Shown here: positions 1-36,764 of the stretch, in pieces
Position numbering within the stretch: position 1 is the first letter of the stretch
Layout: every line of letters begins with the position of its first letter
Assembly: GCA_944384815.1 (NCBI GenBank)
Contig: CALWUW010000022.1
Coordinates: 1 to 36,764, forward strand
Length of the DNA stretch: 36,764 nt
Direction of reading: 5' to 3'
From: an uncultured Clostridia bacterium
GTDB lineage: Bacteria; Bacillota; Clostridia; Oscillospirales; Acutalibacteraceae
Program-made: the position numbers and the translations under genes
Notes under the pieces: generated by a model
Told to the model about the DNA's origin: nothing
Database searches by the model: none
The model's input: only the letters and a program-made list of their open reading frames with translations

Positions 1-22
1 AAAGTAGTCAATTTTGGATCTG

Positions 23-78
23 TAAAAAATAAACCACATGGTCAAGCCTGAAAAACGGCTATCGCATGCGGTTTATTT
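23..78 (-). terminator. Terminator of the tRNA operon
   Basis: Two 14-base arms (27-40 and 65-78) pair with one G-T wobble, and on the minus strand they are followed by a run of T (23-29 on the plus strand is A-rich). The loop holds a second small hairpin (45-48 with 57-60). The outer arm begins directly after the CCA end of tRNA-Lys, so transcript end and tRNA 3' end nearly coincide. Confidence 0.8.
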
Positions 79-154
79 TGGTGAACCATCGGGGATTCGA
101 ACCCCGGACACCTTGATTAAAAGTCAAGTGCTCTGCCAACTGAGCTAATGGTTC
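79..154 (-). tRNA. tRNA-Lys (anticodon TTT)
   Basis: Read on the minus strand it folds as a cloverleaf with acceptor arms GAACCAT and ATGGTTC, a TTCGAAT T-loop and an anticodon loop carrying TTT. The CCA end is encoded (79-81). It is the last gene of a five-tRNA minus-strand operon. Confidence 0.96.
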
Positions 155-217
155 ATATATTTACAGCAGTATGCACTGCCTATTCGGCAAAAAACCACCC
201 GGAGCGGGCGGTTTCAT

Positions 218-293
218 TGGCTGGGCTGGCGGGATTCGAACCCACGGAATGACGGAGTCAAAGTCCGTTGCCTTACCCCTTGGCTACAGCCCA
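218..293 (-). tRNA. tRNA-Gln (anticodon TTG)
   Basis: Minus-strand cloverleaf with acceptor arms TGGGCTG and CAGCCCA, anticodon stem ACGGA/TCCGT with loop CTTTGAC (anticodon TTG), and an encoded CCA. It is the fourth gene of the tRNA operon. Confidence 0.96.
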
Positions 294-327
294 TCGATTC
301 CAGCCGGCAACTGCTTGTGTAAAAAGA

Positions 328-405
328 TGGGGTGGAAGATGGGACTCGAACCCACGATCTCCAGAGCCACAATCTGGCGCTTTAACCAACTAAGCTACAT
401 CCACC
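328..405 (-). tRNA. tRNA-His (anticodon GTG)
   Basis: Minus-strand cloverleaf with anticodon stem CCAGA/TCTGG and loop TTGTGGC (anticodon GTG). The extra 5' G expected of tRNA-His (position -1, base 405) faces the C discriminator. CCA is encoded. Confidence 0.95.
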
Positions 406-410
406 ATATA

Positions 411-487
411 TGGCGCGCCAAAAGGGACTCGAACCCCTGGCCTACTGCTTAGAAGGCAGTTGCTCTATCCAGCTGAGCTATTGGCGC
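411..487 (-). tRNA. tRNA-Arg (anticodon TCT)
   Basis: Minus-strand cloverleaf with acceptor GCGCCAA paired to TTGGCGC, anticodon stem ACTGC/GCAGT and loop CTTCTAA (anticodon TCT). CCA is encoded. Only five bases separate it from tRNA-His. Confidence 0.96.
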
Positions 488-495
488 AAATGCCA

Positions 496-569
496 TGGAG
501 CGAGTGATGGGAATCGAACCCACACAACCAGCTTGGAAGGCTGGTGTTCTACCATTGAACTACACTCGC
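496..569 (-). tRNA. tRNA-Gly (anticodon TCC)
   Basis: Minus-strand cloverleaf with acceptor GCGAGTG/CACTCGC, anticodon stem CCAGC/GCTGG and loop CTTCCAA (anticodon TCC). CCA is encoded. It is the first tRNA of the operon, about 18 bases downstream of the -10 element. Confidence 0.96.
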
Positions 570-587
570 ATTTCAGCGACGACTGTT

Positions 588-616
588 ATTATAACAAAGC
601 CGCCGCAGTTTGTCAA
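588..616 (-). promoter_or_regulatory. Perfect consensus sigma-A promoter of the tRNA operon
   Basis: On the minus strand TTGACA (611-616) and TATAAT (588-593) are separated by exactly 17 bases. Both hexamers match the housekeeping consensus at 6/6, as expected for a stable-RNA operon. The -35 lies 27 bases past the stop codon of the preceding clp gene. Confidence 0.93.
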
Positions 617-643
617 CCGTTTCTTTGCAGGATTTAAAAAAAT

Positions 644-2932
644 TTAGAGAGTTTCCACCTGAAGATGATCTCCGGAAACCGAAATCCCCAATCCGGTGAT
701 GGCGGTGTCCCAATGTTCCACCATTCCCTGGGCGATTCGGTTCTCCACTTCCCGGCGGATCAGATTCCGCAGATCCCGAGCGCCGCTTTTTCCGCCCCAT
801 GCATGCTGGGCCAGCCAGGCGGTCACATCCTGGCTCCAACAAAGGTGAATGCCTCTCTCCTGGAGAGAACCCACGTATTCTTCCAGCATCAGCTGAGCGA
901 TCTTCTGAAAGTCTTCCTGGGAAAGGCTCTTAAACTGGATCACCTCATCCACACGGGCCAAAAATTCCGGCCGTAGGAATTCGGAAAGAGCCTTCATGAT
1001 CTTTTCTCTTCCGGCATCCTCTCCGGAACGGCCAAATCCCAAGGCGCCTTCCTTTCGTTCACTGCCGGCATTGCTGGTCATTACTAAAACGGTATTTTCA
1101 AAATTCACCGTACGTCCGTGAGCGTCCGTGATCCTGCCCTCATCCAGAATTTGCAGGAGAATGTTCATTACATCCGGATGGGCCTTTTCGATCTCGTCAA
1201 ACAGCAGAACGGAATAGGGGCGCCGGCGCACCTTTTCCGTCACCTGTCCGGCTTCGTCATATCCCACATAGCCCGGAGGAGAACCGATAATTCTGGAAAC
1301 CGAATGCTTCTCCATAAATTCGGACATATCCAGCCGGATCAAGGTCTCCGGCGTATCAAACAGCTCCTGGCTGAGAACCTTCACCAATTCCGTCTTTCCC
1401 ACTCCGGTGGGGCCCACGAAAATGAAGGAGGCCGGCCGTCTTCTAGGGCTGATCTGCACCCGGCTGCGGCGGATGGCCGCCGCCAGCGCTGCCACTGCTT
1501 CTTCCTGCCCGATCACCTTCCGGTTCAGGGTTTCTTCCAGGCCGCTGAGCTTCTTCAGTTCGCTTTCCTGGATCCGGGAAGCGGGGATCCCCGTCCAAAG
1601 CTCGATGACTTTGGCAACGTCCCCTTCCTCCACTTGGGCGCCTAATGCCTGGGGAGCCAGCTCCTGCAGCTTGTTTTCATGTTGCACGATCTCCGTGCGA
1701 AGCTGCGCCAGCTTCTCATAGTCCGGCTCGGCTTCTTCCCCCGTCAAGGCTTCTTCCTGGGATTTGAGATTTTCCAGCTCGAAAGCCGCCGTATCGTATT
1801 CCGCCATGGGAACATTCCGCAGGGCGGCGCAGGCGCAGCTTTCGTCTAATAGGTCGATGGCTTTATCCGGCAGATACCGGTCGTTGATATAGCGTTCTGA
1901 AAGGGATGCGATCCTTCTGATCATGGCATCCGGCACCTGCACCCGATGGTACTGCTCATAATAAGAGCGGATTCCCATCAGCATCTCCACCGTCTCCGCC
2001 AAAGAAGGCTCCGCCACCGTCACCGGCTGAAAACGCCGCTCCAACGCCGCATCCTTCTCAATGTATTTTCGGTATTCCACAAAAGTGGTGGCTCCAATCA
2101 CCTGGATTTCCCCACGGGAAAGAGCCGGCTTCAAAATATTGGCAGCATTCATGGAGCCTTCGGCATCTCCAGTTCCCACCAGATTATGCACTTCATCAAT
2201 AAACAGGATCACATTTCCCGCTTGCTTGACTTCCTCCACCAGCCCCTTAATCCGGCTTTCAAACTGCCCTCGGAACTGGGTCCCCGCCACCAAAGCAGTC
2301 AAATCCAGAAGGTGGATCTCTTTCCGCTTCAGCTTGGCCGGAACATTCCCTGCCGCGATTCGCAGAGCCAATCCTTCCGCAATGGCGGTTTTGCCCACGC
2401 CTGGTTCTCCGATCAGGCAGGGGTTGTTCTTTGTCCGGCGGCTGAGAATCTGCACCACCCGGGAGATCTCCTTCTCCCGGCCGATAATGGCATCCAATTC
2501 CCCAGCAGCGGCTTTGGCGGTGAGATTGGTACAATACGTATCCAAATGCCGATATTTCTTCTTTTTCTTTTCCCGGCCTTCTCCGGTATTCTTTCCGGGA
2601 TCTCCCCCTTTGGCCTTTTCAGGCTCCTGCGCCGGTTTTCCCATGCCGGGGAAAATGCTCTGGAGAAAATTGGGGAAAGTAGCAGCACCTCCCGGCTCAA
2701 AATCCTCTTCCTGCCCTTCTCCGTCTTCCGCCGCGGGAAAACCCAGCATTCCAAATTCCGAAGCCATGGCGTCCAGCTGATCCTCGGAAATTCCCATTTT
2801 ATCCAGAAGATCCGTTACGGGTTTGATCCCCAACTCCTTGGCGCAAACCAGGCAAAGCCCCTGGCTTTCTCCGGAAGTTGTGGGAGAAATGAAAACCACC
2901 GCAGGGCGTTTATGGCATCTTGAGCAAAGCAT
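644..2932 (-). CDS. Clp AAA+ unfoldase, ClpC/ClpE type with N-terminal zinc finger
   Basis: An ATP-dependent protein unfoldase likely to feed ClpP. From the chosen ATG (762 aa) it has a four-cysteine zinc site (C3, C6, C27, C30), an acidic/lysine-rich linker, AAA module D1 with Walker A GEPGVGKT (175-182) and DEVH, a short coiled middle segment, and AAA module D2 with GPTGVGKT (507-514). LGF at 631-633 sits where ClpP-binding loops occur in Clp ATPases. The frame extends upstream to 3025, but the zinc-finger Met has an AAGAAGG site and the upstream residues look non-conserved. The Cys4 finger resembles ClpE. No ctsR, mcsA or mcsB gene is adjacent. The ClpP partnership is inferred. Confidence 0.93.
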   Translation of the reverse strand: MLCSRCHKRPAVVFISPTTSGESQGLCLVCAKELGIKPVTDLLDKMGISEDQLDAMASEFGMLGFPAAEDGEGQEEDFEPGGAATFPNFLQSIFPGMGKPAQEPEKAKGGDPGKNTGEGREKKKKKYRHLDTYCTNLTAKAAAGELDAIIGREKEISRVVQILSRRTKNNPCLIGEPGVGKTAIAEGLALRIAAGNVPAKLKRKEIHLLDLTALVAGTQFRGQFESRIKGLVEEVKQAGNVILFIDEVHNLVGTGDAEGSMNAANILKPALSRGEIQVIGATTFVEYRKYIEKDAALERRFQPVTVAEPSLAETVEMLMGIRSYYEQYHRVQVPDAMIRRIASLSERYINDRYLPDKAIDLLDESCACAALRNVPMAEYDTAAFELENLKSQEEALTGEEAEPDYEKLAQLRTEIVQHENKLQELAPQALGAQVEEGDVAKVIELWTGIPASRIQESELKKLSGLEETLNRKVIGQEEAVAALAAAIRRSRVQISPRRRPASFIFVGPTGVGKTELVKVLSQELFDTPETLIRLDMSEFMEKHSVSRIIGSPPGYVGYDEAGQVTEKVRRRPYSVLLFDEIEKAHPDVMNILLQILDEGRITDAHGRTVNFENTVLVMTSNAGSERKEGALGFGRSGEDAGREKIMKALSEFLRPEFLARVDEVIQFKSLSQEDFQKIAQLMLEEYVGSLQERGIHLCWSQDVTAWLAQHAWGGKSGARDLRNLIRREVENRIAQGMVEHWDTAITGLGISVSGDHLQVETL

Positions 2933-3046
2933 ATCCAAAAGGCAACCTTCTTTCCATAGACTTACAAACCGCAGACCCTGTGTCTGCGAAAGCGTATAAC
3001 GGGGGAATATCCCGGCTGAAAACACAGCCGGTTTCTTATCCTTCCC

Positions 3047-3676
3047 TTATTTTTCGGGATTATGTTCCTGTGCAGACACGCCCCGGAGATCCGCCTTCAA
3101 ATCGATGGTATCCTTGGGATCCTGGGAACGAAGCGTCTGCTGGAACAACTGAAAATATCCATACAAAGCATACAGCATCAGCGCCGCCGTCACCGAAAGC
3201 AAGGCCACCGTCAGCGGGAAGCTTTCGATCTGCCAGATTCCTTTCAAAGCCACCAGCAGAGTAACGGAAAAATAGAACACCGCCGTGGCCAGCTTTCCGT
3301 ACCATTTGGAAGCACTGGGGCGTTTTTTCACTTTCAGCACCATATAAGCGCCGGCGATCAGCATCAAAAGTTCTTTTACAATAAAAATGGACAGAAGCGG
3401 GATCAACACCGGCACTCGAACCGCCAGACAAACCACAATGGCTCCCTGGGTCAGCTTATCCGCCACAGGATCCAGCATTTTCCCCAGCTCCGTAAACTGA
3501 TTGAACCGCCGGGCGATCATGCCATCAAACATATCCGAAAGCCCGGAGAGAATCAGGCAGATCATCGCTTCCAGGATTTTATCTTGGAGAAAAAACACCA
3601 CCAAAGGTACGATCAGCACGATTCGCAGCACAGTCAGCCCGTTGGGGACATTGATATTTCTATTCCACGTCTTCAT
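3047..3676 (-). CDS. pgsA: CDP-diacylglycerol--glycerol-3-phosphate 3-phosphatidyltransferase
   Basis: Membrane enzyme that makes phosphatidylglycerol phosphate from CDP-diacylglycerol and glycerol 3-phosphate, the first committed step to phosphatidylglycerol and cardiolipin. The CDP-alcohol phosphotransferase signature D-x2-D-G-x2-A-R-x8-G-x3-D-x3-D is complete (it begins at DMFDGMIAR). The 209-residue protein has several hydrophobic helices, a usual size. AAGGAAGGG lies eight bases before the ATG. It sits between cvpA and the clp gene, all on the minus strand with short gaps, so cotranscription is likely. CDP-alcohol transferases with other substrates share the motif, but length and N-terminus (NVPNGLTVLRI) fit PgsA. 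Confidence 0.92.
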   Translation of the reverse strand: MKTWNRNINVPNGLTVLRIVLIVPLVVFFLQDKILEAMICLILSGLSDMFDGMIARRFNQFTELGKMLDPVADKLTQGAIVVCLAVRVPVLIPLLSIFIVKELLMLIAGAYMVLKVKKRPSASKWYGKLATAVFYFSVTLLVALKGIWQIESFPLTVALLSVTAALMLYALYGYFQLFQQTLRSQDPKDTIDLKADLRGVSAQEHNPEK

Positions 3677-3723
3677 GGTTCATTCCCTTCCTTTTCCCGA
3701 ATTAGCCAAAACACCGGGGTCCA

Positions 3724-4236
3724 TTACCCCAAAAGCGTTTCTACCAGCGTCGGGACATACCCTGCATAGAAATTGGAATATACAACGGAAGACGGCAGCG
3801 CTTCGGAAAGAAGCTCCCCGTTTACTTCCATGGAGGAACCGGCAATCTCCAGCACACCGCAAAGCAGAAGAACCACCACGATTCCCTTCAAAAGCCCAAA
3901 CACCGCTCCCAGGATCTGGTTGGCTAAATGCAGACCCGGCAGATGGAACACCATGTCCACAGCCTTGGCCGCCATGCGCACCAAAAGCTGCAGAAGCACA
4001 AAAAGGATCAGCGCGGATAAAGCCTGCACCACCGCTTTAGTGGTTTCATCCTGCATACTCTCTTTCAGGATCACCGACAAAAAGGCAGAAAAACGGCCTG
4101 CCAAAAAAATCGTGGCCACAAAAGCCAGAATACCGCCTACAAATTCCACAAAGGACCGAACGATCCCCTGACGATACCCTAAAACCACCAACCCCACAGC
4201 CAGACCTACAAATAGAATGTCCAGTACTACTCCCAT
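3724..4236 (-). CDS. CvpA family membrane protein
   Basis: A 170-residue membrane protein with four predicted hydrophobic segments. It opens GVVLDILFVGL and has the YRQGIVRSF turn typical of the CvpA family, named for colicin V production and of unclear role in Clostridia. The frame continues upstream to 4377, but the ATG at 4236 has an excellent AGGAGGA site seven bases ahead and the family alignment begins there. A promoter (4331-4359) lies about 95 bases upstream. The last residues end 47 bases before pgsA. Confidence 0.85.
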   Translation of the reverse strand: MGVVLDILFVGLAVGLVVLGYRQGIVRSFVEFVGGILAFVATIFLAGRFSAFLSVILKESMQDETTKAVVQALSALILFVLLQLLVRMAAKAVDMVFHLPGLHLANQILGAVFGLLKGIVVVLLLCGVLEIAGSSMEVNGELLSEALPSSVVYSNFYAGYVPTLVETLLG

Positions 4237-4330
4237 ACGGCTCCTCCTTGCTTGTAAGAAAACCGGGAAGAAAATCAAAAAATCAGTGATCTTCCCGCTC
4301 CCGGTGATTTCTTTTCTTAAAACACCCATT

Positions 4331-4359
4331 ACTATACCATAAATCCCAAATACACACAA
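4331..4359 (-). promoter_or_regulatory. Promoter upstream of cvpA-pgsA-clp
   Basis: On the minus strand TTGTGT (4354-4359) and TATAGT (4331-4336) are 17 bases apart. The -35 overlaps the arm of the hairpin at 4357-4386, so the hairpin separates the DUF5711 operon from this promoter. Confidence 0.6.
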
Positions 4360-4392
4360 GCCTCCACGCTCTGGCATGGAGGCTTGTTTTTT
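4357..4392. terminator. Hairpin between DUF5711 gene and cvpA promoter
   Basis: A perfect 10-base stem (4357-4366 with 4377-4386) and a 10-base loop. The T run (4387-4392) is on the plus strand, while the genes run on the minus strand, where only TGTGTATTT follows. It may end transcription from the minus-strand operon weakly, or stop antisense transcription strongly. Confidence 0.6.
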
Positions 4393-4395
4393 CTT

Positions 4396-5664
4396 TTATT
4401 CTTCCAAATAAGTTAAATTCACCTGGGAGATTCCCAAAACATAGGCAGAGCTTTCATCCCGCAAAGTGATGGCAAAGCTATCCTTTCCCACAGCCGCCGT
4501 TCCTCTGGACGTACCGTCCGCGGCGGAATAGGCACGAATCATTCCCTCTTCCAACACAGCCACGGTGTTTCCCTGAAGGCTTACGTCCTTGATTCCCTTT
4601 TCCAAAGGAATGGTCAAAAGAGTTTTTCCGGAAGAATCCAGCAGGATCAATTCGCCGTGTTCCGCGTTTTCGTAGGGAAACAGGCAAAGAGCCGTTCTTC
4701 CCTGAGAAATACTGTAGGCCGCCAGATGCCTTCCTCCGTAATCGAAGGACACCGGCGCTCCGTCCTTGGGAATCACTACCGTCTGGGTGTCCCCGATCAG
4801 AGAGGCGGAAGAATCCGGATGCATCACAGCGTCAAAGAAAAACGTATCCGTATAGGTGCCCACCGGCGCCACAGCCTCGCTGCTGTTCATATCCAGCACA
4901 TACACCATGGAAACCAGCGCTCCGGCTTCCGCATTGATCCCTGTGACCACGGCCCGGTTGGAACCCGGGTCCACCGCTGCCGCCACCGGATAACAGGAGG
5001 AAAACCGATACCGGAACCGCTGCTCATTTTCCGGCGTATACACCGTCAGCATTCCCAGGTATCCCTCCGCTTCCGTCAGAAGCCCATACGTGCCATCGGA
5101 GCATATGGTGCCGGAAAAGATCATCTCTTCCAGGGTATTTTTCTTCAGGGTCTTGCTATAGGTTTCCACCTGATACCCTTTTCCGCCCTGGCTGTACACC
5201 AGCATCCGGGTTCCTGCCGTTTTCAGAACCGGAGAAGAAAAGCTGTGCTGCCGGCTGATCAATTCCTTGGCTGTGGAATTCAGGACGGTGAGATGGGTAT
5301 CGCTGACCATGATCAAATCCCCGTTTTCCGAGGAAAAATTGCCTTTTTCCACCACGCTTCCCACAAAGGAAGCAGGGTATCCGTCTCCCACGCCCATACC
5401 TACGATCTTTTCCTGGAGCCAATCCATCACCGTTTCCGGATGAAGGTTGTCCCGATTCATCCAAAGCACCAGGGCCAGAAAAGCCGCCAGCAGGATCAGG
5501 ACGGTTTTAACCAGCCTGCGCCGCAAAGGCGACGGTTTTTTCTCTCTTTTTTTCCGGGGCACACCGGCAGTTTCCTGCTCCGGACGATTTTGCTCCACTT
5601 GTTCCAGTTCTTCAAAATGCTTGGCCATCCGGGAGGATATACGGTTTTTCCTGCTGTCTTTCAT
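4396..5664 (-). CDS. DUF5711-like membrane-anchored protein
   Basis: A 422-residue protein with a charged cytoplasmic N-terminus (about 1-50), one membrane helix (about 53-69) and a large outer domain with repeated beta-rich segments that suggest a propeller-like fold. This layout matches the clostridial DUF5711 family, which has no assigned reaction. Its ATG overlaps the truA stop by four bases (ATGA), so the two are translationally coupled. It is the last gene of the long ruv-ecf-truA run. The start is fixed by the overlap. The fold statement is inference from sequence pattern; the family name is from recall. Confidence 0.75.
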   Translation of the reverse strand: MKDSRKNRISSRMAKHFEELEQVEQNRPEQETAGVPRKKREKKPSPLRRRLVKTVLILLAAFLALVLWMNRDNLHPETVMDWLQEKIVGMGVGDGYPASFVGSVVEKGNFSSENGDLIMVSDTHLTVLNSTAKELISRQHSFSSPVLKTAGTRMLVYSQGGKGYQVETYSKTLKKNTLEEMIFSGTICSDGTYGLLTEAEGYLGMLTVYTPENEQRFRYRFSSCYPVAAAVDPGSNRAVVTGINAEAGALVSMVYVLDMNSSEAVAPVGTYTDTFFFDAVMHPDSSASLIGDTQTVVIPKDGAPVSFDYGGRHLAAYSISQGRTALCLFPYENAEHGELILLDSSGKTLLTIPLEKGIKDVSLQGNTVAVLEEGMIRAYSAADGTSRGTAAVGKDSFAITLRDESSAYVLGISQVNLTYLEE

Positions 5665-6413
5665 TCTTCCAGATCCTCATAAAACACTTGATTCAAATAC
5701 AGCCCCTGAGGCGGCGCCGTGGGGCCTGCCAAAGTTCGATCCCCGGATGTTAAAAGCCGGGGCATATCCTGGGGCTGCAGCTTTCCTTGGGAAACATACA
5801 GCATGGTGCCTACCAATATCCGCACCATGTTATATAAAAAGCCATCCCCAGCCACGGTGTACAGCACCATCTGCCCTTCCCGCCGCCACTGGGATTTGGT
5901 CAAGGTCCGCACCATGTTTTCCCGTTCTCTGGAATCCGACGTGCAAAACCCGGAAAAATCATGGCTGCCTACAAAGAAAGCCGCCGCTTGGTTCATCCGC
6001 TCCAGATCCAAAGGATAATAGTAATGATACGCCCGCTGGCGAAGGAAGGGATCCCGCACCCGGGCATTCCAGATACGGTATTCATATTCCTTTCCTTTGC
6101 AGGAATACCGGGCGTGAAAGGACTCCGGCACTTCCCGGCAGGACTGCACCGCAATATCCGCAGGAAGAAAATGGTTCAAAGCGTCCACCAGCCTAAGGCA
6201 GGGGATGGTATGCTCTGTTTTCATGCTGATACAAAACATCCGGGCATGAACGCCTGTGTCCGTTCGGCTGCAGCCTTTCAGATCCGGGCAGCTTCCCAAA
6301 ACTCTGGCCGCCGCTTCCTGAAACACCTGCTGCACCGTCAGGGCGTTGTTCTGCACCTGCCAGCCGTGATAGGCCGAACCGTCGTAAGAAATTGTCAGCA
6401 GCAGATTCCGCAT
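5661..6413 (-). CDS. truA: tRNA pseudouridine(38-40) synthase
   Basis: Isomerises uridines 38, 39 and 40 in the anticodon arm of many tRNAs. The 250-residue protein is of normal family length. It carries the catalytic aspartate D52 in CSRTDTGVHA and the N-terminal YDGSAYHGWQ strand. AAAGGAGG precedes the ATG by seven bases. Following ecfA1-ecfA2-ecfT is a very common order in Firmicutes, which supports the ecf assignments too. It overlaps the next gene by four bases. Confidence 0.96.
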   Translation of the reverse strand: MRNLLLTISYDGSAYHGWQVQNNALTVQQVFQEAAARVLGSCPDLKGCSRTDTGVHARMFCISMKTEHTIPCLRLVDALNHFLPADIAVQSCREVPESFHARYSCKGKEYEYRIWNARVRDPFLRQRAYHYYYPLDLERMNQAAAFFVGSHDFSGFCTSDSRERENMVRTLTKSQWRREGQMVLYTVAGDGFLYNMVRILVGTMLYVSQGKLQPQDMPRLLTSGDRTLAGPTAPPQGLYLNQVFYEDLEE

Positions 6414-6494
6414 GCCGTTCCTCCTTTGTTTTCTCCCTTTTTCCGTATCGCCCCGGGCAGATCCTATCTGAAATCTTCTTTCCTGTCTTTACCG

Positions 6495-7310
6495 TCAGCG
6501 CACAGTGCCCGGCAGGAAAATATTCAGAAGAATCACCCCTGCGCACAGCAAAAGGGCGCCGATCACAGCCACGGCATCGCTTTTTTTCGCTTTCAAAACC
6601 TTCATCCGCGTCCGGCCTTCTCCGCCGTGATAGCAGCGGCATTCCATGGCCATGGCAAGGTCATAGGCCCGGCGGAAGGCGGAAACAAACAGAGGGATCA
6701 GAATGGGGATCAGCGCCTTTACCCGCTGCATCAGGCCGCCGCTTTCCAAATCGGCGCCCCTGGCCTTCTGGGCGCTCATGATCTTGTCCGTCTCCTCCAA
6801 CAAGGTGGGAACAAACCGCAGGGCAATGGTCATCATCATGGCGATTTCATGAACCTTCACGTGAAAAATCTTCAGCGGCTTCAAAAGGCGCTCAATGGCA
6901 TCCGTCAGCTCGGTGGGAGAGGTGGTAAAGGTCAGCGCCGCGCTTAAAAGCATCAGGCAGACGATTCGCAGGGCGATAAACACAGCCCGGTTTACGCCGC
7001 CTTCCGTGATCTGCATCACTCCCCACTGCACCAACACCTGGCCGGAACCATAAAACAGGTTCAGCACGGAGGTGAAAATCACCACGAAAAGAACCGCCTT
7101 CAGGCTTTTGAAATACTGGCGCAGGGGAATGCCCGTAGCCAGAAGGATCCCGGCTACCAGAACGGTCATCACACCCATACTGGCGTAATTGGAGCCTACA
7201 AACAGAAAGATAATAAATAAAAAGGTCAGTGAAATTTTTACCCGGGGATCCATCCGGTGAATTCCGGACTTTCCGGGAATATACTGCCCTAAAGCCACAT
7301 CACGAATCAC
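6495..7310 (-). CDS. ecfT: Energy-coupling factor transporter transmembrane subunit
   Basis: The membrane scaffold that joins the two ECF ATPases to interchangeable vitamin- or metal-binding S subunits. It has five to six hydrophobic segments and the two coupling-helix Ala-Arg-Gly-type motifs: QKARGADLE and AMAMECRCY (the second degenerate). The start is a GTG: AAAGGGGGTG, inside the end of ecfA2, is six bases before GTG at 7310; a GTG three codons earlier (7319) is too close to that site. No S-subunit gene is in the window, so this is probably a shared group II module. Confidence 0.92.
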   Translation of the reverse strand: MIRDVALGQYIPGKSGIHRMDPRVKISLTFLFIIFLFVGSNYASMGVMTVLVAGILLATGIPLRQYFKSLKAVLFVVIFTSVLNLFYGSGQVLVQWGVMQITEGGVNRAVFIALRIVCLMLLSAALTFTTSPTELTDAIERLLKPLKIFHVKVHEIAMMMTIALRFVPTLLEETDKIMSAQKARGADLESGGLMQRVKALIPILIPLFVSAFRRAYDLAMAMECRCYHGGEGRTRMKVLKAKKSDAVAVIGALLLCAGVILLNIFLPGTVR

Positions 7311-8169
7311 CCGGAACACCCCCTTTCCCCAGAAGAGGCATCAGCTGGCGCAAAGCCTCTTCCATGGTCAGCGCCGTATCCACCGGCCAGCCTTTTTCCT
7401 TAAGGGAGGCCATGATCTTAGTGATCTCCGGCACCCGAAGCCCCATGGCTTCCAACTGCGTATCCCTGGAAAAGACGGTTTTGGTGTCTTCAAACATTAC
7501 GGCTTTGGAATCGTTCATCACCAAAATCCGGTCCGCCGTGCGGGCAATATCCTCCATACTATGGGAAACCAGTAAAATGGTATTCTCTCTCACTTTATGA
7601 TACCCGGAGATCTGAGCCAGCAAAACATCCCGACCCTGGGGATCCAGGCCCGCCGTGGGTTCATCCAGAATCAGCACATCCGGGTCCATGGCGATCACGC
7701 CGGCAATAGCCACACGCCGCTTCTGCCCGCCGGAAAGATCAAAGGGGCTTTTTTCCAGCAGCTCCGGGGCAAGGCCTACAAATTCCGCCGCCTTTCGGGC
7801 TCTTTGTTCCGCTTCCTCATCGGAAAGCCCCATATTTTTCGGCCCGAAGCAAATATCCTTCAAAACGGTTTCTTCAAACAACTGGTATTCCGGATATTGA
7901 AACACCATTCCCACCCGAAACCGTACAGAACGAATCTTTTTGGGATCTTCCCAAATATCCCGCCCGTCCAGCAGGATCTGGCCGGAAGTGGGACGAAGCA
8001 GCCCGTTGAGTGTTTGGATCAGGGTGGACTTTCCGGAACCGGTATGCCCGATCACGCCGATAAATTCCCCTTTCTCGATCTTCAGGCTGACGGAATCCAC
8101 CGCCACTTTTCGGAAAGGAGTCCCTTCTCCATATATATAGGTAAGGTCCTTGGTCTCAATCAGTGCCAT
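7300..8169 (-). CDS. ecfA2: ECF transporter ATP-binding subunit A2
   Basis: One of the two ATPases powering the ECF importer. It has Walker [10 protein letters not shown], signature [13 protein letters not shown] and Walker [12 protein letters not shown], and a C-terminal dimer extension typical of EcfA. At 289 aa it is of normal length. The frame is open up to 8247, but the ATG at 8169 has a full AAAGGAGGT site and starts the family alignment. It overlaps ecfA1 by 14 bases and ecfT by 11, so the three are made together. Confidence 0.95.
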
Positions 8170-9070
8170 GATCCCCACCTCCTTTCCGGGTGCTCTCTGC
8201 CTGTTTCCCGGAGAAATCCGGACGGATCCGCTCCAGCGCCTGCACACACTCTTCCACCGAAAGCACGCAGTCCGGCAGATCTGCTCCGGCTCCCCGCAAA
8301 CGGTAAATCAGCTCCGTGGACTGAGGGACATCCAGCTGGTGCTGCTTCAAAAGCTCCACCTGGGAAAACACCTGCTCCGGGGAACCTTCCGTTAAGATTT
8401 TCCCGTCGTCCATTACCAGGATCCGATCCGCGCCGATGGCTTCGTCCATATAATGGGTAATCAGCACAATGGTGATCCCTTTTTCCCGATTCAGCCGGTG
8501 GATGGTCCGCAGCACTTCCGTTCTTCCCCGGGGATCCAGCATAGCGGTGGGCTCGTCCAGCACAATGCAGTCCGGCTCCATGGCAATGATCCCCGCAATG
8601 GCGATCCGCTGCTTCTGGCCGCCGGAAAGCTTATGGGGGGCAAATTCCCGGAATTCATACATTTCCACCGCTTTCAGGGCGTTATCCACCCGGCGGCGAA
8701 TCTCCTCCGTGGGCACACCCAGATTCTCCGGGCCAAACGCCACGTCTTCCTCAACCACGCTGGCCACCAGCTGGTTATCCGGATTCTGCAGCACCAACCC
8801 CACCCGACGGCGGATCTCATATAAAAGCGCTTCATCCTTGGTATCCATTCCTCCGGCATAAACCGTTCCCCCGGAAGGCAGCAACATGGCGTTATACATT
8901 TTCGCCATGGTGGATTTTCCGGAGCCGTTATGCCCCAGAAGCGCTACAAATTCTCCTTTTTTCACCTGCATGGTGATACCTTTCAGCACGTCATCCGGCA
9001 CGGTCTCCCCATAGGAAAAGGTAACGGATTCCGTTTGGATGAATGCTTCTTCGTTTTGAATCGAATCCAT
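8156..9070 (-). CDS. ecfA1: ECF transporter ATP-binding subunit A1
   Basis: Partner ATPase of EcfA2. It shows Walker [10 protein letters not shown], signature [13 protein letters not shown] and Walker [11 protein letters not shown]. Two in-frame ATGs (9076, 9070) compete; GGGGGA is only well spaced for 9070, giving 304 aa. It leads the ecfA1-A2-T-truA block. No promoter is visible in the 97 bases after the methyltransferase gene, so expression may come from upstream. Confidence 0.95.
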
Positions 9071-9167
9071 GGTCATTCCCCCGTTTCTGCAATCTTCTGG
9101 CTGCGTTGTAAAGGGGTACCGGCTTTGAAAGCGGCTGGGCTTTTTCCGGCTCGGCTCCCTGGGCAGC

Positions 9168-10055
9168 TTAATCCATATCCATATCCTTGCATTCCCAAAT
9201 CGCTGTGCTCCCGCAGGGGAGAACCAGCCCGCTGGAAGTCACCGGCAGCCCGATTTCCTGGGAAGAAACCTTTCCTCCCAGTTTTTTCTGCAGCTGCACT
9301 CCCAGCAAATATTCCATAACCGCCGGGGAAAGCCCGGTGGTATAGGAGTTCAGTATAAAAAACAGCGCATCCGGCTCCAAAATAGGCAGGCACAGCTCCA
9401 AAAGCCGAAACAGCTGTTCTTCCAGTTTCCACACTTCGCCGTTGGGGCCTCTCCCGTAAGAGGGAGGATCCATAATAATGCCGTGATACCGGTTCCCCCG
9501 GCGCTGCTCCCGCTGCACAAATTTCAGGCAGTCATCCACCAGCCAGCGGATGGGGCGATCCTCCAACCCGGAAGCCGCGGCATTTTCCCTCGCCCAGCTC
9601 ACCATACCCTTGCTGGCGTCCACATGGCAAACCTTGGCTCCCGCGGCGGCACAAGCCAACGTGGCCGCTCCCGTATACCCAAAAAGGTTCAGCACCCGGA
9701 TTTCCCGGCCGGACTGCACCGCCCGGCGGATCTTCTGCCCGGCGAAATCCCAGTTCACCGCCTGTTCCGGGAAAATCCCCGTATGCTTGAATCCCATGGT
9801 TTTCAGCCGGAAGGTAAGCCCTTTATAGCCAATCTTCCATACGGAAGGCACTTTTTTCCATTCTTCCCAGGCGCCGCCCCCGGTATTGGAGCGACGATAC
9901 CGGGCATGGGCGGTTTTCCAGCCCGGGTGTAGCTTGGGCGTATCCCAGAGGATCTGCGGATCCGGCCGGATCAGCAGCACATCGCCCCAGCGTTCCAGAC
10001 GTTCCCCTCCGGACGTATCCAACAATTCATAATCTTCCCATTGCGCGATTCTCAA
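9168..10055 (-). CDS. Class I SAM-dependent methyltransferase, RlmI/RlmK-like
   Basis: A 295-residue Rossmann-fold methyltransferase. SAM motif I is [10 protein letters not shown], the acidic ribose-binding residue is in HVDASKGMV, and motif IV is DPPSYGRG, an NPPY-like sequence. The set fits enzymes that methylate 23S rRNA cytosine or guanine (RlmI/RlmK C-terminal domain), though the PUA domain of RlmI is absent and the target is unknown. The start is TTG at 10055: AGAGGTG stands six bases upstream and no better codon fits. Confidence 0.85.
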
Positions 10056-10098
10056 TGCTTACACCTCTTCATGGTTCCGTCCGGAAACTCCGGAATTC

Positions 10099-10881
10099 TT
10101 AGTAAAATACCGCCAGCAGCAGAAGCCACATTCCTCCCACAGCCAGCGCGCCCCGAAGCACACCCTGCACCACACAGAAAAATTCGCAGGGCACCGGCCG
10201 TTTCCAATTCACCAGATTCACCATGGCAAAATACGATACGGAGAACCAAAGATCCGCCGCCAAAAAGGCCAGCAAAACCACTCCTGCCAGGAAAAATCCC
10301 CAACGGCCCCGCAAATGCAGATTTCCTCTGGCAATGGATACCAGCTGCCGTGGGCTGTGCTCATACCGTTCATCCTTCTGCCGGGCCACCGGCTGGTCAT
10401 ATACTTTTCCGTTGGAATCCAGCAGCGTTTCCTCCACCAGCGTTCCCCGGCAGATCTCCTTCTTTTTGGTATCCAGGATCACGGCAGATACTGTTCCGTT
10501 TTTTTGCTCCGTCTGCACAGTGTAGGACGCGGCCTCTCCGTCCGGCAAAGAGCACAGGATCTGCGCCGATCCGTCCTTCTCAGCCTTCACCGCCACGGAA
10601 GCGCCCAGCAGCAGCTCCTGGTATACAACATTTCCCCCATGGGAAGATTCTTCCTGTTTCTCCAGAAATGCGTCTCCAAAATCCACGCCGATGGAAAAGA
10701 ATAAGCGGGCATACCCGGCGGCAAAAAATCCCGCCAGCAAAAGCAGCAATCCGTTAAAAATCCATTTCTTGCGTTTTTTCTCTTTTCTGCAATAAAAGCC
10801 CCATTCGATGCCTAAAGTATTCCCCACAGGCATATACCACTTGGTTTTTTGTTTCAAACGTTGGGGAAGTATCCGCTTCAT
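10099..10881 (-). CDS. Membrane protein of unknown function
   Basis: I do not recognise this 260-residue protein. It has one membrane helix near residues 40-58, an exposed middle domain of about 110 residues, and two or three C-terminal helices (about 195-260). The helix pattern suggests the middle domain is outside the cell. AGAAGGTG lies five bases before the ATG. It falls between ruvB and the methyltransferase gene, 43 bases from the latter. Confidence 0.7.
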   Translation of the reverse strand: MKRILPQRLKQKTKWYMPVGNTLGIEWGFYCRKEKKRKKWIFNGLLLLLAGFFAAGYARLFFSIGVDFGDAFLEKQEESSHGGNVVYQELLLGASVAVKAEKDGSAQILCSLPDGEAASYTVQTEQKNGTVSAVILDTKKKEICRGTLVEETLLDSNGKVYDQPVARQKDERYEHSPRQLVSIARGNLHLRGRWGFFLAGVVLLAFLAADLWFSVSYFAMVNLVNWKRPVPCEFFCVVQGVLRGALAVGGMWLLLLAVFY

Positions 10882-10934
10882 TCTGGCACCTTCTCTCCGG
10901 TTGTTGTATTCTCTTCTTTTTCTTTCTAATATCA

Positions 10935-10990
10935 GCTGTCGTCTGATTGGCTTATCAGTTTATCAGCTCACCAGTTGGCCAACTGGCCGA
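10935..10990. repeat. Degenerate octamer array, unit near CTTATCAG
   Basis: Consecutive 8-base units: CTGATTGG, CTTATCAG, TTTATCAG, CTCACCAG, TTGGCCAA, CTGGCCGA (10943-10990). The period is exact; the middle units differ by C/T changes. It lies in the 274-base gap between ruvB and the membrane protein gene. Confidence 0.6.
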
Positions 10991-11012
10991 TGATCGGAAG
11001 CCTGCTTGGCCG

Positions 11013-11076
11013 GCAAATCGTTTGATAGTTTGATGATTTAATAGTTCGACAGTTTGACAGTTTGACCGTTCGCCCC
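11013..11076. repeat. Degenerate octamer array, unit near TTTGACAG
   Basis: Eight-base units without gaps: GCAAATCG, TTTGATAG, TTTGATGA, TTTAATAG, TTCGACAG, TTTGACAG, TTTGACCG, TTCGCCCC. Most differences are transitions. The unit differs from that of the neighbouring array, yet the period is the same. The rest of the gap (to 11155) holds nothing I can name. Confidence 0.75.
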
Positions 11077-11155
11077 TTGATTCACAGGGAATTAAATCCA
11101 TAAAACCCGTAAAACGGCTTTTCGCCGGGCAGCAAAGCCTCTTGCCTCTTACCTC

Positions 11156-12220
11156 TTAAAATAAGCTTTGCTGTTCCACCGCTTTTTCTTCCCGGCTCCC
11201 CGGGGGCGTCAGCCCCAAATGAAGGTAAGCCGCCGGCGTAACGCAGCGCCCCCGAGGGGTGCGGCTGAGAAAACCGATCTGCATCAGATAGGGCTCATAC
11301 ACATCTTCCAGCGTCACCGCTTCTTCTCCAATGGCTGCCGCCAAAGTTTCCAGCCCTACAGGGCCTCCGTTATAAAACTGGATCATAGTGGAAAGCATCC
11401 GCCGATCGTTAGCGTCCAGGCCGATCTCGTCCACTTCCATCCGATCCAGGGCCAACCGGGCGCTTTCCAAAGTAATCACGCCGTTATGAACCACCTGGGC
11501 AAAATCCCGGACCCGGCGCAGCATCCGGTTGGCGATTCGAGGCGTCCCCCGGCTGCGGGAGGCAATTTCCAAAGCTCCCTGGGGCTCTATGGAGATTCCC
11601 AGGATCCGGGCGCTGCGGGTGACAATGGAGGAAAGCTCCTCCGGCGTATACAGTTCCAATCGAAGCACCACGCCGAAACGATCCCGCAGAGGAGCGGAAA
11701 GCTGCCCGGCTCGGGTGGTGGCTCCCACCAAAGTAAAGGGCGGCAGCGGCAAGTGATAGGACGCCGCCATCTGCCCTTTTCCGGTGATAATATCCAGGGC
11801 AAAATCCTCCATGGCCGGATACAAAATTTCTTCCACGCTCCGGGAAAGACGGTGCACCTCGTCGATAAACAGCACATCCCCGGGGTTCAAGTTGGTTAAA
11901 AGAGCGGCCAAATCTCCCGGTTTTTCAATGGCCGGCCCGGAAGTGATCCGCAGATTCACATGGAGCTCGTTGGCAATAATCCCCGCTAAAGTGGTTTTTC
12001 CCAATCCGGGAGGGCCATACAAAAGCACATGGTCCAGGCTTTCCTTCCTCTGTTTGGCCGCCTCAATAAAAACGGAGAGATTTTCCTTTACCTTCTCCTG
12101 CCCGATGTATTCCGTCAGGGATTTAGGACGAAGGGGGTTTTCCGTATCACTGTCCTCCGGAACGTATTCCGGCGTTACCATTCGGTTTTCAAAATCGTAT
12201 TCATTCTCGTATTCCAGCAT
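11156..12220 (-). CDS. ruvB: Holliday junction branch migration helicase RuvB
   Basis: AAA+ motor that pulls DNA through RuvA-bound Holliday junctions. The 354-residue protein has Walker A GPPGLGKT (69-76), Walker B with DEVH, sensor 1 GATTRAG and the C-terminal winged-helix segment with RTPRGR. AGGAGG-like GGGAGGGG precedes the ATG by five bases. It follows ruvA by 33 bases. Confidence 0.98.
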
Positions 12221-12253
12221 ATTTACCCCTCCCGTTCCTATTTATTTCTTTTT

Positions 12254-12856
12254 TTACAAGCGGCTGGCCATGGCTTTCAAAGAAAGCCGGATCAGCTCTT
12301 CCGTAGGCAGAGAGCTGTCAAACCCGGCCACCACCGCCGCGGCATCCGTGGGAGCATAGCCCAGCACCGCCAGAGCCTGCACCGCGTTGGCTGCGTTGGA
12401 AGCGGCGGAGATCACTCCGGCGCCGGAAGGCATTCCTCCCTGGGAACCCTCCATTTTCTTTACCTTGTCTTTCAGCTCCAAAGCGATCCTCTGGGCCAGC
12501 TTGGGGCCCACGCCGCTGGCCCGGGAAAGGGTCTTGCTGTCCCCGGAAGCCACCGCCATGGCCACCTGCTCCGGCGTAAGCTCGCTGAGAATTGCCAGCC
12601 CCACCTTGGGCCCTACGCCGGAAACACCGGTAAGCATTTTAAAGCAGTTCATTTCCGACCGGGTGGCGAAGCCAAACAGATCCAACGCGTCTTCCCGCAC
12701 ATTCAGCTGAGTAAACAAAAACACGGATTCTTCCAAAGCCGGCAGCGCTTTCTGGGTATTCATGGAAATAAAGCACTTAAAGCCCACGCCGCCGCATTCC
12801 ACTACCGCCAGCCCGGGTTCCACATGGGCCAGCGTTCCTTTTACACTATACAGCAT
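12254..12856 (-). CDS. ruvA: Holliday junction branch migration protein RuvA
   Basis: Tetrameric junction-binding platform for RuvB. The 200-residue protein starts with the OB fold, then has two helix-hairpin-helix segments (LTGVSGVGPKVGLAIL and RASGVGPKLAQRIALEL) and a C-terminal RuvB-binding domain after a flexible linker. AAAGGAG lies seven bases ahead of the ATG. The gap to ruvC is 14 bases. Confidence 0.97.
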   Translation of the reverse strand: MLYSVKGTLAHVEPGLAVVECGGVGFKCFISMNTQKALPALEESVFLFTQLNVREDALDLFGFATRSEMNCFKMLTGVSGVGPKVGLAILSELTPEQVAMAVASGDSKTLSRASGVGPKLAQRIALELKDKVKKMEGSQGGMPSGAGVISAASNAANAVQALAVLGYAPTDAAAVVAGFDSSLPTEELIRLSLKAMASRL

Positions 12857-12870
12857 CCCTTAACTCCTTT

Positions 12871-13401
12871 TTATCTCCCTGCCATACTCCCCACACACCC
12901 GTTCTTCCGAAGAAATTCCCGGCGCAGGGCGCTGCCGCAGGCCTGCCCATGGCACACCGCCATGGCCAGAGCGTCCGCCGTATCGTCCGGCTTGGGCACC
13001 TGGCGCAGGCAAAGCAGCTTTCGGGTCATTTCCATTACCTGGCGCTTCTGGGCCTTTCCGTAACCCGTCACAGCCTGCTTGATCTGCAGGGGCGTATATT
13101 CGAAAACCGGCACACCGCACTGCTGAGCCGCCAAAAGGATCACCCCTCTGGCTTCCGCCACACCGATGGCCGTGGTTTTATTGTTCTGAAAATAAAGCTT
13201 TTCCAGGCTCATAGCCTGCGGCCCCCATTTTCGGAGCACCGTAAGCATATCCTGATAAATAGTTTCCAATCTCTGCCCAAACTCCATACCGGCAGGCGTG
13301 GTGATGGCGCCGTGCTCCAAAGGCAGAAACCGCCCGTCCTGCGCCTGGATCACACCATATCCCACGATTGCATACCCGGGATCCACTCCCAGAATCACCA
13401 T
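12871..13401 (-). CDS. ruvC: Crossover junction endodeoxyribonuclease RuvC
   Basis: Resolvase that cuts Holliday junctions symmetrically. The RNase H-like active site is complete: D7 (LGVDPGYA), E67 (SLEKLYF), and the D140/D143 pair in KPDDTADALA. Length (176 aa) is normal. It is the first gene of ruvCAB. The start is near GGAGGAG but about 13 bases away; the GTG of codon 2 is a close alternative. Confidence 0.97.
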   Translation of the reverse strand: MVILGVDPGYAIVGYGVIQAQDGRFLPLEHGAITTPAGMEFGQRLETIYQDMLTVLRKWGPQAMSLEKLYFQNNKTTAIGVAEARGVILLAAQQCGVPVFEYTPLQIKQAVTGYGKAQKRQVMEMTRKLLCLRQVPKPDDTADALAMAVCHGQACGSALRREFLRKNGCVGSMAGR

Positions 13402-13438
13402 GGTTTTCCCATCGCTCCTCCCAGCATAGTTTCATATT

Positions 13439-13467
13439 ATTATAGCATAAAGAATCCCTTTGGGGAA
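13439..13467 (-). promoter_or_regulatory. Probable promoter of ruvCAB operon
   Basis: A perfect TATAAT (13439-13444, minus) lies 37 bases before the ruvC start. The hexamer 17 bases upstream is TTCCCC, a poor -35. It would drive the long run down to the DUF5711 gene if no other promoter is used. Confidence 0.5.
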
Positions 13468-13490
13468 GGGGATTCCCCACAAAGCAACCG

Positions 13491-13519
13491 AAAAAAACGG
13501 CCTGTCCTTTCGGACAGGC
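13491..13519 (-). terminator. Terminator after PAP2 gene
   Basis: An 8-base GC-rich stem (13500-13507 with 13512-13519), a GAAA tetraloop on the minus strand, then seven T (13491-13497). It separates the phosphatase from ruvC. Confidence 0.93.
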
Positions 13520-13554
13520 TCCTGGGTTTGTTTGGTTCCGAAACGGCATACCGA

Positions 13555-14109
13555 TTATGTAAGCTGACGGCGGCGACGAAATCCTCCCATGATCCGGAAC
13601 AGGATCAGAACAATGCCCACCGGCATGGTCAGCCCGATCACCACGGCAGCCAACACATCGCTGGGATAATGCACAAACAGGTACATTCTGGAAAAAGCGA
13701 TCAAAACCGCCATCACCAGCCCAAAAATGCCGATCATCGGATGCGTCCATAAAAGAATGGGCACGGAGATAAAGGCCGCCAACGTGTGGCAGGACGGGAA
13801 AGAATAATCCTTGGGCCGATTGACCAGAAGCGGCCAATCCGGATACCGGTGGCACGGACGAAGCCTGGCTACATACGGCTTGATGGCCACATTTCCCACC
13901 AGCACGCCCAACGTAAGCATACTCAAAAGCAGGATCCCGTTAAAGCGATATGTGGGTGTGATCAAAAAGATCAGCCCGGAAAGGACCCAAATCCCTCCAA
14001 AATTTCCCAAAGCCGAAATTATAGGCATCAGCGCATCCAAAAAGGCGCAGTGCATATTCCGCTGGATAAAGGCCAAAACCCGTTCATCCCATTTTTGTAT
14101 ACGTCCCAT
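13555..14109 (-). CDS. PAP2-family membrane phosphatase
   Basis: Likely removes phosphate from lipid phosphates such as phosphatidate or undecaprenyl pyrophosphate. All three motifs are present: K-x6-RP (KPYVARLRP), PSCHT in place of the usual PSGHT, and SR-x5-H-x3-D (SRMYLFVHYPSD). Five or six membrane helices fit in 184 aa. The ATG at 14109 is eight bases from GGAGG; a GTG three codons upstream is less well placed. It has its own promoter and terminator, so it is a single-gene unit. Substrate is not decided by sequence. Confidence 0.9.
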   Translation of the reverse strand: MGRIQKWDERVLAFIQRNMHCAFLDALMPIISALGNFGGIWVLSGLIFLITPTYRFNGILLLSMLTLGVLVGNVAIKPYVARLRPCHRYPDWPLLVNRPKDYSFPSCHTLAAFISVPILLWTHPMIGIFGLVMAVLIAFSRMYLFVHYPSDVLAAVVIGLTMPVGIVLILFRIMGGFRRRRQLT

Positions 14110-14139
14110 TGGACCCACCTCCTATCTATCCGTAAGCAC

Positions 14140-14168
14140 AGTATACCAAAAAAAATTTTTTTACGCAA
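14140..14168 (-). promoter_or_regulatory. Promoter of PAP2 gene
   Basis: TTGCGT (14163-14168) and TATACT (14140-14145) on the minus strand, 17 bases apart. The spacer is almost entirely a run of A then T, which should be intrinsically bent or rigid. Confidence 0.8.
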
Positions 14169-14245
14169 GTTAAAACGCCATTAAAACCGCAAAAATCGCC
14201 ATTTCTGTCCATTTCTACAAAAAACAGAGTAGCTTGCGTCCGTTT

Positions 14246-14680
14246 TTACCCCGCATTGCGGGCCGCTCTGGAAAAAATTCGGAATACGGAAGAAACCAAA
14301 AGCACCCCCAACGCCAAAACGCCGGCAATTCCCATGGTCTGAAGCCCGGTTTCCAAAAACATTTCCGTATTTCCGGAAATACAGTATTCCATGGTATAGT
14401 AGATCCCGCCTCCCGGGACCAAGGGAAACAGCGCCACCAAAAGATAGCCTGTGGCTGGTTTGTGCCGGATCCGGGCCATCACCTCGGAATACACGGAAAG
14501 GGCAATGGTTCCCATAAAGTTTTGGAACATAATATTTCCCGTAGGCGCCACCAAAAGATAGGCCAGCCAGCCTACGGCACCTCCCAGCGGCATCAAAAAC
14601 AGTTCCTTGCTTCGCACATTAAAATACAAGCAGCAGCCCAGGCAGGCAAAAAACGCGTAGATGCACTGCACATACTCCAT
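14246..14680 (-). CDS. ThrE-type exporter, small (YjjB-like) subunit
   Basis: A 144-residue protein with four to five membrane helices that matches the C-terminal half of threonine/serine exporters (DUF3815/YjjB type). In many Firmicutes the exporter is split in two genes, as here. The ATG at 14680 has GAGAGAGG nine bases upstream; the earlier ATG at 14713 lies within the larger subunit gene and adds a charged tail. Substrate could also be another small metabolite, such as succinate as reported for E. coli YjjPB. Confidence 0.85.
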   Translation of the reverse strand: MEYVQCIYAFFACLGCCLYFNVRSKELFLMPLGGAVGWLAYLLVAPTGNIMFQNFMGTIALSVYSEVMARIRHKPATGYLLVALFPLVPGGGIYYTMEYCISGNTEMFLETGLQTMGIAGVLALGVLLVSSVFRIFSRAARNAG

Positions 14681-14700
14681 ATTGTTTCCCTCTCTCTTCC

Positions 14701-15465
14701 TTATACGCCCCATACCAGCCGGGGAGCCATAAGCACCAATCCTACCCCTACGGCAATGGCCGTAGCTACAAGAAGGCCCTCCGTCAGTCTTTGCAAGCCG
14801 GCCATCAGGTCCCCTGCCATAATGTCCCGCATAAAGGTGGTAATGGCGATACCGGGCACCAGAGACATCAGGGCCCCGATAATGATTTTATCATAGTTTA
14901 CGGCCCATCCCAGAGAAACCGCCGTGGTGGCCACCAGCGCTACCGCGGCGCTGGCTACGATATTGGTGAAAAAGTCATAGGCTTTCAGTTTTCCACTGAG
15001 CTGAAGAATGCTTTTGATAAAAATGCCGCAAACCAGCCCCCAGCAGGCATCCAGCCATGTTCCTCCCCAAAAAAGGGTAAAGGAAAAGGACAGCAAGGCA
15101 TACCCTGCAAATTCTGTAAGCAGGTTGTACGTAGGACGGGCCGTGATCGCTTTCACCTGCCGAACAGCAACGGACAATTCCGGCGTATCTCGGCAAAGGC
15201 GCCGGCAAAGATCGTTGGCTTGATCCACCCGGTCCAGATTATTAAATCGGCGAAGGATCCGCCGGAATTTGGTAATGCAATGGCCCTCCGGGGTGGTGAT
15301 AGTCACATAAACGCAGTTGGGCACGGCAAACACATCGCTTTCCTTCACTCCATAGGCTTGAAGGATCCGGTTCATGGATTCCTCCACCCGGTAAATCTCC
15401 GCGCCGCTGCTCAGCAAAAGACAGCCCAAATCCAGGCTCATTTGCAACAAGCGGTCATATTCCAT
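14701..15465 (-). CDS. ThrE-type exporter, large (YjjP-like) subunit
   Basis: A 254-residue protein with a soluble N-terminal domain (about 1-115) containing the family's SGAEIYRVEESM segment, then four to five membrane helices (DUF1212/YjjP type). It works with the next gene, 20 bases downstream. GGAGGCGG sits before the ATG. The 5' side borders an octamer array (15481-15520). Confidence 0.88.
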   Translation of the reverse strand: MEYDRLLQMSLDLGCLLLSSGAEIYRVEESMNRILQAYGVKESDVFAVPNCVYVTITTPEGHCITKFRRILRRFNNLDRVDQANDLCRRLCRDTPELSVAVRQVKAITARPTYNLLTEFAGYALLSFSFTLFWGGTWLDACWGLVCGIFIKSILQLSGKLKAYDFFTNIVASAAVALVATTAVSLGWAVNYDKIIIGALMSLVPGIAITTFMRDIMAGDLMAGLQRLTEGLLVATAIAVGVGLVLMAPRLVWGV

Positions 15466-15480
15466 GGCTCCGCCTCCATA

Positions 15481-15520
15481 CTAAATTACTAAATTGCCAA
15501 ATTGCTAAATCGTTAAATCG
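15481..15520. repeat. Degenerate octamer array, unit CTAAATTG
   Basis: Five exact-period units: CTAAATTA, CTAAATTG, CCAAATTG, CTAAATCG, TTAAATCG. Every difference between units is a transition. The array begins 15 bases upstream of the exporter start codon and so would lie in its 5' leader or promoter. Confidence 0.8.
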
Positions 15521-15566
15521 CTGAGAAATCGCAAAGGGACTGGGATATTTTCCGCTTTGTCTCCCC

Positions 15567-16445
15567 CTACGCTTCCTGGGATTCCAGACAGGCAAAGATT
15601 TCCGGCAGCTTTTCCCGGGCGTCTTTCATTCCCAGCAAATAAATTTCCTTGAGATGTTCCGGGTTCTTTTCATAGCGGCTCACCGTCAGTGGACGGCTGG
15701 GACGAATCACCACCGCCTGCTCTTTTTCTTCCGCCTGCCGACACAATTCCAGCTCCCGGTTATACTCCTGCCCTCTTTCCAGCATACAGCGCACGAATTC
15801 CGGATAGTCCCCGTATTTTACCCGAAGAACGGCCCGGGGAAATTCCGGGCGGGACCGTTTCTTATAGGTGGCGTCCCGGGTGAGCACCACAATATTTTTT
15901 TCATACCCATCCTGCATCGCCTGCTCCAAAGGAATGGGCATGGCGCAGCCGCCGTCCAAAAGCTCATGCCCCATCCAGGAGACAATGGGCGATACAAACG
16001 GAAGAGAACTGGAAGCCCGCACCGGCACCAGGCTCTCATCCATTTCCTTTTTTCCGAAAAAGACGGCTTTTCCGGTGTTCAGGTCGGTAGCTCCTGCTTT
16101 CAGCTCCGTGGGAGACCCAAAAAATGCCTCGTAGTCAAAGGGAAGCAGCGTATGGGAGAGCTCCCCAAAAATAAAATCAAACCCAAACAAGGAACCGGTT
16201 TTATGCAGGCTGGCAATGCTCAGGTAGCGTTCATCCCGGATATACCGGTAAAAAATCTCAAAATTCCGGCCCTTTTGCCCGGAAATATAACTCAGAGCAT
16301 TGCAGGCACCGGCAGAAATCCCATAGATACAGGGAAACACCAGCTTTTCTTCCAGAAATACATCCAGCACGCCGCTGGTATAGGCACCTCTGGTGCCTCC
16401 GCCTTCTAAAACCAATCCAACCGAACGGTTTTCCTTTCCGTCCAC
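15567..16445 (-). CDS. Patatin-like phospholipase
   Basis: Serine lipid acyl hydrolase with the Ser-Asp dyad of the patatin family: oxyanion loop EGGGTRG, nucleophile S44 in GISAG, and DGG in LLDGGCA. The C-terminal part is family-typical. Close to YjjU/RssA-type bacterial patatins. No signal peptide or membrane helix, so cytoplasmic. I chose the GTG at 16445 (292 aa): AAGGGGAG is seven bases upstream, and the promoter at 16540-16568 would start transcription inside the longer reading frame that begins at 16604. Confidence 0.88.
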   Translation of the reverse strand: MDGKENRSVGLVLEGGGTRGAYTSGVLDVFLEEKLVFPCIYGISAGACNALSYISGQKGRNFEIFYRYIRDERYLSIASLHKTGSLFGFDFIFGELSHTLLPFDYEAFFGSPTELKAGATDLNTGKAVFFGKKEMDESLVPVRASSSLPFVSPIVSWMGHELLDGGCAMPIPLEQAMQDGYEKNIVVLTRDATYKKRSRPEFPRAVLRVKYGDYPEFVRCMLERGQEYNRELELCRQAEEKEQAVVIRPSRPLTVSRYEKNPEHLKEIYLLGMKDAREKLPEIFACLESQEA

Positions 16446-16539
16446 TTTTCGTCTCCCCTTCCCAAGCTTACCTGCTGCTTTTCCCGGGGAGAAACAATCC
16501 CCCTGGGGAAACTTCTTTTGCTTTAGTCTTTTTCTTTTG

Positions 16540-16568
16540 ATTATAGAATACCCCTTTCCGTTTTGCAA
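16540..16568 (-). promoter_or_regulatory. Promoter of patatin gene
   Basis: TTGCAA (16563-16568) and TATAAT (16540-16545) on the minus strand with 17 bases between. It sets a leader of about 85 bases before the GTG start. Confidence 0.8.
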
Positions 16569-16714
16569 GCTATGTTTTGCCCCTTTGCCCCTCTCTTCCC
16601 GCACTCTCTTCCCATGGATTCTTATAGATATTCCCTTTCTTTAGAAAAATAGAACTTTTTCAAAAACGACTAAAACGACTCAAAGAAATAAAATAGGGAT
16701 TTTTTATTTTTCCC

Positions 16715-16743
16715 TTGCTTTTTTCAAAACTTTGCGATATAAT
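16715..16743 (+). promoter_or_regulatory. Promoter of tRNA-Val
   Basis: TTGCTT (16715-16720) and TATAAT (16738-16743) with 17 bases between, about 31 bases before the tRNA. Confidence 0.85.
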
Positions 16744-16774
16744 AGTACAGCATTCTCGGTGGTTTGCTTTATTA

Positions 16775-16851
16775 GGACGATTAGCTCAGCTGGCTAGAGC
16801 ATTCGCTTGACGTGCGAAGGGTCATAGGTTCGAGTCCTATATCGTCCACCA
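16775..16851 (+). tRNA. tRNA-Val (anticodon GAC)
   Basis: Cloverleaf with acceptor arms GGACGAT/ATCGTCC, anticodon stem TTCGC/GCGAA and loop TTGACGT (anticodon GAC). CCA is encoded. A single-gene unit with its own promoter and terminator. Confidence 0.95.
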
Positions 16852-16857
16852 TTTGTT

Positions 16858-16888
16858 GCCTGAACGCTTTGCGTTCAGGCTTTTTTTT
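16858..16888 (+). terminator. Terminator of tRNA-Val
   Basis: Perfect 10-base stem (16858-16867 with 16871-16880), TTT loop, followed by eight T. It starts seven bases after the tRNA CCA. Confidence 0.97.
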
Positions 16889-17137
16889 GCGCCGCCGAGC
16901 GCAGGCCGGCGCTTTTTTCGGAAGACAAAAACCGGAGAGGAACAGGTGCAAAGGGCACAAAGGGCACAGCTGTCACAGAACCCCTAAGTTTGTTATTTTT
17001 GTATCAATCTTTCCCTTTCTTCCTCATTTGCTCTGCATATGAAATTTTGTTTTTTGTTTATTTCCATAAATTTAAAGGGGTTTTTACTGTTAAAACCGAA
17101 AAACACCATGAAATCTTATTCTTTACACTCATTTTCC
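16889..17137. other. Non-coding spacer with a short period-9 repeat
   Basis: About 250 bases with no supported gene. Positions 16941-16976 contain four 9-base units: AACAGGTGC, AAAGGGCAC, AAAGGGCAC, AGCTGTCAC. The rest is AT-rich upstream sequence of the hydrogenase gene. Confidence 0.5.
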
Positions 17138-17166
17138 TTGACAAAATCAGGCTTATGTTAAATAAT
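17138..17166 (+). promoter_or_regulatory. Promoter of the hydrogenase gene
   Basis: Perfect TTGACA (17138-17143), 17-base spacer, then AATAAT (17161-17166). The leader to the start codon is about 105 bases. Confidence 0.8.
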
Positions 17167-17172
17167 TATCAA
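17155..17172 (+). promoter_or_regulatory. Candidate Rex operator overlapping the hydrogenase -10
   Basis: TGTTAA, four bases, TTATCA form a near-palindrome that agrees with the clostridial Rex consensus (TTGTTAA-N4-TTAACAA) at 12 of 14 defined positions. It covers the -10 hexamer, where a bound repressor would block polymerase. Rex releases DNA when NADH is high. No rex gene is in the window. Confidence 0.6.
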
Positions 17173-17279
17173 TAGAAAGCTACGCTGTAACGCTTTAAAA
17201 GTTTCGGAAATTGGGAAAAATAAAAACGTTAGAAAAGCAAGCCGGTTCCTGCCCCGGCCTGCGGAAGGAGTATTGCCCC

Positions 17280-18791
17280 ATGAGTATGAGAGGTATTTAC
17301 ACATCGGTTACGGACATTCGCCGGAAAGTCTTTACGGAAGTGGCTCGCCTGGCCTATGAGGGAGGGGATTATTCCCGTGTGGAATCGCTTCCCTATAAGA
17401 TCCTGCCCGGAGAAGAAGCCAAGTACAGAGATTCTATTTTCCTGGAAAGAGCTATCGTAGGAGAACGGCTGCGGCTGGCTATGGGTCTTCCTCTTCGTCC
17501 CATGACGGAACACGCCCCTGTTTCCCAAGGCGTGAACGAAAGCGCCGTAGGTGAAAAATACTACGATCCGCCGCTGGTGAATATCATTAAATTCGCCTGC
17601 AACGCCTGCCCCACTAAGCAATATAGGGTCACAGACGGCTGCCAGGGATGCCTGGCGCATCCCTGCACGGAAGTTTGCCCCAAGCACGCCGTTTCCATCG
17701 TTCACGGCAAATCTGTGATCGACCCGGAAAAATGCATCAAATGCGGAAAATGCAAAGAAGTCTGCCCTTACGGCGCCATTCAGAAAATCGAACGTCCCTG
17801 CGCCGCAGCCTGCGGCATGGACGCCATCGGAAGCGACGAGCAGGGCCGGGCGGTTATTGATTACGATAAATGCGTTTCCTGCGGTATGTGCATTGTAAAC
17901 TGCCCCTTTGGCGCCATCTCCGACAAAGGGCAGATCTTCCAGCTGATCCACGCCATGAAGGAGAACCAGAAGGTGATCGCCATTGTGGCGCCGGCATTTG
18001 TAGGGCAGTTTGGCCCTAAAATGACCCCGGAACACCTGACCGCCGCCATGAAGGAACTGGGCTTTTGGGGTATGGAAGAAGTGGCCGTAGGCGCGGATCT
18101 CTGCGCTATTGAGGAAGCCAAGGACTTTATGCGGGCCGTTCCCGCCGAGCAGCCGTTTATGGCCACATCCTGCTGCCCCTCCTGGTCTGTGATGGCCAAA
18201 AAGCTCTTCCCGGATCTGGCGCCGTATATCTCCATGGCTTTGACGCCCATGGTGCTTACCGCCCGCCTGCTGAAAAAGAAGCATCCGGACTGCAAGATCT
18301 GCTTTATCGGGCCCTGCTCCGCCAAAAAGCTGGAGGCCAGCCGCCGTTCCATTCGCAGCAATGTTGACTTTGTTCTCACCTTTGAGGAACTGATGGGTAT
18401 GTTTGAGGCAAAGGGCGTGCAGCTGGATCAGATCACGGAAGAACGGCCTTTGGAAGAAGGCACCGCCGGCGGCCGCGGCTTCGCCATCAGCGGCGGAGTT
18501 GCCGCAGCGGTAACGGATGTAATCCGGAAACTGGATCCCGAGAGGGAAGTGAAAACTGTTTCCGCCCAGGGGCTGAAGGAATGCAAAAAGCTGCTGCTTC
18601 TGGCCAGAGCCGGAAAATACAACGGCTACCTGCTGGAAGGCATGGGCTGCCCCGGCGGCTGTGTGGCCGGTATGGGCACCCTGCAGCCGGTAAACAAGTC
18701 CACGGCGGCTGTACAAAAATACATGGCGGAAGCGCCGGTGAAAAACAGCGCGGATTCCAAGTATGAAATTGATTTGAGCCTTTTGGACTGA
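17280..18791 (+). CDS. Group B-type monomeric [FeFe]-hydrogenase
   Basis: Catalyses H2 evolution or uptake with ferredoxin-like partners. The 503-residue protein has an N-terminal region rich in [4Fe-4S] sites: a Cys cluster near 107-133, CIKCGKCKEVCP (152-162), further cysteines near 174-178, and CVSCGMCIVNCP (198-208). The H-cluster motifs follow: TSCCPSW (296-302), IGPCSAKK (344-350) and EGMGCPGGC (453-461). GPC instead of MPC and this Fe-S layout point to group B rather than the classic CpI type. The start ATG at 17280 has GGAAGGAG nine bases upstream; an in-frame ATG at 17211 lacks a site. No maturase (HydEFG) is in the window. Confidence 0.92.
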   Translation: MSMRGIYTSVTDIRRKVFTEVARLAYEGGDYSRVESLPYKILPGEEAKYRDSIFLERAIVGERLRLAMGLPLRPMTEHAPVSQGVNESAVGEKYYDPPLVNIIKFACNACPTKQYRVTDGCQGCLAHPCTEVCPKHAVSIVHGKSVIDPEKCIKCGKCKEVCPYGAIQKIERPCAAACGMDAIGSDEQGRAVIDYDKCVSCGMCIVNCPFGAISDKGQIFQLIHAMKENQKVIAIVAPAFVGQFGPKMTPEHLTAAMKELGFWGMEEVAVGADLCAIEEAKDFMRAVPAEQPFMATSCCPSWSVMAKKLFPDLAPYISMALTPMVLTARLLKKKHPDCKICFIGPCSAKKLEASRRSIRSNVDFVLTFEELMGMFEAKGVQLDQITEERPLEEGTAGGRGFAISGGVAAAVTDVIRKLDPEREVKTVSAQGLKECKKLLLLARAGKYNGYLLEGMGCPGGCVAGMGTLQPVNKSTAAVQKYMAEAPVKNSADSKYEIDLSLLD

Positions 18792-18807
18792 TAAAACACA
18801 AAAAGCA

Positions 18808-18856
18808 GCCCCGGGAAGCGGACGATGCTCTTCCCGGGGCCTTTTGTTTTTTAATT
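18808..18856. terminator. Bidirectional terminator between hydrogenase and lysozyme
   Basis: Perfect 11-base stem (18808-18818 with 18830-18840), T-rich on the plus side; on the minus strand TGC-TTTTT follows, so it can also end the convergent lysozyme transcript. Confidence 0.88.
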
Positions 18857-18899
18857 TTTTCCGCCTGTTCCGAGGCCGAAGCCGGAATCGCTCTGAAAA

Positions 18900-19871
18900 T
18901 CAGGAGACCCGGATGATTTGCCCCGGATAAATACGGTTAGGATCCTGAATCTGGGGATTCAACCGTAAAAGCGCATACAAAGTGGTGCCGAACCGGGCAG
19001 CGATACCGGAAAGGGTATCGCCGGAACGGACGGTGTAAACGGAAGAAGGCGTTTGAGCTTCCTCAATGCGGAGAACTTGCCCCGGATAAATCAGCGAAGG
19101 ATCCTTGATTTGAGGGTTCCACCGCAAAAGGGTCTCCAGGCTTACTCCCACGGTTTTAGCGATGCCGGAAAGCGTATCTCCCGAACGGACAGTATACGTA
19201 CCGGCGGGTTGCGGTTTTTCCGGCTGTTCCGGTGGTTGCGGTTGCTGCGGTTTTTCCGGTTCTGCCGGCTTTGACCACTGGGTCTCGTAAGCAGTATTCA
19301 AATCCACGGGTCCGGAAAAGCCCGGGATCTTCCCGGTGGAAGACGTTTGCTGCACGTCACATTCCCGGAACGGAGAGGACTGGTAATCCGCTAACCAGAG
19401 AGGCCAGGATTCCAACCGTTTGGTGTCCAGCCGATAGGTGAGATAATCCCGGTTGGTGTAATACCCGGTGGGATATTTCTTTTTGATCTCCTCCATAAAC
19501 GCCAGAAGAATATCCGTTCGCTGGGCATTGGTGAACGTATAGCCTTTTTTCTTGGCATATGCTTCGGAAGCGTACTCAAAATCGTAAAAAACCGGAAAAC
19601 GCAGTTTGGCGCCGTAAGGCTCCAACACTTTCAGGCAAACCTGCGCCTCCTGCCGGGCTTCCTTAGGATCCAGCGCGTAACTGAACCAATAAGCCCCCGT
19701 CTGCAATCCGGCTTTCAGGGCACCTTCCATATTGCTGTCAAACCGTTCGTCTTTCTGGCTGATTTCCTTTCCGTAGCCCGCTCGGATAATGGCAAATTCC
19801 ATCCCCGCCTCCCGGGCTTTTTTCCAGTCGATGGAACCGTTGTGAACGGACACATCCACTCCTTTTATCAT
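18900..19871 (-). CDS. GH25 lysozyme with two LysM domains, no signal peptide
   Basis: Muramidase that cuts the MurNAc-GlcNAc bond. The GH25 domain spans about 1-205 with D6 (GVDVSVHNG) and the catalytic DxE pair D97/E99. A proline- and glutamine-rich linker (about 208-225) leads to two LysM repeats (about 227-270 and 279-323), both with YTVRSGDTLSGIA. The protein begins MIKGVDV with no leader or membrane helix, so export would need cell lysis or a holin; there is no holin or phage gene nearby. GGGAGGG precedes the ATG. A sigma-K-like promoter is upstream. See findings for the mother-cell lysis idea. Confidence 0.93.
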   Translation of the reverse strand: MIKGVDVSVHNGSIDWKKAREAGMEFAIIRAGYGKEISQKDERFDSNMEGALKAGLQTGAYWFSYALDPKEARQEAQVCLKVLEPYGAKLRFPVFYDFEYASEAYAKKKGYTFTNAQRTDILLAFMEEIKKKYPTGYYTNRDYLTYRLDTKRLESWPLWLADYQSSPFRECDVQQTSSTGKIPGFSGPVDLNTAYETQWSKPAEPEKPQQPQPPEQPEKPQPAGTYTVRSGDTLSGIAKTVGVSLETLLRWNPQIKDPSLIYPGQVLRIEEAQTPSSVYTVRSGDTLSGIAARFGTTLYALLRLNPQIQDPNRIYPGQIIRVS

Positions 19872-19957
19872 ATAAATCCCTCCCGGCGGCGCAAAGGTCT
19901 ATCCGGCAGGATCTTTCTCCCTGCCGTAAGGAATGCCGCAAAGAAGCGCCGCCTTTC

Positions 19958-19986
19958 CATTCTATGCGTCATAGACTTTCGGGGTC
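19958..19986 (-). promoter_or_regulatory. Possible sigma-K-like promoter of the lysozyme gene
   Basis: Minus strand GCATAGAATG (19958-19967) resembles the sigma-K -10 GCATAnnnTA (one mismatch), with GACC (19983-19986) 15 bases upstream as a weak -35. Weak evidence alone; it gains weight from the similar site before the VWA gene. Confidence 0.35.
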
Positions 19987-20000
19987 ACTTCCTCCGCCGA

Positions 20001-20029
20001 TTGACTTTTCATTTCTTGTTTTCTATAAT
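20001..20029 (+). promoter_or_regulatory. Promoter of the TtcA-like gene
   Basis: TTGACT (20001-20006), 17-base spacer, TATAAT (20024-20029). Transcription should begin near 20036. Confidence 0.85.
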
Positions 20030-20040
20030 ACTTCTAAGCC

Positions 20041-20061
20041 CCGGGGATCCACTATCCCCGG
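20041..20061 (+). promoter_or_regulatory. 5'-end hairpin in the TtcA-like leader
   Basis: A perfect 8-base stem, CCGGGGAT with ATCCCCGG, and a 5-base loop. It would sit a few bases from the predicted transcript 5' end and 17 bases before the ribosome site, so it could protect the mRNA from 5'-dependent decay. Confidence 0.55.
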
Positions 20062-20092
20062 ATGTTTCGGCTCCCCATAAGGAGGAATTATT

Positions 20093-20989
20093 TTGGATTC
20101 TGCGGTTTCCGGCGGCCTTTCGTCCGCCGCCATGATCGAAGCCAGCATTGTAAAAAAGTACAGAAAAACCATTTGGAATCCGTTTATCGCCGCTTTAAAG
20201 GATTACCGGATGCTTCAGCCGGGAGACCATGTGGCGGTTTGCATTTCCGGCGGCAAGGATTCCATGCTTCTGGCAAAATGTATGCAGCACCTTCAAAAAT
20301 ACAGCTCCATGCCGTTTTCTCTTACGTATCTGGTGATGGATCCGGGCTATACGCCGGAAAATCGCCGCCGTATCGAAGAAAACGCCGCCCGTTTGGAGCT
20401 TCCCATTGTGATCCGGGAAAAGCGCATTTTTGAAATTACGGCGGAAACGGCAAAATCTCCCTGCTATCTATGCGCCCGGATGCGCCGGGGCTGCCTGTAT
20501 GCCCTGGCCAAAGAGTACGGCTGCAACAAGATTGCCCTGGGCCATCATTTTGACGATGTGGTGGAAACCATTCTCATAAGTATGCTGTATGGAGCAGAGG
20601 CTAAGACCATGATGCCCAAGATCCACAGCGCCCATTACCCGGGAATGGAATTGATCCGCCCTTTGTATCTGGTGAAGGAAGCCGCCATCCTGTCTTTTCA
20701 GCAATATCACAAATTGGAATTTCTGCAGTGCGCCTGCCGGCTGACGGAAGGCACAGCCCGGGGCGTGCTGGAAAGCAAGCGGCAGGAAATGAAACGCCTT
20801 TTGGCCCAGCTGCGGCAAATGCACCCTTCCGCCGACCGCAACCTGTTTCTCAGTATGCAAAATGTGAATCTGGGCACTTTGATCGGATACCGAAGCGGTG
20901 AAAAAACCTTTTCCTTCCCTGAGGAATACGATCGTCCCGGCTCCCCGTATTACAGCCTGGAGCAGGCAGAAATGGAACAGGATCTGTGA
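20093..20989 (+). CDS. TtcA-like tRNA 2-thiocytidine synthetase
   Basis: PP-loop ATPase that likely thiolates cytidine 32 in tRNA. It has the PP-loop SGGKDS, a CxxC pair in CYLCARMRRG, the GHHFDDVVET segment typical of the TtcA/TilS superfamily, and a later LQCAC cysteine, giving the cysteines needed for the TtcA [4Fe-4S] cluster. The start is TTG at 20093: AAGGAGG is exactly seven bases upstream, whereas the first ATG (20132) has no ribosome site. Protein length is 298 aa. Some TtcA-like Firmicute proteins have unproven targets, so the substrate is inference. Confidence 0.85.
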   Translation: MDSAVSGGLSSAAMIEASIVKKYRKTIWNPFIAALKDYRMLQPGDHVAVCISGGKDSMLLAKCMQHLQKYSSMPFSLTYLVMDPGYTPENRRRIEENAARLELPIVIREKRIFEITAETAKSPCYLCARMRRGCLYALAKEYGCNKIALGHHFDDVVETILISMLYGAEAKTMMPKIHSAHYPGMELIRPLYLVKEAAILSFQQYHKLEFLQCACRLTEGTARGVLESKRQEMKRLLAQLRQMHPSADRNLFLSMQNVNLGTLIGYRSGEKTFSFPEEYDRPGSPYYSLEQAEMEQDL

Positions 20990-21014
20990 TCCTTTCCGGA
21001 AAGGAACCTTGCCT

Positions 21015-21866
21015 ATGAACAGAACGGATCTTCATACCCATACCACCGCTTCTGACGGGACCCTCTCCCCCTCCCGGCTGGTGGCCCTTGCCAAAAAGGA
21101 AGGGCTTTCCTCCCTGGCGGTGACGGATCACGACACCTTGCAGGGGCTTCCGGAAGCTTTGGAGGCGGGAAAGCGGCTGGGGATCCCGGTGATCCCCGGC
21201 GTGGAGCTTTCCACGGCCATCAACGGAAAAACCGTGCATCTTCTGGGGCTTTTTGTGGATCCTGAAAGCCGTTTTCTCAACGGTTTGCTGGAAGAGATGC
21301 GTTCCCGGCGGCAAGATCGGAACCGCCGGATGCTGAAAGCGCTGCAGGACGCCGGGCTCCCGGTTTTTCCAGAGGATTTTCCTCCCTCCCTGCCTATGCT
21401 TACCAAAACCCACGTAGGCGCTGTGCTGGCCCAAAAAGGGTTTGCTTCCTCGCCTATGGAGGCGGTGCAGCGGTATTTGCTGCCGGGCGGTGTAGGCTAT
21501 GTGCCCAAATCCCGGATCGCTCCGGAAGAATGCGCCGCCGCCATCCGCAAAGCCGGAGGCGCGGTGATCCTGGCCCATGTAAACCAGATCTCTTCCCAGC
21601 CGGAAGAAGCTCTGGCGGCGGCGGAAACCCTTCTTTCCCAAAAAACGGCGGACGGCCTGGAAACCCTTTACTGCCAGTACGATTCCTTCTGGGAACAGGA
21701 AACCCAAAAACTGGCTGAAAAATTCCGCTGTCTGCGCTCCGGAGGAAGCGATTTCCACGGCGATATGAAGCCGGGGCTCTCCTTGGGAAAAGGGTACGGA
21801 AATTTGCGGATCCCTGAGGAATTTGCCAGAGAGATCCAAGCCTTTTGCCGGAAAAACGCCGGCTGA
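21015..21866 (+). CDS. PHP-domain phosphoesterase, RnaAM/TrpH-like
   Basis: Metal-dependent hydrolase with the PHP histidines in DLHTHTTASDG, the TDHDTL motif, and later H in LAHVNQ and SDFHGD. E. coli RnaAM (YciV/TrpH) of this family hydrolyses nucleoside 3',5'-bisphosphates and 5' ends of short RNAs; that activity is inferred here. The ATG at 21015 begins at the family start and follows GGAAAGGA by about 11 bases; the frame is open farther up into the TtcA-like gene but that part is not conserved. It is 25 bases downstream of the TtcA-like gene, probably cotranscribed. Length 283 aa. Confidence 0.9.
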   Translation: MNRTDLHTHTTASDGTLSPSRLVALAKKEGLSSLAVTDHDTLQGLPEALEAGKRLGIPVIPGVELSTAINGKTVHLLGLFVDPESRFLNGLLEEMRSRRQDRNRRMLKALQDAGLPVFPEDFPPSLPMLTKTHVGAVLAQKGFASSPMEAVQRYLLPGGVGYVPKSRIAPEECAAAIRKAGGAVILAHVNQISSQPEEALAAAETLLSQKTADGLETLYCQYDSFWEQETQKLAEKFRCLRSGGSDFHGDMKPGLSLGKGYGNLRIPEEFAREIQAFCRKNAG

Positions 21867-21879
21867 TACTACGAACTTA

Positions 21880-21921
21880 AAAAGCAGCAGAGCCCCTGAT
21901 GGAAGGGAATCGGCTGCTTTT
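21880..21921. terminator. Bidirectional terminator, weak
   Basis: Arms AAAAGCAGC (21880-21888) and GCTGCTTTT (21913-21921) with a long loop. T runs on both strands allow it to serve the convergent phosphoesterase and ABC transporter genes. Confidence 0.55.
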
Positions 21922-21934
21922 CTGTTTCCTGAGC

Positions 21935-21982
21935 TTACACTGTTACATTGTTACACGGTTGCACGGTTACACGGTTACACCG
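21935..21982. repeat. Degenerate octamer array, unit TTACACGG
   Basis: Six units in exact period: TTACACTG, TTACATTG, TTACACGG, TTGCACGG, TTACACGG, TTACACCG. The last unit contains the stop codon of the ABC ATPase gene (minus strand), and the array places TAA stops at every 8 bases, i.e. in all three minus-strand frames. Confidence 0.82.
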
Positions 21983-22739
21983 GCCGGAACACGGTAAAAT
22001 CTCCCTCTTCCGGCGAAGAAACCTGCACCGGGCGCAGGCCAAAATTCCGTTCCGGCAAGCCGCTGGAGATAAAATCCCCGGCTGTCCCGGAAAAGACCAT
22101 AGCGCCTTCCTGCATAACCCAAAATCTGTCCCCCAGCTGCACCGCGTCCTCCAAGCTGTGCAAAGTGGTGACGATAATTTTTCCTTCCTCCCGCATGGAG
22201 CGCAAAAATCCAAACACCCGCTGCCGGTATTCCGCGTCCAGATTGGCTGTCGGCTCATCCAGCAGTACTGCCGGCGTATCCTGGGCCAGGAGCATGGTGA
22301 AAAACGCCATCTGCCTTTCTCCTCCGGACAGATTGCAAACCAGATCCCCGGCATGGGGCAAAACCCCGGATCGCTCCATGGCCCGGCGCACCTTTTCCTT
22401 TTCCCCCTGGGAAAGGCGCCCGGTATAGCCAGTATAGGGCTGACGGCCAAAAGCCGTAAGCTCCTCCACGGTGACCGGGGGCTGGGGAAGCGTTTGGGGC
22501 ATCACTGCCAGCATCCGGGCTCTTTCTGTGGGAGAAAGACCGGAAAGATTTTTCCCGTTCAGAAGGATCTCTCCCTGAAACCGGGAATAGGCCCCGGAAA
22601 TACAGCGGAGAAGGGAGGTTTTTCCACTTCCGTTTTTTCCCAGAAGCACCGTGATCTCCCCCGGAGCCGCCTGAAAATCCACATCCCGCAGGATGGTTTT
22701 CTTCCCTTTGGATAAACCGATCTTTCGGCATTGGATCAT
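21975..22739 (-). CDS. ABC transporter ATP-binding protein, iron/corrinoid (FecE/BtuD) type
   Basis: Powers import by the adjacent permease. Walker A GKNGSGKTS, signature LSGGERQMAFF and Walker B VLLDEPTANLD are complete; 254 aa is normal. The ATG at 22739 overlaps the permease stop by four bases (ATGA), which decides it over an open frame reaching 23000. The 3' end runs into an octamer array that supplies the last codons and stop. Confidence 0.92.
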   Translation of the reverse strand: MIQCRKIGLSKGKKTILRDVDFQAAPGEITVLLGKNGSGKTSLLRCISGAYSRFQGEILLNGKNLSGLSPTERARMLAVMPQTLPQPPVTVEELTAFGRQPYTGYTGRLSQGEKEKVRRAMERSGVLPHAGDLVCNLSGGERQMAFFTMLLAQDTPAVLLDEPTANLDAEYRQRVFGFLRSMREEGKIIVTTLHSLEDAVQLGDRFWVMQEGAMVFSGTAGDFISSGLPERNFGLRPVQVSSPEEGDFTVFRPV

Positions 22740-23734
22740 ACGGCCTCCCTCCTTTTCCGAAGCAGCAGATAGAGGAAAAACGGCGCTCCCATGGCGGCCA
22801 TTAAAATGCCCGCCGGAAGCTCTGCCGGGGAAAAAAGCGTGCGGGCCGCCAAATCCGACAAAATCACCAGCACCCCTCCCGCCAAAGCGCAGAAGGGGAC
22901 CAAAACCCGAAGATCCTGCCCCACAATTCTTCTGGCCATATGGGGAATGATCAGCCCCACAAACCCTAAAAGGCCGGCAAAGGAAACCACCGCGGCGCAC
23001 AAAACACTGGAAAGCACCAAAGCAAAAAAGCGGATCCGGCGCACCTGTATTCCCAGGCTTTGAGCCAGTTCATCCCCCAGACAAAGCAAATTCAGCTTGG
23101 GAGAGAGGATCCAGGCGCACAAAATCCCCAGCAGGATCATGCTTCCCGGCACCGGCAGATCTTCCTTATACACGCCGGAAAACCCTCCGGCGGAAAAGGA
23201 GGCGTAGGAAGAAAGCACCTCGGGATACAGCTGGGAGAAAAAGGAAATTCCTGCGTTAAACAGCGCCGCCACGGCCACTCCCGCCAAAATCACCGTGGTT
23301 TTGGCAAAGATCCGCCGGCCGGTAAAGGAAATTCCCAGCACCGTCATGGTGGTCACCATAGCTCCCACAAACGCGGCCGCAGGCAAAAGGGGATACGCCA
23401 TAGGAAACAGGCACAAAAGCAGCATTACGGCAAACCCGGCTCCGGCGTTTACGCCGATGACACTGGGGCTGCACAAATCGTTATCCGTGGCGCTCTGCAG
23501 CAAAAGCCCAGCCACCGCCAGCCCCCCTCCGGCCAGCAAAGCTCCTATCACCCGAGGCAGCCGAAGCTCAAACAGGATCAGTTCCACGGAAGGATCCCGG
23601 TTTTCACCGAATATCCCATTCCAAAGTTCCTCCACACCAAAGCGGGCGCTTCCCAAAAGAAACCCTGCCAGCATACTGGCAACCAACAGAAGAAAAAGCA
23701 CAAAGAAAATCAACGGCAGCTTTTGCTTAGTCAT
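22736..23734 (-). CDS. FecCD-type ABC transporter permease
   Basis: A 332-residue membrane protein with about nine to ten helices, family hallmarks RVIGALLAGGGLAVAG, GVNAGAGFAV and the C-terminal coupling region GLIIPHMARRIVG. It transports iron-siderophore, haem or cobalamin across the membrane. It overlaps the binding-protein gene by eight bases and the ATPase gene by four, so the three form one operon. Confidence 0.93.
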   Translation of the reverse strand: MTKQKLPLIFFVLFLLLVASMLAGFLLGSARFGVEELWNGIFGENRDPSVELILFELRLPRVIGALLAGGGLAVAGLLLQSATDNDLCSPSVIGVNAGAGFAVMLLLCLFPMAYPLLPAAAFVGAMVTTMTVLGISFTGRRIFAKTTVILAGVAVAALFNAGISFFSQLYPEVLSSYASFSAGGFSGVYKEDLPVPGSMILLGILCAWILSPKLNLLCLGDELAQSLGIQVRRIRFFALVLSSVLCAAVVSFAGLLGFVGLIIPHMARRIVGQDLRVLVPFCALAGGVLVILSDLAARTLFSPAELPAGILMAAMGAPFFLYLLLRKRREAV

Positions 23735-24752
23735 TTTTTTCCTCCAATGGATACAAAAGCTCCGTCAGATACGTATACGCTTCATCCCAGCGGGCATTGG
23801 GCTTGTAATGGAAAAGATCCTTGGGCAGATACCAACAGCGCTGATTTTTCACTGCCTCCAGGTCTCGCCAGCCGCTTTGCTCCAGCACGCTGTTCATATA
23901 CGCCTGCGCTGCCTGTTCGTCTCCCTGGGGAACGATCAGGATCACATCCGGCTGCTTCTGCACCACATGCTCCAGAGAAAGTCCCTGGGACAAAGCTCCC
24001 GCTTCATCGGCAATGTTCACCGCTCCCAGCTCCTGCAGCATGATCCCTACAAAATGATCCTTGGCGGTTTTGGCTTTGGTGGAGGAATCTCCCGAACCCG
24101 CCCGGATAAACAGCACGGACACCGGGTCTTCCATTTGCCCGGCTCTTTCCTCAGCTTCCTGCAGCGCTGCCTCCACCCGTTTCTGCAGCTCCACGCCGTA
24201 GGTCTCATAAGCTTCCGGATTTTCGGTGATATCCGTAAAAATCTTCAGGATGGAAAGGTAATCTTCCACCGTTTCTTCCGTAAAGGCCGCGCAGGGGATT
24301 CCCGCCTGGGAAAGCCTTTCGCAAACCTCTTTTTGGGCGGAAAGATCCGCGGAAGCGATAACAAAATCCGGCTGGCTGGCCACCAGCTGCTCCGTATCGA
24401 TTTTCAGCCCTGCTCCGTCATCCACCAGCAAGGTTCCTTCTTCCGCAAAGCCCCGCTCTACCGAATCTCCCACCGTCACCTGCACAGTCCCTCCTGCCAG
24501 GCCCCACATTTCCGCGTAGGAGGAAAACAGCACGGCCACCTTCTGCGGCCGGGAAGAAAGGGTCACCTGCCGGCCGGTGGAATCGGTAAAGGTATAGGGA
24601 AAGACAGAAGAAGTCTGGGAGGACTCTTCTTCGGAAGAAACTTCCAAGGAAGGCCCCGCAGAAGGTACAGAGGAATTTCCGCCCTGGGCATTACATCCCC
24701 AAAGCAGCACAAACAAAAGTAAAAGAAAAAATGCACCGGATTTTCGAACCAT
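23727..24752 (-). CDS. Substrate-binding lipoprotein of the iron/corrinoid ABC importer
   Basis: Type III periplasmic-binding fold. A signal peptide with lipobox LLWGC (Cys about residue 20 from this start) anchors it outside the membrane. The mature part begins with a serine-rich linker, then FTDSTGRQVTL and the TroA/FepB-type two-lobe pattern. Start: ATG at 24752 has GGAGG five bases upstream; TTG four codons earlier is inside that site. The ligand could be ferric siderophore, haem or cobalamin. Location beside a sirohydrochlorin chelatase favours a tetrapyrrole or its metal, as inference. Confidence 0.9.
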   Translation of the reverse strand: MVRKSGAFFLLLLFVLLWGCNAQGGNSSVPSAGPSLEVSSEEESSQTSSVFPYTFTDSTGRQVTLSSRPQKVAVLFSSYAEMWGLAGGTVQVTVGDSVERGFAEEGTLLVDDGAGLKIDTEQLVASQPDFVIASADLSAQKEVCERLSQAGIPCAAFTEETVEDYLSILKIFTDITENPEAYETYGVELQKRVEAALQEAEERAGQMEDPVSVLFIRAGSGDSSTKAKTAKDHFVGIMLQELGAVNIADEAGALSQGLSLEHVVQKQPDVILIVPQGDEQAAQAYMNSVLEQSGWRDLEAVKNQRCWYLPKDLFHYKPNARWDEAYTYLTELLYPLEEKND

Positions 24753-24792
24753 AAAAACCTCCAAATGTACAGAAATAAAAGCGGTGCGCCAT

Positions 24793-24822
24793 TTTATATG
24801 CGCCCCACAACATTCTGCTCAA
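24793..24822 (-). promoter_or_regulatory. Possible promoter of the importer operon
   Basis: TTGAGC (24817-24822) and TATAAA (24793-24798) on the minus strand, 18 bases apart, in the 143-base gap after the chelatase gene. I see no cobalamin riboswitch in this gap. Confidence 0.45.
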
Positions 24823-24895
24823 AAGGATTCTTTTAAGGCCTTAAACCCGATGCAAGCGGTACGGCAGATCCGATTTCGCAATCAACATCCCGGAA

Positions 24896-25654
24896 TCACA
24901 GAAAATCAGATCCTCCGGGCAAAAACAAAGACACAAAGGCAGGGAAATGCCCCATGCCCTGAAATTGAACGGAAACGGAAAGCCCTTCCGCTTCCAAAAG
25001 GGATTTGATCCCTTCTTTTTCCCCAACGGCTTCCCGGGCGTGGTGCCCGGCGCAAAACATAAGAAACGCCAGAGAAACTTTCTTATACCCCATAGCCGCC
25101 ACCGATGCGGCAGCTTCTTTTGGGGTTTCTTTCCCGTGAAGCAGCAGAACACGCAGATCTTCCCGGCCCTGCTCCCAAAGCTTGTTTTGCAGAAGGGCAT
25201 ATTCCCCCCAGGATTCCCGGCTTCCGTGGCCTAAAAGCACCCAGCCTTCTTCCTTTCGCCGGGGAAACAAGCTGTCCAGCACCCGGGCGCATTCCTCCGC
25301 TCTGCCTGGCAGCAAAGGCGGCATACAGGTAAACCCGGGAAAGTGGCAGGAAGCCTGCCGGCAAATTGCCTGCAAGGCTTCCCACTCCTCACCGGAAGCA
25401 AAAAGCAGCGGCTGCACCAAAACGTTTCGGGCGCCGTTTGCCAGGAGGCTTTCCAGGGCCTCCTCCGGCGAAGGGAGGGAAAGCCCCTTCCCCGCCAGAC
25501 GCCGCCGCAAAAAGCCGCTGCTTACAGCCAGCACACCTGTTTCCGCGCCGGTTCGCTCTCTGGCCAACTGGTGCGCCGGAAAAAATGCCTCCTTCATCTG
25601 AGCCGGATCCGCTGTGCCGAAACAAACAGTCAAAAGTCCGTCAAAAACCGGCAT
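24896..25654 (-). CDS. CbiK-like sirohydrochlorin chelatase
   Basis: Inserts Co2+ (cobalamin) or Fe2+ (sirohaem) into sirohydrochlorin. Residues lie close to positions recalled for Salmonella CbiK: E89 (ASGEEWEAL), H143 (LLGHGSR) and H204 (CAGHHAREA), against Glu89, His145 and His207. Length 252 aa is normal. The ATG begins one base after the stop of the flavoenzyme-sulfite reductase fusion, so it is probably coupled to it; a weak GGCGGAG lies upstream. That link suggests the metal here is iron for sirohaem, but cobalt is equally possible from sequence. Confidence 0.85.
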   Translation of the reverse strand: MPVFDGLLTVCFGTADPAQMKEAFFPAHQLARERTGAETGVLAVSSGFLRRRLAGKGLSLPSPEEALESLLANGARNVLVQPLLFASGEEWEALQAICRQASCHFPGFTCMPPLLPGRAEECARVLDSLFPRRKEEGWVLLGHGSRESWGEYALLQNKLWEQGREDLRVLLLHGKETPKEAAASVAAMGYKKVSLAFLMFCAGHHAREAVGEKEGIKSLLEAEGLSVSVQFQGMGHFPAFVSLFLPGGSDFL

Positions 25655-25655
25655 A

Positions 25656-28223
25656 TCAGCAGGTGGCTCCGCCCACCACGGTCTTCTTCATAACGGCTTC
25701 CTTATCCAGCTTACCGTTTAACAGCTTATCTTCCACGTAATCAAATCCCAGGCGGTTGATGGTATCGGCAAACCGTTCGCCGGAAATGCCTTCATCCCGG
25801 AAGAACAGGATGGCCTTCTCCACAATTTCCAGAACTTCCTCTTCCGTAGTGAAGATCCGGGAGAGAGGCTTGCCTTCCGCCACTTTCTTGCCCCAGCGGC
25901 CGCCGATATAGATCTTATAGCCATAGGTGCTTTCGTTGACGGCGCCGAAGGGACATTTGGTCACGCAGCGTCCGCAATGGTTGCAGATCTCCGGATCCAT
26001 AACCACTTTTCCGTCTTTTACGGATGCGGCCTTTACCGGACATACCTTCTCAACCTGGCAGACTTTGCAGCCGCGGCACTTGGAAAGATCCGGCTCCGGT
26101 AAGCGTTGGCCTACGATGCCCAGATCGTTCAGATTGGGCTTTACGCAGTTATTGGGGCATCCGCCCACAGCCAGCTTGAATTTATGGGGCAGGGAAACGT
26201 TGTGATACCCTACATAGAACAGGTCGTGCAGCTTCTGGCTGAGAGCAAAGGTATCGCACAAGCCATACTGACAGGTGGTGCCTTTGCAGGATACCACCGG
26301 CCGCACCTTGGAACCGGTTCCGCCGGTTTCCAGGCCTTTCTGGTTCACGAATTCCATCAAAGCGTCCAGATTGGAGTAGGGAACGCCCTGGATCTCCAAC
26401 GTCAGACGTGTGGTCATGGTCACTTCTCCGGAGCCGAAGCGATCCGCCGCTTCCGCCACGGTTCTCTGCTCCTCACTGGTGAGTTTGCCGTTGCGGGTGA
26501 TGATCCGGACATTGAAGCGATCCGGATACCGCTTATCCTGGAGACATCCCAGGCCCTTTACACGCTTGATCTCTTCCGGAGGAAGGGTTCCGGCAGCAAA
26601 ATCCACCTTTACAGTATTGAAGGTGATGCCGCCTTCCAGCACCCGGGTGTTTTTATATCCGTAATGTTTCAGGCGATTCTGGAGGAAATATCCCCGCTTG
26701 CCTCTGGCGCAGACCAAAAGCAGCTTCTCTTCCGGATCCAGTCCGTCCACCGGGCCGGTGACCTTGGAAAGATCCACCCATTTGGCGCCGGGAATGGACG
26801 GCGTAGGCAGAACGTCGATAACACGGTAGCCCTTGGCGGCGCCGGAAGCATACTCCGCAGGAGTAAAGGTTTCCAGCTCACCGGAAAGCTTGTTTTCCAA
26901 AATATAGCAAGCCTGGGTAAAGGGATGAATGGCCGTAGAGAAAGGCGGCGCATAGGCAAAGTCCAAAGTATCAAACGCGTCCACCGTCAAACCGGTGGCA
27001 ATACCGGTAACGGCAATATCCACCATTTTATCCACAGCGCCCGCGCCCAGCACCTGAATGCCCAGAAGCTTCCGGGAAGACTTGTCCGCGATCAGCTTTG
27101 TGGCAAAGAAGGAGCTGCCGGGATAATAATGGGCTTTGTCATCCGTAATGCACACCACGCTGATGGGGTCATATCCTTCCTGCCGGGCCTGGGCTTCCGT
27201 AAGGCCGGTGCGTCCGGCGTTCAGCTGAGGCAGAAGTTTGACCACGCCGGTGCCCAGACAACCCTGATAGGAGGCTTCTTCTCCCACCATGGCTTTTGCC
27301 ATGGCCCGAGCGGCCAAATTGGCTGTAGAACCCATTGCGGACCATTGGGGTTTTCCCGTCTGGCGGTTCTGCACCAAAGCACAGTCTCCCACAGCGTAAA
27401 CATCCGAAAGATTAGTGCGCATCTGGGGATCCACAACGATGGTCCCTTTCACCATTTCCAAACCGGTTTCCTGAAGGAACTGGGTAGCCGGGCGCACGCC
27501 GATGGCCAAAACCACCACATCCGCCGCTACGGCGCCGTTATCCGTTACGATCCCCGCCGCCCGGGATTCTCCGCTGACGGAAAGAATTCGGCTTCCGGTG
27601 ATTACCCGCATTCCCGCTTCCTTCAGCCGGCGTTTTGCATACTCTGCCATTTCCGGATCAAAAGCATTGGGCATGATCTGAGACGCCGCGTCCACCACCG
27701 TTACGGAAAGGCCCTGCGCCATAAGATTTTCCGCCGCTTCCAGGCCGATAAAGCCTGCGCCTACCACAGCAGCCTGGCGGCATCCGTTGGTTTTCACATA
27801 CTCCAGAAGGGAGATGGCGTCATCCGGCGTACGCAGACAGAAAACACCGGGCAGATCCTTCCCGGGCATGTCCGGCACAACGGGAACCGCGCCGGAAGCG
27901 ATCACCAGTTTATCATAGCTCTCCGTAAAGCTTTCGCCATTTTTCACGGCTGTTACCGTCTTGGCGGAAGGATCCACCGCTGTCACTTCACACTCCGTTA
28001 CCACCTGAGCGCCGGTAAGCCCCATATACTTTTGAGGCGTATTGACGATCAGCTCTTCTCGGGTTTCGATCAGGCCGCCCACATAGTAAGGCAAACCGCA
28101 GCCCGCATAAGAGATATCCGCGCTTTTGGTAAGAACTTTTACCTGAGCATCCCGGTTTTCCCGCAGCAGCTTGGCTGCCGCTTTGGTGCCGGCAGCTACG
28201 CCGCCCACAATTACAATTTTCAT
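25656..28223 (-). CDS. NADH flavoenzyme-rhodanese-sulfite reductase-ferredoxin fusion
   Basis: An 855-residue multidomain protein. Residues 1-445: CoA-disulfide reductase/persulfide reductase type, with FAD site GGVAAG (7-12), redox Cys42 in SYAGCGLPYYVGG, NAD site VVGAGFIGLEAAEN, and the second FAD motif YAVGDCA. About 451-546: rhodanese with Cys505 in VCARGKRG. About 550-700: a sulfite/nitrite reductase module with CKGTTCQYGLC and GGCPNNC, resembling AsrC/DsrA. About 716-757: two [4Fe-4S] ferredoxin motifs. The ATG at 28223 has CGGAGG six bases upstream; an open frame up to 28265 lacks a site. It probably reduces sulfite, polysulfide or persulfide with NADH. That reaction and sirohaem binding are inference. 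Confidence 0.88.
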   Translation of the reverse strand: MKIVIVGGVAAGTKAAAKLLRENRDAQVKVLTKSADISYAGCGLPYYVGGLIETREELIVNTPQKYMGLTGAQVVTECEVTAVDPSAKTVTAVKNGESFTESYDKLVIASGAVPVVPDMPGKDLPGVFCLRTPDDAISLLEYVKTNGCRQAAVVGAGFIGLEAAENLMAQGLSVTVVDAASQIMPNAFDPEMAEYAKRRLKEAGMRVITGSRILSVSGESRAAGIVTDNGAVAADVVVLAIGVRPATQFLQETGLEMVKGTIVVDPQMRTNLSDVYAVGDCALVQNRQTGKPQWSAMGSTANLAARAMAKAMVGEEASYQGCLGTGVVKLLPQLNAGRTGLTEAQARQEGYDPISVVCITDDKAHYYPGSSFFATKLIADKSSRKLLGIQVLGAGAVDKMVDIAVTGIATGLTVDAFDTLDFAYAPPFSTAIHPFTQACYILENKLSGELETFTPAEYASGAAKGYRVIDVLPTPSIPGAKWVDLSKVTGPVDGLDPEEKLLLVCARGKRGYFLQNRLKHYGYKNTRVLEGGITFNTVKVDFAAGTLPPEEIKRVKGLGCLQDKRYPDRFNVRIITRNGKLTSEEQRTVAEAADRFGSGEVTMTTRLTLEIQGVPYSNLDALMEFVNQKGLETGGTGSKVRPVVSCKGTTCQYGLCDTFALSQKLHDLFYVGYHNVSLPHKFKLAVGGCPNNCVKPNLNDLGIVGQRLPEPDLSKCRGCKVCQVEKVCPVKAASVKDGKVVMDPEICNHCGRCVTKCPFGAVNESTYGYKIYIGGRWGKKVAEGKPLSRIFTTEEEVLEIVEKAILFFRDEGISGERFADTINRLGFDYVEDKLLNGKLDKEAVMKKTVVGGATC

Positions 28224-28272
28224 AATAGCCCTCCGTTTCTGTATCATGCTTTTAACCGGTTTCACTGCTTGT

Positions 28273-28278
28273 ATTATA
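28273..28278 (-). promoter_or_regulatory. -10 element of the fusion-enzyme gene
   Basis: A perfect TATAAT on the minus strand, about 50 bases before the start codon. The -35 is poor (TTTATT, 17 bases away). The AGGATATTTCCT beside it is nearly palindromic and might bind a regulator. Confidence 0.5.
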
Positions 28279-28370
28279 GCAGGAAATATCCTTCAAATAA
28301 AGTTTTTTCCTTACTTTCCCTTTTCTATTAAAAATATATCCTCCTGTTTCGGAAAAAATTTAAAAATCAC

Positions 28371-28404
28371 AAAAAAGCCCGGAAAAACCTTTCCGGGCTT
28401 TTTT
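28371..28404. terminator. Bidirectional terminator after the VWA gene
   Basis: A 9-base stem (28377-28385 with 28390-28398), 4-base loop, and T runs of six on both strands. It ends the VWA transcript on the minus strand. Confidence 0.93.
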
Positions 28405-28412
28405 CCCTTTAT

Positions 28413-29845
28413 TTAAAATAAGAATTTCTCCTGCATTCTGCGTTCTGACAAAGAATCTTCTTTCAAAACAGTGACCGTGTCGCAGCAGCGAAAATCCGTG
28501 TCGATGGCATGAGCGATCACCCGGGCTTTAAATTTTCTGGGGTTGCAGATGGCTTCAGGCAACCCTCCGGAAACATCCAGCTCCTCCGGCAGAACAAACT
28601 TGATACATTTTACCTGGATGTCCCGGCACCCGGACGCCTGGTGCGCGGGAATGACCATCGTTTTCAAGCCCCGGGAATGCTCCTGCCCGTCAAAACCCAC
28701 TTCCGTAAGAAAAACGGCCAGCGCTACCCGCTTTCCGGGGCAAACATCTTTTATGGTCACATTCAGTTGAAGGATTCTTCCCAAGGATTCCAGATACGTG
28801 TCCCCCAAATCAAACACCAACGAATCCTGACATCCCTCCATGGTCAATTCCACAGGAACCGGGCATGGCTCCGGCTGCACTACATGGTCGCATTCCACCG
28901 TTACGGACGGATCCGGAAATACTACAACATTTCCCTCGTTATCCGAATAGCTAATCGACTGATTCACCAGCTTTTCGCCGGAAGAATTCCCTACATGCCG
29001 GATAAAAAATTCCAGGGAAGCGCCTTCATTGACCGAAACGCCCAACTCCTGGATCTTCCACTGCAGGGTATTGGAATCCACCATCATGGTTGTGCCTTTT
29101 GTAGGCGGCGCTACACTGGTAATGACAAAATCCGGTTGAATCACTTCATCAATGACAATATCCGTGGCGCCGGTTTTGGAAATATTCGCGGCCAGATCCC
29201 GAAACAACTCTTCCAGCTCCGAATCCTCCGGCGTCACCGCCACATGGGAGGCATCCGGATCCGTGGCCCAATCATTGAGAACGTTTACATCCACGCCGTT
29301 GGAACCCACCAGACCAATGCAGTAGATTATAATTCCGGAAGCTCTGGCGGCAGCTGCCACCGGTGCGGGGGGGAGGGCCCGCCGTAGTCTTTCCATCTGT
29401 GAACAAAACAATTACCTTGGCATTGGAAGACATAGGATCAAACAGCTGGATCGCTTTGGAAAAAGCGTCCGCATGGTTGGTGCTTCCATCCGCTATTAAG
29501 GCATCCACCGCGTTTTTCAGGTCATCCACAGATGTGGGTAAGCGGCGTGTCGGTTGTGGCCGTTGCTGCAAAGCTGACGATTCCCATTTGGCTGCCGGAA
29601 CCGATGGTTCCATCCGGCAAAGGGTTGGTGGACTGCTGAATAATATCAATAAACGCCTTGGCGCCTTCCTTCATATTGGCTAGGGGACTTCCGGCCATAC
29701 TGCCGGAACGATCCAGCACCAAAGCAATATCTGTAGGATTGGATGAAATATCCGGGGAAGCTGAGAGAGCCAAAGTCACCTTTAAGCTTCCGCCGCAATC
29801 TATACGATCCCGATCAATTTGTTTATTAGAACTTGTAACACCCAT
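28413..29845 (-). pseudogene. VWA-domain protein with two frameshifts
   Basis: A von Willebrand factor A domain followed by a Cys-rich C-terminal domain, in three frames. The first frame (29845-29522) has the MIDAS DRSGS; the second carries GSTNHADAF and LFTDGK, the other MIDAS residues; the third carries the rest. Removing one C from CCC (29536-29538, minus) and one from CCCCCCC (29367-29373) joins all three into one open frame of about 477 residues, with DTPLT-TSVDDL and TAGPPP-APVAAAA at the joins. No signal peptide is seen. Ribosome site AGGAGG lies before the first ATG. It may be a decayed gene, a phase-variable gene (C7 tract), or sequencing error. Confidence 0.85.
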
Positions 29846-29885
29846 TGTATTTCCTCCTATTTGATCTGAAATAGACCCCTTCCTA

Positions 29886-29914
29886 TACTGTATGCTTTCG
29901 CCTCATTTTCGTGT
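29886..29914 (-). promoter_or_regulatory. Sigma-K-like promoter of the VWA gene
   Basis: Minus strand GCATACAGTA (29886-29895) matches the sigma-K -10 GCATAnnnTA exactly; ACAC (29911-29914) 15 bases further is a -35 match (mACm). It is 40 bases before the start codon. Suggests expression late in the mother cell. Confidence 0.5.
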
Positions 29915-29958
29915 GCCATCCCATAAAACTTTGTTGAAACGGTTTTCTTCTTTCAAGC

Positions 29959-29993
29959 AAAAACAGCTCTGCCCAAAAGGCAAAGCTGTTTTT
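29959..29993. terminator. Bidirectional terminator between metalloprotease and VWA gene
   Basis: AAAAACAGCT (29959-29968) pairs with AGCTGTTTTT (29984-29993), and TGCC with GGCA inside, with one internal mismatch. It separates the metalloprotease from the VWA promoter. Confidence 0.85.
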
Positions 29994-30070
29994 CATGTAA
30001 AAGTTATATTGGGAAAATTCAGAGTTTGCAAGGAAAGCTTCTGTCCTACATAAAGCGGAAGCTTTGCACT

Positions 30071-30247
30071 TTACATATCAGCAGCTGCTTTTCTCTTGCT
30101 GAAAAGCACCAAAGTCAGCGTGCCGAAAACCGCTGCCGCAGTTAAAAGCAGCAGGGAGGCTGTCGGACCTTCACCGGTGCCGGGAATCCGCAGAGCTTCC
30201 CAAGATACCGGAGCGGAGCTTTTAAAACCGGTTTCCGGTTTTATTTT
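30071..30247 (-). pseudogene. Out-of-frame cell-wall sorting signal of the metalloprotease
   Basis: Fifty-eight open codons in the -1 frame that start at the metalloprotease stop codon. They encode a short polar linker, the sortase-type motif IPGTGE (IPGTG at 30173-30187), a hydrophobic helix, a positive tail (SKRK) and a stop at 30071. Adding one A to the AAAAA run at 30244-30248 joins it to the metalloprotease. It is a classical sortase-anchor layout. Confidence 0.8.
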
Positions 30248-31383
30248 TCATACTCCTTGTAGCTTACCACCTGGGACGGATCCGTCACATTGTAATTGTT
30301 GGGCATGGGAATATTCCAGGGTTCCGGAAGCCATCCGTCCGTAAAGATGGTTCCCATAAAATCATAGGCTTCCTTATCGTAGATTTTAAGCTCTTCCCGG
30401 GTATTGATGGGCCCTCTTACACCATCCCATCCAAAGCCTGCTTTTCCTTCCGCCATCACGCTGAACCAAATGGTGCAGAGAGTTGCCCAATACTCATCCG
30501 AATTGCTTCCCATATAGGAATTGGGATACAGCTTTTTCGTCTCCACCGACCGGGAGTAGATCTCCATAAATTCTTTTTCCTGCTTCTGGCTGAAGCCAAA
30601 CAGCTTCATGGTATGGCCAAACTCATGGACCAGAATATTTTCATATACATACCGGGTACACCAATCCGGATAGTCTTCCTTTAAGTGCCGCAGCACGTTT
30701 ACATCCGTAATGGAAGCAATCCTTCCGCCGAAGCCCTCTACATACAGACCGCTGGTGGAATAATACAAACGATGCTCCGGCACGTCATAGGCGATCTGCC
30801 CCTTTCCGTATACCGCCAGAAAGGAACCGTTTTTCTTAAGATTTTCGATAATATCCGGATCGGTGAGCATGGTGTCCAGAAATTCCACCGCTTTGTCCAC
30901 CGCCTCCGGCATGGCGGCATAGGAGCCCTTCACCAGCACTCCGCTTTTGCTGGGCTTGATATAGGTATAAAAAGGCGCGTACTTCGTTACCGTCAAGGTA
31001 ACCGCTTCCGCCGTTTTGCCGTCTTCACCGGAGATCACGCCTCCCTGAACGGAAACCTTGATCTCCGGCAGGTTTTCCGGATCCACTTCCCGATCCATGG
31101 ACAGCGTGGTCATATGGCGATCCTGGTGGTCGTAATACACGATCCCTTTTTCTTCCTCTTCAGGGTCTTTCAGGCCCACTGGTTCACCGTTCACCGTCAC
31201 GGAAAAATATGCTTCCACGTCCGCGTTCTGAACCGGCTGGTTCCAATGGATCTCAATAAACCTTTCATTGATCATCTGGATTTTGGAAATTTCCGGCCGC
31301 AAACCGGCTTCGTTCCCGGAAGATTGTTCCGGACAGTTGGTTTCCACAAAAGATGTTTCTTTTTCTGCTGCATTGGTTTTCAA
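30241..31383 (-). CDS. Zinc metalloprotease (gluzincin-like)
   Basis: A protease with zinc motif HEFGH (253-257 from the chosen start) and a downstream acidic residue E297 in NSDEYWATL, the usual third zinc ligand position for gluzincins. The N-terminal 130 residues look like an Ig/FN3-type beta domain. About 380 aa. The start is unsure: TTG at 31383 has GGAGG seven bases upstream; the longest frame begins with TTG at 31431. No signal peptide is visible in either, although the sorting signal after the stop implies a surface protein. The N-terminus and C-terminal anchor may both have been lost. The exact family is not certain. Confidence 0.8.
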   Translation of the reverse strand: MKTNAAEKETSFVETNCPEQSSGNEAGLRPEISKIQMINERFIEIHWNQPVQNADVEAYFSVTVNGEPVGLKDPEEEEKGIVYYDHQDRHMTTLSMDREVDPENLPEIKVSVQGGVISGEDGKTAEAVTLTVTKYAPFYTYIKPSKSGVLVKGSYAAMPEAVDKAVEFLDTMLTDPDIIENLKKNGSFLAVYGKGQIAYDVPEHRLYYSTSGLYVEGFGGRIASITDVNVLRHLKEDYPDWCTRYVYENILVHEFGHTMKLFGFSQKQEKEFMEIYSRSVETKKLYPNSYMGSNSDEYWATLCTIWFSVMAEGKAGFGWDGVRGPINTREELKIYDKEAYDFMGTIFTDGWLPEPWNIPMPNNYNVTDPSQVVSYKEYEK

Positions 31384-31784
31384 AACAATTCCTCCCTGCT
31401 GATTCATTTGGATGATTTTTGCCGCGGACAAAGCCTGCCCGCTGTTTTTCTTTAGCCGACCCTATAGTGGATATTCCGCAAATTGGCCGACTCTTTTACA
31501 AGAAGTTTGGGAAAGAGAACCGCTTCCCGCGCTCTTCCGTGCCTTGAGGGCTCTGCATTTCATTGGTCCGGTATATTCCAACACCGAAAAGCAAAAGCAG
31601 CCGCAAAGGCAAAAGCAACAGCCTCTCTGCGAATGGTATAACTATATACCTTTTCCGGCCGTTTTTCAATGGCCGCATAAAGGATGCTTTTTACCCCGGA
31701 AAGCAGATATCAAAAAATTCATTTAAGCACCCGGAAATGCTCTCCCTGCCGTTTTATTCCCCATCTTCTGCCGGATTTTCCCTT
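31384..31784. other. Spacer without a supported gene
   Basis: About 400 bases between the metalloprotease and the AraC gene. Only short open frames occur. A minus-strand frame of 60 codons (31496-31678) has a Leu-rich stretch like a poor leader, but it contains charged residues and no ribosome site. I cannot assign it. No clear promoter. Confidence 0.5.
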
Positions 31785-32585
31785 TTATACGGACTTGATT
31801 TTCCGATACATCCGGGGAGAGCTTCCATACTTGCTTTTGAAACGCCGGGAGAAATAAAACGGATCCCCAAACCCCAATTGCTCGCTGATCTGCTGAACCG
31901 TAAATTCCGTGTGGGCCAGCCGCTTCTCCGCTTCCAGCAGCACCATATCATCTATGTACCGCCCCAAAGAGATCCCCATTTCAGCGCGAAACTGCTTGGT
32001 GAGCCTGCTTTCCGACACATAGCCGTGAGCCGCCACCTCCGAAACCCGAAGCCGTAAAGAAAGATGGGATTTCACATACGCGATGGCTTGCTGCACGCAG
32101 GGAGAAAATTGGACCACCCGGGGCCGAAGATCATATTTCTGAAACAAGGCCAAAACAGAAGCATAGATTTCCTGCCGAAGCAGAAGGCTGCTGTACAGCT
32201 CTTCGCTTTGGGAAATGCGGATCAGCTGCTGAATTTTTTCCATCCCGGGGGTATATTCCATCCATTCCTGGCAGCCCTGAAGCAAATCCGTATCTTCCCC
32301 AAACAGCAGCTTCACATGAAAATACAGCTGCTGAAGAGATGTTTTGCATCCATGGGAAAAGGAATAGCCGCTGGGAAACAAATAGCAATGTCCCTTTTCC
32401 AGGGGAATCTCCTTCCCGTCTTTGCAAATATAGCCGTCCCCGCCGGAGATATAATACAGCCTTCCGTAAGGCGGCGATACGATATTGCCCACCCATTCCT
32501 TTCCCATGCAGGCATAGCCGTAATTAAAGATCCGGATATGGATCTGATTCAGATATTCCTGTGTGATGTCATTGGTTTGTATCAT
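31785..32585 (-). CDS. AraC-family transcriptional regulator
   Basis: Sugar-responsive activator type. The N-terminal half is a cupin (segments LYYISGGDGYI and GHCYLFPSGYSF); the C-terminal 100 residues carry two helix-turn-helix units (LRVSEVAAHGYVSESRLTKQ and VQQISEQLGFGDPFYFSR) with the family-ending KYGSSPRMYR. Length 266 aa. GGAGAG lies before the ATG. It is divergent from the GH29 fucosidase, with 207 bases between, and probably controls it. Ligand inferred to be a fucoside or fucose. Confidence 0.9.
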   Translation of the reverse strand: MIQTNDITQEYLNQIHIRIFNYGYACMGKEWVGNIVSPPYGRLYYISGGDGYICKDGKEIPLEKGHCYLFPSGYSFSHGCKTSLQQLYFHVKLLFGEDTDLLQGCQEWMEYTPGMEKIQQLIRISQSEELYSSLLLRQEIYASVLALFQKYDLRPRVVQFSPCVQQAIAYVKSHLSLRLRVSEVAAHGYVSESRLTKQFRAEMGISLGRYIDDMVLLEAEKRLAHTEFTVQQISEQLGFGDPFYFSRRFKSKYGSSPRMYRKIKSV

Positions 32586-32692
32586 TTCGTTTTCTCTCCA
32601 CGCTTTTGCAAAAATGCTGAAAAATCCATGTTTTAAACCGAGATGCTACTTGTATATTTTCCGGCAGAATCTATACTTGTTCTTGAAAGTAT

Positions 32693-32702
32693 GTGTATAC
32701 AC
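32693..32702. promoter_or_regulatory. Palindrome in the AraC-fucosidase intergenic region
   Basis: GTGTATACAC is a perfect 10-base palindrome about 90 bases before the fucosidase start. It may be part of an operator. No good -10/-35 pair is clear on either strand. Confidence 0.3.
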
Positions 32703-32792
32703 CGCCGTTTTCAGCTTTTATTCTATACCCTTTAGAAAAAGATTACAACAAATTTATGGGCGCTGCCCACGCAAGAAAAAGGAGGAAAACGC

Positions 32793-34100
32793 ATGTCCAG
32801 TTATACCGTCCGCAAAACGCCGGGGGATCTTTCATGGTTTACCCATGACCGCTTTGGTATGTTTATCCACTGGGGGCTTTACGCCATGCCCGGCCGCCAC
32901 GAATGGGTGAAAACCAATGAATGCATCCCGGAAGAAAAATACCAGAAATACTTTCAGTATTTCAATCCCGATCTGTTTGACGCCAAGGAATGGGCCAGGC
33001 AGGCAAAAGCGGCCGGCATGAAATACGCCGTGCTGACCACCAAGCATCATGAGGGATTTTGCTTGTTTGATTCCCAATATACGGATTATAAAAGCACCAA
33101 CACGCCCATCGGCCGGGATCTTGTACGGGAATACGTGGATGCTTTCCGGGCAGAAGGGCTGCATATCGGGTTTTACTATTCCCTGATCGATTGGCACCAC
33201 CCGGAATTCCCCATTGATCATCTCCATCCCCGCCGCAACGACCCGGACGCCTATGAGAAATCCAAAGATCGGGATATGCACAAATATGCTCAATATATGC
33301 GCAATCAGGTTACCGAATTGCTTTCCAATTACGGAAAAATCGACATCCTCTGGTTTGATTTTTCCTATGACAAAGATCCCCACTTCCCGGACTGGATGAA
33401 AGGAAAAGGCAAAGAGGAATGGGAAGCCCAGGAGCTCATCGACACCGCCCGGAAGCTACAGCCCCACATTATTATCGACAACCGCACCCAGATCGAGCAG
33501 GATCTTTGGACGCCGGAACAATACCAGCCCACAGAATGGATCCGCCATGAGGAAACAGGGGAGCTGGTTCCCTGGGAAGCCTGCCAGACCTTTTCCGGTT
33601 CCTGGGGATACTACCGGGATGAAATGACCTGGAAGTCCCCGGAGATGCTGATCCAAATGCTCATCAACACCGTTTCCCTGGGAGGAAACCTGCTGATGAA
33701 CGTGGGCCCCACTTCCCGGGGGTATTTTGACAGCCGGGCGCAGGCAGCGCTGCAAACGTACGGAGACTGGATGCGCTACAACAGCCGTTCCATCTATGGC
33801 TGCACCATGGCAGAGCCGGAATTTCTGAACATCTGCCCCAACGGCTGCAAGCTGACCCAAAGTCAGGACGGCAAGCGCTTGTATGTCCATTTGTTTGAAT
33901 ATCCTTTCCAGACCCTGATTCTGAAAAACATGGCCGAAAAGGTAGATTACGTTCAGTTCCTTCATGACGGAAGCGAACTATTGACGGAGGAACGGACCCG
34001 CACTGACTCCAAAGGAGAAACGGAAAAGAATCTTCTTATCACCCTTCCTGTGGTCAAGCCTAACGTGATCGTTCCGGTGATTGAAATTTTCCTGAAATAA
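32793..34100 (+). CDS. GH29 alpha-L-fucosidase
   Basis: Releases L-fucose from glycans such as mucin or milk oligosaccharides by the retaining mechanism. The 435-residue protein begins with the typical TPGDLSWFTHDRFGMFIHWG segment, has HHEGF, and the nucleophile D189 in ILWFDF. The C-terminal 80 residues form the usual beta domain. No signal peptide, so it acts inside the cell on imported sugars. AAGGAGG lies seven bases before the ATG. The acid/base residue in this family varies and I cannot place it. No transporter is nearby. Confidence 0.93.
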   Translation: MSSYTVRKTPGDLSWFTHDRFGMFIHWGLYAMPGRHEWVKTNECIPEEKYQKYFQYFNPDLFDAKEWARQAKAAGMKYAVLTTKHHEGFCLFDSQYTDYKSTNTPIGRDLVREYVDAFRAEGLHIGFYYSLIDWHHPEFPIDHLHPRRNDPDAYEKSKDRDMHKYAQYMRNQVTELLSNYGKIDILWFDFSYDKDPHFPDWMKGKGKEEWEAQELIDTARKLQPHIIIDNRTQIEQDLWTPEQYQPTEWIRHEETGELVPWEACQTFSGSWGYYRDEMTWKSPEMLIQMLINTVSLGGNLLMNVGPTSRGYFDSRAQAALQTYGDWMRYNSRSIYGCTMAEPEFLNICPNGCKLTQSQDGKRLYVHLFEYPFQTLILKNMAEKVDYVQFLHDGSELLTEERTRTDSKGETEKNLLITLPVVKPNVIVPVIEIFLK

Positions 34101-34135
34101 GCCGTTTTCCCATATTCACGCTGTTTTTCCAAGCA

Positions 34136-34174
34136 AAAAGCGCTTCCCCGCCCAAAGGCCGGGGAAGCGCTTTT
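34136..34174. terminator. Terminator after the fucosidase gene
   Basis: Long perfect stem (34136-34150 with 34160-34174) with flanking A and T runs, followed by T on the plus strand. Confidence 0.92.
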
Positions 34175-34225
34175 ATGTAAGATCCTATCCTTTCAAGGAC
34201 CACATTCTATTTCAATAGGCAAATC

Positions 34226-34272
34226 AAAAAGCTCCAGGGAATCTGCCCCACAGCGTCTTTCGCTCCTGGAGC
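34226..34272 (-). terminator. Terminator after the amidase gene
   Basis: GCTCCAGG (34231-34238) pairs with CCTGGAGC (34265-34272) across a 26-base loop; five T (34226-34230) follow on the minus strand. It is close to the amidase stop codon. Confidence 0.7.
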
Positions 34273-34284
34273 ATCTTTTTCCCG

Positions 34285-35070
34285 TTACGCGTCTATATAA
34301 GCGCACAAGCCGTCCGCCATAGCTTTCACCAACGTCTCCCGATACTCCGCATCCAGCAGGGAGGAAAGCTCCTCCGGACAAGTCATGACGCCCATTTCCA
34401 CCAAAACGGCTGTCATATTGGTCTCCCGAAGCACTTGGTAATTCCCCATCTGTACGCTTCGAACTTCAATGGAGGCGGCTTCCGCAGCGTCCATAATGTT
34501 TTGAGCCAAGGCGTTTCCTTCTTCTGACTTATAGTAGTAACACTCGAATCCGGAAACAGAAGGATCCTCTGCAAACGAATTGCAATGAAGGCTTACAAAA
34601 AGATCCCCCTGGGCCTGATTCGCGATCTCCGCCCGCCGGGACAGTTCTACATACTCATCCTTCTCCCGGGTGAGCACAACAGAAAACCCTCTGGCTTCCA
34701 GTTCTTTTTGAAGGAGGGCTACCAATTCCATGGAAATATTCTTCTCATAAACCTCTCCCACAACACAGCCGGGATCCTCGCCGCCATGTCCTGCGTCCAA
34801 AACGATCACACCGCTGTATTGAGGAACAACAGCAGAAACTTCCGAAACTTCCTCCCTGCTGCTGACTGGATTGGGCCTTGTATATTCAGACGACTGCCGG
34901 CTCTGCACATCGGCAGAAACGGAAGAAGTTTTCCCGCTGTTTCCCCATATCTGCATCCCCAAAACCAAACCCAAGACCGCAAAAATACAGACAGCGGCAC
35001 AAACCAGCGCTATCCGGTTTTTTTCTTTTCGGTTTCTCCCAGAAGGGCTGAAATTTGTTCCGTATTCCAT
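34285..35070 (-). CDS. N-acetylmuramoyl-L-alanine amidase, membrane-anchored
   Basis: Zinc amidase (Amidase_3) that cuts stem peptides from MurNAc. From the ATG at 35070 (262 aa) it has a membrane helix at about 19-40, a serine-rich linker, then the catalytic domain from about residue 85: H95 in DAGHGGEDPG, E109 in YEKNISM, H in VSLHCNS and the catalytic E in LVEMG. The frame is open to 35274, but the AAAGGG site before 35070 and the helix position favour the shorter start. Similar enzymes act in spore cortex or vegetative wall turnover; the role here is not decided. Confidence 0.9.
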   Translation of the reverse strand: MEYGTNFSPSGRNRKEKNRIALVCAAVCIFAVLGLVLGMQIWGNSGKTSSVSADVQSRQSSEYTRPNPVSSREEVSEVSAVVPQYSGVIVLDAGHGGEDPGCVVGEVYEKNISMELVALLQKELEARGFSVVLTREKDEYVELSRRAEIANQAQGDLFVSLHCNSFAEDPSVSGFECYYYKSEEGNALAQNIMDAAEAASIEVRSVQMGNYQVLRETNMTAVLVEMGVMTCPEELSSLLDAEYRETLVKAMADGLCAYIDA

Positions 35071-35230
35071 ATGTTTCACCCTTTCCTTTTCCCTTTGAAC
35101 TTCCTGTTTCCGTTTTTCAAAAAGTCTCTCAGCGACAATCATACTCCTTACAAGATTTCTTTGCAACACCATTTTGTAAATTTTCTTTTCCCTATAAAAT
35201 TTAAAATTGAAGTTCACATAAATTACAGAC

Positions 35231-35265
35231 AAAAAGATGTGCCCGATGCTAAGATCGGGCACATC
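35231..35265 (-). terminator. Terminator after the Cys-rich protein gene
   Basis: Perfect 12-base stem (35236-35247 with 35254-35265) and 6-base loop. Five T (35231-35235) follow on the minus strand. Confidence 0.93.
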
Positions 35266-35317
35266 CCTTACCAAAATCCAGTCAAGCTTTGTTTTACCAT
35301 TTTAAAAGCGCCAGAAA

Positions 35318-35662
35318 TTACTTCACTGCTTCTGCAACCGGCGGTTTACCGCATCCGGTGCAAATATCGTCGGCGGAAGCGCCGTTACAGCTAACAAACG
35401 CATCTCCAACCGTTGCTGTTGCGCCAAATTCTACCGGAACCGCCACGCAAATATCCTGAGCAATGGTGAAAACACAGGAACCGTTCCGTTCCCCCTCACA
35501 GGTAACTTTTCCGGGAATAACCACAGGGACTCCGCAGCATTTCGTAAAGGTGGCCCCTGTTTTCGCAAAAGGATTCACCGTTACAGGCACGCAAATAGAC
35601 GCGGACTGGTATCCCACGGTGGGGCAAGTCTGGTCTTCTAATACAGTCATATCGTTCTGCAT
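35318..35662 (-). CDS. Small Cys-rich protein with internal repeat, unknown function
   Basis: I do not recognise this family. The 114-residue protein has nine cysteines, is rich in Val, Ala and Thr, and contains two related segments: ICVPVTVNPFAKTGATF and ICVAVPVEFGATATVGDAF, each followed by a Cys-containing stretch (CCG and SCNG). It ends with CTGCGKPP. No signal peptide. Such small disulphide-rich, leaderless proteins are common in spore coats and exosporia, an inference only. The ATG at 35662 is placed ten bases after AAAGGAGG; two other in-frame ATGs lie upstream at 35671 and 35698. It has its own terminator. Confidence 0.7.
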   Translation of the reverse strand: MQNDMTVLEDQTCPTVGYQSASICVPVTVNPFAKTGATFTKCCGVPVVIPGKVTCEGERNGSCVFTIAQDICVAVPVEFGATATVGDAFVSCNGASADDICTGCGKPPVAEAVK

Positions 35663-36036
35663 GATTATCATTCCTCCTTTCAGATAGGAATGATTCATTT
35701 TATTCTCCAGGAGACCGTTTGGTGCTTATAAAAAGATTTTTCTTTTATCTTCCTTTTCCCAAAACAAGGATGTTTCCCTCTTGCGTAACGGAACTATAAC
35801 GGAACCTTTTTCTTCCAAAAGCGTTTTATTTTTGCCAATACAGAAACAAAACAGTTAGGAGTCTTTATGACACAGCTGTCCGTTTTTCCATGGCGGGAGA
35901 AGGAGCGAATGCAAAAAAGCGGCTTCATCCCGAAAAATCAAACTATGCTCCATTGAAACCGGATTTTCTGTTTGGATATCTGCGGCCAATCTGGCTTTGA
36001 ATTTTGATTCAATATTTCATTACCACACAAGCACAT
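35663..36036. other. Spacer upstream of the Cys-rich gene
   Basis: No supported gene in about 370 bases. A 29-codon open frame at 35866 (plus strand) has no ribosome site. It holds the direct repeat at 35786-35805. Confidence 0.5.
35786..35805. repeat. Direct repeat TAACGGAAC spaced one helical turn
   Basis: Two exact 9-base copies (35786-35794, 35797-35805), start to start 11 bases. TATAGT, a possible -10 for the Cys-rich gene, lies across the junction (minus strand). The spacing would put two bound proteins on the same DNA face. Confidence 0.4.
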
Positions 36037-36071
36037 AAAAAGAATCCAAACGCAGTCTGCGTTTGGATTCT
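36037..36071 (-). terminator. Terminator downstream of the YgjP-like gene
   Basis: Perfect 14-base stem (36041-36054 with 36058-36071) with a 3-base loop; T run on the minus strand at 36037-36040. Confidence 0.88.
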
Positions 36072-36216
36072 AGATTGGCAAATCTACCGCTCGTGGATAC
36101 AATGCACTACGATTTTGATGCATGGTGCATTTTTTGCGGCTGTCAATCGATGCCTATGGGACAATGAGGACAGAAAGGACAAAGGAGAGTATATATGCCG
36201 GTTTCGCCTAGAACAA

Positions 36217-36762
36217 TTATTTTTCAAAATAATCCAAAATTTGACCATTTAGCTTCTTGCGGATTTCCCTCCAATTCGGCATAAACCGATCCATATGAGT
36301 CACAAAATTATCATTATGGTTCTTTTCCATCAGATGTGTCAGTTCATGCAAAATCACATAATCTAAGCATTCTGGCGTTTTCTTTGCCAGCTGAAGATTG
36401 AGCCATATTTTGCGGGTCTTCACATTACAGGTACCCCAACGGGTGGTCATATTTTTTGTTTGCCACCCATCGGGATGTAAGCCTGTTATTTCCTCCCACT
36501 TAGGGAGAACCCGCTCGATTTCGGCCTTTAAGATTTCACGATACCATTCGTTGACAAAACGTCCCCTCTGTTCGGCGGTACTTTCCTCTCGTACAGTCAG
36601 GATTGCCTTATCTCCGTCCAGTTCAAGAGAATTGCCTCTATTGCTGTAGTTTACCAGCAGATAATACTGTCGTCCCCATACATAGAGTGCTTCGCCGGAA
36701 ACATATTCACGGGCTGTCTGTCTGGGCTGCTGTTCAAACTTTTCCTGCTGACGTTTGATCCA
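36217..36762 (-). CDS. YgjP-like metallopeptidase (DUF45), partial
   Basis: C-terminal 181 residues of a zinc peptidase-like protein; the 5' end lies past the window. The reading frame is continuous to the edge and shows the family segments WIKRQQ, ALYVWGRQYYLLV, TTRWGTC, and the zinc motif HELTH with a later H in NHNDNF. This family often sits beside type I restriction genes, and may function as a metal-dependent hydrolase in DNA-related systems; no partner is visible here. Terminator 145 bases downstream. Confidence 0.9.
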   Translation of the reverse strand, partial: WIKRQQEKFEQQPRQTAREYVSGEALYVWGRQYYLLVNYSNRGNSLELDGDKAILTVREESTAEQRGRFVNEWYREILKAEIERVLPKWEEITGLHPDGWQTKNMTTRWGTCNVKTRKIWLNLQLAKKTPECLDYVILHELTHLMEKNHNDNFVTHMDRFMPNWREIRKKLNGQILDYFEK

Positions 36763-36764
36763 AC

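Follow-up and report, generated by a model that had tools for sequence, protein, structure and literature searches.

Within the window, by which we mean the whole 36,764-nucleotide stretch of DNA analyzed here from an uncultured member of the Acutalibacteraceae, a single gene joins a CoA-persulfide reductase, a rhodanese, and a sirohaem sulfite reductase (SiR) in one polypeptide and is followed by a gene for a CbiK-like chelatase and by those of a FecCD-type ABC importer (Table 1). The explanation that we favor, with slightly better than even confidence, is that an SiR module of the Fsr/AsrC class works with its CoA-persulfide reductase-rhodanese half through a relay by Cys855 and depends on an imported cofactor. 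More tentatively, and with more doubt than belief, we propose that one operon combines a single-chain SiR, whose C-terminal cysteine relays sulfur to the rhodanese and CoA-persulfide reductase of the same polypeptide, in the roles of DsrAB, DsrC, and the final reductase, with a dedicated sirohydrochlorin or sirohaem importer for tetrapyrrole auxotrophs.

Table 1. The fused gene, its parts, and the genes downstream of it, in window positions
Feature	Positions	Strand	Basis
Whole fused gene (CoA-persulfide reductase, rhodanese, and sirohaem SiR; 855 aa)	25656..28223	-	Frame, Pfam, PDB matches, relatives
FAD/NAD CoA-disulfide/persulfide reductase part, residues 1-450, Cys42	26874..28223	-	Pfam; PDB 6pfz, 8a56
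Rhodanese domain, residues 451-545, Cys505	26589..26873	-	PF00581, E 9.9e-6
Fsr/AsrC-class sirohaem-[4Fe-4S] SiR module with inserted two-cluster ferredoxin, residues 546-855	25659..26588	-	
C-terminal tail VVGGATC, last residue Cys855	25659..25679	-	Conservation of GGA and terminal Cys
CbiK-like sirohydrochlorin chelatase	24896..25654	-	PF06180, 90.8 bits, cut-off 26.2
Substrate-binding lipoprotein of predicted sirohydrochlorin/sirohaem importer	23727..24752	-	PF01497, 90.4 bits; SiR-linked SBP family
FecCD-type permease of importer	22736..23734	-	PF01032, 287.4 bits
ABC ATPase of importer	21975..22739	-	PF00005, 89.7 bits; 4-nt overlap with permease gene

The frame of 855 codons begins with an ATG at 28223 and ends with a stop at 25656, and the plus-strand reading of the same interval is interrupted by stops. 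The same single stop-free frame occurs in eight further loci from separate records (L009-L016), a recurrence on which we reject a sequencing error as the origin of the fusion and which bears out the one continuous frame claimed in an earlier, sequence-only reading of this DNA. Pfam places Pyr_redox_2 at residues 1-288, Pyr_redox_dim at 334-432, a weak Rhodanese match at 468-533, NIR_SIR_ferr at 567-624, and NIR_SIR at 637-830, with Fer4 motifs within 715-771, so that every family which that reading had named for a domain check (Pyr_redox_2, Rhodanese, NIR_SIR, and Fer4) was found. The residues to which it had pointed, namely Cys42, Cys505, CKGTTC, GGCPNNC, and two [4Fe-4S] motifs, were likewise all located in the protein. 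Its account is supported in part: it holds for the flavin, rhodanese, and SiR parts on one chain, which Pfam and PDB matches bear out, but not for ferredoxins described as trailing, since both [4Fe-4S] motifs lie inside NIR_SIR 637-830, as they do in Fsr. Prediction of the full-length structure from an alignment of nine sequences gave a poor model (mean pLDDT 68.7, pTM 0.49), and therefore the relative placement of the two halves and of C855 in it was not used. Elsewhere in the window we noted by eye a frame that contains several [4Fe-4S] motifs and resembles a monomeric [FeFe] hydrogenase (17211-18791, plus strand) and three overlapping frames that together look like one vWA-domain protein, possibly frame-broken (28413-29845, minus strand).

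The C-terminal half belongs to the sirohaem sulfite/nitrite reductase superfamily by its domains, with NIR_SIR at 99.9 bits (curated cut-off 27) and NIR_SIR_ferr at 52.5 (cut-off 24), and also by its residues, as all four cluster cysteines (C646/C651 in CKGTTC and C689/C693 in GGCPNNC) are kept together with the substrate Arg/Lys set. R573, R606, R641, K681, and K683 align to R355, R388, R423, K460, and K462 of Fsr, which the part of the Fsr paper available describes as sulfite binding (PMC10229431), and this set is kept in 104-106 of 106 SiR rows. The nearest solved chains by sequence to residues about 566-829 are those of Fsr (PDB 7npa, 7np8), and the structure prediction that the earlier reading had recommended gave an SiR-only model (mean pLDDT 85.4) whose fold is closest to this sirohaem enzyme. 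Fsr also shares the two-cluster ferredoxin inside the SiR module, which is formed here by C716/719/722/728 and C747/750/753/757. The two proteins differ in that Fsr has an F420 part at its N half, where the fused protein has the CoA-persulfide reductase and rhodanese, in that the first cluster motif is CX5C in Fsr (PMC10229431, in part) and one residue shorter, CX4C, here, and in the additional Cys tail of the fused protein. The module is thus a sirohaem-[4Fe-4S] sulfite reductase of the Fsr/AsrC class with predicted sirohaem binding and activity. The arginine that matches R606 is treated as an assimilatory trait in the available part of the Fsr paper (PMC10229431), a trait by which the module may be able to complete the six-electron reduction alone, without a relay.

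Membership in narrower families was rejected, as all scores fell below the curated cut-offs: 110.6 bits for the AsrC model TIGR02912 (cut-off 324.1), though it was among the best SiR models, 237.2 for the NirB model TIGR02374 (578.35), 88.7 for the DsrA model TIGR02064 (392.85), and 90.6 for the DsrB model TIGR02066 (341.5). AsrC differs in its partner, which here is the CoA-persulfide reductase with rhodanese, as well as in the score far under the cut-off.

The N half, residues 1-545, corresponds to a CoA-persulfide reductase with its rhodanese (CoAPR); among solved chains it is nearest in sequence to NoxA-3 (6pfz, residues 1-535) and to a CoA-persulfide reductase (8a56, residues 2-533). The alignment to 8a56 follows the whole FAD-NAD-rhodanese chain at 311.6 bits and keeps both cysteines, which places this half in that family; the CoA-disulfide reductase model TIGR03385 scores 369.2 bits, below its cut-off of 578.8. 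Among 48 CoAPR-linked relatives, C505 is kept in all and C42 in 45, the remaining three lying outside alignment coverage at that position. Known CoA-persulfide and CoA-disulfide reductases with a rhodanese (PDB 8a56, 3icr) thus share the chain of domains and C42 plus C505, but here that chain is fused or adjacent to a sirohaem SiR. NirB is alike in having an FAD half and a sirohaem half, and it differs in that the present protein has a rhodanese and an inserted ferredoxin. A BFD-like [2Fe-2S] domain is a feature of NirB, and no BFD domain was among the 25 Pfam families matched at E up to 0.01. The contrast with NirB drawn in the earlier reading stands for the similar flavin and SiR halves and for the extra rhodanese found by Pfam, and it needs correction for the extra ferredoxin, which is inserted and not trailing.

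Six exact peptide patterns recovered 29 related loci, a sample that therefore leans to near relatives. Eight of them carry the full fused frame, 17 have the two parts as a pair of neighboring genes that encode about 540 and 317 residues, two are broken, and two are truncated, one fused and cut by the contig end (L021) and one cut after the first gene (L026). Defining CoAPR linkage as a match of at least 45% identity no more than 2.6 kb away and on the same strand, we counted 15 fused and 33 split forms among 48 linked rows, separated by one change on a tree that was made by a quick method, is unrooted, and has several long branches. Recurrence in the eight loci, together with the 15 fused rows of 48, argues that the fused frame is not a product of chance. 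Two near relatives of the fused gene (L036 and L037) carry frame changes or deletions and were read in separate pieces only, and importer genes still adjoin them.

In 16 of 30 contexts (the 29 loci plus the window), the gene immediately upstream is a divergently oriented LysR gene, and the single LysR protein that was scanned scored 194 bits with a selenium-associated LysR model and 167 bits with YeiE, below both cut-offs. A YeiH-family match was found near the SiR in 11 of 50 CoAPR-linked loci; in the window, neither a LysR nor a YeiH match stands beside the fused gene. According to the part of a Salmonella study available, YeiE binds sulfite and YeiH confers resistance to it (PMC12880088). 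Downstream of four split pairs (L018, L025, L032, and L035) we noted by eye a HemA-like gene, and in three of these a HemC-CobA gene, of which that of L018 passes the HemC and SUMT cut-offs with a HemD-like end below cut-off. The same four loci have a second SiR, NirA/CysI-like (that of L018 was scanned), upstream of the divergent LysR gene by the split pair.

A GGA-x-Cys tail with cysteine as the last residue was present in all 24 SiR modules first aligned, and among 108 SiR ends uncut by a contig it occurs in 48 of 49 CoAPR-linked proteins versus 5 of 59 unlinked ones (Fisher 1.2e-23, uncorrected for kinship). Among five independent pairs on the tree, tail and partner vary in the same direction in about 4.6 and in opposite directions in none (p 0.06). 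The only linked SiR without the tail (L117) ends close to a contig end, and stand-alone SiRs nested in the fused clade (L152, L123, L124, L116, and L112) have neither partner nor tail. Seven unlinked SiRs end in Cys, and five keep the tail. Two of these five, L150 and L114, have no CoAPR partner and appear to carry an N-terminal fusion to a C_GCAxxG_C_C protein (PF09719 at 55.4 bits in L150, by eye in L114), a putative redox-active thiol protein.

As the tail tracks CoAPR linkage, sulfur may be relayed through it to the NADH half; we infer that Cys855 cooperates with the rhodanese/CoAPR half, and the simplest role for it would be to carry sulfur or a disulfide. We also considered a ThiS-like carrier, in which GG would be followed by a removable end. 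The local pLDDT at Cys855 is under 50 in the full model and about 70 in the SiR model, and the best structural alignment to Fsr stops at 297 of 309, so neither model fixes the position of Cys855.

Downstream, the genes follow in the order CbiK-like chelatase, binding protein, FecCD permease, and ATPase, and 1 nt separates the stop of the fused gene from the chelatase start codon. The chelatase combines its PF06180 match with both histidines of the GHG and AG-x-HA motifs, which we take to be the active-site residues. It scores 64.9 bits with the NCBIfam CbiK equivalog NF047852 (cut-off 400), a cut-off under which the CbiK-like genes of L184 and L185 also fall (140.7 and 203.5 bits). Peripla_BP_2, FecCD, and ABC_tran domains side by side identify the next three genes as a FecCD-type ABC importer, whose predicted cargo is sirohydrochlorin or sirohaem. 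Sirohydrochlorin is an intermediate common to the sirohaem and anaerobic B12 routes and is therefore the most economical substrate. CbiK was found in 2 and not found in 11 of the 13 HemC-less genomes searched for it, so most of them would need another chelatase or would import sirohaem itself, and a single substrate for all the importers is not certain.

The host genome, a 2.0-Mb draft that is 92.6% complete, has the fused gene as its single NIR_SIR gene. It gave no match to HemC, as judged by PF01379 (found in 11 of 14 control genomes), and no SUMT over the cut-off, the best match being 35 bits versus 185. Sirohaem synthesis thus looks absent, an external source of the cofactor is most likely, and the host probably takes up sirohaem or a precursor of it. 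HemC is present in 8 of 98 relatives. SUMT was searched for in two sets, of 44 and 38 genomes. Among their HemC-less members, 1 of 13 in the first set and none of 33 in the second have it over the cut-off; the exception, G102 (L013), has SUMT at 282 bits, and its HemC may therefore be missing from the assembly. All of these genomes are drafts that consist of many contigs.

Across 109 SiR loci in 108 genomes, the importer goes with the loss of HemC. Counting it as adjacent where tblastn matched the binding protein within 6 kb or the permease within 7 kb, we found it beside the SiR in 33 of 45 HemC-less loci and in 1 of 64 HemC-positive loci. For loci of known context, the numbers are 31 of 36 versus 1 of 54 (Fisher 8.5e-18), after L036 and L037 (both HemC-less with importer) and L168 (a second G048 copy, HemC-positive without importer) had been dropped and 16 importer-less loci with less than 3.5 kb of flank (7 HemC-less, 9 HemC-positive) had been set as unknown; short-flank loci in which an importer was seen were retained. 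HemC and the transporter change 19 times each on the tree, and among 14 independent pairs the two vary in the same direction in about 11.5 and, on average, in opposite directions in 0.0 (median p 0.001). The importer may lie downstream, upstream, convergent, or divergent relative to the SiR, and it adjoins fused, split, and stand-alone SiRs alike; fused loci by themselves have it in 6 of 6 HemC-less cases versus 0 of 5 HemC-positive ones. This association is one of gene content in draft genomes, and it has exceptions. Among the loci of known context, five HemC-less ones lack an adjacent importer: in G187, G339, and G092 the SBP family is encoded elsewhere in the genome, in G044 it lies at a distance of about 8 kb within the SiR contig, and G333 has the SiR with neither importer nor SBP family. 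In G432 the importer coexists with SUMT over the cut-off and a partial HemC match of 88 bits.

The SiR-linked binding proteins look like one family, as each of the 34 members has another at 219 bits or more. For comparison, we fetched 15 regions with other binding proteins from the same or nearby genomes, of which 14 gave a match; 11 of the 14 reached at most 78 bits, and the remaining three (G092, G339, and G187), at 313 to 483 bits, represent the family located away from the SiR. The lowest pair within the family, at 72 bits, falls in the unrelated range, and the outlying L133, L134, and L143 are therefore less sure members. In the 98 relatives, with presence set at 277 bits or more (next best 95) and the SiR called from a match under 1e-40, the family occurs in 11 of 13 genomes with SiR and without HemC, a count that is partly by construction as 8 of the 11 fed the query alignment. 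It occurs in 0 of 7 genomes with both and 3 of 77 with neither, counts free of that construction, and in 0 of 1 with HemC and without SiR. The three SiR-less, HemC-less carriers have a CbiK-like gene that immediately precedes the one for the binding protein (G009), CbiA, CbiQ, CbiM, CbiK-like, and CbiL genes around it (G027), or CbiH, CbiL, CbiC-like, and CbiF genes beside it (G031, 75% complete). By eye, we further noted CbiO at the G027 locus (L185) and CbiG, CbiET, and CbiJ at that of G031 (L186), two loci with B12-ring genes by the importer family and no HemC match, as if cobamides were made from an imported ring.

In the mechanism that we favor, electrons, probably derived from ferredoxin, would pass through the inserted clusters, and sulfite would be reduced at sirohaem. 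Cys855 on its glycine hinge would accept a sulfur intermediate, or form a mixed disulfide, and hand it to Cys505 and to CoA/Cys42, where NADH and FAD would complete the reduction to sulfide. The FecCD-type system would import sirohydrochlorin, into which the CbiK-like chelatase would insert iron, and relatives in which CbiK was not detected would import sirohaem itself.

Other readings of the same genes deserve attention. The fused protein might instead be a NirB-like chain from NADH to FAD, the inserted clusters, and sirohaem, with the rhodanese as a passenger or regulator and a tail that only joins the halves. The NirB model does match, and Fsr too works with a flavin half plus clusters according to the part of its description available (PMC10229431), but we think this unlikely given a score of 237 of 578 bits, the BFD search result, and a joining role that leaves the nearly invariant last cysteine unexplained. 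We rate as lower still the chance that the protein is a sulfane-sulfur reductase acting on thiosulfate, polysulfide, or persulfide, in which the rhodanese would split the substrate and the SiR would handle the released sulfite. The N half is after all a persulfide reductase with a rhodanese, a rhodanese together with Asr has been proposed for thiosulfate reduction in Halanaerobium, and rhodanese and Asr genes co-occur in over 40% of the Clostridia genomes studied (PMC5497025, in the part available); the YeiE- and YeiH-like neighbors, however, indicate sulfite, though they are absent beside the gene in the window.

As for the importer, it might carry haem, cobalamin, or an iron siderophore, and its link to the SiR in HemC-less genomes might then reflect a general need for tetrapyrroles or iron. 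The FecCD family serves all such ligands, and the solved binding proteins that match this one by sequence include IsdE and HutB, which bind haem, though the E-values are weak (1.9e-5 and 9.8e-4). Yet in 18 of the 34 regions that carry the importer (the window plus 17 loci, searched without a positive control), no cobalamin riboswitch reached the gathering score, which lends no support to cobalamin import, and the SBP family is carried by so few SiR-less, HemC-less relatives, and there beside CbiK-like or B12-ring genes, that we consider such a general role improbable.

Compared with DsrAB and DsrC, the latter known for a persulfide relay, the fused protein has its Cys tail in cis with one cysteine, an arginine at the assimilatory-type position, and scores under the DsrA and DsrB cut-offs. 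Halobacteria offer another sirohaem reductase joined to a rhodanese, in 19 of 529 NirA proteins; these are of the four-domain NirA type, and the available part of that study reports no FAD/NAD persulfide reductase (PMC11237513). The earlier reading knew of no described enzyme with this domain order, and our search of open-licence PMC papers likewise found no paper that describes the fused architecture or an importer of sirohaem or sirohydrochlorin; within the reach of this search, both the tail-partner pattern and the importer are undescribed.

Shelton et al. defined tetrapyrrole precursor salvagers and verified their dependence on ALA (PMC6461909, in part). The organisms considered here resemble them in missing early tetrapyrrole genes and needing a downstream cofactor, but those salvagers concern cobamides, and the available part of that paper names no importer of a late precursor (PMC6461909). 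If our explanation is correct, this importer would be a candidate for such a late intermediate, and anaerobes unable to make tetrapyrroles would reduce sulfite to sulfide with a cofactor, or its last metal-free precursor, obtained from neighbors. Such anaerobes would then rely on cross-feeding to produce sulfide, and the tail-and-partner pattern may represent a persulfide relay built into one polypeptide.
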